Made by a program: the position numbers and the translations under genes. Of a stretch of DNA of 64,000 bases, positions 1 through 64,000 are shown piece by piece. This DNA comes from Stella humosa (GTDB taxonomy: Bacteria > Pseudomonadota > Alphaproteobacteria > ATCC43930 > Allostellaceae): assembly GCF_006738645.1 (NCBI RefSeq), contig NZ_AP019700.1, positions 1,810,001 through 1,874,000 on the forward strand, read 5' to 3'. Every line of letters starts with the position of its first letter. The stretch's first letter is position 1. The notes beneath the pieces are model-generated. The model was not told where the DNA came from, did no database searches, and worked only from the letters and a program-made list of their open reading frames with translations.

Positions 1-861
1 GGCCAGACCGCCGCCTACATGGCGGAGGTCCGGCAATCGGCCGAGGCCGCAGCCGAGCTGGCACGGCGGCTGGGTCGCACGGGCGCCTTCGCCAAGCTCG
101 ATCAGAGCCGCCACTTCCTGTTCCACGCGGAGGTGGCGACGCGCGCGGCCCGCGCGACGCTGGCCGCGACGACCGCGCGCGAGCAGTTGGTGCGCTTGCT
201 GGGCCTGTGGGGGGCAGGGGCGGATATCCGCCTGCCCGAGCGCCTGCCCGAGCTGCCGGAACGGCTGCCCGACTGGCCCGACATCGAGGCGGACGCGATC
301 GGCCGGCGGGCCGACCTGCGCCGCGCGCGCCTGGAACTGGAAGCACTGGGCCGCTCGCACGCACTGACCCAGGCGACCCGCTTGGTGGCGGTGGCCGAGG
401 GTGGCATCGCCTCGACGCGCGAGACGGGGACGCCCACTCGTCGCGGCTGGGAGGTCACGCTGTCGCTGCCCATATTCGACGGCGGCACAACCGCTGCAGC
501 CGAGGCCGCAAACCTTTATCAGGCCGCGGCCAACCGCCTGGCCGGACTGGCGGTCGACGCGCGCTCGGAGGTCCGCGCGGCGGATGCCGTCTGGCGCGCC
601 AGCCACGCAATCGCCTGGCACCACCGGCGCGAGATCGTGCCGGCCCTCCAGGCGATCTCGGAGGAGAGCCTGCTGCGCTACAACGGCATGTTGGTCAGCG
701 TCTTCGAGATGCTGGCCGATGCCGCCCGCCAGGCCGAGGGCGTGGCCGAGGCGATTGCCGCCGAGCGCGACTTCTGGATTGCCCAGACGGACCTGGAAGA
801 CGCCACCGGCGGCACTATGCCCGATGCCGTCGCGACCCATGGCCAGCGGAGGGAAGGATGA
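1..861 (+). CDS. TolC-family outer membrane efflux protein, C-terminal part (5' end outside window)
   Basis: The reading frame is open from the first base, so the gene starts upstream; about 286 residues are visible. The sequence is almost wholly long amphipathic helix rich in Ala, Glu, Arg and Leu, with the two helical hairpin segments expected of the second TolC repeat, for example the stretch near residues 205-275 with EIVPALQAISEESLLRYNGM. Such proteins form the trimeric outer-membrane channel of RND or type I efflux systems. The stop overlaps the start of the multicopper oxidase (ATGA at 858-861), so they are translationally coupled; with the CusF-like gene downstream this suggests the channel of a Cus-type copper exporter whose pump genes lie upstream. 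The copper role comes from context, not from this sequence. Confidence 0.85.
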   Translation, partial: GQTAAYMAEVRQSAEAAAELARRLGRTGAFAKLDQSRHFLFHAEVATRAARATLAATTAREQLVRLLGLWGAGADIRLPERLPELPERLPDWPDIEADAIGRRADLRRARLELEALGRSHALTQATRLVAVAEGGIASTRETGTPTRRGWEVTLSLPIFDGGTTAAAEAANLYQAAANRLAGLAVDARSEVRAADAVWRASHAIAWHHRREIVPALQAISEESLLRYNGMLVSVFEMLADAARQAEGVAEAIAAERDFWIAQTDLEDATGGTMPDAVATHGQRREG

Positions 862-2144
862 TCGATCGTCGCGCATTCCTGGGTGCGGCCGGCCTGCTGG
901 CGACCCATGCCGCCCTGGCCGACGCCTCCGGCCTGCCCGAGGCGCCGAGCCGGGCGTCGGCCGCGACCGAGCCGCCGCTGACGCCGGCCGATGGCGTGCC
1001 CTACAACCCCGTGGTCACGCTGAACGGCTGGACCTTGCCCTGGCGCTCGCGCGGCGGGTGGAAGGAATTCCACCTGGTGGCCGAGCCGGTCGAGCGCGAG
1101 CTGGCGCCCGGCATGACGGCGCGCCTGTGGGGCTACAACGGCCAGAGCCCCGGCCCGACCATCGAGTGCGTCGAGGGCGACCGCGTGCGCATCTTCGTCA
1201 CCAACCGGCTGCCGGAGCACACGACCGTTCACTGGCACGGGCAGGTCCTGCCGAACGGCATGGACGGGGTCGGCGGGCTGACCCAGCCGCACATCCCGGT
1301 CGGCAAGACGTTCGTCTACGAGTTCACCGTGCGGCGCGCCGGCACCTTCATGTACCACCCGCATTCCGACGAGATGGTGCAGATGGCCATGGGCATGATG
1401 GGCGCCTTCATCGTCCATCCGCGCAACCCCGCGCTGCACCGGGTCGATCGCGACTTCGTCTTCCTGCTGGGCGCCTACGACATCCCGGCCGGCGCCCATG
1501 TGCCCCGGGTCGCGACCATGACCGACTTCAACCTTTGGGCCTGGAACAGCCGGGTCTTCCCCGGCATCGCGCCGTTGCCGGTGCGGCGTGGCGACCGGGT
1601 GCGCATCCGCATCGGCAACCTGACCATGACCAACCATCCGATCCACCTGCATGGCCACGAGTTCGCGGTGACCGGCACCGATGGCGGCTGGGTTGCGCCC
1701 ACGGCGCGCTGGCCCGAGGTGACGGTCGACCTGCCGGTCGGCGCCATGCGCGCGATCGAGTTCGTGGCCGAGCATGCGGGCGACTGGGCGCTCCACTGCC
1801 ACAAGTCGCACCATGCGATGAACGCCATGGGCCATGGCGTGCCGACGATGATCGCGGCCGACCATCGCGGTGTCGCCCGCTCGATCGCCCGCCTGGTGCC
1901 CGACTACATGGTGATGGGCGAGCGCGGCATGGCCGACATGGGGGCCATGCAGATGCCGTTGCCCGACAACACCCTGCCCATGATGAGCGGCAACGGCCCC
2001 TTCGGCCCGATCGAGATGGGGGGCATGTTCACCACGCTGAAGGTGCGCGAAGACCTCGCCCGCGGCGACTATCGCGACCCCGGCTGGTACCGCCATCCGC
2101 CCGGCACCGTTGCCTATGAATGGAAGGGCAAGGTGCCGTCATGA
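858..2144 (+). CDS. Tat-exported multicopper oxidase, copper-resistance type
   Basis: 428 residues. The N-terminus carries a twin-arginine signal (DRRAFLG at 3-9, then a hydrophobic stretch to about 21), so the folded enzyme is expected in the periplasm. All four copper-binding blocks of multicopper oxidases are present: HWHG at 125-128, HPH at 167-169, HPIHLHGH at 260-267 and HCHKSHH at 313-319, with Met324 at the type 1 copper axial position. Such enzymes oxidise Cu(I) or other substrates with O2 and protect the periplasm. The C-terminal 100 residues after the last block are Met-rich (MGERGMADMGAMQM), as in CopA/CueO-like proteins that handle Cu(I). The start overlaps the TolC stop by four bases, and the CusF-like gene follows within 30 bases. 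Substrate not deducible from sequence. Confidence 0.92.
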   Translation: MIDRRAFLGAAGLLATHAALADASGLPEAPSRASAATEPPLTPADGVPYNPVVTLNGWTLPWRSRGGWKEFHLVAEPVERELAPGMTARLWGYNGQSPGPTIECVEGDRVRIFVTNRLPEHTTVHWHGQVLPNGMDGVGGLTQPHIPVGKTFVYEFTVRRAGTFMYHPHSDEMVQMAMGMMGAFIVHPRNPALHRVDRDFVFLLGAYDIPAGAHVPRVATMTDFNLWAWNSRVFPGIAPLPVRRGDRVRIRIGNLTMTNHPIHLHGHEFAVTGTDGGWVAPTARWPEVTVDLPVGAMRAIEFVAEHAGDWALHCHKSHHAMNAMGHGVPTMIAADHRGVARSIARLVPDYMVMGERGMADMGAMQMPLPDNTLPMMSGNGPFGPIEMGGMFTTLKVREDLARGDYRDPGWYRHPPGTVAYEWKGKVPS

Positions 2145-2170
2145 CCCCGACCAGCCAGAGGAGATCCGCG

Positions 2171-2497
2171 ATGCGCAACGCCATCCTGTGCCTGCTGCTG
2201 CTGGCCGCCGGCCCGGCTGCTGCCACCAGCCATCAGGGCCATCACGGCCATGGGCAGCCGACCACTGCCGCCACCGCGGAGGCCGAAGGGGAGATCCGCC
2301 GGGTCGACCCGGCGGCCGGCAAGGTCACCATCCGCCATGGCCCGATCGAGAAGTTCGATATGATGGGCATGTCCATGGTATTTGCGGTGCGCGATCCTGC
2401 GGTTCTGCAAGATCTGGTGGCAGGTGACCGGGTGCGCTTCGAACTGGAGAGCAATGGCGGGGCCTTGACCGTCATCACGATCCGCAAGCTGGAGTAG
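2171..2497 (+). CDS. CusF-like periplasmic copper-binding protein
   Basis: 108 residues with a cleavable signal peptide (about 1-19) and a His-rich N-terminus (HQGHHGHG). The remainder is a small beta-barrel with the motif HGPIEKFDMMGMSM, which matches the Cu(I)/Ag(I) site of CusF: the His and the two Met ligands keep their spacing, but the position of the cation-pi Trp of E. coli CusF is Met. Such proteins carry periplasmic Cu(I) to the RND pump. The start chosen is the ATG at 2171, with AGAGGAG at 2157-2163; an upstream in-frame ATG at 2141 would overlap the oxidase stop but gives a poorer signal peptide. It sits between the oxidase and the CDF-like gene. Confidence 0.85.
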   Translation: MRNAILCLLLLAAGPAAATSHQGHHGHGQPTTAATAEAEGEIRRVDPAAGKVTIRHGPIEKFDMMGMSMVFAVRDPAVLQDLVAGDRVRFELESNGGALTVITIRKLE

Positions 2498-2501
2498 TGC
2501 C

Positions 2502-3443
2502 TTGAACCGACAGGGGGAAGCGGACGCCAGGCTGTCGCCGTCCGCGGAGACGCTGGCGACGAACCGGCGGCGGGAAACGACCATGACGACGGTGGTCCTG
2601 ACCGACGGTTGCATGGTCGCTTCCCTGGTCGCTGCCGCGATCTGGTCGAACTCGCTGATCGCCCTGGCGGAATCGATGCGCGGCACGCTGATCGTGTTGC
2701 TCGAGATCGTGCTCCTGCTGGTCATGCGGCGGATTCATCGCGGCCGCACCCAGAGCTATGACTACGGTGCCGGCAAGCTGGAACAGTTCGTAAATTTCAG
2801 CGTCGGCCTCGTCATGGGCCTTGCCGGTTTGTGGGTTGCTGCCTCGGCTGCCTATCGCTGGTGGCATCCGGCTGACCAGGCGGGCCTGGGGCTGGCGTTC
2901 GCGGTCGTGGTCGGCCTGGTCAACCTGGTGCAGAACGGCCTGATCTTCTGGGGCCTGTGGCGGGCGGGCCGCGATGGCCGCTCGGTCATCATGATCGGCC
3001 AGATCCGGGCCCGGATCGCCAAGGTGATCTCGTCCTGCCTGGTTCTGACCGCGCTCGCCGTGAATGCGATATTCGGCGACGGGCCCGTCGGAACGGCCGC
3101 GGACGTGGCGGGATCGGCGTTCGTGTCCCTGGTGATGCTGCAACTGGCCGTGTCGATGTGCCGCTCCGCCCTGCCGTCCCTGCTCGACAGGACGCTGGCC
3201 GAAAGCCAGCAGGAGCTGATCAACCGGTCGCTCATCCAGCATTTCGATGCCTATGACGACCTGGTCGCGGTGCGGTCCCGGCTGTCCGGCAATGTGCCGA
3301 TCGTGGAGATCGTGCTGGGCTTCCGGCCCGACCGGCAGATGGGCGAGATCCAGCGGGTGGTGGACGGGGTGGCGGCCGAAATCCGGGAACTGATCCCGGA
3401 TTCGGCCATCACCGTCGTGCCGGTAGCGGCCGTCAGCCGCTGA
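2502..3443 (+). CDS. CDF-like membrane protein lacking usual metal ligands
   Basis: 313 residues from a TTG start (GGAG at 2491-2494); an ATG at 2583 would give 286. The protein has about six membrane segments, the family motif YDYGAGKLEQF after TM2, and a C-terminal domain of about 90 residues like the CDF cytoplasmic dimerisation domain. By my alignment to E. coli FieF, the TM2 Asp pair reads E and G (ALAESMRG) and the TM5 His/Asp pair reads A and K (QIRARIAKV), so the tetrahedral metal site of classical cation diffusion facilitators seems lost. It is the last gene of the copper cluster. It could be a non-transporting or proton/other-ion relative. The 3' end overlaps the convergent livJ-type gene by 11 bases. 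Confidence 0.8.
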   Translation: MNRQGEADARLSPSAETLATNRRRETTMTTVVLTDGCMVASLVAAAIWSNSLIALAESMRGTLIVLLEIVLLLVMRRIHRGRTQSYDYGAGKLEQFVNFSVGLVMGLAGLWVAASAAYRWWHPADQAGLGLAFAVVVGLVNLVQNGLIFWGLWRAGRDGRSVIMIGQIRARIAKVISSCLVLTALAVNAIFGDGPVGTAADVAGSAFVSLVMLQLAVSMCRSALPSLLDRTLAESQQELINRSLIQHFDAYDDLVAVRSRLSGNVPIVEIVLGFRPDRQMGEIQRVVDGVAAEIRELIPDSAITVVPVAAVSR

Positions 3444-4635
3444 TCGGCTTGCCGAAGGGGTCCCAGGTCTTGCCGTTGAAGCGCATGAGCTGCATCTGCT
3501 CGATCGGGTAGAAGTCGTCCGGCCCGGTATTGATGGTGATGCCCGGCAGCAGCATCGGCTGGCCCAGGTTCTTCAGGCTGGCGGCCTGCTTCATCACGTT
3601 TTCACGCGTCAGGTCGTCGCCGCACTGCTTCAGCACCTGCACCAGGGTCTGGGCGACGCTATAGCCATAGACGTTGAAGGTGTCGGCCAGGTTGCCGTCG
3701 GGATTGTACTTCTTCATCCAGGCCAGCCACTCCTTGTAGCCGGCATCGTCGGCCCATTGCGGGTCGGTCGGGTCCTTCAGGTAGTAGGAGCTGACGATGT
3801 CGACGGACTTGTCCAGCCCGGCCGGCGTCAGCACCGAGCCGACGGAGTTGGAGACGTTGTTGAGGAAGTGCAGCGCCTTCCACTCGATGTCGAAGGCCTT
3901 GCGGATCGCCTGGGCGGCGAACTTGGGCGTGGTGATGTTGAAGAAGATGTCGGCACCCGACGCCTTCAGCGTCACCATCTGCGAATCGACGGTGGGGTCG
4001 GTCACTTCGTAGGACGCCTCGGCCACGATCATCGAGGCCTTGGCGCCGAGCCCGTCCTTGAAGCCCTTCAGGTAGTCCTTGCCGTAGTCGTCGTTCTGGT
4101 AGAGCACGGCGATCTTGCCGGCCGGCTTGTTCTCCAGGATGTAGCGGGCATAGATCTTGGCCTCGGTCTGGTAGTTGGGCTGCCAGCCCATCGTCCAGGG
4201 GAAGCCCTTGGGGTCGCCCCACTTGGTGGCGCCGGTGGCGACGAAGAGCTGCGGCACCTTCTTGCCGTTCAGGTACTTGTGGACGGCCGTGTTGGACGGC
4301 GTACCGAGCTGCTGGAACATCAGCAGGACGTTGTCCTGCTCCACTAGGCGGCGGGTCTGCTCGACCGTCTTGGGCGGGCTGTAGCCGTCGTCCAGCGTCA
4401 CGTAGCTGATCTTGCGGCCGTTGATGCCGCCCTCGTCGTTCACCTTGGCGAAGTAGGCGCCGATTGCCTTGCCGATCGCGCCATAGGCCGAGGCCGGGCC
4501 GCTGTAGGGGTTGGTGTTGCCGATCTTGATCTCGGTGTCGCTGGCGCCGGGGCTGTATTTCTTCTGGGCCGCCGCCGGGCTGGCGGCGAGCGCGCCGGCG
4601 ATGGCGAGCGGCAGGACGAGGGGCAGGATACGCAT
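3433..4635 (-). CDS. Branched-chain amino acid-type ABC substrate-binding protein
   Basis: 400 residues with a typical Sec signal peptide (about 1-23, ending SPAAA) followed by a type I periplasmic-binding fold (family of LivJ/LivK). Landmarks are IKIGNTNPYSGPASAYGAIG near the N-terminus and a hinge-like YQNDDYGKDYLKGFK segment in the middle. It captures a ligand in the periplasm for the permease encoded just upstream. It is the last gene of the operon livG-livF-livH-livM, 30 bases after livM. The binding preference (Leu/Ile/Val, or aromatic or amide compounds) cannot be read from sequence. Confidence 0.9.
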   Translation of the reverse strand: MRILPLVLPLAIAGALAASPAAAQKKYSPGASDTEIKIGNTNPYSGPASAYGAIGKAIGAYFAKVNDEGGINGRKISYVTLDDGYSPPKTVEQTRRLVEQDNVLLMFQQLGTPSNTAVHKYLNGKKVPQLFVATGATKWGDPKGFPWTMGWQPNYQTEAKIYARYILENKPAGKIAVLYQNDDYGKDYLKGFKDGLGAKASMIVAEASYEVTDPTVDSQMVTLKASGADIFFNITTPKFAAQAIRKAFDIEWKALHFLNNVSNSVGSVLTPAGLDKSVDIVSSYYLKDPTDPQWADDAGYKEWLAWMKKYNPDGNLADTFNVYGYSVAQTLVQVLKQCGDDLTRENVMKQAASLKNLGQPMLLPGITINTGPDDFYPIEQMQLMRFNGKTWDPFGKPISG

Positions 4636-4665
4636 GGGACGTCTCCTCTGTTGCGCGGTCTCTGG

Positions 4666-5640
4666 TTACGGACGGCGGGTCAGTCCAGCCAGGCGGGCAG
4701 CCGTCGCGCGCAGCAGGCCCGCCACTCCGGTCGGCATCAGGTACATGCAGGCGATGAGGAAAAGGCCGTAGATCGCCCAGGGTGCTGCCTTGGAGATCTG
4801 GTCGGCGACGTTGGGGATGAACTGGATGAAGAGCGCGCCCCATATCGCGCCCGAGAGCGAGGCAAGCCCGCCGACGACGACGCCGACCAGCAGCGTGATC
4901 GACAGGAAGAGGGTGAAGCTGTCGGGCGCCACGAACTGGATGATGATGGCGCCCAGCGCGCCCGCCACGCCGGTGAACATGGCGCTGACGCCGAAGGTGG
5001 CCGACTTGTAGAAGGCGGTGTCGATGCCCATCGCCTCGGCCGCCGTCGGATGCTCCCGGATCGCCACCATGGCCCGGCCGATGCGGCCCGCCAGCAGGTT
5101 GCGGCCGAGCCAGAACATGGCGACCGCCACCACCAGGGTGAAGAAATAGAGCCACTGGTCCTGGTCGAGCGGCAGGCCGAAGGGCGCATCGGGCTTCATG
5201 ATGACGATGCCCTGCACCCCGCCGGTCCATTGCTCCAGATGCTTGGACTTCAGGATCTGCGGCGTCGCCAGCGCCAGCGCGAAGGTGGCAAGCGCCAGGT
5301 ACAGCCCCTCCAGCCGCAGCGCCGGCAGGCCGAAGAGGAAGCCGGCGCCCAGGCATACCAGGCCGGCGGCCGGGATCGTCGCCCAGTAGGGCACGTCGTA
5401 GCGATCCATCAGGATCGCCGCGACATAGGCGCCGATGGCGTAGAAGGCGCCGTGCCCCAGCGAGATCTGCCCGTTCCAGCCGGTCAGGATGTTGAGGCCG
5501 AGCAGCGCGATGGCATAGGAGAGCGCCGAGGTGAACTGGAAGGTCCGGTAGCTCGACACCAGGAAGGGCAGGGCGAATGCGACCAGCAGCAGGGCGGCCA
5601 GGCCCAGCTGCTTCCATTGCCGGTCGGTCAGGCCGTTCAC
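4666..5640 (-). CDS. livM: ABC permease, LivM type
   Basis: 324 residues, with about eight to ten hydrophobic helices. It has the LivM-family signature LGHGAFYAIGAYVAA after NGQIS, and the GGVQGI region that precedes the family's central loop. It is one half of the inner-membrane channel for branched-chain amino acids or related ligands, pairing with LivH. It begins four bases after the livH stop, so it is translated from the same mRNA. Confidence 0.9.
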   Translation of the reverse strand: MNGLTDRQWKQLGLAALLLVAFALPFLVSSYRTFQFTSALSYAIALLGLNILTGWNGQISLGHGAFYAIGAYVAAILMDRYDVPYWATIPAAGLVCLGAGFLFGLPALRLEGLYLALATFALALATPQILKSKHLEQWTGGVQGIVIMKPDAPFGLPLDQDQWLYFFTLVVAVAMFWLGRNLLAGRIGRAMVAIREHPTAAEAMGIDTAFYKSATFGVSAMFTGVAGALGAIIIQFVAPDSFTLFLSITLLVGVVVGGLASLSGAIWGALFIQFIPNVADQISKAAPWAIYGLFLIACMYLMPTGVAGLLRATAARLAGLTRRP

Positions 5641-5644
5641 CGCC

Positions 5645-6514
5645 CTAGACCCGGTTCACCAGCACCCGGCCGAACAGGCCGGATGGGCGGATGACCAGCA
5701 CGCCGATGATGAGGATGAGCGCCACCGTCAGCTTCAGCTCGGTGCCGACCAGGTAGGCGCCCGAGATGTTTTCCAGCACCCCCACCGCGAAGCCGCCGGC
5801 GACCGCGCCGGCCGGGTTGTCGATGCCCCCCAGCAGCGCCCCGGCGAAGCCGTAGAGCAGGATGCCGGCCATCATGTTGGGGTCGAGGAAGACGATCGGC
5901 GCCACCATCATCCCGGCGATGGCCCCGATGGCGGCTGCCAGGCCCCAGCCCAGCGCCAGCATCCAGCCGACACGGATGCCGACCAGCCGGCTCGACACGG
6001 GGTTCTGGGCGGCTGCCCGCATCGCCAGGCCCAGGGGCGTGTAGCGGAAGAAGACGAACAGCAGGGCCAGCACGCCCAGCGTCACCGCCATCACCCCCAG
6101 CTCGTGCGCCGACATGTAGCCGCCCAGGATCGTGCGGCTGGGGAAGGGGCTGGGGAAGCTCTTGATCGTGTAGGTGTAGATCCAGCCGGCAACGCTGTTG
6201 AGGATCACCAGCAGGCCGATGAAGACGATCACCACCGCCAGCACCGGTGCCTTGCCGACCGGCCGGATGACGATGCGCTCGATGGCGATGCCGAGCAGGA
6301 AGGACAGGACGACCGTGCAGGCGAAGGCCAGCCAGTAGGACATGCCGGCGTCGATCATCGACCAGGCGAGGTAGGTCGAGAACATCGCCATCTCGCCCTG
6401 GGCGAAGTTCACCAGGTGCGTCGCCTGGTAGATCATCACCAGCGCCAGGGCGACGATGGCATAGATGCCCCCGGTCGCCAGCCCCGACAGCACCTGGTGC
6501 AGGAAGGCTTCCAT
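5645..6514 (-). CDS. livH: ABC permease, LivH type
   Basis: 289 residues, strongly hydrophobic. It opens with QVLSGLATGGIYAIVALAL and has the LVNFAQGEMAMF motif that is typical of LivH. It is the second transmembrane half of the branched-chain amino acid importer. It lies 12 bases after livF and four before livM. The substrate range is set by the binding protein, not by this subunit. Confidence 0.9.
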   Translation of the reverse strand: MEAFLHQVLSGLATGGIYAIVALALVMIYQATHLVNFAQGEMAMFSTYLAWSMIDAGMSYWLAFACTVVLSFLLGIAIERIVIRPVGKAPVLAVVIVFIGLLVILNSVAGWIYTYTIKSFPSPFPSRTILGGYMSAHELGVMAVTLGVLALLFVFFRYTPLGLAMRAAAQNPVSSRLVGIRVGWMLALGWGLAAAIGAIAGMMVAPIVFLDPNMMAGILLYGFAGALLGGIDNPAGAVAGGFAVGVLENISGAYLVGTELKLTVALILIIGVLVIRPSGLFGRVLVNRV

Positions 6515-6526
6515 CGGCCCCGCCCT

Positions 6527-7236
<710 letters not shown>

Positions 7237-7240
<4 letters not shown>

Positions 7241-8019
7241 GCGGCCGGCGCCCCCAGATAAGCCCGGATGACGGCATCGTCGCCCTGCACCTCGGCCGGG
7301 GTGCCGTCGGCGATGACGCGGCCGAAATCGAGCGCCACCACCTGGTCCGAGACAGTCATCACCAAGTTCATGTGGTGCTCGACCAGCAGCACGGTGACGC
7401 CCAGCCGGTCGCGGATGTCGCGGATGCGGCTGCGGAGCTGGTCGACCTCCTCATGGTTGAGGCCGCCCGCCGGCTCGTCCAGCAGCAGCAGCTTGGGTTG
7501 GGTGATCAGCGCGCGCGCCAGTTCCACCCGCTTCTGCGTGCCGAACGGCAATGCTGCCACCGGTACGCCCGCGACCGCGCCCAGGTCTAGCAGGTCGATC
7601 AGCCGGTGGGCCTGCTCCAGCAGGGCCGCCTCCTCGCGCCGCACCGCCGGCAGGGCCAGCGCATGGGCCAGGAACCCCGCCCCCATGCGGCAATGGCCGC
7701 CGACGCGGACATTGTCCAGCACCGACATGGAGCGGAAGAGGGCCAGGTTCTGGAAGGTGCGCCCGATGCCGAGTGCCGCAATGCGGTGGCGCGGCGCGTC
7801 CAGGATCGGCCGGCCCTCGAACAGGATGGCGCCCTCGCTCGGGCGATAGAGCCGGCTGAGGCAGTTGAAAAGGGTGGTCTTGCCGGCGCCGTTGGGCCCG
7901 ATCAGCCCGGCGATGCTGCCTTCGGCCACGGAGAAACCGACCCGGTCGAGGGCGACGATGCCCCCGAAGCGGATCGACAGGTCGCGCACGCTGAGAAGGG
8001 ACTCGCCCTTCGTCGCCAT
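7237..8019 (-). CDS. livG: ABC ATP-binding protein, LivG type
   Basis: 260 residues from the ATG at 8019, with GGGGGAAA upstream; the open frame runs further upstream but that part is not family-like. Walker A is GPNGAGKTT, the signature region reads LPFGTQKRVELARAL, Walker B is LLLDEPAGGLNHEE, and the LivG-type C-terminus GTPAEVQGDDAVIRAYLG is present. It is the first gene of the livG-F-H-M-J operon. It drives substrate import with LivF. Confidence 0.92.
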
Positions 8020-8152
8020 GTGCCGTTTCCCCCGTTCATCCACCGGTTGTCCCGGCGGCGGGCCGCGATTCGTCGCGTGCCTTATGGGGGGATAGTGCCC
8101 GAGCGGGTTGCGGCCGGCAATGGCCGCCACTTCCGTCCGGTGAAGCTTAAAA

Positions 8153-10627
8153 TCAGAGCATCTGGAAGTCGCCTGCCGTGAGCTGGTCCCGGGTGATGCC
8201 GGCAATAGTGACGCCATGGTCCGGGTCGCCCAGTGACAGGAACACGCCGCCCGGCGTATCGACCATGCGTGCCAGCAGGTCGGCGAAGCTGTCGAGCGAG
8301 AGGCCGTTCAGGATGCCGTCGCCGCCGGTATCGATGAGGATGCGGTCCCCGTCGACTGACGCGAAGTCGGTTACCAGGTCCAGCCCACCGCCCTCCTTGA
8401 AGATGAAGCGGTCCGCACCTTCGCCGCCCGTCAGGGTATCGTTCCCGCGGTCGCCCGACAGCATGTCGTGGTCCCCGTCGCCGAACACCCGGTCGTCACC
8501 CTGGCCGCCCCAGACGAAGTCGTGGCCGCCGCCGCCATGCACCGTGTCGGCACCATGGTCGCCCAGCACCCAGTCGTTGCCCTGGCCGCCATCCAACAGA
8601 TCATTGCCCTGGCCGCCCCAGGCGATGTCCTCGTCGCCCTGGCCCAGGATGCTGTCGTTGCCGGCATTGCCCTCCAGCCGGTCGCGGCCCCCGTCGCCGA
8701 TGATGGTGTCGTTGCCGTCATTGCCACGGATGGTGTCGGCCTGATTGCTGCCGGACAGACGCTCGCTGCCGAAGCCGCCGTCGATGGGCCAGACCGGGTC
8801 CGGCTTCTCGTCGTCGGCCACGGTGATCCGGACCTGCGCGGTGTCGAAGCCGCCCCGACCATCGCCCACTTCATAGGTGAAGCCATCCGGCCCGACATAG
8901 GCGGCGTTGGGTTGGTAGATGAAGCCGCCGTCGGCGTTCCAGGTGAGGACGCCGTGGGCGGGGCCGGCCGCGATGCCCGTCACCGTCAGTGGATTGCCGT
9001 TGGCGTCCGTGTCGTTGCCCAGCAGTCCCGGCCCCTGCACCGTCAGCTTCGTCTGCCAGGGCAGGGTGAAGGCATCGTCGCCGGCTACGGGCAGGCTGTT
9101 GCCGAACGATGGCGGCAACGGCGGCGCAGGGGGTGGCAGCGGGGGGCTGCCGAAGATCACATAGCTGGCGCCGGAGCCATATCCATTGGCATCCGACCCC
9201 GGCGCGCCGACGATGATGTCGTCGATCCCGTCGCCGTTCACGTCGCCGGCTGCGCCGACGGAACTGCCGGCATTGTCGTTGGCGGACTGGCCCTGGATGG
9301 CGAAGCCGCTGCTGCCGTCGAGCGCGGCGAGCTGGAGCGTCGAGGTAAACCCGGTGGAACGGCCGAACACGACGTAGCCGGCGCCGGAGGCGTATCCGTT
9401 GGGATCGGCGTTGACGGCGCCGATGAGGATGTCGTCGATGCCGTCCCCGTTCACATCCCCGGCGCCGTGGACGGCAAAGCCGGCCCGATCGAGACCCGAT
9501 ACGCCGTCGATCCGAAACCCGTTGCCGCCGTCGAGCTGCGACACCTCTATCGCCCCGGGGAAGCCGGCGGTGGTCCCGAACACCACGTAGGTCTGGCCCG
9601 GCCCCTGGCTGCCAGGGGCAGCCGCGCCGATGAGGATGTCGTCGATCCCGTCGCCGTTCACGTCCCCCGCGGCACCGACGGATGTCCCGGCCTGGTCGCC
9701 GGAGTATTCGCCATTGATCCGAAAGCCGTTGCTGCCGTCGAGCGAGGTCAGCTCGAACTCGGCGGCGAAACCGTCCGAGCGGCCGAAGACCACATAGGCG
9801 CTGCCGGTATCGACAGTGAGAAAGGTGGCGCCGATAGCCCCGACGATCAGGTCGTCGATGCCGTCGCCATTCACGTCGCCCGCAGCGTGGACGGCGATCC
9901 CGGTCAGATTGTCGGCCTCCTCGCTATTCAGCTTGAAGCCGTTGCTGCCGTCGAGGGCGGAAAGTTGAAAGGTCGCGCCAAAGCCGGCCGAACTGCCGAA
10001 CACGACATAGCTCGAACCCGAGAAGGGGCCATACGGGGCGGCATAGGGCGCGCCGATGATGACGTCGTCGAAGCCGTCGCCGTTCACGTCGCCGGCGTCG
10101 CTGACGGAGTGGCCCGAGGCATCATCGGCAGAGGCGCCGTCGATCCGGAAGCCATTGCTGCCATCCAGCGCAGAGAGATTCAGCGCTGCGGCAAAGCCAC
10201 CCGAGCGGCCGAACACGATATAGCTGGCACCGGAGGCGTCGCCGTTGGGGGCGGCACCCTTGGCGCCGATGATGATGTCGTCGAAGCCGTCGCCGTTCAC
10301 ATCGCCGGCGCCGCTGACCGACCGGCCGCTGGCGTCGCTGCCCGAGGCGCCGTCGATCCGGAAACCGTTGCTGCCGTCGAGCGCGGAAAGTTCGATCGTC
10401 GCATCGAAACCAGCCGAGCTGCCGAACAGGACGAAGCTGCTGCCGGAACCGGACGCGCTGGCGTAGGCCCGGTACGCGCCGATGATGACGTCGTCGAAGC
10501 CGTCGCCATTCACGTCGCCGGCGGCACCGACGGATCGGCCGCTCGTTACGATCACCCCTGCGCCGTCGATCCGGAAGCCCGTGTCGCCGTCAAGCGACGA
10601 CAGTTGAACGCTGCTGGGAAAAGGCAT
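8153..10627 (-). CDS. Seven-blade FG-GAP propeller fused to a cadherin-like domain and RTX calcium repeats
   Basis: 824 residues from the ATG at 10627; a TTG six bases upstream is possible. Residues about 1-500 hold seven FG-GAP repeats, each with a near-identical GDVNGDGxDD calcium loop, which is the number in an integrin-alpha beta-propeller. After a Pro-rich linker, about 510-600 is a cadherin/VCBS-like domain (GLLGNDTDANGNPLTV). From about 605 come GGxGxD nonapeptide RTX repeats and a C-terminus of the type I secretion kind (LVTDFASVDGDRILID). There is no N-terminal signal peptide, as expected for type I export. It is likely a secreted or cell-surface adhesion-type protein. No type I exporter genes are in the window. 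The function is unknown. Confidence 0.88.
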   Translation of the reverse strand: MPFPSSVQLSSLDGDTGFRIDGAGVIVTSGRSVGAAGDVNGDGFDDVIIGAYRAYASASGSGSSFVLFGSSAGFDATIELSALDGSNGFRIDGASGSDASGRSVSGAGDVNGDGFDDIIIGAKGAAPNGDASGASYIVFGRSGGFAAALNLSALDGSNGFRIDGASADDASGHSVSDAGDVNGDGFDDVIIGAPYAAPYGPFSGSSYVVFGSSAGFGATFQLSALDGSNGFKLNSEEADNLTGIAVHAAGDVNGDGIDDLIVGAIGATFLTVDTGSAYVVFGRSDGFAAEFELTSLDGSNGFRINGEYSGDQAGTSVGAAGDVNGDGIDDILIGAAAPGSQGPGQTYVVFGTTAGFPGAIEVSQLDGGNGFRIDGVSGLDRAGFAVHGAGDVNGDGIDDILIGAVNADPNGYASGAGYVVFGRSTGFTSTLQLAALDGSSGFAIQGQSANDNAGSSVGAAGDVNGDGIDDIIVGAPGSDANGYGSGASYVIFGSPPLPPPAPPLPPSFGNSLPVAGDDAFTLPWQTKLTVQGPGLLGNDTDANGNPLTVTGIAAGPAHGVLTWNADGGFIYQPNAAYVGPDGFTYEVGDGRGGFDTAQVRITVADDEKPDPVWPIDGGFGSERLSGSNQADTIRGNDGNDTIIGDGGRDRLEGNAGNDSILGQGDEDIAWGGQGNDLLDGGQGNDWVLGDHGADTVHGGGGHDFVWGGQGDDRVFGDGDHDMLSGDRGNDTLTGGEGADRFIFKEGGGLDLVTDFASVDGDRILIDTGGDGILNGLSLDSFADLLARMVDTPGGVFLSLGDPDHGVTIAGITRDQLTAGDFQML

Positions 10628-10742
10628 GGCCAACTTTCAAGTTCGCCGCGCCGGCTTCCCATGCGCAGTCATCGCCGACAGAACCAATTGCCGTTGTTCG
10701 TCCTGCAACATAGCGGCAATCAGCCCCGAATGGCGAGCCGCC

Positions 10743-11666
10743 CTACCGCCGCCCGGCCGTGCGCGTACCGATGTTCAGCCGCGGGATGCGCAGGCGGGTC
10801 TCGCGGTGGACGATGTAGAGGCCGCTGGCGGCGACGATGGCCGCACCCACCCACAGCAGCGCGTCGGGGATCTCGCCCCACACGGCATAGCCCAGGATCG
10901 AGCCCCACAGCATCGCCGTGTAGTCGAAGGGGGCGATGACGGCGACGGGCGTCAGGCGGAAGGCCTGGGTCATCAGCAACTGCGCGACGCCGCCGATCAG
11001 CCCGACCAGCACCAGCAGGGCCCAGTCCATGCCGACCGGCTCGACCCAGACGAAGGGTATGGCGGCGCCGGCCACGATCGTGCCGGCCATGGTGAAGTAG
11101 AAGGTGATGGCAGTCGTGGTGTCCGTGCGGCCCAGGTCGCGCATCAGGATCATCGCCAGCGAGTACAGCACCGTGCCGATCAGGGCGACGCCGGCGCCGA
11201 TCTCGAACACGTCGGCCCCCGGTCGCACCATGATCAGCACGCCCGCGAAGCCGACGACGACGGCCGACCAGCGGCGGATGCCGACCTTCTCCTTCAGCAG
11301 CGGCACCGACAGCGCCGTGACGAACAGCGGCGCGGCGAAGCCGATGGCGATGACGTCGGCCAGCGGCATCACCCGGAAGGCGTGAAAGAAGCACACCATG
11401 GAGCCCAGGCCGATGAGGCAGCGCAGGGCATGCATGGCCGGGCGCTTGGTCTTCAGCCGGGCGATGCCGCCCTGCTGGATCACCAGGACGGCGATCGGCA
11501 CCAGCGCGAACAGGCTGCGGAAGAACACCACCTGCATGGTCGGGAACTTGGCGCTCAGCCACTTGATGAGCGCGTCCATGACGACGAAGCAGGCGACGGC
11601 ACCCAGCATGAAGAGGATGCCGCGGCCGGGTTGGTCCGCATGCAGGGCAGGCGTGGGCGTGATCAA
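10743..11666 (-). CDS. EamA/DMT-family membrane transporter
   Basis: 307 residues from a TTG at 11666 that overlaps the deacetylase stop (TTGA), with GGAG upstream. It has ten predicted membrane helices in two EamA repeats, with internal landmarks such as MPLADVIAIGFAAPLFVTALS and APFDYTAMLWGSILGYAVWGEIPD. Members of this family export or exchange small metabolites such as amino acids and nucleosides; the substrate cannot be deduced. Pairing with a deacetylase gene by a four-base overlap suggests co-expression. Confidence 0.85.
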   Translation of the reverse strand: MITPTPALHADQPGRGILFMLGAVACFVVMDALIKWLSAKFPTMQVVFFRSLFALVPIAVLVIQQGGIARLKTKRPAMHALRCLIGLGSMVCFFHAFRVMPLADVIAIGFAAPLFVTALSVPLLKEKVGIRRWSAVVVGFAGVLIMVRPGADVFEIGAGVALIGTVLYSLAMILMRDLGRTDTTTAITFYFTMAGTIVAGAAIPFVWVEPVGMDWALLVLVGLIGGVAQLLMTQAFRLTPVAVIAPFDYTAMLWGSILGYAVWGEIPDALLWVGAAIVAASGLYIVHRETRLRIPRLNIGTRTAGRR

Positions 11667-12580
11667 CGGCCGTCTCCGGACCAGGAGGGCGCGTCCGGCA
11701 CCGTGCCCTTGGGCAGGCGCTCGACATGGGCGGCGATCGCGCCGGCGCGGGTGATCCAGACGTCGCCGGCCGCCGCCGCGATGTGGGCAAGGGCGCGCCG
11801 CAAATGAACCAGCCGGTGCGGCTGCCCCACCAGATAGGCGTGCAGCGCGATGCCCATGACGAGCGGGGCGTCTGCCGCCTGGCGGCGCATCTCGTCGAAT
11901 TGGTCGACGATCATGTCGGCAAAGGCGTCGGCATCCATGCGGCGCGCGACGATGGCCGGGATGTCGTTCAGCTCCTGCGGGTAGGGCACCGACAGGATCG
12001 GGCCGGCGCGGGTTGCCATCCACACCGGCTGGTCGTCCATCGCCCAGTCCAGCACATAGCGGTAGCCGGCCTCCTTCAGCAGGCAGGGGGTGGCCCGGCT
12101 CTGGGAGATCCACGGACCCAGCCAGCCGGCCGGCAGCCGGCCTTCGTAGCGCACCATCGCCGCCGTCGCCTCGGCGATCAGTTGGCGCTCGTCCTCCTCG
12201 GCCAGGATGCCCTGGCGCTCGGCATTCGTGCGGCCGTGGCCCACCATCTCGTCGCCGCGGTCGCGGAAGGCTGCCACGAGCTGCGGGCAATAGTGATAGA
12301 GGCTGCTGTTGAGCAGGACCGACGCCGGCAGCGAAAGCTGGTCGAACAGCTCCAGCAGCCGCCAGGCCCCGACCCGGTTGCCATAGTCGCGCCAAGCATA
12401 GTTCAACACGTCCGGCTGCGGCCCGCCCGGCGCCAGTTCCGCACCCAGCCCCTCGCCGAACGCGAAATGCTCCAGGTTGAGGCCGATATAGACGGCCAGA
12501 CGCCGGCCGTTCGGCCAGTCATAGACCGGGCGACGCGGCAGGCCGGAATAGGCATAGCGGCCGTGAGTCGGCAGGTGCAT
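11663..12580 (-). CDS. Polysaccharide deacetylase-family protein (NodB fold), atypical metal motif
   Basis: 305 residues. The region around 30-290 has the layout of a NodB/PuuE-type barrel: the [11 protein letters not shown] strand, the [25 protein letters not shown] segment, [10 protein letters not shown], and a late [18 protein letters not shown] strand. Canonical NodB deacetylases coordinate zinc with Asp and an HxxxxH pair. Here the segment reads [10 protein letters not shown], without the second His at the usual spacing, and the first Asp-Asp is replaced by Glu-His. That resembles the PuuE/allantoinase-like branch rather than peptidoglycan or chitin deacetylases. There is no signal peptide. 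It is co-transcribed with the EamA transporter. Confidence 0.8.
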
Positions 12581-12716
12581 GGCAGCTCAGGCTCCGGGGA
12601 ATTCGGGCCGCATACTGCGTTTGCGGCATGCCGGCGGTCCAGCCCGCATCGTAGGTCAGGGCCCTGGGATCGTTGCGGTTTTCCGCGTGGTGCGACGAGA
12701 TGGCCGATTTCGATGC

Positions 12717-12745
12717 TTGCGGCTGGTATTGAGAATGACTATCAC
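12717..12745 (+). promoter_or_regulatory. Likely sigma70 promoter of the TonB operon
   Basis: A TTGCGG (12717-12722) and a TATCAC (12740-12745) are separated by 17 bases, about 35 bases before the first gene of the operon. The Fur-like palindrome lies over the -10 element. Match quality is moderate; not tested. Confidence 0.4.
12730..12744 (+). promoter_or_regulatory. Fur-box-like operator
   Basis: TGAGAATGACTATCA agrees at 12 of 14 fixed positions with the 7-1-7 Fur box TGATAATnATTATCA. It overlaps the likely -10 element of the exported-protein/exbB/exbD/tonB operon, so iron-loaded Fur (or an Irr/Mur relative) would block transcription. This is the normal control for TonB systems. Confidence 0.6.
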
Positions 12746-12779
12746 TCTGTTGCACCGCGACAATTCGGGACGGATTCAG

Positions 12780-13217
12780 ATGACGGGGCGGTCTATGTTC
12801 ACGGCTGCGGGGCGCCTGCTCGGCGGCCTCGCCACGGGCGTTGCGCTGGTTGCCACCGTACCGGCCTGGGCCGACGAGGCCCCGGTATTGGTGGAACTGA
12901 ACCGGCTGGAAGAGCGCGGGGCGGATTGCCGCGCCTATCTCGTGCTCGACAACCGGGGCAAGGTCGCGTTCGAGGCGTTCAAGCTCGACCTGGTGATCTT
13001 CGACAAGGGCGGCGTGATCGCGCGACGACTGGCGCTCGATGTCGGGCCGATGCGGGCAGAGAAGAAGGGCGTGAAGGTCTTCGACCTGGCCGGGCTCGGC
13101 TGCCCGGACCTGTCCTCGATCCTGGTCAACGACGTGATCGAATGCGGCGACAAGGGCCGCGACTGCGTTGCACTCATGGAAGTGAGCAGCCGCGGCGCGG
13201 TCAAGCTGACGAAGTAG
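12780..13217 (+). CDS. Small exported protein of unknown function, first gene of the TonB operon
   Basis: 145 residues from the ATG at 12780; an ATG at 12795 is also possible. A signal peptide (about 1-33, ending PAWADE) is followed by about 110 residues with a beta-rich look and four cysteines (in [21 protein letters not shown] and RDCVAL), which could form two disulfides in the periplasm. I do not recognise a named family with confidence. It is the first gene after the Fur-like site and lies 21 bases before exbB, so a role in iron or siderophore uptake is a guess from context. Confidence 0.75.
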
Positions 13218-13238
13218 CAGTAGAGGTTCGTTCCAGCC

Positions 13239-13931
13239 ATGGATGCCACCATTCCCGCGGCCGCCCACGCCGCTGCCGGCCATCTTTCGTTCGTCGATTT
13301 CTTCTGGATGGCCGATCCCGTCGTGAAGGCGGTGATGGTCGTCCTGCTGGTCGGCTCGGTCGGGGTCTGGGCGGTGGTGGTCGAGAAGATGGCGCGCGGC
13401 CGGCGGCTGCGCCGGGCGGTGGCAGCATTCGGCGCAGCACTCGGCGACGGCCGTGGCGTCGACCCGGGGCAGAGCCCGTTCGCCCGCAACGTCCTGGTGG
13501 CAGCCGCGCGCGAGCTGGCATTCGATCCGGCCGACGAAAGCCTGGGCGAGCGCCGGATGCGGGTCGAGCGCGCGGCCCGGCGCGCCGGCTTCGACCAGTT
13601 GAAACCGCTGGAACTGGGGCTGCCCTTCCTGGCGACGGTGTCCTCGGCCGGCCCCTTCATCGGCCTCTTCGGCACGGTCTGGGGCATCATGAACAGCTTC
13701 TCGGCCATTGCCGCCTCGCAGGACACCAGCCTGGCGGTGGTCGCCCCCGGTATCGCCGAGGCCCTGTTCGCGACGGCACTCGGCCTGATCGCGGCGGTCC
13801 CGGCCGTCATCGCCTACAACCGCTATGCCACCAGCCTGCGCCGGCTGCAGGGCGAGGTCTCGGCGGCGGTAGAGCGCCTGGGCGGCGAGCTGGTGCATCG
13901 CCGCGCGGCCGCCCATCGCATGGCCGCCTAG
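13239..13931 (+). CDS. exbB: ExbB, proton-channel subunit of the TonB energy complex
   Basis: 230 residues of the MotA/TolQ/ExbB family. It has three membrane segments: about 27-47, then in the second half the signature [28 protein letters not shown] and the last helix [30 protein letters not shown]. With ExbD it converts proton motive force into force on TonB. It is placed between the exported protein and exbD, 12 bases before the latter. ExbB rather than TolQ is preferred because the third partner carries a TonB C-terminal domain and the operon has a Fur-like site. Confidence 0.9.
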
Positions 13932-13943
13932 GGGCAGCCTGTC

Positions 13944-14393
13944 ATGGCCGGTATGATCAACATGGGCGGCGACGATGACGAAGCGCCGCCGCTGGCGGGC
14001 GAGATCAACGTCACGCCCTTCGTCGACGTGATGCTGGTGCTGCTGATCGTGTTCATGGTGGCAGCGCCCCTGATGATGGCGGGCGTGCCGGTCCAATTGC
14101 CCAAGAGCGAGGCCGCCCGCGTCAGCGCGCCGCGCGAGCCGCTGGTCGTCAGCATCGACCGCGAGGGCAAGATCTTCCTGCGCCAGGACCCGGTGGAGGC
14201 CGACGCCTTGCGCAGCAACCTGCTGAAGCTGGCCGAGACCGAGAAGGACGCGGTCGTCTATGTCCGCGCCGACCGCACCATCCCCTATGGCCGGGCGATG
14301 GAGGTGCTGGGCATCGTCTCGGCGTCGGGCTTCGGCCGGGTGTCGCTGCTGTCCGAGGCTTCGGCGGCTTCGGCGCCGCCGCCGAAGCCCTGA
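13944..14393 (+). CDS. exbD: ExbD, TonB energy-complex subunit
   Basis: 149 residues. There is a single N-terminal membrane helix after the motif [20 protein letters not shown], whose Asp is the proton-carrying residue of ExbD/TolR. A periplasmic domain follows ([20 protein letters not shown]). It works with ExbB in the inner membrane to energise TonB. It is 10 bases upstream of the tonB TTG start. Confidence 0.92.
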
Positions 14394-14403
14394 GGGGCCG
14401 GTA

Positions 14404-15347
14404 TTGGCCGATCGTTTCCTCCGCTGGCCCATCGTGGCCTCGATTGCCGGACATGCGGCGATCGTCGGCGCCATGGTCGCCTACCAGGCGATGCAGCCGC
14501 CGCCGCCGCCCAAGCCGGTCGAGATCGTCATGACGGCGGTGCCGACCACCATGGACGCCCTGTCCATGAAGGCCGACGACGCAACGCCGGCGCCGCCCGA
14601 CGCCGCCCAGGTGGCGACGCCGGTCGAGACCGCGCCGCCCGTTCCCGTCGAGGCCGCGCGCCCGGTGCCGGTGGAGACCGTGAAGGCCGTCGAGACCCCG
14701 ACCACGCCGCCACCGCCGCCGCCCGACGAGGTGAAGACCGCCAAGGCCGAGGAAATCCCGGTCGAGAAGCCGGTCGAGCAGGTGGCCGAGATCGAGCCGG
14801 TGGAGACCAAGCCGGTCGAGGAGCGCCTGGAAACCCAGGCCCGCGACGTCACCCCGCCGCCGCCCAAGCCCCGCCGCCCGACACCGCCGCGGCGCGAGCC
14901 GACCCGGTGGCGGCCACCGCGCCGCCGTCGCCCAACCCGCGGCCGCAGCCCCCGGCACCGGCGCCCATCGCCGACGCCGCGCCGTCCCCCAGCCCGGCGC
15001 CGCCCGCCCAGACCGCGATGGTGTCGGCGCCGGCACCGCGTCCGTCGCGCCCGGCCGGTCCGTCGCAGTCCTATTTGTCCGCGCTGCGCGCCCAGCTCGA
15101 GCGCCATAAGACCTATCCGCCCGCCGCCCAGCGCCGCCGCATGGAAGGCACGACGACCGTGCGCTTCACCATCACCCGCGCCGGCGTGATCCTGAACGCG
15201 CGCATCCTCAACAGCTCCGGCCATTCGATGCTCGATCGCGAGGTCGAGGAGCTGCTGCAGCGGGCCAGCCCGCTGCCGGCCTTGCCGCCCGATGTCGAGA
15301 CCGAGCAACTGGAGATCGTCGTCCCGATCAGCTTCTACCTGCGCTGA
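14404..15347 (+). pseudogene. tonB: tonB, apparently frameshifted once
   Basis: The first part starts at TTG 14404 (GAGGGG upstream) and encodes a membrane anchor (about 5-28) and a Pro/Glu/Lys-rich spacer up to about residue 155 (PPPPKP). The TonB C-terminal domain (YPPAAQRRRMEGTTTVRFTI, then SSGHSMLDREVEELLQRASPLP) lies in a different frame and ends at 15347. Adding one C to the C4 run at 14869-14872 joins the two parts as PPPPKPPPPDTAAARADP, an uninterrupted 314-residue TonB. The length (944 bases) is one short of a multiple of three. Either the sequence has lost a base in reading or the gene is truly broken; programmed frameshifting is less likely. TonB passes energy from ExbBD to outer-membrane receptors. 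Confidence 0.85.
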
Positions 15348-15367
15348 CGCCGGCCCGCGCGCAGGGG

Positions 15368-15885
15368 CTATTCGGCGTCGACGACGATGACCACCCGGCG
15401 GTTCTCGCGCCGCCCGCCGGCCGAACGGTTGTCCTCGATCGGCCGGCGGGCGCCGGTACCTTCGATGGCGATATCCTGGCGCTGCATGCCGGCCGCGATC
15501 ATCGCCTCGGCCACCGCGGCGGCGCGGCGCTGCGAGAGCGCGTCGTTGTAGGCGGCGGCGCCGGTGTCGTCGGTGTGTCCCTCGACCCGGCCGCGCCGGA
15601 TGTCGACCGACAGCAGGGTGCGTGCGATGCGGGCGATGTTCGCCGCCTGACCATCGGCCAGCCGGCTTTCGTTCACGCCGAACAGCAGCTTGTCGGACAT
15701 GCCGAATTCCCACGTGCCGTCACCCGGCTGGAAACCCAGGTCGCGCAGCGCTGCCATCTGCGTCGCCGTCAGGCCGCGGGTGGGCGGTGGGGCGGGGCCG
15801 GCGGCGTGGCGCAGGCGGCCAGCATGCCCGCTGCCGCCAGCAGGCCGGCGATGATGCGCAAGGTGAGGCGTCGGACGAGAACCAT
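15368..15885 (-). pseudogene. yfiB: yfiB-like OmpA-domain lipoprotein, apparently frameshifted once
   Basis: The start ATG at 15885 has GGAG seven bases upstream and encodes a lipoprotein signal with lipobox LAAC. That frame stops after 38 residues. In the next frame, codons before any ATG read GLTATQMAALRDLGFQPGDGTWEFGM, which aligns with the E. coli YfiB segment before its OmpA domain; the OmpA/Pal domain (GHTDDTGAAAYN, GRRENRRVVIVV) then runs to 15368. One additional base in the G4 runs at 15789-15797 joins them into a 172-residue protein. YfiB is an outer-membrane lipoprotein that sequesters YfiR and so frees YfiN. It lies 34 bases after yfiN, and its 3' end faces tonB. Confidence 0.82.
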
Positions 15886-15919
15886 CTGTATTCTCCGGCA
15901 GCGGCGGCCTGTGCCGGCC

Positions 15920-17194
15920 CTACTGGCCGGCGGGCCGGCGTCCCCCGCGCGATCGCTGCTTGCTCGCATACATCGCAGCGTCCGCCACGCGCAGCAGCCC
16001 TTCGGCGTCGCGGGCGTGCTCGGGAAACAGCGCGATGCCGATGCTGACCGAGGGTGTTATGGCATCTCCGGACGGTAGGGCAAGCGGTTGTGAAATGCTC
16101 GCCTGGATTCCGTCCGCGATCCGCTCGGCATCGTCGGGCTCGCCAATGGCCGGCAGCAGGGCCGCGAACTCGTCGCCGCCCAGGCGGGCGACGATATCGC
16201 CCGCGCGCAGGCGCGCCTGCGCGCGCTGGGCGACCGCGGCCAGGACCATGTCCCCGGCGGCATGGCCGAAGCGGTCGTTCGTTTCCTTGAAGCGGTCATT
16301 GTCGAAGAACATCACCGCCAGCCGCCCGCCTGCGGCCTCGGCCGCGCGCACCGCCATGGCCAGTCGCTCTTCGAACAGGGCGCGGTTGGGCAGGCCGGTC
16401 AGGCTGTCATGGTTGGCACGGTGGGCGAGGGCCGCGTGCTCGCGCTGGAGGCTGCCCTGCCACGCCTGCAACTCGCCCAGCAGGGCGTTGAAGTCGCGGC
16501 CGAGCGCGTCCATTTCGATGATCGGCGTCGGCGGCACCCGGCGCTCGAAGGCGCGCTCGCGGCGGGCCGCGTGGGCGACCTGCGCCAGTGCCTGGAGCGG
16601 GCCGACGATGCTGCGCTGCAGGTGGCGCACCACCAGCGCGGAGGCCAGCGTCGCGAGCGCGAAGCAGACGACGGCCCCGACCAGCGCCCCGGCCAGGAAC
16701 TCCGTCAGCCCGCCGCCGCTGCCATGCAGCCTAACCGTGCCCACGACCTCGCCCTCATGGACGATCGGCACCAGGAACGGGGTAGAGAACGCCATCCGCC
16801 CGATCCAGCGCTCCAGGCGATCGAGCAGGCCGCTGTGGGGCTGCTCCCACGATGCCAGGATGGTGCCGTCGCGCAGGATGAGGGCGATGTCCGCCACCTC
16901 CCGCACCGCCCCCAGAAGCTCGATCGCTTCCGCGGCTGCCCGCGGATCGGCGAACACGACGGCGGCCTCGGCGGTGTAGGCGGCCGACTGCGCGATCAGT
17001 TCGAGGTTGTGATAGGCGTAGGCGTGGATGATCGCCAGGCCGGTCAGCACGATGCTGGCACCCGTCATGCCGATCGCCAGCAGGATCAGCCGGAAATGGG
17101 TGCGGCCCAACAGATGCTGCAGGGTCGGCCCGGCCGGGGCAGGGGCCGTGGCCGCGGGCATGGGCGTGGTCGGCTGATGCGCGCCGGCGTTCAT
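15920..17194 (-). CDS. yfiN: YfiN-like membrane diguanylate cyclase
   Basis: 424 residues from the ATG at 17194. Two membrane helices (about 35-57 and 166-189) flank a periplasmic CHASE8-type domain whose start (AYHNLELIAQSAAYTAEAAVVF) closely resembles E. coli YfiN/DgcN. Next come a HAMP-like segment (about 190-242) and a GGDEF domain with an intact GGDEF at 339-343 and an RxxD inhibitory site (RAGD, 330-333). It should make cyclic di-GMP from GTP and be held off by periplasmic YfiR. The ATG overlaps the yfiR stop (ATGA), so YfiR and YfiN are translated together. Confidence 0.93.
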   Translation of the reverse strand: MNAGAHQPTTPMPAATAPAPAGPTLQHLLGRTHFRLILLAIGMTGASIVLTGLAIIHAYAYHNLELIAQSAAYTAEAAVVFADPRAAAEAIELLGAVREVADIALILRDGTILASWEQPHSGLLDRLERWIGRMAFSTPFLVPIVHEGEVVGTVRLHGSGGGLTEFLAGALVGAVVCFALATLASALVVRHLQRSIVGPLQALAQVAHAARRERAFERRVPPTPIIEMDALGRDFNALLGELQAWQGSLQREHAALAHRANHDSLTGLPNRALFEERLAMAVRAAEAAGGRLAVMFFDNDRFKETNDRFGHAAGDMVLAAVAQRAQARLRAGDIVARLGGDEFAALLPAIGEPDDAERIADGIQASISQPLALPSGDAITPSVSIGIALFPEHARDAEGLLRVADAAMYASKQRSRGGRRPAGQ

Positions 17195-17766
17195 GACCGC
17201 TGCTCCGGCGGCCGGGCCAGGCGCAGGACGCGAGGATTGACGCGGGTGCCGCTGCGGGCGACGGCGTCCAGGTTCATCTGGAACGCGAGGCGGTCGCCCT
17301 CGGTGCGCAGGCAGAACATGCCGCCGCTGCGGCAGGCCGGGTCGCGCTCGAAGACGGTCAGGATGGGGCGGCCGGCGATGGCCGACATCAGGTGGGGCAG
17401 TTCGCCCTCGGCCAGTTCGCCCACATGCACCGCGTCGCAGGCCTGGCCGATCCCCGGGTCCGGCGCGGCAAAGCGGGTGACCAGGATCGTCCGGCCAGGC
17501 GTGGTGCGGGTGGTCGCAGGCCAGTCGGCGGCATCGTCGGAACGGCCGACGACGCACAGCCGCACGGGGTCCGGGTCGGCCGGCCAGCGCGTGTAGCTGA
17601 TGATGCCGCGGACGATGGCCCACATGGCGCCCGCTCGCGCATCGACCGGCTGGGCCGACGGCGTCTGGCCTTCGGCGCGGCTGCCCGCCGATAGGGCGGC
17701 GATCAGCCCCAGGGCGACCAGCGCTGTCCGGTTGGAGACGGTGAAGCCGGATTGCAGGCGTGGCAT
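17191..17766 (-). CDS. yfiR: YfiR-like periplasmic repressor of YfiN
   Basis: 191 residues from the ATG at 17766; an upstream start at 17808 is possible. After a signal peptide (about 1-32) come a YfiR-family domain, beginning AMWAIVRGIISYTRWP and including VNPRVLRLA near the end. Its four cysteines fall at 71, 110, 145 and 152, matching in my recollection the two disulfides of P. aeruginosa YfiR; this supports the start chosen. YfiR binds the periplasmic part of YfiN and represses it in response to redox or envelope state. It is the first gene of yfiR-yfiN-yfiB. Confidence 0.88.
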   Translation of the reverse strand: MPRLQSGFTVSNRTALVALGLIAALSAGSRAEGQTPSAQPVDARAGAMWAIVRGIISYTRWPADPDPVRLCVVGRSDDAADWPATTRTTPGRTILVTRFAAPDPGIGQACDAVHVGELAEGELPHLMSAIAGRPILTVFERDPACRSGGMFCLRTEGDRLAFQMNLDAVARSGTRVNPRVLRLARPPEQRS

Positions 17767-17829
17767 CGCGCTATCGTATTCCGCGCATCGACCGCTTGGA
17801 CAGCGCAAAGGTCGGCGGGGCCGGGGCCC

Positions 17830-18633
17830 TCAGCGCAGGACCAGCAGGGCCAGCATCGCCGTGCCGATGGCGATGCGATACCAGGCGAACGGCACGAAGC
17901 CGTGGCGGGCGACGAAGCCGACCACCGCGCGCACCACCAGCAGGGCGGCCAGGAACGCGGCCACGAAGCCGATGGCGATCACCGCCCCGCCGGACATGTC
18001 CAGCGAATCCCGGTTGCGGAACAGGTCGTAGGCGGTGGCGGCCGCCATCGTCGGGACGGCCAGGTGGAACGAGAATTCGGTCGCCGTCCGCCGGTCGAGG
18101 CCCAGCAGCATGCCGCCCAGGATGGTGGCGCCCGAGCGGGATACGCCGGGGATCATGGCGACCGCCTGGCAGAGGCCGATGCGGAGCGCCAGTCCGAAGC
18201 GGATGTCGTCGACGTCGGCGACCCGCGCCACAGGCTTCATGCGCTCCACGGCCAGGATCACGAAGCCGCCGAGGATCAGCGCCACCGACACCACCCAGGG
18301 GGAGAACAGCACCTCCTTGATGAAGCGGTGGGCGAAGAAGCCGATCAGCAGGGCCGGCAGCACGCCGAAGAAGAGGTTGCCATAGAAGCGCTGGGCCGCG
18401 GGGTCGTGGCCGAGGCGCCCCAGGCTGCCGAACAGCCGGTCGCGATAGAGCCAGCAGACGGCCAGGATGGCACCGAGCTGGATCGCGATCTCGAACACCT
18501 TGCCGGGCGGCCCGCGAAAGCCGATCAGGTCGACGGCCAGTAGCAGGTGGCCGGTCGACGACACCGGGATGAACTCCGTCAACCCCTCGAGCAGGCCGAG
18601 CAGGGCGGCTTGAAGCGCGGTCGAGAGGTCCAT
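17830..18633 (-). CDS. uppP: Undecaprenyl-diphosphate phosphatase
   Basis: 267 residues, about eight membrane helices. Both catalytic regions of the UppP/BacA family are present: LLEGLTEFIPVSSTGHLLL near the N-terminus and PGVSRSGATILGG in the second half. It dephosphorylates undecaprenyl pyrophosphate in the inner membrane, recycling the lipid carrier for peptidoglycan and surface glycan synthesis. It stands alone, downstream of the tRNA-Val gene on the same strand. Confidence 0.95.
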   Translation of the reverse strand: MDLSTALQAALLGLLEGLTEFIPVSSTGHLLLAVDLIGFRGPPGKVFEIAIQLGAILAVCWLYRDRLFGSLGRLGHDPAAQRFYGNLFFGVLPALLIGFFAHRFIKEVLFSPWVVSVALILGGFVILAVERMKPVARVADVDDIRFGLALRIGLCQAVAMIPGVSRSGATILGGMLLGLDRRTATEFSFHLAVPTMAAATAYDLFRNRDSLDMSGGAVIAIGFVAAFLAALLVVRAVVGFVARHGFVPFAWYRIAIGTAMLALLVLR

Positions 18634-18681
18634 CGGGGTGTCCCGATCGCGAAGCAGGGAGAAAAGGGGCCGGAAGGGCGA

Positions 18682-18756
18682 TGGTGGGCGCGGTAGGGAT
18701 TGAACCTACGACCCCCGCGGTGTGAACACGGTGCTCTCCCACTGAGCTACGCGCCC
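18682..18756 (-). tRNA. tRNA-Val (anticodon CAC)
   Basis: Reading the minus strand, the gene opens with acceptor GGGCGCG, followed by TA and the D-arm GCTCAGTGGGAGAGC. The anticodon arm is CCGTG-TTCACAC-CGCGG, with anticodon CAC for GUG codons and one G-U pair in the stem. Then come the variable loop, the T-arm GTAGG-TTCAATC-CCTAC, acceptor CGCGCCC and an encoded ACCA. All stems pair. Total 75 bases including CCA. Confidence 0.96.
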
Positions 18757-18769
18757 GCCCGGCGGATGG

Positions 18770-18799
18770 CTTATAGTGGCCCGCGTCCGGCCAAGTCAA
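18770..18799 (-). promoter_or_regulatory. Promoter of the tRNA-Val gene
   Basis: On the minus strand TTGACT (18799-18794) and TATAAG (18775-18770) are 18 bases apart, ending 14 bases before the tRNA. This is close to the sigma70 consensus and well placed for a stable RNA gene. Confidence 0.65.
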
Positions 18800-18836
18800 C
18801 CATGGCCGGCGATCCCGTGCGGAGAAAGGGCGGACG

Positions 18837-19676
18837 ATGCGCAGCCTGCGAATGCTGGGGGTGCTGGGGGCCTGGCTGGTACTGGGGCCGGCGGCCGCGC
18901 TGGCGGCCCCGAAGTCGATCGAGCTGCAATACGACGTCTACACCGCCGGCCTGCCGACGCTCGCCCTGAAGCTCGACATCGCCTTCACGGGCGAAGGGTA
19001 CCGCGTCGCCGCCGACATGCAGACGCAAGGGCTGGCCGGGTTCCTTTTCCCCTGGCACTACCAGAGCGTATCGGAAGGGGTGGTGGCGGGCGGCGACCTG
19101 CGGCCCGCCCTCTATCGCACGACCAGCACCGCGTCGGGCAAGACCAAGACTGCCCGCCTGGTCTATCGCGCCGACGGCACCGTGGCGGCGACGGCGGAAC
19201 CCGCGGTGGAGGAGGGGCGGGACCCGGTGCCGCCGGGGCTGACCCGGGGGTCCGTCGACATCCTGACCGCTGTCCTGCGCGTCACGCGGCGGCTGGAGTC
19301 GACGGGGCGATGCGATGGCGAAGTGCCGGTCTATGATGGCTTGCGCCGCTATGACCTCGTCTTCAGCGATGGCGGGCTCGACCGGTCCAACGCCATGACC
19401 GTGTCGGCCGTGCGCCGCTGCTCGGCCTCCATGCGCCGGCTGGCGGGGTTCCTGAAGACACTTTCGCCGTGGGACGACGGCGACGATGCGCGCGCGGCCG
19501 CCATCGCGGTGGCCTCGCTGGGCGGGGACCTGCCGCTGGTGCCGGTCCGGCTCGACCTGGCAACGCCGATCGGCATGGCCTATGCCGAGCTGGCATCGGT
19601 CAAGATCGACGGCCGGGCCCTGCCGGCGCCGGGCGATGACATCTCCGTCGCCAAGGGGCCGGCGCCAAGGCGCTAG
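18837..19676 (+). CDS. DUF3108-type exported protein
   Basis: 279 residues with a signal peptide (about 1-23, ending AALAAP). The rest has the DUF3108 pattern: SIELQYDVYTAGLPTLALKLDI, the segment GFLFPWHYQSVSEG, LTRGSVDILTAVLRVTRRL, and a YDGLRRYDLVF strand. The family is periplasmic with no established function, often found near envelope genes in alphaproteobacteria. GGAGAAAGG at 18821-18829 supports the start. The stop directly abuts the stop of the convergent HAD gene (TAGCTA), so there is no room for a terminator between them. Confidence 0.85.
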   Translation: MRSLRMLGVLGAWLVLGPAAALAAPKSIELQYDVYTAGLPTLALKLDIAFTGEGYRVAADMQTQGLAGFLFPWHYQSVSEGVVAGGDLRPALYRTTSTASGKTKTARLVYRADGTVAATAEPAVEEGRDPVPPGLTRGSVDILTAVLRVTRRLESTGRCDGEVPVYDGLRRYDLVFSDGGLDRSNAMTVSAVRRCSASMRRLAGFLKTLSPWDDGDDARAAAIAVASLGGDLPLVPVRLDLATPIGMAYAELASVKIDGRALPAPGDDISVAKGPAPRR

Positions 19677-20375
19677 CTATCCGGCAGGGATTGCCGCCGA
19701 TGCGGCCTGGATGAGGGCGCACACGGCATGCAGGTCGGGGACGACGCCGGTGCACAGGGAATGGATCTCCGGCGTCGGCACCAGCAGGTCGGGCACCATG
19801 AAGGTCATCATGCCGGCCGCGGCGGCGGAGCGGACCCCGTTGTGGGAATCCTCCAGGGCCAGGCACCGGCCGGGTTCCACGCCCAGGCGCCTGGCCGCCG
19901 TCAGGAACGGGTCGGGTGCGGGCTTGCCGGCGGCGTAGTCGCCATGGCCGATCACCGCGTGGAACCGCTCGGTCAGGCCATGGGCGGCCAGATGGCTCTG
20001 CACTGTGGAATGGGCCGACGAGGTCGCGATGCAGCGCGGCATGGCGAGCCGGTCGAGAAGATCGAGCAGCTCGACGACACCCGGCTTCAGCCGCAGTTGC
20101 GTGGCCGCCAGCAGGTCGAAATGCCCGACCATCCCGGCAAAATAGGCATCGATGGGGAAATCCGGCCCCATCTGCTCCAGCAGAAGCACCCGGCTGCGGA
20201 CCCACGGCACGCCGATGGTGCCGTGGATGACCGCCGCCGGCAGGTCGTGCCCGCCGGCTACGGCCGCCGCCAGGAATGCTTCCTGGTAGAGGGCCTCGGT
20301 ATCGAAGATCAGCCCGTCCATGTCGAAGATCACGGCGGCGGGCATCTGCGGCAGCGTCATCTGCGGCAGCGTCAT
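19677..20375 (-). CDS. HAD-family phosphatase, beta-phosphoglucomutase-like
   Basis: 232 residues. HAD motif I is IFDMDGLIFDTEALY, followed by a four-helix cap, motif II (CIATSSAHS), the Lys region (GDYAAGKPAPDPFLTAARRL) and motif IV (ALEDSHNGVRSAAAAGM). This is the group acting on sugar phosphates or nucleotides; the substrate is unknown. The N-terminus repeats MTLPQ twice because of a 15-base tandem duplication, giving three possible starts (20375, 20360 and 20345). It begins 7 bases after the gph stop on the same strand. Confidence 0.88.
   Translation of the reverse strand: MTLPQMTLPQMPAAVIFDMDGLIFDTEALYQEAFLAAAVAGGHDLPAAVIHGTIGVPWVRSRVLLLEQMGPDFPIDAYFAGMVGHFDLLAATQLRLKPGVVELLDLLDRLAMPRCIATSSAHSTVQSHLAAHGLTERFHAVIGHGDYAAGKPAPDPFLTAARRLGVEPGRCLALEDSHNGVRSAAAAGMMTFMVPDLLVPTPEIHSLCTGVVPDLHAVCALIQAASAAIPAG
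20344..20373 (-). repeat. Exact 15-base tandem duplication at the HAD gene start
   Basis: Two perfect copies of a 15-base unit (20344-20358 and 20359-20373) encode MTLPQ twice and create alternative start codons. Looks like recent slippage duplication. Confidence 0.85.
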
Positions 20376-20381
20376 GTCCGG

Positions 20382-21062
20382 CTAGCGCGCGGCCACGCGG
20401 GCGATGGCGGTCGGCAGGTCGGCGAAATCGTCGATGATGGCGTCTGCGTGCAGCTCTGCCAGCGGCACCCGCGCATAGCCGTAGGATACGGCCACGACCG
20501 GCACTCCGGCCGCCTTGGCGGTGGCGACGTCGTGCTCGTTGTCGCCCACCATCAGCGCCTGGGCCGGCGTCAGGCCGAGGCCGGCGATGGCGGCCAGCAG
20601 CGGGGCCGGGTCGGGCTTCTTGACCGGCAGGCTGTCGCCGCCGACGACCGAGGTCAGCAGCCGGTCGAGGCCGAGGCTGGCCAGCATCAGGCGGGTGGCG
20701 CGCTCGGGCTTGTTGGTGCAGAGGCCGAGCTTGTGGCCGGCCGCGGCCAGCCCCTCCAGCGTTGCCATGACGCCCGGATAGGTCTCGGTGCTGTCGGCCG
20801 AGATCGGCTCGTAGATTTCCAGGAAGCGCTTGCCGTGCCGGGCCAGCGTGTCGCCTTCGACGGGCCGGCCGGCGGCGGCAAAGCCGCGCTCCACCAGCTT
20901 CAGGGCGCCGTCGCCGATCATCCGGCGCACGGCGTCCAGCGGCCGGGGCTCCAGCCCCTGTTCGGCCAGCAGGCGGTTGAGGGCGGTGCGCAGGTCGGCG
21001 GCGCTGTCGACCAGCGTCCCGTCAAAGTCGAAAATGATCGCGGGGAAACGCTCTGGCGTCAT
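20382..21062 (-). CDS. gph: Phosphoglycolate phosphatase
   Basis: 226 residues. HAD motif I is IFDFDGTLVDSAADL, with a Gph-type cap (RRMIGDGALKLVERGFAAAG), motif II (GLCTNKP), a catalytic Lys (VKKPDPAPLLAAI) and a DD-type motif IV (MVGDNEHDVATAKAAGVPVV). It cleaves 2-phosphoglycolate formed by DNA repair or photorespiration-like reactions. It is divergent from glmU. Confidence 0.88.
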   Translation of the reverse strand: MTPERFPAIIFDFDGTLVDSAADLRTALNRLLAEQGLEPRPLDAVRRMIGDGALKLVERGFAAAGRPVEGDTLARHGKRFLEIYEPISADSTETYPGVMATLEGLAAAGHKLGLCTNKPERATRLMLASLGLDRLLTSVVGGDSLPVKKPDPAPLLAAIAGLGLTPAQALMVGDNEHDVATAKAAGVPVVAVSYGYARVPLAELHADAIIDDFADLPTAIARVAAR

Positions 21063-21093
21063 CGAAGGTCACAATCTTTGAGGGTCGGCCGGC

Positions 21094-21122
21094 TTGACCC
21101 TGCGCCGGACGGCCGATATCCG
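21094..21122 (+). promoter_or_regulatory. Likely glmU promoter
   Basis: TTGACC (21094-21099) and TATCCG (21117-21122) are spaced 17 bases apart, about 65 bases before the glmU ATG in the gph-glmU divergent gap. Confidence 0.5.
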
Positions 21123-21187
21123 ACCGGGAAGCGCATCCTGCCGGCCGGCGGGAAGGGCAACGAATTTATTAGCGGGTCGGGGTTCCC

Positions 21188-22552
21188 ATGACCACTGGCG
21201 ACAATCGGACGACCGCCCCCACGCTCGCGATCGTGCTGGCCGCGGGCGAGGGCACGCGCATGCGCTCGACCCAGCCCAAGGTGATGCACAAGGTGGCGGG
21301 CCGCACGATGGTGGGCCATGTCCTGGACGCCGTCGCCGGCGCCGGCGTGACCGATGTCGTCGTCGTCGTCGGCCCCGGCATGGAGGCCTTGGCCAAGGCC
21401 GTCGCCCCCCACCCGATCGCCATCCAGCAGGACCGCCGCGGCACGGCCCACGCGGTGCTGGCCGCACGGGATGCGATCGCAGCGGGTGCGGGCGATGTCC
21501 TGGTCGTCTTCGGCGACACCCCACTCGTGTCGTCCGAGACCATCGGCCGGCTGCTGGCCGAGCGTCGGCAGGGTGCGGCCGTCGCGGTCCTGGGCTTCCG
21601 CCCGGCCGACCCGTCGCCTTACGGCCGCTTCGTGCTGGATGCCGATGGCGGGCTCGCGCGCATCGTCGAGGCCAAGGACGCGACCGAGGATGAGCGCCGC
21701 ATCGGCCTGTGCAATGCCGGGCTGATGGCGATCGACGGGGCCCGCGCGCTGGATCTGCTGGACCGGGTCGGCTGCGACAATGCCAAGGGGGAATTCTACC
21801 TGACCGACCTCGTCGCCGTTGCCCGCGCGGCGGGTGCCGCCTGCCGCTTCGCCGAGGCCCCGGTCGAGGAACTGATGGGCGTCAACACCCGCGCCGACCT
21901 GGCCGCCGCGGAGGCCGCGATGCAGGACCGCCTGCGCCGCCGCGCGATGGCCGAGGGCACGACGCTGGTGGCGCCCGAGACCGTGTTCCTGGCGGCCGAC
22001 ACGCGGCTTGGCCGCGACACGGTGGTCCACCCCCATGTCGTCTTCGGTCCCGGCGTGACGGTGGGCGAGGGGGTGGAGATCCGCGCCTTCAGCCACCTGG
22101 AGCAGGCGACCGTGGGCGACGGCGCCATCGTCGGCCCCTATGCCCGCCTGCGGCCGGGGGCGGAGCTGGGGGCGGGCGCCCATGTCGGCAACTTCGTCGA
22201 GATCAAGGCGGCGACGCTGGGGCCGGGGGCCAAGGCCAACCATCTGGCCTATATCGGCGACGCCACGGTGGGGGCCGGCGCAAACATCGGTGCCGGCACC
22301 ATCACCTGCAACTATGACGGCTTCGGCAAGTACCGGACCGAGATCGGGGCGGGGGCCTTCATCGGCTCCAACACCGCCCTGGTGGCGCCGGTATCGGTCG
22401 GCGCGGGTGCCATCGTCGGCGCCGGTAGCGTCATCACCGAGACCGTGCCGGACGAATCGCTGGCGATCGGCCGGTCACGCCAAGCGACGAAGCCGGGCGT
22501 GGCCCCGGCCTATCGCGCGCTGCGCCGGGCGCGGCGCGAGGGGAAGGTCTGA
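21188..22552 (+). CDS. glmU: Bifunctional UDP-N-acetylglucosamine pyrophosphorylase / glucosamine-1-phosphate acetyltransferase
   Basis: 454 residues, normal length. The N-terminal uridyltransferase has LAAGEGTRM (17-25) and PKVMHKVAG. The C-terminal acetyltransferase is a left-handed beta-helix with hexapeptide repeats and the conserved NFVEIKAATLGPGAKANHL and GTITCNYDG motifs. It makes UDP-GlcNAc in the cytosol for peptidoglycan and LPS. It lies five bases before glmS, which provides its substrate pathway. Confidence 0.97.
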   Translation: MTTGDNRTTAPTLAIVLAAGEGTRMRSTQPKVMHKVAGRTMVGHVLDAVAGAGVTDVVVVVGPGMEALAKAVAPHPIAIQQDRRGTAHAVLAARDAIAAGAGDVLVVFGDTPLVSSETIGRLLAERRQGAAVAVLGFRPADPSPYGRFVLDADGGLARIVEAKDATEDERRIGLCNAGLMAIDGARALDLLDRVGCDNAKGEFYLTDLVAVARAAGAACRFAEAPVEELMGVNTRADLAAAEAAMQDRLRRRAMAEGTTLVAPETVFLAADTRLGRDTVVHPHVVFGPGVTVGEGVEIRAFSHLEQATVGDGAIVGPYARLRPGAELGAGAHVGNFVEIKAATLGPGAKANHLAYIGDATVGAGANIGAGTITCNYDGFGKYRTEIGAGAFIGSNTALVAPVSVGAGAIVGAGSVITETVPDESLAIGRSRQATKPGVAPAYRALRRARREGKV

Positions 22553-22557
22553 ACATC

Positions 22558-24381
22558 ATGTGCGGCATCATCGGCATCGTCGGCGTCCACCCCGCGGCCC
22601 CCCTGCTGCTGGAGGGGCTGAAGCGGCTCGAATATCGCGGCTACGACAGCGCCGGCATGGCGACGCTGGTCGACGGCCGCATCGACCGGCGCCGCGCCGA
22701 GGGCAAGATCGTGAACCTGGAAGGGGTGGTGGCCGACCAGCCGCTGGCCGGCACCATCGGCATCGGCCACACGCGCTGGGCGACCCATGGCGTGCCCAAC
22801 GAGGCCAATGCCCACCCGCACGCCACAGATCGCGTGGCGCTGGTCCATAACGGCATCATCGAGAACTTCGCCGAGCTGCGCGACGAGCTGCGCCGGTTGG
22901 GCCATGCCTTCGAGAGCGAGACCGATACCGAGGCCGTGGCTCACCTCGTCAGCCACCACCTGGCGGCCGGCCTGTCGCCCGAGCAGGCGGTGGCCCGGAC
23001 CCTGAAGCGCCTGCACGGTGCCTTCGCCTTCGCCATGGTCTTCGCCGGCCATGATGACCTGATGATCGGCGCCCGGCGCGGCAGCGCGCTGGCGGTGGGC
23101 TATGGCGACGGCGAGATGTATCTGGGCTCGGACGCGCTGGCTCTGGCGCCGCTCACCCGCCGCATCTCCTATCTCGAGGAGGGCGACTGGGTCGTCATCC
23201 GCCGCGGCGGTGCCTCTGTGTTCGATGCCGAGGACCGGCCGGTCGAGCGTGCGGTGCGCGAGACCGCCGTGTCCGGCGCCTTCGTCGGCAAGGGCAACCA
23301 CCCCCACTTCATGCACAAGGAGATCTTCGAGCAGCCGGGGGTGATCGGCGACACGCTGCAATCCTTCATCAACCCGGCGACGCGCTCGGTCCACCTGCCG
23401 GGCCTGCCCTTCGACCTGGCGGCGATCCCCAAGGTGACGATCGTCGCCTGCGGCACGTCCTTCTTCGCGGGCATGGTGGCGAAATACTGGCTGGAGCGGA
23501 TCGCCCGCCTGCCGGTCGAAATCGACATCGCGTCGGAGTTCCGCTACCGCGCGGCCGACATGCCCGAGGGCGGCCTCGCCCTGTTCATCTCGCAGTCGGG
23601 CGAGACGATCGACACGCTGGCCGCGCTGCGCTACGCCCGCAGCCAGCGCCAGCACATCGCCGCCATCGTCAACGTGCCCGAGAGCACCATGGCGCGCGAG
23701 GCCGACGTGGTGCTGGCGACGGTGGCCGGGCCAGAGATCGGCGTCGCCTCGACCAAGGCGTTCACGACCCAACTCGTCGTGCTGGCCTGCCTGACCCTGG
23801 CGCTGGCCCGGGCGCGCGGCAAGCTGGATGCCGCCGGCGAGGCCGAACTGGCCCTGGCGCTGGCCGACCTGCCGTCGGCGTCGGCCGCCGTCCTGGCCGA
23901 GGAACCGGCGCTGCGCGCGCTGGCGAGCCACATCATGGGCGCCCGCGACGTGCTCTATCTCGGCCGCGGCACGGCCTACCCGATCGCCATGGAAGGCGCG
24001 CTCAAGCTGAAGGAGCTGTCCTACATCCATGCCGAGGGCTACGCCTCCGGCGAGATGAAGCACGGGCCGATCGCGCTGATCGACGATGCCGTGCCGATCG
24101 TCGTGGTGGCGCCGCCCGACGAGCTGTTCGAGAAGACCGCGTCGAACCTGCAGGAGGCTCTGGCGCGCGGCGGCCGGGTGATCATGCTGTCGGACGCGGC
24201 CGGCGTCGCCCGCTTCCAGGGCCAGATCGAGGGGGCGGCGGCCATGCCGAAGATCCATCCCTTCGTGGCGCCGATCCTCTACGCCATCCCGGTCCAGCTC
24301 CTGGCCTATCACGTGGCGGTGCTGAAGGGCACCGACGTCGACCAGCCGCGCAACCTCGCCAAGAGCGTCGTCGTCGAATAG
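22558..24381 (+). CDS. glmS: Glutamine-fructose-6-phosphate aminotransferase (isomerizing)
   Basis: 607 residues. The N-terminal MCGIIGIVG exposes the catalytic Cys after Met removal and is followed by the Ntn glutaminase domain (GHTRWATHG). Two SIS domains follow (ACGTSFFAGMVAKYW, SQSGETIDTLAALR), and the C-terminus ends DQPRNLAKSVVVE. It makes glucosamine-6-phosphate from fructose-6-phosphate and glutamine. It is co-transcribed with glmU. Confidence 0.98.
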   Translation: MCGIIGIVGVHPAAPLLLEGLKRLEYRGYDSAGMATLVDGRIDRRRAEGKIVNLEGVVADQPLAGTIGIGHTRWATHGVPNEANAHPHATDRVALVHNGIIENFAELRDELRRLGHAFESETDTEAVAHLVSHHLAAGLSPEQAVARTLKRLHGAFAFAMVFAGHDDLMIGARRGSALAVGYGDGEMYLGSDALALAPLTRRISYLEEGDWVVIRRGGASVFDAEDRPVERAVRETAVSGAFVGKGNHPHFMHKEIFEQPGVIGDTLQSFINPATRSVHLPGLPFDLAAIPKVTIVACGTSFFAGMVAKYWLERIARLPVEIDIASEFRYRAADMPEGGLALFISQSGETIDTLAALRYARSQRQHIAAIVNVPESTMAREADVVLATVAGPEIGVASTKAFTTQLVVLACLTLALARARGKLDAAGEAELALALADLPSASAAVLAEEPALRALASHIMGARDVLYLGRGTAYPIAMEGALKLKELSYIHAEGYASGEMKHGPIALIDDAVPIVVVAPPDELFEKTASNLQEALARGGRVIMLSDAAGVARFQGQIEGAAAMPKIHPFVAPILYAIPVQLLAYHVAVLKGTDVDQPRNLAKSVVVE

Positions 24382-24408
24382 GTGGGTTGCCGCAAGAGCA
24401 GGTGACCG

Positions 24409-24444
24409 GCTGGGGTGGGGGGACTAGAGTGCGGCCACCCCAGC
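24409..24444 (+). other. Inverted repeat after glmS
   Basis: GCTGGGGTGG (24409-24418) and CCACCCCAGC (24435-24444) pair over 10 bases with a 16-base loop. It lacks a following T run, so it is a weak or Rho-assisted terminator candidate, or an mRNA end-protecting hairpin, between glmS and the dehydrogenase gene. Confidence 0.4.
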
Positions 24445-24478
24445 TTCCCAACGCCAGCCCCCCAGCGGAGGAATTCGC

Positions 24479-25933
24479 ATGCAGCTCAAGGACCCCACGC
24501 TGTTTCGCCAGCAGTGCTATGTCGACGGTGCCTGGATCGACGCCGATGGCGGCGGCACCATCGAGGTCACCAACCCGTCCAGCGGCGACCGCATCGGCAC
24601 CGTGCCGAAGATGGGTGCCACCGAGACCCGGCGCGCGATCGAGGCGGCCAATGCCGCCTGGCCGGCCTGGCGGGCCAAGACCGCCAAGGAGCGCGCCACC
24701 ATCATGCGCAAGTGGTTCGACCTGATGATGGCGAACCAGGACGACCTCGGCACCATCATGACGACCGAGCAGGGCAAGCCGCTGGCCGAGGCCAAGGGCG
24801 AGGTCGCCTATGCCGCGTCCTTCATCGAGTGGTTCGCCGAGGAGGGCAAGCGCATCTATGGCGACACCATCCCGCAGCACCAGGGCGACAAGCGCATCGT
24901 CGTGTTGAAGGAGCCGATCGGCGTCGTCGCCTGCATCACGCCCTGGAACTTCCCGGCCGCCATGATCACCCGCAAGGCCGGCCCGGCGCTGGCCGCCGGC
25001 TGCCCGGTGGTGATCAAGCCCGCCAGCGCCACGCCCTATTCGGCACTCGCCCTGTGCGAACTGGCCGAGCGTGCGGGCGTGCCCAAGGGCATCATCAACG
25101 TCGTCACCGGCGGCGCCAAGGATGTCGGCGGCGAGATGACGGGCAACCCCATCGTCCGCAAGCTGTCCTTCACCGGCTCGACCGAGATCGGCAAGGTGCT
25201 GATGCAGCAGTGCGCGGCCACCGTGAAGAAGGTGTCGATGGAACTGGGCGGCAACGCTCCCTTCATCGTCTTCGACGATGCCGACCTGGATGCCGCGGTC
25301 GAGGGCGCCATCGCGTCCAAGTATCGCAATGCCGGCCAGACCTGCGTCTGCGCCAACCGCCTGCTGGTGCAGGACGGCGTCTATGACGAGTTCGCGGCCA
25401 AGCTGTCGCAGGCGGTATCGGGCCTGCGCGTCGGCGACGGCTTGCAGGCCGGCGTCACCCAGGGCCCGCTGATCGACATGCAGGCGGTCGCCAAGGTCGA
25501 GGAGCACATCAAGGACGCGGTTTCCAAGGGTGCCCGCGTCGTCGTCGGCGGCAAGCGGCACGCGCTGGGCGGCAGCTTCTTCGAGCCGACCGTGCTGGCC
25601 GACGTGACGACCAAGATGGCGGTCGCCCGCGAGGAGACGTTCGGTCCGGTCGCCCCGCTCTTCCGCTTCAAGACCGACGCGGAGGCCGTGCAGATGGCCA
25701 ACGACACCGAGTTCGGCCTGGCCGCCTACTTCTTCAGCCGCGACATCACGCGGATCTGGAAGACGTCGGAGGGGCTGGAATACGGCATCGTCGGCATCAA
25801 CACCGGCATCATCTCGACCGAGGTCGCCCCCTTCGGCGGCATGAAGGAATCCGGCATCGGCCGCGAAGGCTCGAAGTACGGCATCGATGACTTCCTGGAG
25901 ATGAAGTACCTCTGCATCGGCGGCATCGCCTGA
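24479..25933 (+). CDS. gabD: Succinate-semialdehyde dehydrogenase-type aldehyde dehydrogenase
   Basis: 484 residues, full length. Aldehyde dehydrogenase motifs are in order: PWNFPAAM, the FTGSTEIGK cofactor segment, the catalytic Glu in MELGGNAPFIV, the catalytic Cys in AGQTCVCANR, and the C-terminal MKESGIGREGSKYG. The GabD subgroup is indicated by the N-terminus (DPTLFRQQCYVDGAW) and PFGGMKESG. It oxidises succinate semialdehyde to succinate, linking GABA catabolism to the TCA cycle; NAD or NADP use cannot be told. GGAGG lies eight bases before the ATG. Confidence 0.9.
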   Translation: MQLKDPTLFRQQCYVDGAWIDADGGGTIEVTNPSSGDRIGTVPKMGATETRRAIEAANAAWPAWRAKTAKERATIMRKWFDLMMANQDDLGTIMTTEQGKPLAEAKGEVAYAASFIEWFAEEGKRIYGDTIPQHQGDKRIVVLKEPIGVVACITPWNFPAAMITRKAGPALAAGCPVVIKPASATPYSALALCELAERAGVPKGIINVVTGGAKDVGGEMTGNPIVRKLSFTGSTEIGKVLMQQCAATVKKVSMELGGNAPFIVFDDADLDAAVEGAIASKYRNAGQTCVCANRLLVQDGVYDEFAAKLSQAVSGLRVGDGLQAGVTQGPLIDMQAVAKVEEHIKDAVSKGARVVVGGKRHALGGSFFEPTVLADVTTKMAVAREETFGPVAPLFRFKTDAEAVQMANDTEFGLAAYFFSRDITRIWKTSEGLEYGIVGINTGIISTEVAPFGGMKESGIGREGSKYGIDDFLEMKYLCIGGIA

Positions 25934-25941
25934 GGCGATTG

Positions 25942-25988
25942 CCGGATTTTTCCGGGAATGGCGGGGACCGGTCGCAAGGCCGGTCCCC
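25942..25988. terminator. Hairpin pair between converging genes
   Basis: A small hairpin (CCGGA/TCCGG, 25942-25955) and a larger one (GGGGACCGG at 25963-25971 with CCGGTCCCC at 25980-25988) lie between gabD and the RTX gene. Neither has a long T run; the minus-strand transcript does have five A. Probably a two-way terminator region. Confidence 0.45.
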
Positions 25989-26029
25989 GTCGCCGTTCAG
26001 GCGATATCGTCCCCACTGCTCGACCCCCG

Positions 26030-27532
26030 CTATTCCATGAAGTAGCCGACGCCGAAGGGATCGGGCGCCTCCGGCGGCCGCTCCAGCAGGTCGTCCAGGC
26101 TGACGCCTTCCAGCGTGATGCTGTTGCCGTCGCCCAGGTCGATCACGACATTACCGTCGGCGTCGACCGACAGGCGGCCGTTCAGGTCGCCGGGGTCGTC
26201 GATCGTCGTCCCGTTGGCGCCGGGCTCGACGATAATGTGGTCGTTGTCGGGGTCGAAGTCGGTGATGCGGTCGCGGCCCGAGCCGCTGCCGAAGAAGAAG
26301 GTGTCCTTGCCGTCGCCGCCGGTGATCTGGTCGTCGCCGCTGCCGTCGCGGATCGTGTCGCGGCCGGTGCCGCCATCCACGGTGTCGGCCCCCGGCCCCC
26401 CCTCGATGTGGTCGGCGCCGTCGCCGCCCGCCAACTGGTCGTCGCCCTGGCCGCCCAGCAGCGTGTCGTTGCCGAGGTCGCCTGACGCCGTGTCGCTGCC
26501 CGACCCGCCATGGATCAGGTCGCGGCCCTTGCCCCCGAACAGCAGGTCGTCGTCGCTGCCCGGCGGGCCGGGGGCGATCAGGGGATGGTCGCCGAAGATG
26601 GTGTCGTCGCCCTCGCCACCCTGGGCCGTGTCGGCGCCCAGGTCGCCATAGATCAGGTCGCCGTCGGCCCCGCCCGACAGCAGGTCGGCGTCCGCGCCGC
26701 CATGCAGCGTGTCGCGGCCGCCCTCGCCGGACAGGGTGTCGGCGCCGCCATTGCCATTCGCGAAGTCGTCCCCGCCGCCGCCCAGGACCACGTCGTTGCC
26801 CTTATTGCCGAACAGGGCATCGCTGTCGCCGTCGCCCGCCAGCTGGTCGTCGTCCGCGCCGCCATGCAGCGTGTCCTGCCCGTCGCCGCCCGACAGGGTG
26901 TCGCCACCCTTGTTGCCGAGCAGCGCGTCGTCCTCACCCTCGCCATGAATGACGTCGCGCTCGTCGCCGCCATGGATCAGGTCGTCGTCGCCGCCGCCGA
27001 AGATCGTGTCGGCATCCGTGCCGCCCAGGATGGTGTCCGCGCCGGGGGCGGTCTCGGCAGCGGTGCCGCCATAGGCCAGCCGGCCGTCGCTGCCGACGTA
27101 GATGAAGATCGTGTCGGCGCCGGTTCCGATGGTGGGGCCGCCGCCGGAGATCGTCTCGGCCGTTTCGCTGCCATAGATCAGCCGGTCGCCGACATCGATA
27201 TGGATATGGACCGTGGCGCCGTCGGCGTGGATCGTCTCTCCCCCGCCGCCGATCGTGTCGTAGGGGCCGTCGCCATAGATCAGGTCGCCGCTGCCGGATG
27301 GCGCCCCTTCGGCCGGCCCGCCTTCGATCCGGTCGCCGCCGCCGTCGCCCGCGATCGTGTCGCCGCCGCTGCCGCCTGCGATCACGTCGTCGCCGGGGCC
27401 GCCGAACAGGATGTCGCGGCCGGGGCTCGACCCGCCCGCGATGGTGTCGTTGCCCTTGCCGCCGAGGATGGTGTCGTCGCCGCTGCCGCCGGCGATGATC
27501 TCGCCGTTGCTGGTGCCCGTGAACATCGCCAT
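26030..27532 (-). CDS. RTX calcium-binding repeat protein
   Basis: 500 residues from the ATG at 27532 (GGGAG upstream). The sequence is RTX nonapeptides (GGxGxDxxx) from residue 8 to about 425, broken once by an insert around 95-160 that contains a His-rich strand (VHIHIDVGDRLIYG). The C-terminus (SGRDRITDFDPDNDHIIVEP, ending FGVGYFME) resembles type I secretion signals, and there is no Sec signal. It should fold in calcium outside the cell as a parallel beta-roll. No enzyme domain is visible; a structural or matrix role is possible. It is divergent from the sulfotransferase gene. Confidence 0.85.
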   Translation of the reverse strand: MAMFTGTSNGEIIAGGSGDDTILGGKGNDTIAGGSSPGRDILFGGPGDDVIAGGSGGDTIAGDGGGDRIEGGPAEGAPSGSGDLIYGDGPYDTIGGGGETIHADGATVHIHIDVGDRLIYGSETAETISGGGPTIGTGADTIFIYVGSDGRLAYGGTAAETAPGADTILGGTDADTIFGGGDDDLIHGGDERDVIHGEGEDDALLGNKGGDTLSGGDGQDTLHGGADDDQLAGDGDSDALFGNKGNDVVLGGGGDDFANGNGGADTLSGEGGRDTLHGGADADLLSGGADGDLIYGDLGADTAQGGEGDDTIFGDHPLIAPGPPGSDDDLLFGGKGRDLIHGGSGSDTASGDLGNDTLLGGQGDDQLAGGDGADHIEGGPGADTVDGGTGRDTIRDGSGDDQITGGDGKDTFFFGSGSGRDRITDFDPDNDHIIVEPGANGTTIDDPGDLNGRLSVDADGNVVIDLGDGNSITLEGVSLDDLLERPPEAPDPFGVGYFME

Positions 27533-27786
27533 GGCCGCACTCCCGCGCTGACCTGCTTGCCTGGGAACGCAAGAAACGATGGCCGGAGCGCACCCCGGTT
27601 CAACCATCGGTGCAAGCGCCGCTGCAACCCTACGCCGGTTTCATGGCTCTATACAACCGCAAGTCGTACGGCCTCCGCCGTGCCATTCGCGCCGGCCAGT
27701 CCGGACGGACGCCGAATCCCTTGAGTGCCGCGGCGTCTGGGCCGATGCTCGGCCGCTCGGGATCGGGGAGCGAGCGGAAAGCGCCT

Positions 27787-28593
27787 ATGGCGAACGACGG
27801 AAAGAACGCAATCGCGGGCGATGACGCGGAGGGGCTGGCCTCCCTGGCAGTGTCCGATGCGAAGTTCGACCTGCCTCGGTTCGACGGGCCGATCCGCAGC
27901 TACGTCATCTGCGCCTCGCCGCGCTCGGGCAGCACGCTGCTGACGACGCTGCTGCATGGCACGGGCCGCATGGGCGTGCCGGCGGAGTATCTGAACCCCC
28001 GCTTTCTCCAGGCCGAGATGTCCCGGCGGTTCGACGTGCTGCTCGACGACGGGCGCATCGTCGGCCCGCGCTACCTCCAGGCGCTGCTCGACCGGCGCAC
28101 CACCGCCAACGGCGTCTTCGGCATCAAGATCCTGATGGCCCAGATGCAGAGCTGGACCCCGGTGCAGCAGTTCCGCGGGCTGCTCCAGGGCGCCACGTTC
28201 CTGTGGCTGCGCCGGCGCGACAAGCAGGCCCAGGCCCTGTCGATGGCCATGGCCCAGGCGACACAGGTCTGGCACCGCCAGGCCGGCGACCCCGAGGCCC
28301 CGGTGCCGGCAGTGAAGTTCGACGCGGCCCATCTGCGCCGGTCGCTCGGCATCGTCCTGGCCGAGGACTTCGCCTGGCGGCAGTTCTTCGCAATCAACCG
28401 GACCACCCCCATATCGGTGGACTACGAGGACCTGGTCGCCGATCCGGGGATGGTATGCCGCTCGCTGGCCGATGCCGTCGGGGTCGGGGACCTGCCTTCC
28501 ATCGATCTGGAGCAGGCCATCACCAAGCCGACGGCCGGCACGGCCAATGCTGAGTGGCGGCGGCGCTGGGACCGGTCGCTTCGCTTTCGCTAG
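27787..28593 (+). CDS. Stf0-family sulfotransferase
   Basis: 268 residues from the ATG at 27787 (GGAAAG upstream); the frame is open further upstream but without coding character. It starts with the PAPS-binding loop YVICASPRSGSTLLTTLL, followed by GTGRMGVPAEYLNP and, in the middle, FLWLRRRDKQAQALSMAMA, which match Stf0-type sulfotransferases such as trehalose 2-sulfotransferase. The C-terminal KPTAGTANAEWRRR is also typical. It transfers sulfate from PAPS to a carbohydrate or lipid; the acceptor is unknown. It shares a 254-base divergent control region with the RTX gene. Confidence 0.87.
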   Translation: MANDGKNAIAGDDAEGLASLAVSDAKFDLPRFDGPIRSYVICASPRSGSTLLTTLLHGTGRMGVPAEYLNPRFLQAEMSRRFDVLLDDGRIVGPRYLQALLDRRTTANGVFGIKILMAQMQSWTPVQQFRGLLQGATFLWLRRRDKQAQALSMAMAQATQVWHRQAGDPEAPVPAVKFDAAHLRRSLGIVLAEDFAWRQFFAINRTTPISVDYEDLVADPGMVCRSLADAVGVGDLPSIDLEQAITKPTAGTANAEWRRRWDRSLRFR

Positions 28594-28655
28594 GCGCCGG
28601 GGCGGGGTAGGTTCGCCGCCAGTCATCGAAGCCGGTCATTCAGGAAGGACCATCC

Positions 28656-29066
28656 ATGCTGCCGTCGAAGAAGGTGCTGACGCTGGCCGCCGCTAGGATC
28701 GTTATGGACGCGGCCGAGGCGGAGGCGACGCGCAACGGCTGGCGCGTCTCCATCGCCATCGTCGACGACGGCGGCTTCCCCGTCCTGATCCAGCGGCTGG
28801 ACGGGGCTGCCGTAGCCACCGCGGCGACGGCCACCGGCAAGGCCCACACCGCCGCCATCTTCCGCCGGCCGACCAAGGCGATGGAAGACACGGTCAACAA
28901 TGGCCGCTTCGCGTTCCTGAACGCGCCCGACGTGGTGCCGTTGGAAGGCGGCCTGCCGATCACCGTGGATGGCGACGTGGTGGGTGCGATCGGCGTCAGC
29001 GGCGTGAAGTCGAGCCAGGACGCGGAAATCGGCCAGGCCGGCATCGACGCGCTGCTGGCCGGTTGA
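28656..29066 (+). CDS. GlcG/HbpS-family protein (DUF336)
   Basis: 136 residues. The complete GlcG/HbpS pattern is present: AARIVMDAAEAEATRNGWRVSIAIVDDGGFPVLIQRLDGA, a central NNGRFAFLNAPDVVPLEGGLPI and DVVGAIGVSGVKSSQDAEIGQAG. Family members bind haem or cobalamin derivatives, or are of unknown function within glycolate or aromatic pathways. There is no signal peptide. Its stop overlaps a weak TTG of the glutathione reductase frame, so the two are likely one unit. Confidence 0.88.
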   Translation: MLPSKKVLTLAAARIVMDAAEAEATRNGWRVSIAIVDDGGFPVLIQRLDGAAVATAATATGKAHTAAIFRRPTKAMEDTVNNGRFAFLNAPDVVPLEGGLPITVDGDVVGAIGVSGVKSSQDAEIGQAGIDALLAG

Positions 29067-29080
29067 GCGAGGGGGCTGGC

Positions 29081-30460
29081 ATGGCCGCGGAACGCGACTT
29101 CGACCTTTTCGTCATCGGCGCTGGTTCGGGCGGCGTGCGCGCGGCCCGCATCTCGGCCCGCCACGGCGCGCGCGTCGGCATTGCCGAGGAGAGCCGCTAT
29201 GGCGGCACCTGCGTCATCCGCGGCTGCGTGCCTAAGAAGCTGCTGGTCTACGGCTCGGCCTTCCGCGACGCCTTCGAGGACGCCCGCGGCTTCGGCTGGG
29301 ACGCCCACCTGCCGGCATTCGATTGGCCGAGCCTGATCGCCGCCAAGGACCGCGAGATCGGCCGGCTGGAGGGGATCTATCGCAAGCTGCTGTCCGATGC
29401 CGGGGTGACGCCGATCGAGGGCCGCGCGCGCCTGGTCGACGCCCACACGGTCGAGGTCGCGGGCCGGTGCTACACCACGGACAAGGTGCTGGTGGCGACC
29501 GGCGGCTGGCCGGTGGTGCCGCCGATCCCGGGCCGCGAGCACGCGATCACCTCCAACGAGGCGCTCGACCTGCCGACCTTGCCGCGGCGCGTCGTCATCG
29601 TCGGCGGCGGCTTCATCGCGGTGGAGTTCGCGGGCATCTTCAACTCGCTCGGCAGCGAGACGACGATGCTGGTGCGCGGCGAGCAGTTGCTGCGCGGCTT
29701 CGACGACGACGCCCGCATCGAGATGGCGCGCGAGATGTCCGCCCGTGGCATCACCATCCATGCCCGCACCCTGCCGGCCGCCATCACCGGCGACGAGATG
29801 GGCCTGACCGTGCGCACCGCCATCGGCCAGGAACTGGCGGCCGACGCCGTCCTGTTCGCCACGGGCCGGGAGCCCAACAGCAAGGGCATCGGGCTGGAGG
29901 AGGCCGGCGTGAAGCTGGGCGAGGGCGGCGCCGTCGCGGTCGACGAGTGGTCGCGCACCAGCGTCGAGAACATCTTCGCCGTCGGCGATGTGACGGACCG
30001 CGTGAACCTGACCCCGGTCGCGATCGCCGAGGGCCATGCCTTCGCCGATACCCAGTTCGGCGGCCGGCCACGCCGCATCAGCCACGACAACATCGCCAGC
30101 GCCGTGTTCGGCCAGCCGCCGCTTGCCGCCGTCGGCCTGACCGAGGCCGAGGCGCGGGCCAGGCATGGCGAGGTGGACATCTACCGGTCGCGTTTCCGGC
30201 CGATGAAGCACACCCTGTCGGGCCGCGAGGAACGGACGATGATGAAGCTGGTGGTGGACGCCGCCAGCGACCGCATCCTGGGCGCCCACATGGTCGGCGC
30301 CGACGCGCCCGAGATCATCCAGGGCCTCGCCATCGCGATCACGGCCGGCGCCACCAAGGCGCATTTCGACCGCACCATCGGCATCCATCCGACCGCGGCC
30401 GAGGAGTTCGTGACGATGCGCGAGAAGGTGGCACCGGCCGTGAAGGTGGCCGCCGAATAA
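29081..30460 (+). CDS. gor: Glutathione-disulfide reductase
   Basis: 459 residues from the ATG at 29081 (GAGGGGG six bases upstream). It has an FAD-binding GAGSGG, the redox-active pair in GGTCVIRGCVPKK (Cys44 and Cys49), an NADPH-binding GGGFIAVEFAG, and the C-terminal catalytic IHPTAAEEFVTMR. NADPH-dependent reduction of oxidised glutathione keeps the cytosol reduced. Lys after CVP and the RCVPKK context favour Gor over mycothione or lipoamide reductases. Confidence 0.94.
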   Translation: MAAERDFDLFVIGAGSGGVRAARISARHGARVGIAEESRYGGTCVIRGCVPKKLLVYGSAFRDAFEDARGFGWDAHLPAFDWPSLIAAKDREIGRLEGIYRKLLSDAGVTPIEGRARLVDAHTVEVAGRCYTTDKVLVATGGWPVVPPIPGREHAITSNEALDLPTLPRRVVIVGGGFIAVEFAGIFNSLGSETTMLVRGEQLLRGFDDDARIEMAREMSARGITIHARTLPAAITGDEMGLTVRTAIGQELAADAVLFATGREPNSKGIGLEEAGVKLGEGGAVAVDEWSRTSVENIFAVGDVTDRVNLTPVAIAEGHAFADTQFGGRPRRISHDNIASAVFGQPPLAAVGLTEAEARARHGEVDIYRSRFRPMKHTLSGREERTMMKLVVDAASDRILGAHMVGADAPEIIQGLAIAITAGATKAHFDRTIGIHPTAAEEFVTMREKVAPAVKVAAE

Positions 30461-30487
30461 GGGTGTCGGGCGGCCCGTCGACGGTTG

Positions 30488-30517
30488 TTGACAGGCCGCC
30501 GCCCGCCCGGCGATGCT
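30488..30517 (+). promoter_or_regulatory. Possible promoter of the ankyrin gene
   Basis: A perfect TTGACA (30488-30493) is followed after 18 bases by GATGCT (30512-30517), a poor -10. It lies in the 202-base gap after gor, which otherwise holds only a weak hairpin (30468-30475 with 30494-30500). Confidence 0.3.
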
Positions 30518-30662
30518 CTGCGACAGCGCGCCCTGGGGCGCCACCTGTCCGCGGCAAGGGGGCGATGCCTCCACCCAGCCTGGTTGATTCGATCCCCGAA
30601 TCCGACCTTCTTCCGGCCTGTCTTCAGCGGACATCAGGCATTCCCTCGGAAGGAAGGTTCTC

Positions 30663-32354
30663 ATGGCCCGCCGGTTCGGTCCGCGAAGCACCGTCGACAG
30701 CTTGAAGAAGGCCGCCAAGTCGTGGCTGCGCCAGTTGCGCGCGGGCGATGCGGCCGCGCGCGGGCGCCTGATCCGGGCATGGCCCGGCGCCCCCGACGAT
30801 CCTGGCCTGCGCGATGTCCAGCATGCGCTGGCGCGTGAATATGGCCTGGCCGGCTGGACGGCGCTGCGCGAGGCGCTGGCCGTTCGCGCGCTGGCGGGGC
30901 TCGGCCACCGCGAGCGGGTGGACATCGTCCTGCACCATGTCTGGGAGGGCGATCCCGTTGCCGCTGCCCGCATCCTGGGTCGCTATCCCGAGATCGCGCG
31001 CGACAGCCTGCACGCGGCCGTGGTCTGCGGCGACCGGGCGGAGGTCTCGCGCCGGCTGGCGGCCGATCCGGCTGGCGCCAATGCCACCGGCGGGCCGCTG
31101 AACTGGCCGCCGCTACTCTACCTCGCTTTCGCCCGGCTGCCCGTGCCGCCGGGCGAAGGCGATGCCCTGGCGATCGCGACGGCGTTGCTCGATGCCGGCG
31201 CCGATCCCAACGCCCGCTTCAGCGACGACTGGGACAATCCCTTCACGGTGCTGACCGGCGTCATCGGCCAGGGCGAGCAGGGCCGGCCGCCGCACCCCGA
31301 TGCGCCGGCACTCGTCGACCTGCTGGTGGCGCGTGGCGCCGACCCGTTCGACACCCAGGCGCTCTACGACACCTCGCTCGTCCGCGACGATCCCGAGTGG
31401 CTGGAGATTCTGCATGGCGCGTCCACCCGGCGCGGCGACGCGGCGCGCTGGACCACCAAGCCGCCCGGCGGCGGGATCGGGGGCAAGTTCCAGCAATCGG
31501 CGATCGACTATCTGCTCGGCAACGCCGTCACCTTCGACCATCCCCGGCGAGTGGATTGGCTGCTGCGCCACGGTGCCGATCCCGACGGCGTCAATTCCTA
31601 CAGCGGCCTGCCGCACCATGCCGTGGCGCGGCTGGCAGGCTTCGGTCACATCGCCGACCTGCTGGTCCGCCACGGCGCCCGGCCGGTGCCGCTGGCGGAC
31701 CAGCAGGCGTTCCAGGCCGCCTGCATGATGCTGGACGCCACCACGGCCGCCGAACTGGCCGCGCGCGATCCGGCATGCCTGGCCGATCCTGAGCCGTTGC
31801 TGATGGCGGCGGCCCAGGGGCGGGTGGCGGTGATCGACCTGCTGCTCGGCCTGGGCGCTCCGGTCGATGGCGCGCGAGAGGACGGCATGCGCCCGCTGCA
31901 TGCCGCCGCCCAGCATGGCCATGTCGCCGCCGCGGCCCGGCTGATCGCGGCGGGGGCGGATCTCGACCGGCGCGGGTCGCGCCACAACGCGACACCGCTG
32001 GGCTTTGCCGTCCATGGCGGCTTTTCGCCGATGATCGACCTGCTGGCACCCCGGACGCGCGACCCCTTCGACCTCTGCTGGGCGGGCCGGGTCGACCGGC
32101 TGGGCGAACTCTTCGACGCCGACCCTGGCCTGGCGGCGGTGCTGGACCCGGGCGGCGGCACGCTGCTGTTCCTGCTGCCGGACGACGAGGACGCGGCCGT
32201 GGCGGTGGCAGCACTGCTGCTCGCCCGCGGTGTCGACCCCCGGCGGCCGAACGCCGAGGGCAAGATGCCGGCCCATGTCGCCGGGCGCCGCGGCCTCGAC
32301 GAGGCGGCCGAGATCATCGCGGCTGCCGCCCGGGCTAGCCCTCGACGCGGGTGA
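30663..32354 (+). CDS. Ankyrin-repeat protein
   Basis: 563 residues. The N-terminal 60 residues (LKKAAKSWLRQLRAGD, then LRDVQHALAREYGLAGWTAL) form the helical segment that often precedes ankyrin repeats in soil bacteria. At least eight ankyrin-like repeats follow, such as IATALLDAGADPNARFS, VDWLLRHGADPDGVNSYSGLPHHAVARLAGFGHIADLLVRHG and MRPLHAAAQHGHVAAAARLIAAGADLDRRG. There is no signal peptide. A protein-protein interaction role is likely; the partner is unknown. GGAAGG precedes the ATG. The 3' end overlaps the convergent hydrolase-OsmC gene by 20 bases. Confidence 0.85.
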   Translation: MARRFGPRSTVDSLKKAAKSWLRQLRAGDAAARGRLIRAWPGAPDDPGLRDVQHALAREYGLAGWTALREALAVRALAGLGHRERVDIVLHHVWEGDPVAAARILGRYPEIARDSLHAAVVCGDRAEVSRRLAADPAGANATGGPLNWPPLLYLAFARLPVPPGEGDALAIATALLDAGADPNARFSDDWDNPFTVLTGVIGQGEQGRPPHPDAPALVDLLVARGADPFDTQALYDTSLVRDDPEWLEILHGASTRRGDAARWTTKPPGGGIGGKFQQSAIDYLLGNAVTFDHPRRVDWLLRHGADPDGVNSYSGLPHHAVARLAGFGHIADLLVRHGARPVPLADQQAFQAACMMLDATTAAELAARDPACLADPEPLLMAAAQGRVAVIDLLLGLGAPVDGAREDGMRPLHAAAQHGHVAAAARLIAAGADLDRRGSRHNATPLGFAVHGGFSPMIDLLAPRTRDPFDLCWAGRVDRLGELFDADPGLAAVLDPGGGTLLFLLPDDEDAAVAVAALLLARGVDPRRPNAEGKMPAHVAGRRGLDEAAEIIAAAARASPRRG

Positions 32355-33546
32355 CGACCAGGGGGTTGGCGGCCAGCGTGCGGTGGATGGGGCACTTGTC
32401 GGCGATCTCCAGCAGCCTGGCCCGGGTCGCGGCGTCCGTGCCGCCCTCGATCGAGATCACCCGCTCGATGCGCTCGATCATCCCGTCGCGGCCTTCGCAT
32501 TCGGCGCAGTCTCTTGCATGCACCCGGGCATGGCGCAGGCGGACGGCGATGCGGCCGACCGCCAGCCCCTTGCGCTCGGCATACATCCGCAGGGTCATGG
32601 CGGTGCAGGCGCCCAGCGCCGCCAGCAGCAGGTCGTACGGGTTGGGGCCGCTGTCGTCGCCGCCGGCCGCGACCGGCTCGTCCGCCCACAGGTGGTGGCG
32701 CCCGGCCGCGATCGCCTGGGCATAGCGGCCGTCGCCCGTCTCGTGCACGGTGACGAGGCCGGCTTCGGCCGGCTCGGCCTGGGTCTCGTCGTCGACGTAG
32801 TGGGCGGCCCACTCACCGATCATCCGGCCGGCACGGAGACCGTCTTCGCGGCGGGTCAGCAGGTGGTCGGCGCCATCCAGGCTGATGAAGCTGCGGGGAT
32901 GGCGGGCGGCCACGAAGATGCGGGTGGCCTCGGCGATGCCGACGACCTCGTCGAGCGGGGCATGGCAGACGAGTAGCGCCCGGCGCAGTTCGGCGACGCG
33001 GGCGGCCAGGTCGTGGCGCGCCAGGTCGTCGAAGAAGGCGCGCGACAGGCGGAATGGGCGGCCGCCGACCGAAACCTCGGCCGTGCCGTCCGCGTCGAAC
33101 CGGTCCGGTCGGGCGACGTTGCGCAGCAGGTGGGCGGGCTCCAGCGGCGAGCCGATGGTCGCGACCGCGCGGGCCTCGGGGATGCGATGGGCGGCGGCCA
33201 GCATCGCCGTGCCGCCCAGGCTGTGGCCGACCAGCAGGGCAGGGGCGGCATGCGTCCGCCGCAGATGGTCGGCCGCGGCCACCACGTCGTCGATGTTGCC
33301 GGCGAAACCTGAGTTGGGGAACTCGCCGTCGCTGTCGCCCAGCCCGGTGAAATCGAACCGCAGGACGCCGAAACCCTTCTCCACCAGCCCGGCCGCGACG
33401 CGTGCGGCGGCCAGGCTGTCCTTGGAACAGGTGAAGCAATGCGCCAGGAGCGCCCATGCGCGCGGCGTCCCTGCCACCCGCCGGTCGAGACGCCCGGCCA
33501 GTTCGATGCCGCCGGACCCGGGAAAGCCGAACCGTTCGCCTGTCAT
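32335..33546 (-). CDS. Bifunctional alpha/beta-hydrolase and OsmC-family protein
   Basis: 403 residues from the ATG at 33546 (GGGAG upstream). Residues about 1-255 are an alpha/beta-hydrolase with nucleophile GHSLGG, a preceding [14 protein letters not shown] segment, and a late GADHLL His. Residues about 270-400 are an OsmC/Ohr domain with [20 protein letters not shown] and the second Cys in DKCPIHRTL, the peroxidatic pair of OsmC-like peroxide reductases. This fusion is a known bacterial arrangement; OsmC reduces organic hydroperoxides, and the hydrolase may act on esters released from them. It converges on the ankyrin gene. Confidence 0.88.
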
Positions 33547-33752
33547 GCCTGGCACTCCCTTCCGTCCGCCCCCGATCGTCTCCATGTGCGTCTTCGGGGC
33601 GGCGGCGGCAACCGCGCGGGCCGCGCCCGAGACGCCGATCAACCGCGGGCTGGCGCGATCGCCCCGCTCGCGGTATGAGGAACGGTTACACCATAGCTGG
33701 AGGAAGGGCCGTCCCGGTCGCGAAGAAACGGGGGGGCACCGAGGAAACGATC

Positions 33753-35138
33753 ATGCCGCAGAAATGGACGCCGGACGGCTGGCGCGCGAAGCCCGCAAAG
33801 CACATGCCGCAGTATCCCGATGCCGAGGCCCTGGCCCGGGTCGAGGACACGCTCCGCAGCTATCCGCCGCTGGTCTTCGCGGGTGAAGCCCGCCGGCTGA
33901 AGACGGCGCTGGGCAAGGTGGCCGAGGGGAAGTCGTTCCTGCTGCAGGGCGGCGACTGCGCCGAGAGCTTCGCCGAGTTCCATCCCAACAACATCCGCGA
34001 CACCTTCCGCGTGCTGTTGCAGATGGCGGTCGTCCTGACCTATGGCGCCGCCTGCCCGGTGGTAAAGGTGGGGCGCCTTGCCGGCCAGTTCGCCAAGCCG
34101 CGTTCCTCGCCGACGGAGGAGATCGGCGGCGTGTCGCTGCCCAGCTATCTCGGCGACAACATCAACGGCATCGAGTTCGACCCGGCGGTGCGCCAGCCCG
34201 ATCCGCAGCGCATGATCCAGGCGTTCAGCCAGTCGGCCGCGACGCTGAACCTGCTGCGCGCGTTCGCGCAGGGCGGCTATGCCGATCTGCACCAGGTGCA
34301 TCGCTGGAACCTCGGCTTCGTCGATCGCAGCCCGCTGGGCGAGCGCTACCGCGAGCTGGCCGACCGCCTGACCGAGACGCTGGACTTCATGGCCGCCTGC
34401 GGCCTCACGTCCGAGACGACGCCGCAGATCCGCGAGACGGACTTCTTCACCTCGCACGAGGCGCTGCTGCTGCCCTACGAGCAGGCGATGACCCGGGTCG
34501 ATTCCACGACCGGCGACTGGTACGGCGTGTCGGCCCACATGCTCTGGGTCGGCGACCGCACCCGCCAGCCGGATGGCGCGCATATCGAGTTCCTGCGCGG
34601 GATCAAGAACCCGCTCGGCATGAAGGTCGGCCCGTCGATGGACCTCGATGAGCTGATTCGCCTGTGCGACATCCTGAACCCGGAGAACGAGGCGGGACGC
34701 CTGACCCTCATCGTCCGCATGGGCCACGACAAGGTGGCGCAGAAGCTGCCGCCGATCCTGCGCGCGGTGAAGCGCGAGGGCCGCAAGGTGGTGTGGAGCT
34801 GCGATCCGATGCACGGCAACACGATCAAGTCGGGCTCGGGCTACAAGACGCGGCCGTTCGACCGCATCCTGAGCGAGGTGCGGACGTTCTTCGCCGTCAA
34901 CCAGGCCGAAGGCACGCATCCGGGCGGCGTCCATTTCGAGATGACGGGCCAGGACGTGACGGAGTGCACGGGCGGCGCCCAGGCGATCAGCGACACCGAC
35001 CTGTCCGACCGCTACCACACCCATTGCGACCCGCGCCTGAATGCCAGCCAGGCGCTGGAGCTGGCGTTCCTCATCGCCGAGCAGCTGAAGGCGGAGCGGC
35101 TGGGCCTGTCGCGCCAGCCGGCCGCGGCCAGCGCGTAA
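33753..35138 (+). CDS. Class II 3-deoxy-7-phosphoheptulonate synthase
   Basis: 461 residues from the ATG at 33753 (GAGGAAA upstream). Class II DAHP synthase landmarks are [40 protein letters not shown], the [19 protein letters not shown] stretch and [13 protein letters not shown], with metal-binding Cys, His and Glu residues in place. It condenses PEP with erythrose-4-phosphate, the first step of aromatic amino acid synthesis. The nicotinate phosphoribosyltransferase gene begins 21 bases downstream. Confidence 0.95.
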
Positions 35139-35159
35139 CCGGCACCAGACCTTTCCATC

Positions 35160-36329
35160 ATGCCCGCTGACGGGGTCGGGGCGGCACCTTCGGGTGCCGC
35201 CCCATCGCCGGCCGCCGACCAGGTCGCGCGGCTGGCTGACAAGTATTTCATCAAGACCAAGGAGACGGTCGGCCGCTTCGGCGACACCCGCGTCACCTAT
35301 GCCGTGTTCATGCGCCGCCCGGTCATCTGCACGCCGCGCCTGGCGGTCGGCTGGCTGGAGGAGATGGCCCGCGCGCGCGGTGTCGAGTTCGACATCCGCC
35401 TGACCCATCCCGAGGGCGCCTGGGTCGGTGCCGGCGAGCCGCTGATGATGCTGTCCGGCCCGCTCTACCACCTGGTCGACCTGGAGACGATCTATCTCCA
35501 GAAGCTGGGGCCGGCCTGCGTGGCCGCCTACAACGCCTACCAGATGTGCGTCGACCTACCGAACGTCGACTTCATGGCGATGGACGCGCGCCACTGCGCC
35601 GGGGCGGAGATGGCCGACATGATGGCCTATGCCGCGAGCGTCGGCTCGGCCGCGGCCAGGCGCGACGTCGGCGCGCGCGGTTTCGTCGGCAACGCCAACG
35701 ACGCGACGGCGCACCATTTCGGCCGGGAGCGCGGCATGGGCACGATGCCACACGCGCTGATCGGCTATGCCGGATCGACCGTGCGCGCGGCCGAGATGTA
35801 CCACGAGGCCTTCCCCGACGAGGCGATGACCGTGCTGGTCGACTATTTCGGGCAGGAGGTGACGGACTCCCTGGCCGTATGCCGCCGCTTCCCCGAGATG
35901 GCGGCCGAGGGCCGGCTGGCCTTCCGGCTCGACACCCATGGCGGCCGCTACCTCGAGGGGCTGGACCTCAACAGCTCGTATGCCGTGCTCGACCGCCACG
36001 CGCAGCGCTCGATCCGCGGCTATCGCACCGATACCGAGCTGCGCCACCTGGTCGGTACCGGCGTGTCGGCCGCGGCCATCTGGCATCTCCGCGAGCGCCT
36101 GGACGAGGCCGGATTCGGGGCGGCCCGCATCGTCGCCAGCTCCGGCTTCAACCCGGGCAAGTGCAAGGCCATGGCGATCGCCGAGGTGCCGGTCGACGTC
36201 ATCGGCACGGGCTCCTACCTGCCGGAGACCTGGACCGAGACCTATGCCACCTCCGACATCGTCTCCTATGGCGGCAAGCCCAGCGTGAAGGTGGGCCGCG
36301 AGTTCCTGCTGCGCTACCTGGATCACTGA
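35160..36329 (+). CDS. Nicotinate phosphoribosyltransferase
   Basis: 389 residues. Family landmarks are DKYFIKTKETVGRFGDTRVTYAVF, the MLSGPLYHLVDLETIYLQ stretch, DARHCAGAEM, GFVGNANDATAH, GTMPHALIGYAG and FRLDTHGGRYLEG, followed by VASSGFNPGKCKAM and GTGSYLP. It makes nicotinate mononucleotide from nicotinate and PRPP with ATP, an NAD salvage step. The first 20 residues (GAAPSGAAPS repeat) are encoded by a near-perfect hairpin (35178-35203). No other suitable start lies before the conserved DKYF, so I keep the ATG at 35160. Confidence 0.9.
   Translation: MPADGVGAAPSGAAPSPAADQVARLADKYFIKTKETVGRFGDTRVTYAVFMRRPVICTPRLAVGWLEEMARARGVEFDIRLTHPEGAWVGAGEPLMMLSGPLYHLVDLETIYLQKLGPACVAAYNAYQMCVDLPNVDFMAMDARHCAGAEMADMMAYAASVGSAAARRDVGARGFVGNANDATAHHFGRERGMGTMPHALIGYAGSTVRAAEMYHEAFPDEAMTVLVDYFGQEVTDSLAVCRRFPEMAAEGRLAFRLDTHGGRYLEGLDLNSSYAVLDRHAQRSIRGYRTDTELRHLVGTGVSAAAIWHLRERLDEAGFGAARIVASSGFNPGKCKAMAIAEVPVDVIGTGSYLPETWTETYATSDIVSYGGKPSVKVGREFLLRYLDH
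35178..35203 (+). promoter_or_regulatory. Strong C(UUCG)G hairpin in the start region of the phosphoribosyltransferase gene
   Basis: GGGGCGGCACC (35178-35188), a TTCG loop and GGTGCCGCCCC (35193-35203) form an 11-pair perfect stem 18 bases into the open frame. There is no T run after it, so it does not look like a simple terminator for the DAHP synthase gene. It may reduce translation initiation or mark an mRNA end with Rho. Confidence 0.6.
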
Positions 36330-36357
36330 CGGCCCGGGGGCCGGAAAGGGAAAGCCG

Positions 36358-37203
36358 ATGATGGGCCATGCCTGGAGGGGAGCGTTGGCGGCGCTGCTGC
36401 TGGGCGTGCCGGCGCTGCACGCCGCCGAGATGCCCATCATCGACGCCCACCTGCACTACAGCGCCGATGCCTGGGACATGCTGCCGCCGGAGGACGCGGT
36501 CGCGATCCTGCGCAAGGCCGGCATCCGCCGTGCGCTCGTCTCCAGCTCCAGCGACGACGGCACGCAGAAGCTGTTCGCGGTTGCCCCCGACCTGATCGTG
36601 CCGGAGCTGCGGCCCTATCGCCGGCGTGGCGAACTGTCGAGCTGGATGCACGACCCCACGATCGTGACCCACCTGGAAGACCGGCTGCGCCGCTTCCGCT
36701 ATGTCGGGATCGGCGAGTTCCACGTCTATGGCGCCGATGCCGACCTGCCGGTGGTGCGCCGCATGGTGGAGTTGGCGCGCGAGCATCGCCTGTTCCTGCA
36801 CGCCCATTCCGATGCGGCCGCCGTCGAGCGCCTGTTCGCCCAGGACAAGGACGCCACCATCCTGTGGGCCCATTCCGGCTTCGACAGCCCGGCCAACGTG
36901 CGCGCCATGCTGGAGCGCCATCCCAACCTGTGGTGCGACCTGGCCTTCCGCAGCGACCATGCGCCCGGCGGCAAGCCCGACCCCGAATGGCGGTCGCTGT
37001 TCGAGGCCTTCCCCGACCGCTTCATGGTCGGCACCGACACCTTCGCGCCCGAACGCTGGCACTATGTCGCCCGCCACGCCGAATGGTCGCGCGCCTGGCT
37101 GGCCGACCTGCCGGCGCCGCTGGCCGAAGGCATCGCCTGGCGCAACGCCGACCGGCTGTTCGAGCGCTTCGCGGCCGGCCGCTTCCCGGCGCGCACGCAA
37201 TGA
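36358..37203 (+). CDS. Exported amidohydrolase-family protein
   Basis: 281 residues with a signal peptide (about 1-22, GVPALHAAE). The mature part is an amidohydrolase TIM barrel: IIDAHLHYSADAWD (HxH motif), then RYVGIGEFHVYGADAD, LFLHAHSDAAAVERLF, ILWAHSGFDSP and MVGTDTFAPE, which give the usual metal-ligand His and Asp residues. The hydrolase substrate cannot be seen; the group includes 2-pyrone-4,6-dicarboxylate-lactonase-like and other amidohydrolase-2 proteins. A Lys ligand is not obvious. Its stop overlaps the next ATG (ATGA at 37200-37203). Confidence 0.85.
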   Translation: MMGHAWRGALAALLLGVPALHAAEMPIIDAHLHYSADAWDMLPPEDAVAILRKAGIRRALVSSSSDDGTQKLFAVAPDLIVPELRPYRRRGELSSWMHDPTIVTHLEDRLRRFRYVGIGEFHVYGADADLPVVRRMVELAREHRLFLHAHSDAAAVERLFAQDKDATILWAHSGFDSPANVRAMLERHPNLWCDLAFRSDHAPGGKPDPEWRSLFEAFPDRFMVGTDTFAPERWHYVARHAEWSRAWLADLPAPLAEGIAWRNADRLFERFAAGRFPARTQ

Positions 37204-37604
37204 GGCTGTTGCTGGCGGCCCTGTTGCTGCTGGCACCGGTGGCGGCCGCGGCCGAGTGCGGGGACGAGCTGGGCGAGACCGGCGTCCGCCGGATCGAGCT
37301 GCCGCGCTTCACGCTGGCCTACCTGCCCGACACCCCGCTGCTGGCGCCCTCGCAGATGTTCACCCTCCAGGTCGCCGTCTGCGGCCGGGAAGGGGGGCCG
37401 GCCCCGGCCCTGGTGCGCGTCGGTGCCTGGATGCCGGAGCATGGGCACGGCATGAACTACGCGCCCTTGCTGTCCGACGAGGGCGAGGGGCGCTGGCGGG
37501 TCGACGGCATGATGTTCCACATGCCCGGCCGCTGGGAGGTGACCTTCGACCTCGGCACGGCGCGCCGCACCGAGCGCCTGGTGGCCGAGGAACTGGTCGA
37601 CTGA
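37200..37604 (+). CDS. FixH/YtkA-like exported protein, His/Met-rich
   Basis: 134 residues with a signal peptide (about 1-18, APVAAAAE). The fold region resembles YtkA/FixH-type domains: TLQVAVCG early, then RVGAWMPEHGHGMNYAP and VDGMMFHMPGRWEVTFDL. The His and Met clusters on these two strands could bind Cu(I) or another metal; this is inference. It is coupled upstream to the amidohydrolase (ATGA) and downstream to the di-heme peroxidase (TGATG), so all three are translated as a unit. Confidence 0.8.
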   Translation: MRLLLAALLLLAPVAAAAECGDELGETGVRRIELPRFTLAYLPDTPLLAPSQMFTLQVAVCGREGGPAPALVRVGAWMPEHGHGMNYAPLLSDEGEGRWRVDGMMFHMPGRWEVTFDLGTARRTERLVAEELVD

Positions 37605-38740
37605 TGCGCCGGCCCGGGTGGCTGGCGGCGATCCTGCTCGTCGCGGCCGCCCTGTTGGCGGATGCCGCCGCCGCCGAATTGACCCCGGCCGAGACCGCCC
37701 GCATCCTGCGCCACGGCCCCTGGCCGCTGGCCTGGCGGCCCGATCCCGGCAACCGGCTGTCGGGCAAGGCAGAGGCGGTCGAGCTTGGCCGCGCACTCTT
37801 CTTCGATAGCCGGATCTCGCCGGACGGCACGGTCGCCTGCGCCACCTGCCACCGTCCCGACCGGGCGTGGACGGATGGCCGGCCGGCCAGTCGCGGCCTG
37901 GCCGACCATGACCGCAACGCGCCCTCGCTGCTGGATGTGCGGCTATGGCGCTGGTTCGGGTGGGACGGCGCGTCCGACAGCCTGTGGGCGGCCAGCCTGC
38001 GGCCGATGCTGGAGCCGGGGGAGATGGGCGGCTCGGTTGCGGCACTGGCCCGGCTGGTGCGCGAGGATGCGGGCCTGCGCGCGCAGTACCGGACGGCGAC
38101 GGGCGACGCGCCGGCCACCGACGACATGGCCGTCGCCGTCGATGCCGCCAAGGCCCTGGCCGCCTTCCAGGAAACTTTGGTCGGCGGCCGCTCGCCCTTC
38201 GACCGGTTCCGCGACGGGCTGGCATCGGGAGACCGGGCGGCGGTGGCGGGATATCCGGCCGACGCGCTGCGCGGCCTGCGCCTCTTCGTCGGCCGCGGTA
38301 ATTGCAGCGTCTGCCACCTGGGGCCGGCCTTCACGAGCAGCGAGTTCGAGGATGTGGGGGTCGGCTACTTCCTCGGCCGGGGGAAGGCCGATGCCGGCCG
38401 CATCGCCGGCATCGACCGGTTGCGCGCCAGCCCCTTCAATCGGCTGGGGCCCTGGAGCGACGGCGGCGGGGCCGATGCCGCGGCCACCCGCCATGTCGCA
38501 GCCCAGCATCGGGATTTCGGCCTGTTCCGCGTGCCCTCGCTGCGCAACGTGGCGGCGAGCGCCCCCTACATGCACCACGGCCGGCTGGCCAGCCTGGAGG
38601 CGGTCGTCCGCCACTATTCGGAGGTCGACGAGGAGCGCCTGCATGTCGACGGCGCCCGCCTGGTGCGCCCGCTGCGTCTTTCGGAGGGAGAGGCGGCCGA
38701 CCTGGTCGCCTTCCTGCGCTCGCTTACTTCGGAGCCGTGA
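37604..38740 (+). CDS. MauG-like di-heme cytochrome c peroxidase
   Basis: 378 residues with a signal peptide (about 1-24). Two heme c sites are visible, CATCH at 79-83 and CSVCH at 234-238, plus the family's LGRALFFDSRISPDGT, the conserved EMGGS region, and RVPSLRNVAASAPYMHHG near the C-terminus. It could reduce periplasmic hydrogen peroxide, or oxidise a protein or small molecule as MauG does. The two domains and length match the family. Translation is coupled to the FixH-like gene. The 3' end overlaps the convergent sensor kinase gene by 17 bases. Confidence 0.93.
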   Translation: MRRPGWLAAILLVAAALLADAAAAELTPAETARILRHGPWPLAWRPDPGNRLSGKAEAVELGRALFFDSRISPDGTVACATCHRPDRAWTDGRPASRGLADHDRNAPSLLDVRLWRWFGWDGASDSLWAASLRPMLEPGEMGGSVAALARLVREDAGLRAQYRTATGDAPATDDMAVAVDAAKALAAFQETLVGGRSPFDRFRDGLASGDRAAVAGYPADALRGLRLFVGRGNCSVCHLGPAFTSSEFEDVGVGYFLGRGKADAGRIAGIDRLRASPFNRLGPWSDGGGADAAATRHVAAQHRDFGLFRVPSLRNVAASAPYMHHGRLASLEAVVRHYSEVDEERLHVDGARLVRPLRLSEGEAADLVAFLRSLTSEP

Positions 38741-41204
38741 GGGGGCCGTCCAGGACTTGGCGCACCTTCTCGGCGAGCTGGCTGCGCCGGTAGGGCTTGT
38801 TCAGCAGGTGGACGCCGGGCTCCAGATGGCCGTGATGGACGATGGCATTGTCGGTGTAGCCCGACGTGAACAGCACCGGCAGGTCGGGGCGGACACGCCG
38901 GGCGTGGGCGGCCAACTGCGGGCCGTTCAGCCCGCCCGGCATCACCACGTCGGTGAACAGCAGATCGAACGGTGCGTCCGATCGCAGGGCTTCCAGCGCG
39001 TCGCGGCCGATGCGCATCGCGGTTACGGCATAGCCCAGGCTGCGGAGCTGGCCGGCCACGTGTTCCCGCACCAGGTCGTCATCCTCCACCAGCAGCACGC
39101 TCTCCCGGCCCATCGGCAGCGCCGGCTGGCGCTCAGCGTCGGCCTGCGCGTCGGCCCCGGCCGTCGCGCGCGGCAGATACAACTTCACGGTCGTGCCCTG
39201 CCCGGGCTCGGAATAGATCTTCACATGGCCACGCGACTGCCGGGCGAAGCCGTAGACCATGCTGAGGCCAAGCCCGCTGCCCCGGCCGGTCTCCTTGGTC
39301 GTGTAGAATGGTTCGAAGGCGCGCGCCAGGACACCGGCCGACATGCCCGTGCCGGTGTCCGAGACGGCGACCAGCACGTAGTCGCCGGGCGTCACATCCT
39401 CGTTCCAGCCGGCATAGGCGCCGTCGAGGCGGACATTGGCCAGCTCGATGGTCAGGCGGCCGCCGGCCGGCATGGCGTCGCGGGCGTTGATGCAGAGGTT
39501 GAGGACCGCGTTCTCAAGCTGTGCGGAATCGATCAGCGCCGGCCACAGGTCGGCGGCATGGGTAATCCGCATCTCCACATGCCCGCCCAGCGTCCGCGCC
39601 AGCATGTCGCCCATGCCGCCGATCAGGGCATCGATCTGGGTCGGCTTGGACGCCAGCGTCTGCCGGCGCGCGAAGGCCAGCAGGCGCTGGATCAGGTCGG
39701 CGCCGCGCTCGGCCGCCGTGTGCGTCACCTCGGCCATCCGCGCCAATGCGGGCCGGTCGGCCAGGGCGTCGACCAGCAGCTCGGTGTTGCCCAGGATGAC
39801 GGTCAGCAGGTTGTTGAAGTCGTGGGCCACGCCGCCCGTCAGCTCGCCGACGGCGCCCAGCCGCTCCGACTGCATGAGCCGGGTGGCGAGCCGCCGGCTG
39901 TCCAGCATGCGCGCGATGTGGGCGGCCACCGCCTCCACCAGTGCGCGCTCCTCGGGAAGGAACGGATCGTCCTGGCTGGCCGGGTGCGGCGGCGCCTCGC
40001 GATAGCCGACCTCGACGAAGCCGGTCTCAGCCCCGGCGCTCGAGATGACGACCCGCAGGGAGGCTGCCGGCGATTGCCAACTGCCGCAGACATGCTCGGT
40101 CCCTTCGCACTGCACCCGGGCCACGGCCAGATGCTCGTGCAGCAGGCTGGCCGGAAGGGAATGGGCGATGTCCGCGCAGATGTCCGCCGCCGGCCGGCTC
40201 GGGTCGGAGGTCAGTTCAAGGACCCGGTAGAGGCAGCGCAGTTCCTTGATGCGCTCGCGCAGCGCGTGCTGCTGGCGCTTGCGCTCGGTGATGTCCGACA
40301 TGCCGCCGACGAAGCGGTTGGGCCTGCCGTCGGCATCCAGCACGAGACCGCCGCGGTTCTCGACGTCCAGCACGCGGCCGTCGCCATGCAGGAAGCGGAA
40401 CTCGGCCCGCCAGGATGGGCGGCGGGCGGTGATGGTGGCGCGGATGTCGTCGGTCACGCGTCGGCGGTCCTCGGGATGGATGAATCCCATCCAGCCGGAT
40501 CCGGTCGCGACGGAGGCAGCGGCATGGCCGAAGGTCTGCTCGAAATCGTCCCGCCACCAGATCGTGTCGGTCCGCAGGTCCCAGTCCCAGACGACGTCGG
40601 CGGTGGCGGCGGCGATCGCCTGGAATCGTTGCTCGCTCTCGCGCAGCGATTCGATGGCGTGCCCGCGTTCGACGGCGATCGCGGTCAGGTTGGCGAACGT
40701 CGTCATCAGCGCCAGGTCGCGGGGCCCCGCGCTGCGCACTTCGCGATGATAGAGGGCAAAGCTGGCCGCCATCGCCCCGGACGGGCTGCGCACCGGCACA
40801 GACCAGCAGGCCCGGAGGCCGCAGGTGCGCGCCAGCGACCGGTATTCCCGCCAGAGCGGGCTTGCCTCGATATCGGCTACCAGGACCGGCTCGCCCGTAT
40901 AGAGCGCCGTGCCGCAGGATCCGACCGACGGTCCTATCGGCAACCCGTCGACGGCCTGGCAGAAGGCGTCCGGCAGGTTGGGTGCCGCACCGTGCCGCAG
41001 CCGCAGACCATCGGCGCTCAACAGGATGACCGAGGCGATGGCGCCGGGGGACAGCCGCTCTATCGCCAGGGCGATCTCGCTCAGCACGACCTGCATCGGC
41101 GCCCCGGACGCGATCGATTCCAGGATGGCGGTCTTGGCCGCATCGATGCCGGCGACGGCCGGCTCGGGCGGGGCCTTCGCTGCGGGTCCGGCATTTGCAG
41201 CCAA
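38724..41204 (-). CDS. Cytosolic hybrid histidine kinase with GAF, PAS and receiver domains
   Basis: 826 residues, no membrane segments. Order: GAF (about 22-180), PAS/PAC (about 190-310, with WDLRTDTIWWRDDF and ITERKRQ), a second GAF (about 325-440), HisKA with phosphoacceptor His461 in GGVAHDFNNLLT, a HATPase (N-box NLCINARDA at 569-577, G boxes DTGTGMS and RGSGLGLS) and a receiver with Asp752 (TDVVMPGG). It senses an unknown cytosolic signal and passes phosphate internally or to another regulator. No partner response regulator is adjacent. It converges on the peroxidase operon. Confidence 0.9.
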   Translation of the reverse strand: MAANAGPAAKAPPEPAVAGIDAAKTAILESIASGAPMQVVLSEIALAIERLSPGAIASVILLSADGLRLRHGAAPNLPDAFCQAVDGLPIGPSVGSCGTALYTGEPVLVADIEASPLWREYRSLARTCGLRACWSVPVRSPSGAMAASFALYHREVRSAGPRDLALMTTFANLTAIAVERGHAIESLRESEQRFQAIAAATADVVWDWDLRTDTIWWRDDFEQTFGHAAASVATGSGWMGFIHPEDRRRVTDDIRATITARRPSWRAEFRFLHGDGRVLDVENRGGLVLDADGRPNRFVGGMSDITERKRQQHALRERIKELRCLYRVLELTSDPSRPAADICADIAHSLPASLLHEHLAVARVQCEGTEHVCGSWQSPAASLRVVISSAGAETGFVEVGYREAPPHPASQDDPFLPEERALVEAVAAHIARMLDSRRLATRLMQSERLGAVGELTGGVAHDFNNLLTVILGNTELLVDALADRPALARMAEVTHTAAERGADLIQRLLAFARRQTLASKPTQIDALIGGMGDMLARTLGGHVEMRITHAADLWPALIDSAQLENAVLNLCINARDAMPAGGRLTIELANVRLDGAYAGWNEDVTPGDYVLVAVSDTGTGMSAGVLARAFEPFYTTKETGRGSGLGLSMVYGFARQSRGHVKIYSEPGQGTTVKLYLPRATAGADAQADAERQPALPMGRESVLLVEDDDLVREHVAGQLRSLGYAVTAMRIGRDALEALRSDAPFDLLFTDVVMPGGLNGPQLAAHARRVRPDLPVLFTSGYTDNAIVHHGHLEPGVHLLNKPYRRSQLAEKVRQVLDGPLTAPK

Positions 41205-41296
41205 ATCAAGCCCTCCGGGTACCCGTATCGGGTTGCGGTCCTGCCGCGTGGCTTTCTTCTACCGCCGGTCGGCGCCTATGCAAAGGCCATCCACGA

Positions 41297-41941
41297 TCAG
41301 GCCGCGTGGCGCCCGCGCCGTCGCGGCTGGCCGCGCAGGACGCGGAACCCGATCCAGGTGGCGACGACCGTGGCCAGCACGATCCCCAGCCCCAGCACGA
41401 CCCAACTGGAATCATGCAGCGAATGCAGGTCGCCCAGGCCCTTGGCGGTGGCATAGCCCGGCGCCAGCATCACCGGGACCCAGATTAGCGCCGACGAGAT
41501 GTTGGCGAACTGGAACTTGCGGTTGCTCATCAGCATCGTGCCGGCAACCAAGGGGATAGTCGATCGGATCGGGCCGAGGAAGCGCCCGAAGAAGATCGAG
41601 GCGGTGCCGTAGCGGCGAAAGAACAGCCGGGCGCGCGCGACCGAATGGCGATGCCGGTTGAGCGGCCAGCGGCGCATGATGCTGGGGCCTAGCCAGCGGC
41701 CGGCATAGTAGGAGACAGCGTCGCCGACGATCGCCCCGCCGATCGACCAGGGCAGCACGATCCAGGGGTCGAGCGTGCCCGTCGCGATCAGCCCGCCGGT
41801 CACCAGCATCAGCGCAGTGGCTGGCACCAGCAGGCCGACGATGGCCAACGATTCGCCGAAGACGATCAGGCCGAGGATCGGCCCTGCCCAGATCTGGTTG
41901 GCGGAGATGAAGTCGCCGACTTGGGCGATGAGGCTTTCCAA
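41297..41941 (-). CDS. DedA-family membrane protein
   Basis: 214 residues from the TTG at 41941 (GAGGAAC upstream); the open frame extends to 42016. It has the DedA/VTT pattern: GPILGLIVFGESLAIVGLLVPATALML, then GAIVGDAVSYYAGRWLGP, FFRRYGTASIFFGRFLGPIRSTIPLVAG and SALIWVPVMLAPGYATAKG. Members act as undecaprenyl-phosphate or phospholipid flippases and affect envelope and antibiotic tolerance. Confidence 0.88.
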   Translation of the reverse strand: MESLIAQVGDFISANQIWAGPILGLIVFGESLAIVGLLVPATALMLVTGGLIATGTLDPWIVLPWSIGGAIVGDAVSYYAGRWLGPSIMRRWPLNRHRHSVARARLFFRRYGTASIFFGRFLGPIRSTIPLVAGTMLMSNRKFQFANISSALIWVPVMLAPGYATAKGLGDLHSLHDSSWVVLGLGIVLATVVATWIGFRVLRGQPRRRGRHAA

Positions 41942-42028
41942 GGCTGTTGTTCCTCGTCGATCGAATGACCCGTCCCGCAGGTGGGGACGGCGGGTCCGTC
42001 CGTCACCCTGGGGCACCTGGGTTGGGCG

Positions 42029-43060
42029 CTATTGCCGCGCCGGGTCCGCTCCTGCACGAACGACCAGCTTGCCGAAATTCTTCCCTTCCAGCAGCCCGGC
42101 AAAGGCTTCCGGCGTCTTCTCGAACCCGTCCACGATGTCCTCGCGGTAGCGGATGCTGCCGTCCTTCAGCCATTTCGGCATGTCGGCCTCGAACTCCGCC
42201 TCGCGCGCGGCATAGTCGCTGACAAGGAAGCCCTGGATGCGGGCGCGCTTCACCAGCAGCGTGCGCAGGTGGCGGCGGCCGGTGTCCTGCTGCTCCAACC
42301 GGTTATAGCCGGAAATCGTGCCGCAGATGATGACCCGTCCGCCGAGGTTCAGGTTGGCCATGGCGGCGTCGTGGATGACCCCGCCGACATTGTCGAAATA
42401 GACGTCGACGCCGGCCGGGCAGGTGCGGGCCACGGCGGCCACCAGGGCGTCGTCGTCGAGCCCCTTGTAGTCGAAGGCATCCGCGAAGCCGATCTCGCGG
42501 CAATAGGCGACCTTGGCCGGCCCGCCGGCGATGCCGACCGCGCGCGCGCCCTTGAGGCTGGCGATCTGGCCCACGAGCTGGCCGACCGCGCCCGAGGCCG
42601 CCGACACGAGCACGGTTTCGCCCGCCTTGGGCTGGCCGACGTCGAGGAGCGCGAAATAGGCGGTGCGGCCGGGCATGCCGAGCACGCCCAGATGGTAGGA
42701 CAGCGGGAAGCCGTCGGGCGCGATCCGGCGGAGCTGGGCCGCCGGCACGGCGGCATGGGTCTGCCAGCCGATATGGCCACGCACCAGGTCGCCCGGCTGG
42801 AATCCCTCGGCCCTGGACTGGATCACTTCGCCCGCGGCCTCGCCCACCATGGTCTCGCCCGGCTCGACGCCGCGGGCATAGGACTTCACTTGGCTGATGC
42901 GCCCGCGCATGTAGGGGTCGAGCGACAGGAAGACCGTGCGCACCAGCACCTCGCCCGCCTTCGGCTCGGGCATCGGCGCCTCTTCCAGGCGGAAGTCGGT
43001 GGCGCGTGGCGCGCGCATGGTGGGACGGTCGGCAAGGACGAAGCGGCGCTGGACGGTCAT
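42029..43060 (-). CDS. NADP-dependent medium-chain oxidoreductase (CurA/leukotriene-B4-dehydrogenase type)
   Basis: 343 residues. Zinc-free MDR family: RVFVLADRP-like start (RRFVLADRPTMRAP), FLSLDPYMRGRISQVKSY, PGMPGRTAYFALLDVGQPKAGETVLVSAASGAVG-type core, the NADP Rossmann loop VSAASGAVG, and YFDNVGGVIHDAAM. It reduces alpha,beta-unsaturated carbonyls with NADPH; the physiological substrate is unknown. It stands alone between dedA and the GNAT gene. Confidence 0.9.
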   Translation of the reverse strand: MTVQRRFVLADRPTMRAPRATDFRLEEAPMPEPKAGEVLVRTVFLSLDPYMRGRISQVKSYARGVEPGETMVGEAAGEVIQSRAEGFQPGDLVRGHIGWQTHAAVPAAQLRRIAPDGFPLSYHLGVLGMPGRTAYFALLDVGQPKAGETVLVSAASGAVGQLVGQIASLKGARAVGIAGGPAKVAYCREIGFADAFDYKGLDDDALVAAVARTCPAGVDVYFDNVGGVIHDAAMANLNLGGRVIICGTISGYNRLEQQDTGRRHLRTLLVKRARIQGFLVSDYAAREAEFEADMPKWLKDGSIRYREDIVDGFEKTPEAFAGLLEGKNFGKLVVRAGADPARQ

Positions 43061-43097
43061 GGGGCGCTCCCGAAGGCCGGGTTGGGGTTCTCGTCGA

Positions 43098-43583
43098 TCA
43101 GCGATCGGCAGCCAGCCGGTCCAGGGCCGCGTCCTCGATGCGGCAGCGCAGGTCGTCGCGCACCTGGAAGCCGATTGCCTCGTAGAACTGGCGGGCGGGG
43201 TTCCAGCCGCTCACATGCAGCTCCATCCGGGTGATGCCCCGGGCGGTGGCAAAGCGCGCGGCCTCGCGCATCAGCCGCCGGCCAAGCCGGGTGCCGCGCG
43301 CGGCTTCATCGACGAAGAGGTTGTTGACGATCAGGGTGCGGTGGCCGCGCCAGGCCGCATAGCCCTCGCCGACCTGGACATAGCCGACCGGCCGGCCGGC
43401 GCCATCCTCGGCCAGCCAGAACCAGATGATGGGCTGCCCGCCGAAGCCGTCGCGCAGGATGTCCTCCACCGTCAGCGTCGCGGCTTCGGGCGCATGGTGG
43501 TAGGCGGCAAGCGCCTGCGTCATGGCCAGGAGGACGGGCGCGTCGCTGGCGGCGGCGGGGCGGATGGTGATGGAATCGATCAT
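43098..43583 (-). CDS. GNAT-family N-acetyltransferase
   Basis: 161 residues from the ATG at 43583. The acetyl-CoA motif is VDEAARGTRLGRRLMREAARFA, preceded by the strand RTLIVNNLFV and followed by MELHVSGWNPARQFYEAIGF. The substrate is unknown; diamine, amino-acid or ribosomal-protein acetylation are all possible. There is a weak ribosome site. The MFS gene lies upstream on the same strand, 49 bases away. Confidence 0.85.
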   Translation of the reverse strand: MIDSITIRPAAASDAPVLLAMTQALAAYHHAPEAATLTVEDILRDGFGGQPIIWFWLAEDGAGRPVGYVQVGEGYAAWRGHRTLIVNNLFVDEAARGTRLGRRLMREAARFATARGITRMELHVSGWNPARQFYEAIGFQVRDDLRCRIEDAALDRLAADR

Positions 43584-43632
43584 GTGGGGGCCTTTGTAGC
43601 CGATGGCGGGCCTGCGGGTCAGCCGTCCCGCG

Positions 43633-44787
43633 TCAGCGTGCCCGCCGGCGCCCGGCGGCAAGGTCGATCGCCATGGCCAAGCCAAAGGCGACGGCGCCCA
43701 GGGCGAACAGCGGCCGGTGGTCGCCGCCCAGCGCGTAGACGTAGGAGAGGCCGTAGGCGCCCGCCGCCTGGCCGATGGCGAAGGCGGTGGTGGCGACGCT
43801 CCAGGCCGCCCCCTGGGCCACCCGGTCGCCCGGCAGCAGTTCCTGGGTCCGGCCCAGGACGAGCGGCACGATGCCCGGCGTGAATGCACCCATGACCAGG
43901 CTGGACAGGACGAGCAGCGCCGGTGCGTCCGTCAGCGCCAGCATGCCGACCAGGGCCGCCTGGATCAGGAAGGCCAGCCTCAAGGCCAGGCCGAAGCCGA
44001 TGCGATCGCCGACATGGCCAGCCAGGATCGGGCCGAAGAGGGCCCCGACGCCATAGAGGATCCAGTATTCCGCCCCGGCCTCCATTCCGCGGCCGAGGCC
44101 GCGGGCAATGAAGTCGACCAGGAACACCATGTGCGGCACCAGCCCGAAGGCATCCAGCGCATAGGCGACATAGAGTGGCCGCATGTCGACCGGGGTGGCG
44201 CGCGGCGGCGGCGGGGGCGGCACCGTGGCGTCGGCGCTGGGCCAGGCGCGCCAGGACAGCAGCGTCAGGAGGCTGCCGACGCCACCCAGCGCCAGCCAGG
44301 CCAGCGCCGGCCCGCCTTCCAGCAGCAGCGGCACCAGCGTGCCCGCGCCGACGATGCCGATGCCGACGCTGGTGAAGATCACGCCGCTCGCCAGCCCGCG
44401 CCGCGCCGGGTCGATCAGCGGCAGCACCGTCGGGGCGGCCAGCGCCACCAGCCCGCCACCGGCGAACCCGGCCAGCGCGCGCCAAGCGAAGTACCAGGCG
44501 AACGACACCGGCACCGCGCAGGCCAGGCACGAGAGGGCGCAGACGGCCATCGATGCCCGCAGCACCGTGACGGCGGAGGTCCGGCGGGCGACGGCGCGGG
44601 CGGCGAGCGCGCCGGCCAGGTAGCCCATCAGGTTGGCCGCACCCAGATAGGCGGCGGCCGACGGCGCGAACCAGCCGGCCTCGATCAGGGCCGGCAGCAG
44701 GGGCGTATAGGCGAAGCGGGCGATGCCGATGCCGACCAGGATGGCGCACAGGCCCGCCGCCGTCGCGCGGACGGGCGCAGGGATCAT
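43633..44787 (-). CDS. MFS transporter of the YbfB/YjiJ type
   Basis: 384 residues from the ATG at 44787, with 12 predicted helices. The opening AAGLCAILVGIGIARFAYTPLLPALIEAGW and the TM2 stretch YLGAANLMGYLAGALAARAV are typical of the YbfB/YjiJ branch. The Pro-rich loop (PPPPPPRATP) near the middle separates the two halves. Exported substrate unknown. It is divergent from nadE. Confidence 0.87.
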   Translation of the reverse strand: MIPAPVRATAAGLCAILVGIGIARFAYTPLLPALIEAGWFAPSAAAYLGAANLMGYLAGALAARAVARRTSAVTVLRASMAVCALSCLACAVPVSFAWYFAWRALAGFAGGGLVALAAPTVLPLIDPARRGLASGVIFTSVGIGIVGAGTLVPLLLEGGPALAWLALGGVGSLLTLLSWRAWPSADATVPPPPPPRATPVDMRPLYVAYALDAFGLVPHMVFLVDFIARGLGRGMEAGAEYWILYGVGALFGPILAGHVGDRIGFGLALRLAFLIQAALVGMLALTDAPALLVLSSLVMGAFTPGIVPLVLGRTQELLPGDRVAQGAAWSVATTAFAIGQAAGAYGLSYVYALGGDHRPLFALGAVAFGLAMAIDLAAGRRRAR

Positions 44788-44865
44788 GGCCCCAGCCTCG
44801 CGGATCGTGGGCTGGTGAAGGTAGGATTTGTCGGGATGGCAGCCATGCGTCGGCGCCGCCTCGGA

Positions 44866-44895
44866 TTGACAGCCGGGAGGCGAGCCACCTAGCTT
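44866..44895 (+). promoter_or_regulatory. Likely nadE promoter
   Basis: TTGACA (44866-44871) and TAGCTT (44890-44895) are 18 bases apart, 24 bases before the nadE ATG at 44920, which has GGAAAGAG upstream. Confidence 0.5.
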
Positions 44896-44919
44896 CCGGC
44901 GAACCTCCCGGAAAGAGCC

Positions 44920-46575
44920 ATGTCCGACCGTCTTGCCATCGCGCTCGCCCAGATCAACCCGACCGTCGGCGACGTCGACGGCAACGCGCGCAAGGTCCGC
45001 GAGGCGCGCGCGCGGGCGGCGGCACTCGGCGCCGACCTGATGGTCGGGCCGGAACTGGTGCTGGCGGGATACCCGCCCGAGGACCTGGTGCTGAAGCCGA
45101 TGTTCCAGGACCGGGTCCGCGCCACCGTCGAGGCGCTGGCGGCCGAGACCGGCGACGGCGGGCCGGCGATCCTGGTGGGCGCGCCCTGGCGGGTCGACGG
45201 GCGGCTCTATAATGCCGCCCTGCTGCTGGACGGCGGCAAGGTCGCAGCGGTGCGGCTGAAGTACGACCTGCCGAACTATGGCGTGTTCGACGAGAAGCGG
45301 GTGTTCGCGGCGGGTGCCATGCCGGGGCCGATCATGTTCCGCGGCGTCCGCCTGGGCGTGATGATCTGCGAGGACATGTGGACGCCCGACGTGGCGGAAA
45401 CCCTGCAGGAATCCGGTGCCGAGATCCTGGTGGTGCCCAACGGGTCGCCCTACGAGGGCGACAAGGGCGACGAGCGCCTGCGCCTGGCGGTCGAGCGGGT
45501 GACGGAGACGGGGCTGCCGCTCATCTACGTCAACCAGGTGGGTGGCCAGGACGAACTGGTGTTCGATGGTGCCTCCTTCGTGCTGGATGCCGACCGCTCG
45601 TTGAAGGCGCAAATGCCGTCCTTCGTCGAGGCCGTGGCGCTGACCCGCTGGCAGCGCGAGGCCGATGGCTGGGCCTGCGTCGAGGGCGCGCTGGAGGCCC
45701 CGGCCGAGGGTATCGCCGCCATCTATGGCGCGATGGTGCTGGGCCTGCGCGACTATGTGAACAAGAACCGCTTCCCGGGCGTGGTCCTGGGCCTGTCGGG
45801 CGGCGTCGACAGCGCGCTGGCGGCCGCCGTCGCAGTCGATGCGCTGGGGCCGGAGCGCGTGAAGGCGGTGATGATGCCGTCGCCCTACACCTCGCAGGAC
45901 AGCCTGGACGACGCGGCCGAGTGCGCGGGTCTCATGGGCATCGACCTGTCGACCGTGTCGATCGAGCCCGCCATGGCCGCCTTTGCCCAGATGCTGTCGG
46001 GCGCCTTCGCCGGCCGCGGCGCCGACACGACCGAAGAGAACATCCAGTCGCGCGCCCGCGGCGTCACCCTGATGGCGCTATCGAACAAGCTGGGCCACAT
46101 GGTGCTGTCGACCGGCAACAAGTCCGAGATGTCGGTCGGCTATGCCACCCTCTATGGCGACATGTGCGGCGGCTACGCGATCCTGAAGGACGTCTACAAG
46201 ATGACGGTCTATGCGCTGTGCGAGTGGCGCAATCAGGCCCTGCCGGCGGGCGGCATGGGGCCGGACGGCCGTGTCATCCCCCAGCGCATCATCACCAAGG
46301 CGCCGACCGCCGAGCTGAAGCCCAACCAGACCGACCAGGATTCCCTGCCGCCCTACGAGGTGCTGGACGAGATCCTGCAATGCCTGGTGGAAGAGGAGAT
46401 GGCGGTCGACGACATCGTGGCGCTGGGCCACGACGCCGCCGTCGTGCGCCGGGTGTGGCAGATGCTGGACCGGGCCGAGTACAAGCGCCGCCAGGCGCCG
46501 CCGGGGGTGAAGATCACCCGGCGCGCCTTCGGCCGCGACCGGCGCTATCCCATCACAAACGGCTTCCGCGGCTGA
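44920..46575 (+). CDS. nadE: Glutamine-dependent NAD+ synthetase
   Basis: 551 residues. The N-terminal nitrilase-type glutaminase has the triad Glu45, Lys114 and Cys150 ([10 protein letters not shown]). The C-terminal synthetase domain has the ATP loop SGGVDS (293-298) and later [14 protein letters not shown]. It converts deamido-NAD to NAD with glutamine-derived ammonia. The two-domain length is normal. It starts the run nadE-gltX-cysS-cimA. Confidence 0.96.
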
Positions 46576-46588
46576 CGCGCGCCCGCCG

Positions 46589-47932
46589 GTGACCGTCTCC
46601 GTCCGCTTCGCGCCCAGCCCGACCGGCTTCCTGCATGTGGGCAATGCCCGCACGGCGCTGGTCAACTGGCTGTTCGCCCGCCGCCATGGCGGGCGCTTCC
46701 TGCTGCGCCTGGACGATACCGACCTCGAGCGATCCGAGGCGCGGTTTGCCGACGGCATCTTCGAGGACCTGGCCTGGCTCGGCCTCGACCATGATCGCTT
46801 CGAGCGGCAGTCGGACCGGCTGGCCGCCTATCGCGCCGCCTTCGACCGGCTCCACGCGGCCGGCCGGGTCTATGCCTGCTACGAGACGCCGGACGAACTG
46901 GCGCTGAAGCGCAAGGTGCAGCTCGCCCGCCACCAGCCGCCCGTCTATGACCGCGCCGGCCTGCGCCTCTCGGCGGCACAGCACGCGGCTTTCGCCGCCG
47001 AGGGGCGGCGGCCGCACTGGCGCTTCCGTCTCGACGACGGGTCGGTCGGCTGGGACGACATCGTTCACGGGCCGCTGGCGTTCGACGGCGCCAAGCTGGG
47101 CGACCCGGTGATCCTGCGCGCCGACGGCCAGCCGATCTACACCTTCGCCTCGGTCGTCGACGACCTGGAGATGGGGATCAGCCACGTCATCCGCGGCGAC
47201 GACCATATCTCCAACACGCCCGTGCATATCCAGATCTACCAGGCTCTCGGCGGTGATCCGGCCGGGCTGGCCTTCGCCCACCTGGCGCTGCTGGCGGGCG
47301 GGCAGGGCGAGAAGCTGTCCAAGCGCCAGGGCAGCCTGTCGCTCCGCTCGCTGCGGGACGAGGGGGTGGAGGCGATGGCGGTGGCGGCCCTGCTGGCCCG
47401 GCTGGGCACGGCCGACCCGGTGGAGCCCGCGACCGACCTGGCCCGGATTGTGGACGGCTTCGACCTTGCCCGCTTCGGCCGCTCGCCGCCGCATTTCGAG
47501 CTGCCGGAACTGTGGCAGGTGAATGCCAAGGTGCTGCACCTGCTGCCGTTCGCGGCCGTGTCCGACCGGCTGGCGGCCGTGGCGCCCGGCGCCGACGCCG
47601 ATTTCTGGGAGGCGATCCGGCCCAACCTGGAGCGCCTGGCCGACGCGGCCGGCTGGTGGCAGGTATGCCGCGGACCGTTGGCGCCGGTCATCGACGAGCC
47701 TGATTTCGCCGCTGCCGTCGCTGCCCTGCTGCCGCCCGAGCCCTGGGACGGCGAAAGCTGGCGGGCCTGGACGTTGGCCATCCAGGCGGCGACCGGCCGC
47801 AAGGGCAAGGCCCTGTTCCAGCCGCTGCGCCGGGCCCTGACCGCCCGCGACCATGGACCGGAGATGCGTAATCTGCTACCGCTCATCGGCCGCGAGCGGG
47901 TGCTGAGGCGCCTCGCCGGGGAGACGGCGTAG
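46589..47932 (+). CDS. gltX: Glutamate--tRNA ligase
   Basis: 447 residues from a GTG start. The class I motif HVGN (16-19) and KLSKRQG (about 245) are present, with [27 protein letters not shown] in between. It charges tRNA-Glu, and in alphaproteobacteria often also tRNA-Gln with later amidation. Many members of this class carry two gltX genes; this is the shorter, about 450-residue kind. It begins 13 bases after nadE. Confidence 0.93.
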
Positions 47933-47982
47933 CCGCGGCACCATTCCGCGCCACCCGTTTCAACCGACAGGACACCGGTCCC

Positions 47983-49365
47983 GTGACCATTCGCCTCCAC
48001 GATACATTGACGAGGGCGTTGGAGCCCTTCACCCCCCGCGATCCCAACCGGGTGGGCATGTATGTGTGCGGGCCCACGGTCTATGACCTGGCCCATGTCG
48101 GCAATGCCCGGCCGGTCGTCGTGTTCGACGTGCTGTTCCGCCTGCTGCGCCACCGCTATGGCGCGGACAGCGTGGTCTACGCCCGCAACGTCACCGACGT
48201 CGACGACAAGATCAACGCCGCCGCGCGCGAGAACGGCGAGCCGATCCGTGCGCTGACCGACCGCACGCTGGCGCAGTTCCATGCCGACATGGATGCACTC
48301 GGCGCCCTGCGCCCGACCTACGAGCCGCGCGCGACCGACCATATTGACGGCATGATCGCCATCATCGAACGGCTGATCCGGGCGGGCAACGCCTACGAGG
48401 CCGAGGGCCATGTGCTGTTCGGCGTGCCGTCATTTGCCGAATACGGCCAGCTTTCGCGCCGCAACCGGGACGACATGATCGCGGGTGCCCGCATCGACGT
48501 CGCCCCCTACAAGCGCGACCCGGCCGACTTCGTGCTGTGGAAGCCCTCGCCCGCCGACATGCCCGGCTGGGACAGCCCCTGGGGCCGCGGCCGTCCGGGC
48601 TGGCATATCGAGTGCTCGGCCATGAGCGAGCGGACGCTGGGGCCGACCTTCGACATCCATGGCGGCGGCATCGACCTCATCTTCCCGCACCATGAGAACG
48701 AGATCGCCCAGAGCGTGTGCGCCAATGGCGGCGCCCGCACCGAGACGCATTTCGCCCGCCACTGGGTCCATAACGGCTTCGTCATGGTCAAGGGCGAGAA
48801 GATGTCGAAGTCGCTCGGCAACTTCTGGACCGTGCGGCAGCTTCTGGACGATGGCATCCCGGGCGAAGCGATCCGGCTCGCCCTGCTGAAGACGCATTAC
48901 CGCCAGCCGCTCGACCTGACGGACGAGCGCATCGCCGAGGCGCGGGCCGATCTCGACCGCTTCTACGGCGCCCTGCGCCGGAGCCCGGCCGAGGGGGAGG
49001 GCGTGATCGACGGGGCCTTCGTGGCGGCGCTCGAGGACGACCTGAACACCCCGGCCGCCATCGACCTGCACATGAAGCGGCAGCTTGGCCTGGTGAACGA
49101 GGGGCAGGCCGGCGCGTCGGCCGGTCTTGTCGCCATGGGTGCCTTGCTGGGGCTGCTGCAGCAGTCGCCCGAGGCGTGGCTGAAGGGCAGCGCCGCTGCG
49201 GACGGTGATGGCGACGGCGAGATCGACCGGCTGGTGGAGGCCCGCGTGGCCGCCCGCAAGGCGCGCGACTTTGCCGAGGCCGACCGCATCCGCAAGCTGC
49301 TGGCCGACCGGGGCATCGTGCTGGAAGACACCGCCCAGGGCACGCTCTGGCGGCGGGCTGGATAG
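47983..49365 (+). CDS. cysS: Cysteine--tRNA ligase
   Basis: 460 residues from a GTG start. Zinc and cysteine recognition features are YVCGPTVYD, then [16 protein letters not shown] and [11 protein letters not shown], followed by the KMSKSLGNF loop; a DALR-type and C-terminal domain end the protein. It loads cysteine on tRNA-Cys. GTG at 47983 is the first in-frame start with family sequence. Confidence 0.97.
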
Positions 49366-49371
49366 GACATC

Positions 49372-50973
49372 ATGGCTGACCGCGTCTATCTGTTCGACAC
49401 CACGCTGCGCGACGGGGCGCAGACGCAAGGCGTCGATTTCGGCGTCGCCGACAAGGTGGCGATCGCGCGTGCGCTCGACGCCGCCGGCATCGACTATGTC
49501 GAGGGCGGCTGGCCGGGCGCCAACCCGACCGACGAGCAGTTCTTCAAGGCCCCGCCGGCGCTGGCCCGCGCCAGGCTGGTCGCCTTCGGCATGACGCGCC
49601 GGCCGGGCCGCAGCGTCGAGAACGATCCGGGGCTGGCCGCCGTGCTGGACGGCAAATCGGACGCAGCCTGCCTGGTCGGCAAGTCATGGGACTTCCAGGT
49701 GCATGTGGCTCTCGGCATTCCGCTGGACGAGAACATCCAGCTCATCGCCGACAGCATCCGCCATGCCCACGCCCGCAAGGGCGAGGCGATGTACGACGCC
49801 GAGCATTTCTTCGATGGCTACAAGGCCAATCCCGACTATGCCATGGCCTGCCTGGAGGCCGCGCGCGATGCCGGCGCCCGCTGGATGGTGCTGTGCGACA
49901 CCAATGGCGGCACGCTGCCCGACGAGATCGAGGCGATCGTCCGCCAGGTGGCCGGGCGCATCCCGGGCGAGCGCCTGGGCATCCATTGCCACAACGATAC
50001 CGAGAACGCCGTCGCCAACTCGCTGGCGGCCGTGCGCGCCGGCGCCCGCCAGGTGCAAGGCACGCTGAACGGCCTGGGCGAGCGCTGCGGCAATGCCAAC
50101 CTGATCTCGCTCATCCCCTCGCTGGTCCTGAAGATGGGGCTGGAGACGGGGATCGACCGTGACGGGCTGAAGCGGCTGACCGGCCTGTCGCGCCTGCTGG
50201 ACGAGCGGCTGAACCGGGCGCCCAACCGCCACGCCGCCTATGTCGGCGATGCCGCCTTCGCCCACAAGGGCGGGCTGCACGTCTCGGCGGTGGAGAAGGA
50301 CCCGCGCACCTACGAGCATATCGACCCCGCCCTGGTCGGCAACCGCCGGCACATCATCGTCTCGGACCAGGCCGGACGCTCCAACGTGCTGGCCCGCCTG
50401 CGTGACGCCGGCATCGAGATCGAGCCGGACGATCCGAAGATCGCCACCCTGGTCGATACCGTGAAGCGGCGGGAGTTCGACGGCTATGCCTATGACGGGG
50501 CCGAGGCCAGCTTCGAGCTGCTGGCGCGCCGCGCGCTCGGCCGGGTGCCGGAGTTCTTCCGCCTGGACGGCTTCCGCGTGATCGACGAGCGGCGCTGGAA
50601 CGCGCGGGCCGAGCTGGTCACGCTGTCGGAGGCGACGATCAAGGTGACGGTGGACGGCGAGCGCCACATGACCGTGTCGGAGGGCAACGGCCCGGTGAAC
50701 GCGCTGGATACCGCGCTGCGCAAGGTGCTGGTGCCGGCCTTCCCGGTGCTGGAGGCGATGAAGCTGGTCGACTACAAGGTGCGCATCCTGACGCCTGAGG
50801 ACGCGACCAAGGCGGTGACGCGGGTGATGATCGAGAGCGACCATCCCGCCCTGGAGCGCTGGGCCACGGTCGGCGTCTCCACCAACGTCATCGACGCGTC
50901 CTACAATGCGCTGCACGACGCCATCACCTTCTGCCTGATGCGCCTGGCGGGTGCCGAGGCGGCGGTCGCCTGA
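49372..50973 (+). CDS. cimA: Citramalate synthase
   Basis: 533 residues. DRE-TIM metallolyase: LFDTTLRDGAQTQGVDFGVADK, then HCHNDTENAVANSLAAVRAGARQVQGTLNGLGERCGNANL, and the C-terminal LeuA-type regulatory domain (SEATIKVTVDGERHMTVSEGNGPVNALDTALRKVL). It condenses acetyl-CoA and pyruvate to citramalate for threonine-independent isoleucine synthesis. The HxxxxxN metal site and the length exclude homocitrate or plain isopropylmalate synthase as first choice. Its stop shares a base with the next ATG. Confidence 0.92.
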   Translation: MADRVYLFDTTLRDGAQTQGVDFGVADKVAIARALDAAGIDYVEGGWPGANPTDEQFFKAPPALARARLVAFGMTRRPGRSVENDPGLAAVLDGKSDAACLVGKSWDFQVHVALGIPLDENIQLIADSIRHAHARKGEAMYDAEHFFDGYKANPDYAMACLEAARDAGARWMVLCDTNGGTLPDEIEAIVRQVAGRIPGERLGIHCHNDTENAVANSLAAVRAGARQVQGTLNGLGERCGNANLISLIPSLVLKMGLETGIDRDGLKRLTGLSRLLDERLNRAPNRHAAYVGDAAFAHKGGLHVSAVEKDPRTYEHIDPALVGNRRHIIVSDQAGRSNVLARLRDAGIEIEPDDPKIATLVDTVKRREFDGYAYDGAEASFELLARRALGRVPEFFRLDGFRVIDERRWNARAELVTLSEATIKVTVDGERHMTVSEGNGPVNALDTALRKVLVPAFPVLEAMKLVDYKVRILTPEDATKAVTRVMIESDHPALERWATVGVSTNVIDASYNALHDAITFCLMRLAGAEAAVA

Positions 50974-51953
50974 TGTCGGGCACCGACCTGGCCCGGCTGG
51001 CACTGTCGGATGGCGAGGGCGAGCCTGGGCCGATCGTCGTCCTGGTGCAGCCGCAACTGGCCGAGAATGTCGGCAGTGCGGCGCGCGCCATGCTGAATTG
51101 CGGCCTGTCCCGCCTGCGCCTGGTGGCGCCGCGCGAGAGCCGCCTGTCCGAGCGCGCGATCGCGGCCGCTTCGGGTGCCGATGTCGTGCTGGAGCGGGCC
51201 GAGGTGTTCGCGACGCTGGAGGAGGCGATCGCCGACTGCCACCGGGTCTATGCCACGTCGGCCCGCCCGCGCGAGATGGTGAAGCGGGTGGTGACGCCGC
51301 GCCTGGGTGCGGCGGAACTGCGCCAGGCGTCGGCCGCGGGCGAGCGCGTCGCCCTGCTGTTCGGGCCGGAGCGCACGGGCCTTGTGAACGACGACATCTC
51401 GCTGGCCGACACCATCCTGTCGGTGCCGCTCAACCCCGGCTTCTCGTCGCTCAACCTGGCCCAGGCGGTGCTGCTGGTCTGCCACGAATGGTTCCAGGCC
51501 GGCGACCAGACGCCGGCGGAGGAAATCTCCTATCACGGCAACCGGCCGGCGACCCGCGGCGAGCTGATCAACTTCTTCTCTCGCCTGGAGATCGGGCTGG
51601 AGGAGGGGGGGTTCTTCCAGTCGCCCGACATGCGCCCGCACATGATGCGCGCCATCCGCAACGCCTTCGACCGGGCTGGCCTGACCGAGCAGGAGATCCG
51701 CACCCTGCACGGCGTGATCTATGCCCTGCGCAAGGCGCCGCCGACCCCGGGCCGGCCGCGCAAGGGGGATCGCGAGGGGCCGGGGACGGGGTTTCCGGCA
51801 GCTAAACTGCTGCTTTTGCTTGACCTGACGGCCGTTCCGGCTATGTTGCCGGCCTCCATTCCCGGGAACGTGGGTGTTTCACCCCGCCAGCAGCGGTCGA
51901 AGTCGGCCGTCTTGCGGGACTACCGGGACACCATCGGAAAGGACAGCGCATGA
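50973..51953 (+). CDS. TrmH/SpoU-family RNA 2'-O-methyltransferase (TrmJ-like), with long C-terminal tail
   Basis: 326 residues. The SPOUT knot is clear: [20 protein letters not shown], then [42 protein letters not shown]. TrmJ methylates the 2'-O of nucleotide 32 in tRNAs. Family-like sequence ends near residue 268 ([14 protein letters not shown]). The last 58 residues (beyond [11 protein letters not shown]) run through the rpsD leader and stop only at the rpsD ATG (ATGA at 51950-51953), which is unusual. A lost stop or frame error near 51765-51790 is possible. It is coupled to cimA (TGATG). Confidence 0.85.
51820..51847 (+). promoter_or_regulatory. Likely rpsD promoter
   Basis: TTGACC (51820-51825) and TATGTT (51842-51847) are 16 bases apart. 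They lie inside the tail of the methyltransferase frame, about 100 bases before rpsD. Confidence 0.5.
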
Positions 51954-52564
51954 CCAAGCGCGCCGAATCTAAGCATAAGATCGACCGCCGCCTCGGCATC
52001 AATCTCTGGGGCCGGCCCAAGAGCCCGGTCAACAAGCGCGAATACGGCCCGGGCCAGCATGGCCAGCGCCGCAAGAAGCCGTCCGACTACGGCACGCAGC
52101 TCATGGCCAAGCAGCGCCTCAAGGGCTATTACGGGAATATCGGCGAGCGCCAGTTCCGCCGCATCTATGAAGAGGCCGTGCGCCGCCGTGGCGACACCGG
52201 CGAGAACCTGATCGAGCTGCTGGAGCGCCGCCTCGACGCCGTCGTCTATCGCATGAAGTACGTGCCGACGGTGTTCGCCTCGCGCCAGTTCGTCAGCCAC
52301 GGCCATGTCACGGTCAACGGCAAGCGCGTCAACATCCCGTCCTACATCGTGAAGGACGGCGACGTGATCGCGGTGAAAGAAAAGTCCCGCCAGCTCGTGA
52401 TCGTGCTGGAAGCGGTCGCCCTGGCCGAGCGTGATGTGCCCGACTACGTCTCCGTCGACCATGGCAAGATGACCGGCACCTTCGTGCGCGCGCCCAAGCT
52501 GGCCGACGTACCCTATCCGGTGCAGATGGAGCCGAACCAGGTCGTCGAGTTCTACTCGCGCTGA
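51950..52564 (+). CDS. rpsD: 30S ribosomal protein S4
   Basis: 204 residues, normal length. It opens [26 protein letters not shown] and includes [21 protein letters not shown], the S4 RNA-binding domain ([39 protein letters not shown]) and [16 protein letters not shown]. It binds 16S rRNA early in 30S assembly. GGAAAGGA lies seven bases before the ATG. A strong terminator follows. Confidence 0.98.
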
Positions 52565-52591
52565 CCGCTGCATCATAGACCGGCCGATCGA

Positions 52592-52624
52592 GGCCCATCC
52601 CGCGCAAGCGGGGTGGGCCTTTTT
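52592..52624 (+). terminator. Rho-independent terminator of rpsD
   Basis: GGCCCATCCCGC (52592-52603), a GCAA loop and GCGGGGTGGGCC (52608-52619) form a 12-pair stem with one G-U, directly followed by TTTTTCTTT. Confidence 0.93.
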
Positions 52625-52652
52625 CTTTGCCGGCCAGCGGCTCGGCGAGCAC

Positions 52653-52681
52653 AAAAAAAAGGGAGGCCGGAAAGGCCTCCC
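52653..52681 (-). terminator. Rho-independent terminator of the RTX gene (distal)
   Basis: On the minus strand GGGAGGCC and GGCCTCCC (8 pairs, five-base loop, 52661-52681) are followed by eight T (52660-52653). It ends transcription from the RTX gene at 54397. Confidence 0.9.
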
Positions 52682-52696
52682 TCGAATTGACCAAAG

Positions 52697-52728
52697 GCCA
52701 CCCTGGCGGCATGAGCCGCCAGGGTGGC
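52697..52728 (-). terminator. Very stable hairpin just after the RTX stop (proximal)
   Basis: GCCACCCTGGCGGC (52697-52710) pairs perfectly over 14 bases with 52715-52728 around a four-base loop. Only a short T run follows, so it probably acts with the distal terminator or protects the mRNA end. Confidence 0.8.
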
Positions 52729-52738
52729 AATGGGTATA

Positions 52739-54397
52739 TCAGACGGTGGGATCGTTGATCACGAACGAGACGTTGCTCTTGAACGCCGCCGCCAGTTCCT
52801 GCGTGTCGTCGATGTTCTCGATCACCGCGATCAGCGTCGCGCCAGTCGCGTCGGTCATGTTGGAGTCGAACCACACTTCCGCGACGTTGTTGGAACTGTT
52901 CACGAAGATGTAAAAGCCGGGCTTGTTGTTGTCGGCGTTGCTGGCCGAAAGGAACTGATCGCCGAAGGCATTGATCGACGAGTAGCTCTGGCCGGTCGCC
53001 ACCAGGACATTGTCGTTGGCCGACGAATTGCCCGCATCCTTGCCGACGAACGCATCGGTCTTGCGATCGAAGAACTGGTCGAACTCGCCCTGGAAGTCGA
53101 GCTTATCCCCCAGGCTGAAGTCCGAGATCGTGTCCGGCCCCGAGGTGACGCCGAACTCGAAGACGAACGTGTCGTTGCCGCCGCCGCCGGTCAGGTAGTT
53201 CTGGCCGCCTTCGGGGTGAAGGTAGTCGTTGCCTTCGCCGCCGGAGAGCGAGTCATCGCCATTGCCGCCGAACAGCCGGTCGTCCCCGGAGTCACCCGAC
53301 AGCGTATCGTTCCCTTGGCCGCCATAGACTTCGTCGTTGTCGTCGCCGCCATAGGCCTGGTCGTCGCCGTTGCCGCCGAACAGCACGTCATTGCCGGTGC
53401 CGCCCATGAGATAGTCGTCGCCCTGGCCGCCCAGCAATTCGTCGTCCCCGGCGTCACCGGCCAGCGTGTCGTTGCCGTCGGCGCCCCAGGCGAAGTCGTT
53501 GCCGTCGCCACCGACGACCGAATCATTGCTGTAGGAGCCGAAGAGCGAATCCTGCCCGCCGCCGCCATTCAGGAAGTCGATCTGGCTGTCGCGGCCGGCA
53601 TAGATGAGGTCGTCGCCCAGGTCGCCGTACAGCGAGTCGCTGCCGCCGAAGAGCGAATCGCTCGACGAGTAGATACCCTGGCCGCCGACGATCAGGTCGT
53701 TGTCGGCGCCGCCATAGGCGAGGTCGTTGCCGTAGCCGCCGAAGATCGTGTCCGAGCGGCCGCCGCCATAGGTGAGATCGTTGCCGTTGCCGCCGAGGAT
53801 GTAGTCGTTCGACTCCTCGCCGAACATCGTGTCGATGCCAACGCCACCGACCAGCGTGTCGGAGCCGTCGCCGCCCTCGAACCAGTTGCCGCTGTCGAGC
53901 GTCTCGGCGCCCTGGGCATAGCCGATGAGGATGTCGGCGCCTTCGCCACCCTGCAGCTTGTCCGAGCCGTTGCCGCCTTCGAGGTAGTCGGCCTCGTAGC
54001 CGCCATTCAGCGTGTCGTTGCCTTCGCCGCCATAGACGCTGTCGGACCCGTTGCCGCCCTGGGCGGAATCGGCACCGTTGCCGCCGAAGATGGTGTCGTT
54101 GCCATTTTCGCCGAACAGGAGGTCGTTGCCCTCGCCACCGTACAAGGCGTCTAGCCCGTCACCGCCGAACAGCCGATCGATGCCGCCGCCGCCATAGATC
54201 AGGTCGTCGTTCTGATCGCCATAGACGGTGTCGTTGCCCTCGTCGCCATTCAGCGAGTCGTTGCCCTTGCCGCCATAGATCAGGTCGTTGTCCGAATTGC
54301 CGGACAGCGTGTCGTTGCCTTCCTTGCCGTAGATCTCGTCCTTGCTGCCGGTGCCGCCGTACGTGTCGTTGCCGCTCGTGCCGGGAAATTTCGCCAT
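52739..54397 (-). CDS. RTX calcium-binding surface/secreted protein
   Basis: 552 residues. RTX nonapeptides (GGxGNDxxY/L) fill about 8-400, with many Tyr and Asn and a short break about 232-255 (GIYSSSDSLFGGSDSLYGD). The C-terminal 150 residues (TFVFEFGVTSGPDTISDFSLGDKLDFQ, SASNADNNKPGFYIFVNSSNNVAEVWFDSNMTDATG) are beta-rich, like the C-terminal region of RTX-exported proteins, including RsaA-type S-layer proteins. There is no Sec signal. Its base composition is less GC-rich than its neighbours. The double terminator and a distinct promoter suggest strong expression. An S-layer or matrix role is a guess. Confidence 0.87.
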   Translation of the reverse strand: MAKFPGTSGNDTYGGTGSKDEIYGKEGNDTLSGNSDNDLIYGGKGNDSLNGDEGNDTVYGDQNDDLIYGGGGIDRLFGGDGLDALYGGEGNDLLFGENGNDTIFGGNGADSAQGGNGSDSVYGGEGNDTLNGGYEADYLEGGNGSDKLQGGEGADILIGYAQGAETLDSGNWFEGGDGSDTLVGGVGIDTMFGEESNDYILGGNGNDLTYGGGRSDTIFGGYGNDLAYGGADNDLIVGGQGIYSSSDSLFGGSDSLYGDLGDDLIYAGRDSQIDFLNGGGGQDSLFGSYSNDSVVGGDGNDFAWGADGNDTLAGDAGDDELLGGQGDDYLMGGTGNDVLFGGNGDDQAYGGDDNDEVYGGQGNDTLSGDSGDDRLFGGNGDDSLSGGEGNDYLHPEGGQNYLTGGGGNDTFVFEFGVTSGPDTISDFSLGDKLDFQGEFDQFFDRKTDAFVGKDAGNSSANDNVLVATGQSYSSINAFGDQFLSASNADNNKPGFYIFVNSSNNVAEVWFDSNMTDATGATLIAVIENIDDTQELAAAFKSNVSFVINDPTV

Positions 54398-54436
54398 GCC
54401 AGCCCCCAGATGGAAAACCTATCGAACCCTTTTGCA

Positions 54437-54465
54437 AACTTAGTCGAATCCCCGGCTGGTCGCAA
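54437..54465 (-). promoter_or_regulatory. Possible promoter of the RTX gene
   Basis: On the minus strand TTGCGA (54465-54460) and TAAGTT (54442-54437) are 17 bases apart, with the ATG 40 bases on. The flanking sequence is markedly more AT-rich than the surrounding coding DNA. Confidence 0.4.
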
Positions 54466-54527
54466 CGGGCCAAAGGAGGCGGCAAGTTATTGCCTCGGCG
54501 GTTATTTCCGCGATGGTCGGGGTGGGG

Positions 54528-55430
54528 TCATGAGCCGTTGCGTGCGGGAGAACGGGTGCTTCCGGGCGCGGGAAGATTGGCGATCAGGATGGCCGCCCAG
54601 ATTGCGCCGAAGGTGATCGCGCGGCCCCAGCCAAAGGGCTCACCATAGACGAGTACGCCGAGCAGGAAGGTGATCGAAGGCGCCAGGTATTGCAGGAACC
54701 CGATCGTCGTCATCTCCAGCCGGCGCGCGCCGATGGTGAAGAGCAGCAGCGGTGTCGTGGTGAGGGTGCCGCCCACCACGAGCAGCACGTCCATGGTCGC
54801 CCCATGTCGACCGAGGCTGCCCCCGCCCTGGATGGCCAGCCAGGCGACGGCGAACGGCAGGAGAAGCAGGGTCTCGATCAACAGCCCGGTGACGGCGTCG
54901 ACGCGGATGCGTTTGCGGATGAGGGCATAGACCGCGAAGCTCGCACCCAGCAGCAGGGCCGCGGACGGGCCGGCGGCGACCGCCAGCGCCTCGTGCAGGA
55001 CGGCTGCCGCCGCCAGCGCCACGGCGATCGTGCGGCGGCGGTCGAGCCGCTCGCCGAGGAAGGTGAGGCCCAGGGCGATCGAGGCGAGCGGGCCCAGGAA
55101 ATAGCCCAGTGCCGCCTCGACGATGCGGCCGGAGGTGATCGCCCAGGTGAAGAGGAACCAGTTGCCGGCGATGATGAGCGTCGTGATCGCCAGGATCGCC
55201 ATCGTGCGGGTGTCGGCAAAAGCCGCCCGGACAGCGGGCCAGCCGCGGCCGATGGTGACGACGAGGGCAAGATAGGGGACGGACCAGACGACCCGGTGCG
55301 CCACCAGGTCGATCGGCGGGACGACGTCCACCGCCTTGAAGTAGATCGGCGTCAGCCCCCAGATCAGGAACGCGCCGGTCGCGGCCAGATAACCGCCCAT
55401 CCGCCAGGACGCGGAAGCCCGATCGGGCAT
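54528..55430 (-). CDS. rarD: RarD-type EamA transporter
   Basis: 300 residues, ten helices. The RarD signatures are LAATGAFLIWGLTPIYFKAVDVVPPIDLVAHRVVWS, NWFLFTWAITSGRIVEAALGYFLGPL and FLQYLAPSITFLLGVLVYGEPF. RarD proteins are linked to chloramphenicol sensitivity and probable export of small compounds. It runs in the same direction as the RTX gene, with a 130-base gap. Confidence 0.9.
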   Translation of the reverse strand: MPDRASASWRMGGYLAATGAFLIWGLTPIYFKAVDVVPPIDLVAHRVVWSVPYLALVVTIGRGWPAVRAAFADTRTMAILAITTLIIAGNWFLFTWAITSGRIVEAALGYFLGPLASIALGLTFLGERLDRRRTIAVALAAAAVLHEALAVAAGPSAALLLGASFAVYALIRKRIRVDAVTGLLIETLLLLPFAVAWLAIQGGGSLGRHGATMDVLLVVGGTLTTTPLLLFTIGARRLEMTTIGFLQYLAPSITFLLGVLVYGEPFGWGRAITFGAIWAAILIANLPAPGSTRSPARNGS

Positions 55431-55502
55431 GATCGCTCCTTGGAGGATGGCAGGAAGCCGGCGCGCGGGGGCCGGAAGGCCCGCCCGCGCGGCCGGTCCG
55501 GA

Positions 55503-55847
55503 TCAGGCGCGGACGTCGATGCCGCGGCTGCTCAGGGCTTCGCTCAGCTCGCCCGTCTCGAACATCTCGCGCACGATGTCGCAGCCGCCCACGAACTCGC
55601 CCTTCACATAGAGCTGCGGGATGGTCGGCCAGCTCGAGAATTCCTTGATGCCCTGGCGCAGCTCGGGGTCCTGGAGGATGTCGATCCCTTTGAACTTGAC
55701 GCCGAGGTGGGTCAGGATCTGGACGACGGCGGCGGAGAAGCCGCACTGCGGGAAGATCGGCGTCCCCTTCATGTAGAGGACGACGGAATTGTCGGCGATG
55801 TCCTGGCGGATGCGCTCGAAGACGGCGCTGTCGGTTATGGTGTTCAT
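55503..55847 (-). CDS. grxD: Monothiol glutaredoxin, Grx4 type
   Basis: 114 residues. The CGFS active site is at 35-38 ([13 protein letters not shown]), with [34 protein letters not shown] after it. CGFS glutaredoxins hold and pass [2Fe-2S] clusters together with BolA. It lies 31 bases after bolA on the same strand, the classic pairing. Confidence 0.96.
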
Positions 55848-55878
55848 GGCAGGCTACTCCCGGAGGGTTGCGCCGATA

Positions 55879-56109
55879 TTACGGAACGCCGGTCTGCAAG
55901 GCCAGCGCGTGCAGCTCGTTGCCCATGCGGCCACGCAGCGCGGCATAGACCATCTGGTGCTGCTGCACCCGCGACTTGCCGACGAAGGCGGCGGACAGGA
56001 CGTGGGCGGCATAGTGGTCGCCGTCGCCGCGCAGGTCCTCGATCGTGACCTTCGCGTCGGGCAGGCTTTCCTTGATCAGTCGCTCGATCGTCGCGGCATC
56101 CATCGCCAT
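55879..56109 (-). CDS. BolA-family protein
   Basis: 76 residues from the ATG at 56109. It has the complete BolA fold sequence: MDAATIERLIKESLPDAKVTIEDLRGDGDHYAAHVLSAAF-type core and GKSRVQQHQMVYAALRGRMGNELHALAL, including the conserved His. It forms iron-sulfur heterodimers with the adjacent glutaredoxin. It follows purL by 60 bases. Confidence 0.93.
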   Translation of the reverse strand: MAMDAATIERLIKESLPDAKVTIEDLRGDGDHYAAHVLSAAFVGKSRVQQHQMVYAALRGRMGNELHALALQTGVP

Positions 56110-56168
56110 GGTGTCGGTTTCCCGCTGTCGGAGGTCGAAGGGGCGGAGGTTGAAGGTGGGAAAGGCGA

Positions 56169-58373
<2,205 letters not shown>

Positions 58374-58425
58374 GGCCGCGGCTCTTTCAGGCTGGTCGTT
58401 GCGGGCTGGGCCGGCATGCGGCGGG

Positions 58426-59115
58426 TCAGGTCAGGGCTTCGACGAGGCCCTCGAACATGGCCCGGCCGTCCGTGCCGCCCAGCAGGGGGTCGCATACCCG
58501 CTCGGGGTGGGGCATCAGGCCCAGCACCGTCTTGGTCTCGTTGAAGATGCCGGCGATGTTGCGCCGCGCGCCGTTGGGGTTGCCGGCTTCCACCACCGCG
58601 CCGTCGGGCGTGCAGTAGCGGAAGGCGACCTGCCCGCGCTCCTCCAGCCGGTCGAGCGTCGCGTCGTCGGCATAGTAGTTGCCGTCGCCATGGGCGACCG
58701 GCATGCGGGCGACGGCGCCGTTGGCATAGCGGCTGGTGAACAGGCTCTGGCTCGTCTCGACCCGCACATGCACGTCGCGGCCGACGAACTTCAGCGAGGC
58801 GTTGCGCATCAGGGCGCCCGGCAGCAGGCCCGCCTCGCACAGCACCTGGAAGCCGTTGCAGATGCCCAGCACCGGCACGCCGCGGCCGGCCCGGGCGACG
58901 ACTTCGCGCATCACCGGCGAATGGGCCGCCATGGCGCCCGCGCGCAGGTAGTCGCCATAGGAGAAACCGCCCGGCAGCACGATCAGGTCGACCTCCGGGA
59001 AGGTCCCCTCGGCATGCCAGACCATGTGCGGCGCCCGGCCGGTGATGTCGCGCAAGGCCGTCTCGGCGTCCCGGTCGCAGTTGGACGCGGGGAAGACGAT
59101 GACGGCCGACCTCAC
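58426..59115 (-). CDS. purQ: FGAM synthase glutaminase subunit PurQ
   Basis: 229 residues from a GTG at 59115 that overlaps the purS stop (GTGA). It is a class I glutamine amidotransferase with [17 protein letters not shown], the nucleophile Cys in [11 protein letters not shown], and the His/Glu pair in MPHPERV. It supplies ammonia from glutamine to PurL. Confidence 0.97.
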
Positions 59116-59354
59116 GACATCACCTCGATCGCGTAGTTCTCGATCACGGTGTTGGCGAGCAGGCGCCGGCACATCTCCTCGACCTGGGCGCGACCGCGCG
59201 CCGGGTCGCTTTCCTGCAGGTCGATCTCGATCAGCTTGCCCTGGCGGACATCGCCCACCCCCTCGAACCCCAGATGGGCCAGCGCCCCCTGGATGGCGGT
59301 TCCCTGCGGGTCGAGCACGCCCTGCTTCAGCGTGACATGGACGCGCGCCTTCAT
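59112..59354 (-). CDS. purS: FGAM synthase subunit PurS
   Basis: 80 residues from the ATG at 59354. The pattern [21 protein letters not shown], then [23 protein letters not shown] is diagnostic. It bridges PurL and PurQ. It sits 42 bases after purC and overlaps purQ. Confidence 0.96.
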
Positions 59355-59396
59355 GCCGGTGATCCTCTCTCGTCTCGCGAACGCCACGCGAAGTGG

Positions 59397-60161
59397 CTAT
59401 TGCAGCGTCTTGCTGCCCTTGTGGTCGCCCTGGCCGTCCTCGGGCAGGATGCCCAGGCGGCGGGCCACTTCCTGGTAGGCGGCCTCGACATTGCCGAGAT
59501 CCTGGCGGAAGCGGTCCTTGTCCATCTTCTCGTTGGTCTTGCCGTCCCACAGGCGGCAATTGTCCGGGCTGATCTCGTCGGCGACGACGATCTGCATGTC
59601 GTCGTCGTGATAGAGCCGGCCGAACTCCAGCTTGAAGTCGATGAGCCGGATGCCGATGCCGAGGAACAGCCCGGTCAGGAAGTCGTTCACCCGCAGCGCC
59701 AGGGCCATCATGTCGTCCAGGTCCTGGGTGGTGGCCCAGCCGAACGCGGTGATGTGCTCCTCCGACACCAGCGGGTTCTGGAGCTCGTCGTTCTTGTAAT
59801 AATATTCGACGATCGAGCGGGGCAGGTGGGTGCCCTCCTTGATCCCGAGTCGCTTCGACAGCGAGCCGGCGGCGACATTGCGCACGACCAGCTCGATCGG
59901 GATGATCTCGACCTCGCGCACGAGCTGCTCGCGCATGTTCAGCCGCCGCACGAAATGCGTGGGCACGCCGACCTCGCCCAGGCGCAGCATGAGGTACTCG
60001 CTGATCCGGTTGTTCAGCACCCCCTTGCCGGTAATCGTGCCCTTCTTCTGGTTGTTGAAGGCCGAGGCGTCGTCCTTGAAATAGGTGATTAGCGTGCCAG
60101 GCTCCGGCCCTTCGAACAGGACTTTGGCCTTGCCTTCGTAGATCTGTCTGCGGCGGGACAT
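59397..60161 (-). CDS. purC: Phosphoribosylaminoimidazole-succinocarboxamide synthase
   Basis: 254 residues from the ATG at 60161. SAICAR synthetase features are [46 protein letters not shown] and [10 protein letters not shown] with [12 protein letters not shown]. It joins CAIR and aspartate in purine synthesis. It is the first gene of purC-purS-purQ-purL, with a structured 85-base leader. Confidence 0.97.
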
Positions 60162-60194
60162 GGGCGGCCACCAGGAGGGAGGAGGGGTCGTCGC

Positions 60195-60232
60195 GCCGGG
60201 CGCCGGCCTTCTCCGAAGAAAGGCAGCCCGGC
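60195..60232 (-). promoter_or_regulatory. Leader hairpin of purC with C(UUCG)G loop
   Basis: In the minus-strand transcript an outer 7-pair stem (60232-60226 with 60201-60195) encloses an inner 7-pair stem with one bulge (60224-60218 region with 60212-60206), closed by a UUCG tetraloop. It is in the untranslated leader 34 bases before the purC ATG. Confidence 0.55.
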
Positions 60233-60246
60233 GCATGCGAGCCGGA

Positions 60247-60275
60247 CATATAGCAATGGCGGCCCGCCGGCTCAA
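60247..60275 (-). promoter_or_regulatory. purC operon promoter
   Basis: On the minus strand TTGAGC (60275-60270) and TATATG (60252-60247) are spaced by 17 bases. Initiation would lie near 60240, giving a leader of about 80 bases. Confidence 0.6.
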
Positions 60276-60381
60276 CCGGCGCCCTGCCGATGGTCCGTTT
60301 TGCGACCGCCCGCGCCCCTCGTCATCGGCGCCCGGCATCGCTATATGAGGGCGATCCTATTGCGGGAGAACGAGGAGCTTC

Positions 60382-60705
60382 ATGTCCAGTTTCAATGACC
60401 GAGAGAAGGGCTTCGAGAAGAAGTTCGAACGCGACCAGGAGGCCGTCTTCAAGGTCACCGCGCGGCGCAACAAGCTGCTGGGCGCCTGGGCTGCCCAGAA
60501 GCTCGGGCTCTCGGGCGACGAGGCCGAGTCCTACGCCAAGTCCGTGGTCGCGGCCGATTTCGAGAAGCCGGGCGACGACGACGTCCTCCAGAAGGTGCTG
60601 GGCGACCTGACGGCCAAGGGCATCGCCGCCACGGCCGCCGACGTGCGCAGCCAGATGGACGCGCTGATGCCGGTGGCGCGCGAGCAGATCGCCAAGGCCT
60701 CCTAG
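60382..60705 (+). CDS. F1-ATPase inhibitor, zeta-subunit type (DUF1476)
   Basis: 107 residues. The family pattern is complete: FNDREKGFEKKFERDQEAVFKVTARRNKLLGAWAA-type N-terminal inhibitory helix, then LGLSGDEAESYAKSVVAADFEKPGDDDVLQKV and VRSQMDALMPVAREQI. In Paracoccus and relatives the zeta subunit blocks ATP hydrolysis by the F1 motor. GAGGAG precedes the ATG. It is divergent from purC. Confidence 0.93.
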   Translation: MSSFNDREKGFEKKFERDQEAVFKVTARRNKLLGAWAAQKLGLSGDEAESYAKSVVAADFEKPGDDDVLQKVLGDLTAKGIAATAADVRSQMDALMPVAREQIAKAS

Positions 60706-60750
60706 CGGGGCCGTGTGACCCCGCGGCCGGTTTGGGCCGCGGGGGCCGCC

Positions 60751-61152
60751 CTATCGCGGGCGGCCGGGGCCGATGAATTCCACCATGTTGCCGTCGTCGT
60801 CCTTGACGAAGAGCTGGCGCAGGCCGGTCGGTGACGAGAACAACTCGTTCACCTTCAGCCCCTTGGCCTCGAGCGCGGCCTGCATGCGGTCGGCGTCGTC
60901 GACGCGGATGGCGAAGTGGGGGTAGCGCACCTCGAAGCCGAGGCGCTCGGCATCCGGCCGGCGCAGGGCGTCGTTGACGATGATGTGCAGCTCCAGGCCC
61001 TGGCCCAGGCTGTACCACGAGCCGGGGAAGCCGAAATCCGGGCGCGCCAGGCGCTCGAACCCCAGCATCTCGCCATAGAAGCGGTCGGCGGCGGCGACGT
61101 CCGATACCGTGACCGACACATGGGCCAGTTTGCCCGGTGCGCTTTCTGCCAT
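60751..61152 (-). CDS. VOC-superfamily (glyoxalase-like) protein
   Basis: 133 residues. Two VOC beta-alpha modules: LAHVSVTVSDVAAADRFYGEMLGFERLARPDF and later FAIRVDDADRMQAALEAKGLKV, with LRQLFVKDDDGNMVEFIGPG at the end, carrying His/Glu metal-type positions. Lactoylglutathione lyase-like, dioxygenase-like or resistance roles are all possible; the substrate is unknown. It follows the dipeptide ABC operon by 13 bases on the same strand. Confidence 0.87.
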   Translation of the reverse strand: MAESAPGKLAHVSVTVSDVAAADRFYGEMLGFERLARPDFGFPGSWYSLGQGLELHIIVNDALRRPDAERLGFEVRYPHFAIRVDDADRMQAALEAKGLKVNELFSSPTGLRQLFVKDDDGNMVEFIGPGRPR

Positions 61153-61165
61153 TGTTCCAGCCCCT

Positions 61166-62770
61166 TCAGATGAGGCGGCGGCCGGGGATCGCGGCCACCA
61201 ATTGACGGGTATATTCGTGCCGGGCCGATCCCATGATGGCGGCCGGCGTGCCTTCCTCCACGATCTCGCCCTGGCGCATCACGGCGATGCGGTCGGCCAC
61301 CTGGCCCGCCACCCGCAGGTCATGGGTGATGAAGATCATGGCCAGACCCAGCTTTTCGCGGACATCGCGCAGCAGATCCAGGATCTGCGCCTGCACCGTC
61401 ACGTCCAGCGCCGACACCGGCTCGTCGGCGATCAGCACCAGCGGCTCCAGCGCCAGGGCCCGGGCGAGGCCGATGCGCTGGCGCTGCCCGCCCGAGAACT
61501 GGTGCGGGTAGCGGTCCATCGCGCCGGCGTCGAGGCCAACCAGGCCCAGCATGCGTTCGGCGGTCGCGCGCGCGGCGGCCGGCTTCACGCCATGGGCGAG
61601 CGGCCCCGCCATGATGATCGGCCCCACCCGGATACGGGGATTGAGCGATCCGTGCGGGTCCTGGAAGACCATCTGGATGGCCTTGCGCCGGGCGCGCAGC
61701 GCGCCGCCGGCAAGCTGGCCCATGTCCTCGCCGAAAAGGTCGATGCGGCCCGCGTCGGGCCGCATCAGGCGAACGATGCAGCGGCTGAGCGTGGTCTTGC
61801 CGGAGCCGGATTCGCCCACCACGGCCAGCGTCTCGCCGGCATGCAGCGTGAAGCTGACCTGCTTCAGCGCCTCCACCTTGCGCTCGGCGCCGAACATGCC
61901 CTTGCGGACGCGGAAGATCTTGCTGAGGCCCGCCACCGACAGGACGGGCGGCTGCGTCGGCGCGGCTCGTTCTGCGCGCGCATCGGCGGACAGGCGGGGC
62001 ACGCTGTCGATGAGGGCCTTGGTATAGGCATGGGCGGGGGCACCCAGCACCGCGCGGGCCGGCCCTTGCTCCACCAGCTCGCCGCGCCACATCACCGCCA
62101 CCCGGTCGGCGATCTCGGCCACCACGCCGAAATCATGGGTGATGAAGATGACGGCGGTGCCGCGCTCGGCCTGCAGGCGCTTCAGCACGCGAAGGATCTG
62201 CATCTGGGTTGTGACGTCGAGGGCGGTCGTCGGCTCGTCGGCGATCAGCAGCGACGGACCCAGCGCGAAGGCAATCGCGATCATCACCCGCTGGCGCTGC
62301 CCGCCCGACATCTCGAACGGATAGGCCTCGGCGATGCGCGCCGGATCGGGCAGGTTGAGGTCGGCCAGCAGGGACAGCACGCGGCGCTGCCGCTCGGCCT
62401 TGTCGAAGCCCGAGCGATGGATGCGGAACAGCTCCGAGATCTGGTCGCCGACGCGCATCAGCGGGTTCAGCGCCGTCATCGGCTCCTGGAAGATCATCGA
62501 GATCTCGCGGCCGCGCAGCCCCTCCATCCGGCGCTGCGGCAGGGCCAGCAGGTTCTCGCCCTTGAAGGTGATGGTCCCGGCCGAGGCGCGCAGGCCCATG
62601 TCGGGCAGGAGGCCCATGACCGCGCGCGCCGTCAGCGACTTGCCCGACCCGGATTCGCCGACGATGCACACCAGCTCGCCCGGTGCCACGTCGAGCGACA
62701 GGCCGCGCACGGCGAACCGGCGCTCGCCGCCGCCGGGCAGGGGAATGTCGAGGCCGCGAATCTGGAGCAT
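61166..62770 (-). CDS. Fused dipeptide/oligopeptide ABC ATPase (DppD-DppF type)
   Basis: 534 residues holding two ATPase domains. The first has [10 protein letters not shown], the signature MSGGQRQRV and [14 protein letters not shown]. The second has [26 protein letters not shown] and [14 protein letters not shown]. An RRK-type linker lies near 260-270. It drives import of peptides, nickel or similar ligands with the two permeases upstream. The binding protein gene is probably beyond the window. Confidence 0.93.
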
Positions 62771-62777
62771 CGGCGGG

Positions 62778-63602
62778 TCAGGACGTCAGGCGCGGGTTGA
62801 GCGCATCGCCCAGCCCGTCGCCCACCAGGTTGATCGCCAGCACCGTCAGGAAGATGGCGACGCCGGGGAAGGTGCACATCCACCAGGCGTCGCGGATCAG
62901 GTTGCGCGAGGCGCCGATCATGTAGCCCCAGCTCATCAGGTCGGGGTCGCCCAGGCCAAGGAAGCTGAGGGAGGATTCGAGCAGGATGGCGGTCGCCACC
63001 ATCAGCGAGGCGGTGACGATGATCGGCCCCAGGGCGTTCGGCAGGATCTGGCGGAAGATCACGCGATGGGTCGGCTCGCCCAGCACGATCGAGGCCTGCA
63101 CGAACTCCGCCTGGCGCAGCGACAGGAACTGGCCGCGCACCAGGCGGGCGACGCCCGGCCAGCTAACGACGGCGATCGCGGCCACGATGGAGGAGATGGA
63201 CGGGCTGAATAGGGCGACCAGGACCACCGCCAGCAGGAAGCTCGGGATGGTCTGGAAGAATTCGGTCGCCCGCATCAGCAGCTCGTCGATGCGGCCGCCG
63301 AAATAGCCCGCGACCGCGCCCACCAGGACGCCTGCCAGCGTGCCGGCCGCCGTCGCCACTAGCGCCAGCAGCAGCGAGACGCGCGCGCCATGGGCGATGC
63401 CGGCGGCGATGTCGCGGCCCAGCATGTCGGTGCCCAGCAGGTAGCCGCCCTGCAGCGGCCGCAGGTAGGGCTCGCCCGCCATCTCCCACGGGCTGGTCGG
63501 GTAGAGGACCGGCGCCAGCACGGCCAGCAGCACCATCGCCGCCAGGATCAGCAGGCCGATGCAGGCGGCGATGTTGGTGCGGAACCGCTGGGCGGCGGTC
63601 AT
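62778..63602 (-). CDS. Dipeptide-type ABC permease, DppC type
   Basis: 274 residues from the ATG at 63602. DppC/OppC landmarks are an N-terminal helix (AACIGLLILAAMVLLAVLAPVL), the LLGTDMLGRDIAAGIAHGARVSL segment and the ATPase-contact loop EFVQASIVLGEPTHRVIFRQILPNALGPIIV. It is one half of the transport channel. The ATG overlaps the upstream permease stop (ATGA). Confidence 0.92.
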   Translation of the reverse strand: MTAAQRFRTNIAACIGLLILAAMVLLAVLAPVLYPTSPWEMAGEPYLRPLQGGYLLGTDMLGRDIAAGIAHGARVSLLLALVATAAGTLAGVLVGAVAGYFGGRIDELLMRATEFFQTIPSFLLAVVLVALFSPSISSIVAAIAVVSWPGVARLVRGQFLSLRQAEFVQASIVLGEPTHRVIFRQILPNALGPIIVTASLMVATAILLESSLSFLGLGDPDLMSWGYMIGASRNLIRDAWWMCTFPGVAIFLTVLAINLVGDGLGDALNPRLTS

Positions 63603-64000
63603 CGCGCCGGTCCCGTCCGGGGATCGACCAGGGTGTAGATGAAGTCGGTCGCGATGTTGATGGCGACGACCGCGGTCGAGGTGACGAGGAAGATGCCGAG
63701 CAGCAGGTTGTAGTCGCGCTGGAACACGGCCTCGAACGCCAGGCGGCCGATGCCGGGCCAGGCGAAGACCGTCTCCACCAGGATCGACCCGCCGACGATC
63801 TGGCCCGCCTGCACGCCGGCCATGGTCAGCACCGGCAAGACGGCATTGCGGAACATGTGGCGCCGCCACACCCGACCGATCGAGGCGCCCTTGGCGCGCG
63901 CCGTCGCCACGAAGTCGAGCGGGCGCACCTCCAGCAGCGAGGCCCGCATCAGCCGGGCATAGATGGCGGTGTAGAAAAGACCGAGCGTCAGGGTCGGCAG
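63599..64000 (-). CDS. Dipeptide-type ABC permease, DppB type (5' end outside window)
   Basis: The C-terminal 133 residues are visible; the frame remains open to the window edge. It shows LPTLTLGLFYTAIYARLMRASLLEV, the EAA-type loop DFVATARAKGASIGRVWRRHMFRNAVLPVLT and FAWPGIGRLAFEAVFQRDYNLLLG, typical of DppB/OppB. It pairs with the DppC-type gene. Confidence 0.93.
   Translation of the reverse strand: MPTLTLGLFYTAIYARLMRASLLEVRPLDFVATARAKGASIGRVWRRHMFRNAVLPVLTMAGVQAGQIVGGSILVETVFAWPGIGRLAFEAVFQRDYNLLLGIFLVTSTAVVAINIATDFIYTLVDPRTGPAR

Follow-up and report, generated by a model that had tools for sequence, protein, structure and literature searches.

Three overlapping genes at positions 36,358 to 38,740 (+ strand) of the Stella humosa window, meaning the whole 64,000-nucleotide stretch that was analysed (contig NZ_AP019700.1, positions 1,810,001 to 1,874,000), almost certainly form a genuine conserved unit. 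They encode a predicted exported amidohydrolase (A), YtkA/FixH-like protein (B) and di-heme MauG/MbnH-like enzyme (C). Because these genes stay together as an invariable set in many alpha- and betaproteobacteria, they very probably serve one joint function that has so far not been described. We propose a mechanism centred on B: C would oxidise B itself or the copper site that B carries, and B would act on A or together with it. We would give this mechanism an even chance of being correct. The coordinates, reading frames and overlaps of the genes were verified as exact:

36358..37203, + strand: gene A, exported amidohydrolase of 281 aa (PF04909) with a TatD-like set of metal ligands
37200..37203, + strand: ATGA overlap of A and B (4 nt), read from the sequence
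37200..37604, + strand: gene B, exported YtkA/FixH-like beta-sandwich of 134 aa, probable copper-binding protein
37602..37606, + strand: TGATG overlap of B and C, read from the sequence
37604..38740, + strand: gene C, exported di-heme MauG/MbnH-like enzyme of 378 aa (PF03150)

All three products have a hydrophobic N-terminal stretch that leads into an A-x-A-like site, identified by eye, which predicts export. Coordinates, frames and hydrophobic N-termini thus confirm the three coupled, exported reading frames described in the initial annotation, and its proposal of one operon with one exported function is supported. In the window, the trio is flanked by a sensor kinase on one side and by a gene that we read as DAHP synthase and a NAPRT-like gene on the other; no mau genes were found in its neighbourhood there. 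The NAPRT-like gene (window 35160-36329) directly follows DAHP synthase, ends 28 bp before A and scores below every NAPRT cut-off in NCBIfam.

The trio is an obligate conserved unit. Strong matches, defined as at least 390 bits for A, 124 bits for B and 440 bits for C, were compared across a constant set of 387 alphaproteobacterial genomes: those to each of the three proteins fall in the same 29 genomes, from about 11 families, and the genes there are contiguous and in order. This three-way co-occurrence rules out chance adjacency, and the gene-neighbourhood check proposed with the initial annotation, namely whether the trio is conserved in relatives, has a clear positive answer. A scan of genome contigs with an A profile returned 359 relatives, the best 80 of which are mostly from Alpha- and Betaproteobacteria and in nearly all cases have B and C directly downstream; the trio is widespread in Betaproteobacteria also, with changing flanks. 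At 110 A loci, B was found in 102 and C in 103, with all three in order in 101, so that A-B-C is the order at all but one of the loci where B was recognised. A 4-nt overlap of A and B is available at 62 of 96 unfused loci, compared with about 5% expected for any given offset.

Within the genus Stella, four of four genomes have the trio, always in the same position behind DAHP synthase and the NAPRT-like gene, with the contig of one genome ending inside C. Elsewhere the flanks differ: a genome of another family (G086) has the trio with other neighbours, and the trio adjoins what we read as groES/EL in Rubrivivax and as sdh-type genes in Rhodocyclales. The flanking genes are lineage-specific and none is common to all loci. 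We therefore rejected the trio as part of a NAPRT/DAHP synthase operon, whose genes are shared neighbours only within Stella. A few genomes have A alone: in G145 and G232, B and C are both missing from the surroundings of a close A (365-378 bits), and the same holds for A genes at three further loci (L061, L072 and L087). In a metagenome-assembled genome (L110), A and C are direct neighbours and a recognisable B is absent. Weaker A homologues, scoring below 290 bits, are present in 19 genomes; neither B nor C occurs in the flanking stretches examined there, some of them partial. A plasmid collection contains weak A homologues only and no B of the trio type. At two further loci (L100:5974-6804 and L130), an in-frame stop codon in mid-gene splits A, although the frames of B and C are intact; one locus is from a metagenome-assembled genome and the other from what is likely a copy of that genome or a close relative.

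Full-text literature, with most subscription papers lying outside it, yielded no text treating a FixH- or YtkA-like protein together with a cytochrome c peroxidase and no description of a B-centred mechanism, and for MauG with YtkA it yielded unrelated co-mentions of YtkA only. The initial annotation had likewise known of no pathway for the trio, and none was found in the literature searched.

The position of B within the unit emerges from fusions and from partial gene sets. A and B are fused in one open reading frame at six loci (L091, L095, L098, L111, L118 and L136), with no second signal peptide between the two parts; on the A tree, fusion needs four changes and thus about four independent origins. 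No A-C or B-C fusion was found among the trio loci. Beyond the 29 trio genomes, the B profile detected three weaker relatives in the 387-genome sample. Two of these, at L201 and L202, immediately precede a MauG-like gene, no amidohydrolase being present, and their products carry extra His/Met-rich N-terminal stretches. A further B-like gene directly upstream of a C-like gene without A was found at L018, with a partial pair at L017, and in the plasmid collection the B-like match has a C-like gene directly downstream in five of five records, again without A; where annotations are given, they name a FixH family or DUF3703 protein and a cytochrome c peroxidase. The coordinates and loci of such pairs are as follows:

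L201:3035-5036, L202:4147-5992 and L203 to L207: YtkA/FixH-like and MauG-like gene pairs without an amidohydrolase

The pair-type B-like proteins that were read have the MPxHxHG motif in common, and pairs without A span Alpha-, Beta- and Gammaproteobacteria as well as Gemmatimonadota, partly on plasmids. A YtkA/FixH-MauG-like pair of this kind, without an amidohydrolase, is apparently undescribed. Fusion links B to A and gene pairing links it to C, which makes B the hub of the system. The initial annotation held it plausible that a product of the amidohydrolase reaction is matured or oxidised; for oxidation of a small molecule by C this is not supported, as the B-C pairs without A point to B as the partner of C, and the A-B fusions to B as the partner of A.

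B is probably a copper-binding protein, judging from its modelled fold and from residues that do not vary across the family, which lie mainly in two motifs:

37431..37460, + strand: MPxHxHGMNY motif of B (M78, H81, H83, M85), with M78, P79, H81, H83 and N86 invariant (n = 95)
37518..37535, + strand: HMxGxW motif of B (H107, M108, W112), invariant in 95 sequences

In the alignment of these 95 sequences, C61, M78, P79, H81, H83, N86, H107, M108, G110 and W112 do not vary at all, and C20, M85 and Y87 vary very little. Against the Pfam family PF13115 (YtkA), B scores 23.3 bits, just under the cut-off of 25.9, and a same-genus relative (G002) scores above it with 27.0; no NCBIfam family matches B, including MbnP (TIGR04052). 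The AlphaFold model (pLDDT 91) is an eight-stranded beta-sandwich, and its nearest solved folds are those of Helicobacter pylori CrdA, apo and silver-bound (TM about 0.73 on CrdA length), followed by copper-binding FetP. CrdA is a copper-resistance protein that binds copper, with a Met-rich site as the proposed place of binding (PMC9182242), and YtkA (CtaK) is a copper-assembly factor for CuA (PMC9145763, PMC13344008). The metal handling that the initial annotation had read from the His/Met clusters of the middle protein is thus supported by a predicted copper-type fold and by invariant Met and His residues. CtaK of Bacillus subtilis and CrdA are, like B, small exported proteins, with copper-binding Met and in CtaK also His, and B shares the CrdA fold; in contrast to both, it has its own MPxHxHGMNY...HMxGxW signature, and its gene neighbours are A and C instead of genes for oxidase assembly or efflux. 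YtkA proteins of relatives within the order have the Met but not the His pair of MPxHxHG. The third of the weaker B relatives, in genome G109 (L200:4017-4445), has no A or C beside it in a genome without close A or C; it has lost M78, H81, H83, H107 and M108 and kept W112. Three other sampled genomes of its genus possess the trio. The metal ligands of B therefore follow the presence of C, whereas the Trp does not. W112 is the only invariant Trp in B and is common to generic YtkA proteins; as it is also kept in this orphan, we rejected a kynurenine at W112 of the kind known from MbnP and MopE.

C is a PF03150 (CCP_MauG) protein, with 133.6 bits against a cut-off of 25.6 and a C-terminal cytochrome c domain in Pfam, and it is the only PF03150 match in the genome. 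Its main features are the following:

37838..37852, + strand: first heme-binding CXXCH of C (C79-H83), with H83 in 92 of 92 near-full-length relatives and C79 and C82 at 0.99 (n = 104)
37961..37963, + strand: Trp120 of C in a GWDG context, in 90 of 92 relatives, aligned with the inter-heme Trp position of MauG
38303..38317, + strand: second heme-binding CXXCH of C (C234-H238), with H238 in 92 of 92 near-full-length relatives and C234 and C237 at 0.97
38615..38617, + strand: Tyr338 of C, present in 92 of 92 relatives and lying in the alignment at the position of Tyr294, the axial heme ligand of MauG

Both CXXCH motifs, Trp120, Glu140 and Tyr338 are kept in 90 to 92 of the 92 near-full-length relatives. 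The best PDB sequence match is 6e1c, entered as 'Di-heme enzyme', which is the MbnH structure, followed by peroxidases and MauG, and Tyr338 aligns with a Tyr of 6e1c also. Classical bacterial cytochrome c peroxidases have at the Tyr294 position a Met that serves as distal ligand of the electron-transfer heme; with Tyr in its place in all 92 relatives, C is not one of them. C resembles the MauG of methylamine utilisation in its two CXXCH motifs, the Tyr at the Tyr294 position and the inter-heme Trp. The view of the initial annotation that C is a MauG-type enzyme, able to act on partner proteins, is supported. However, C falls far below the NCBIfam cut-offs for MauG (TIGR03791, 170.8 against 443.85 bits) and MbnH (TIGR04039, 154.8 against 362.85 bits), and it has neither a methylamine dehydrogenase or mau operon alongside nor an adjacent MbnP, so that we do not count it as a member of either family. 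In the alignment, C has no Trp counterpart of MauG Trp199, the surface relay; the electron exit must therefore differ.

A belongs to PF04909 (Amidohydro_2; 46.4 bits against a cut-off of 26.4 in Pfam) and carries the following metal motif:

36448..36456, + strand: HxH metal motif of A (H31, H33), invariant in the trio and nearly so in non-trio homologues

The candidate metal ligands H31, H33, E120, H148, H172 and D227, whose spacing is TatD-like, are conserved also in homologues without B or C nearby. In a model of the natural A-B fusion from L091, of Quisquiliibacterium transsilvanicum (pLDDT 93.7, pTM 0.81), the A half is nearest to an amidohydrolase-type TIM barrel and to TatD enzymes; a PDB sequence search with A and B as queries gave no usable match. 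By its modelled fold, A is a metal hydrolase with or without B and C, since the ligand residues are common to homologues that lack both nearby. A shares fold and HxH, E, H, H, D ligand positions with TatD/Amidohydro_2 hydrolases and differs from them in being exported and in having trio-specific residues, e.g. S64, R90, E232 and H240, which may have a role in substrate binding or at an interface. Most of the conserved Trp and Tyr residues of A are found in homologues without B or C nearby as well, so that no A residue clearly stands out as a trio-specific cofactor site.

Based on these findings, we propose the following hypothetical mechanism, in which A, B and C would form one periplasmic module with B at its centre: (i) B would bind copper, probably Cu(I), via M78, H81, H83 and M108, with M85 and H107 added in the trio lineage; (ii) C would be charged by H2O2 to a high-valent state and draw electrons from B over a long range; (iii) in doing so, C would oxidise the copper bound to B, or a residue of its metal site, in a way similar to the action of MbnH on MbnP; (iv) A, as a binuclear-metal amidohydrolase in complex with B, would be given the copper state or modification of B, or this state or modification would report on A. 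We regard oxidation of B's copper or of a residue of its metal site by C, with B acting on A or together with it, as the most economical model. Against it count the few A genes without B or C nearby, the locus L110 with A and C but no recognisable B, the score of B just under the YtkA cut-off, the lack of a copper operator in a search upstream of A and the generic nature of W112. The chemistry of the model is made plausible, without being proven, by known parallels. In MbnH/MbnP, CorB/CorA and SACCP/MopE, an exported di-heme MauG-like enzyme is likewise encoded beside an exported copper-binding partner, and for CorA and MopE a copper site with kynurenine has been shown by structure. The trio differs from these pairs in that C lies far below the MbnH cut-off and the only MbnP-like gene of the genome is not adjacent, in that B has a YtkA fold, being neither an MbnP (TIGR04052) nor a MopE/CorA protein, and no candidate trio-specific Trp, and in that an amidohydrolase is added. 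BthA of Burkholderia is likewise a MauG-type di-heme enzyme kept beside an exported metallohydrolase; that hydrolase is a putative phosphatase rather than an amidohydrolase, and the part of the source consulted reports no YtkA protein. More specifically, C may oxidatively mature a YtkA-type copper protein, whose copper or modification would then join an amidohydrolase complex; the trio would be a single branch of a broader, undescribed YtkA-MauG partner system that extends beyond one phylum. We put this forward tentatively, as possible though rather doubtful in its entirety.

A described gene arrangement suggests a different division of labour, in which A would be the catalytic end product, B its copper chaperone, and C would build an oxidised amino-acid cofactor in A. 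The layout of enzyme, copper chaperone-like and MauG-like genes is the same as in the mtoX-SCO1/senC-mauG operon of methanethiol oxidase (PMC5739008), A-B fusions exist, the related YtkA/CtaK assists CuA assembly, and in the 387-genome sample A sometimes occurs alone, whereas C and close B never occur without A. However, A is an amidohydrolase rather than an SBP56 protein, retaining ordinary ligands and no clear trio-specific cofactor residue; B is YtkA-like rather than SCO-like; and the wider B-C pairs exist without A. We consider this division of roles unlikely. MtoX itself was rejected as a partner of C, as the genome has no match to MtoX/SBP56 (PF05694).

It is less likely again that C serves to detoxify copper or peroxide, as a cuprous oxidase or peroxidase driven by H2O2; B would then be the Cu(I) carrier or electron donor, and A no more than a co-regulated enzyme for repair or scavenging. 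A His/Met-rich B-like protein adjoining a C-like gene in the pair lineage, the presence on plasmid pPNAP03 of a cation diffusion facilitator gene some 6 kb away from the pair and the copper-resistance role of CrdA would all fit, but the obligate A and its repeated fusion to B would be left unexplained, and a simple pattern search upstream of A found no copper operator. The same search found no zinc or FNR-type operator there. We think it very improbable that B and C are an MbnP/MbnH-like pair in which A hydrolyses an intermediate on B, for example by deformylating N-formylkynurenine. Among solved structures C is nearest to MbnH by sequence, B-C pairs recur, and an amidohydrolase attached to B would suit its processing; against this, B is not an MbnP, the invariant W112 occurs in YtkA proteins generally and persists where C is absent, and A shows no sign of being a deformylase. 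Least probable of all is that C acts on a protein encoded elsewhere, its place beside A and B reflecting shared regulation only: C, the sole PF03150 protein of the genome, coexists there with an orphan MbnP homologue that has no neighbouring MbnH, but an MbnP homologue occurs in only 5 of the 29 trio genomes, for which reason it was rejected as a general partner of C, and the Stella humosa copy appears to have a degenerate WxW motif. This orphan gene (TIGR04052, 197.6 bits) lies at L194:6939-8024 (C1, about 5543938-5545023, minus strand) between mutL and metK.

MauG-like proteins constitute a very large family, of which few members have a known substrate. The constant presence of B beside C and the repeated fusion of B to a hydrolase name a likely substrate and make the question testable. 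If C matures B for an amidohydrolase complex, the result would be an amidohydrolase-fold enzyme with copper or a protein-derived redox cofactor. If the B-C pair works as proposed, the YtkA fold would be a second fold among the partners of MauG/MbnH-type enzymes, which would also explain many genes whose present annotation goes no further than 'FixH family protein' and 'cytochrome c peroxidase'.
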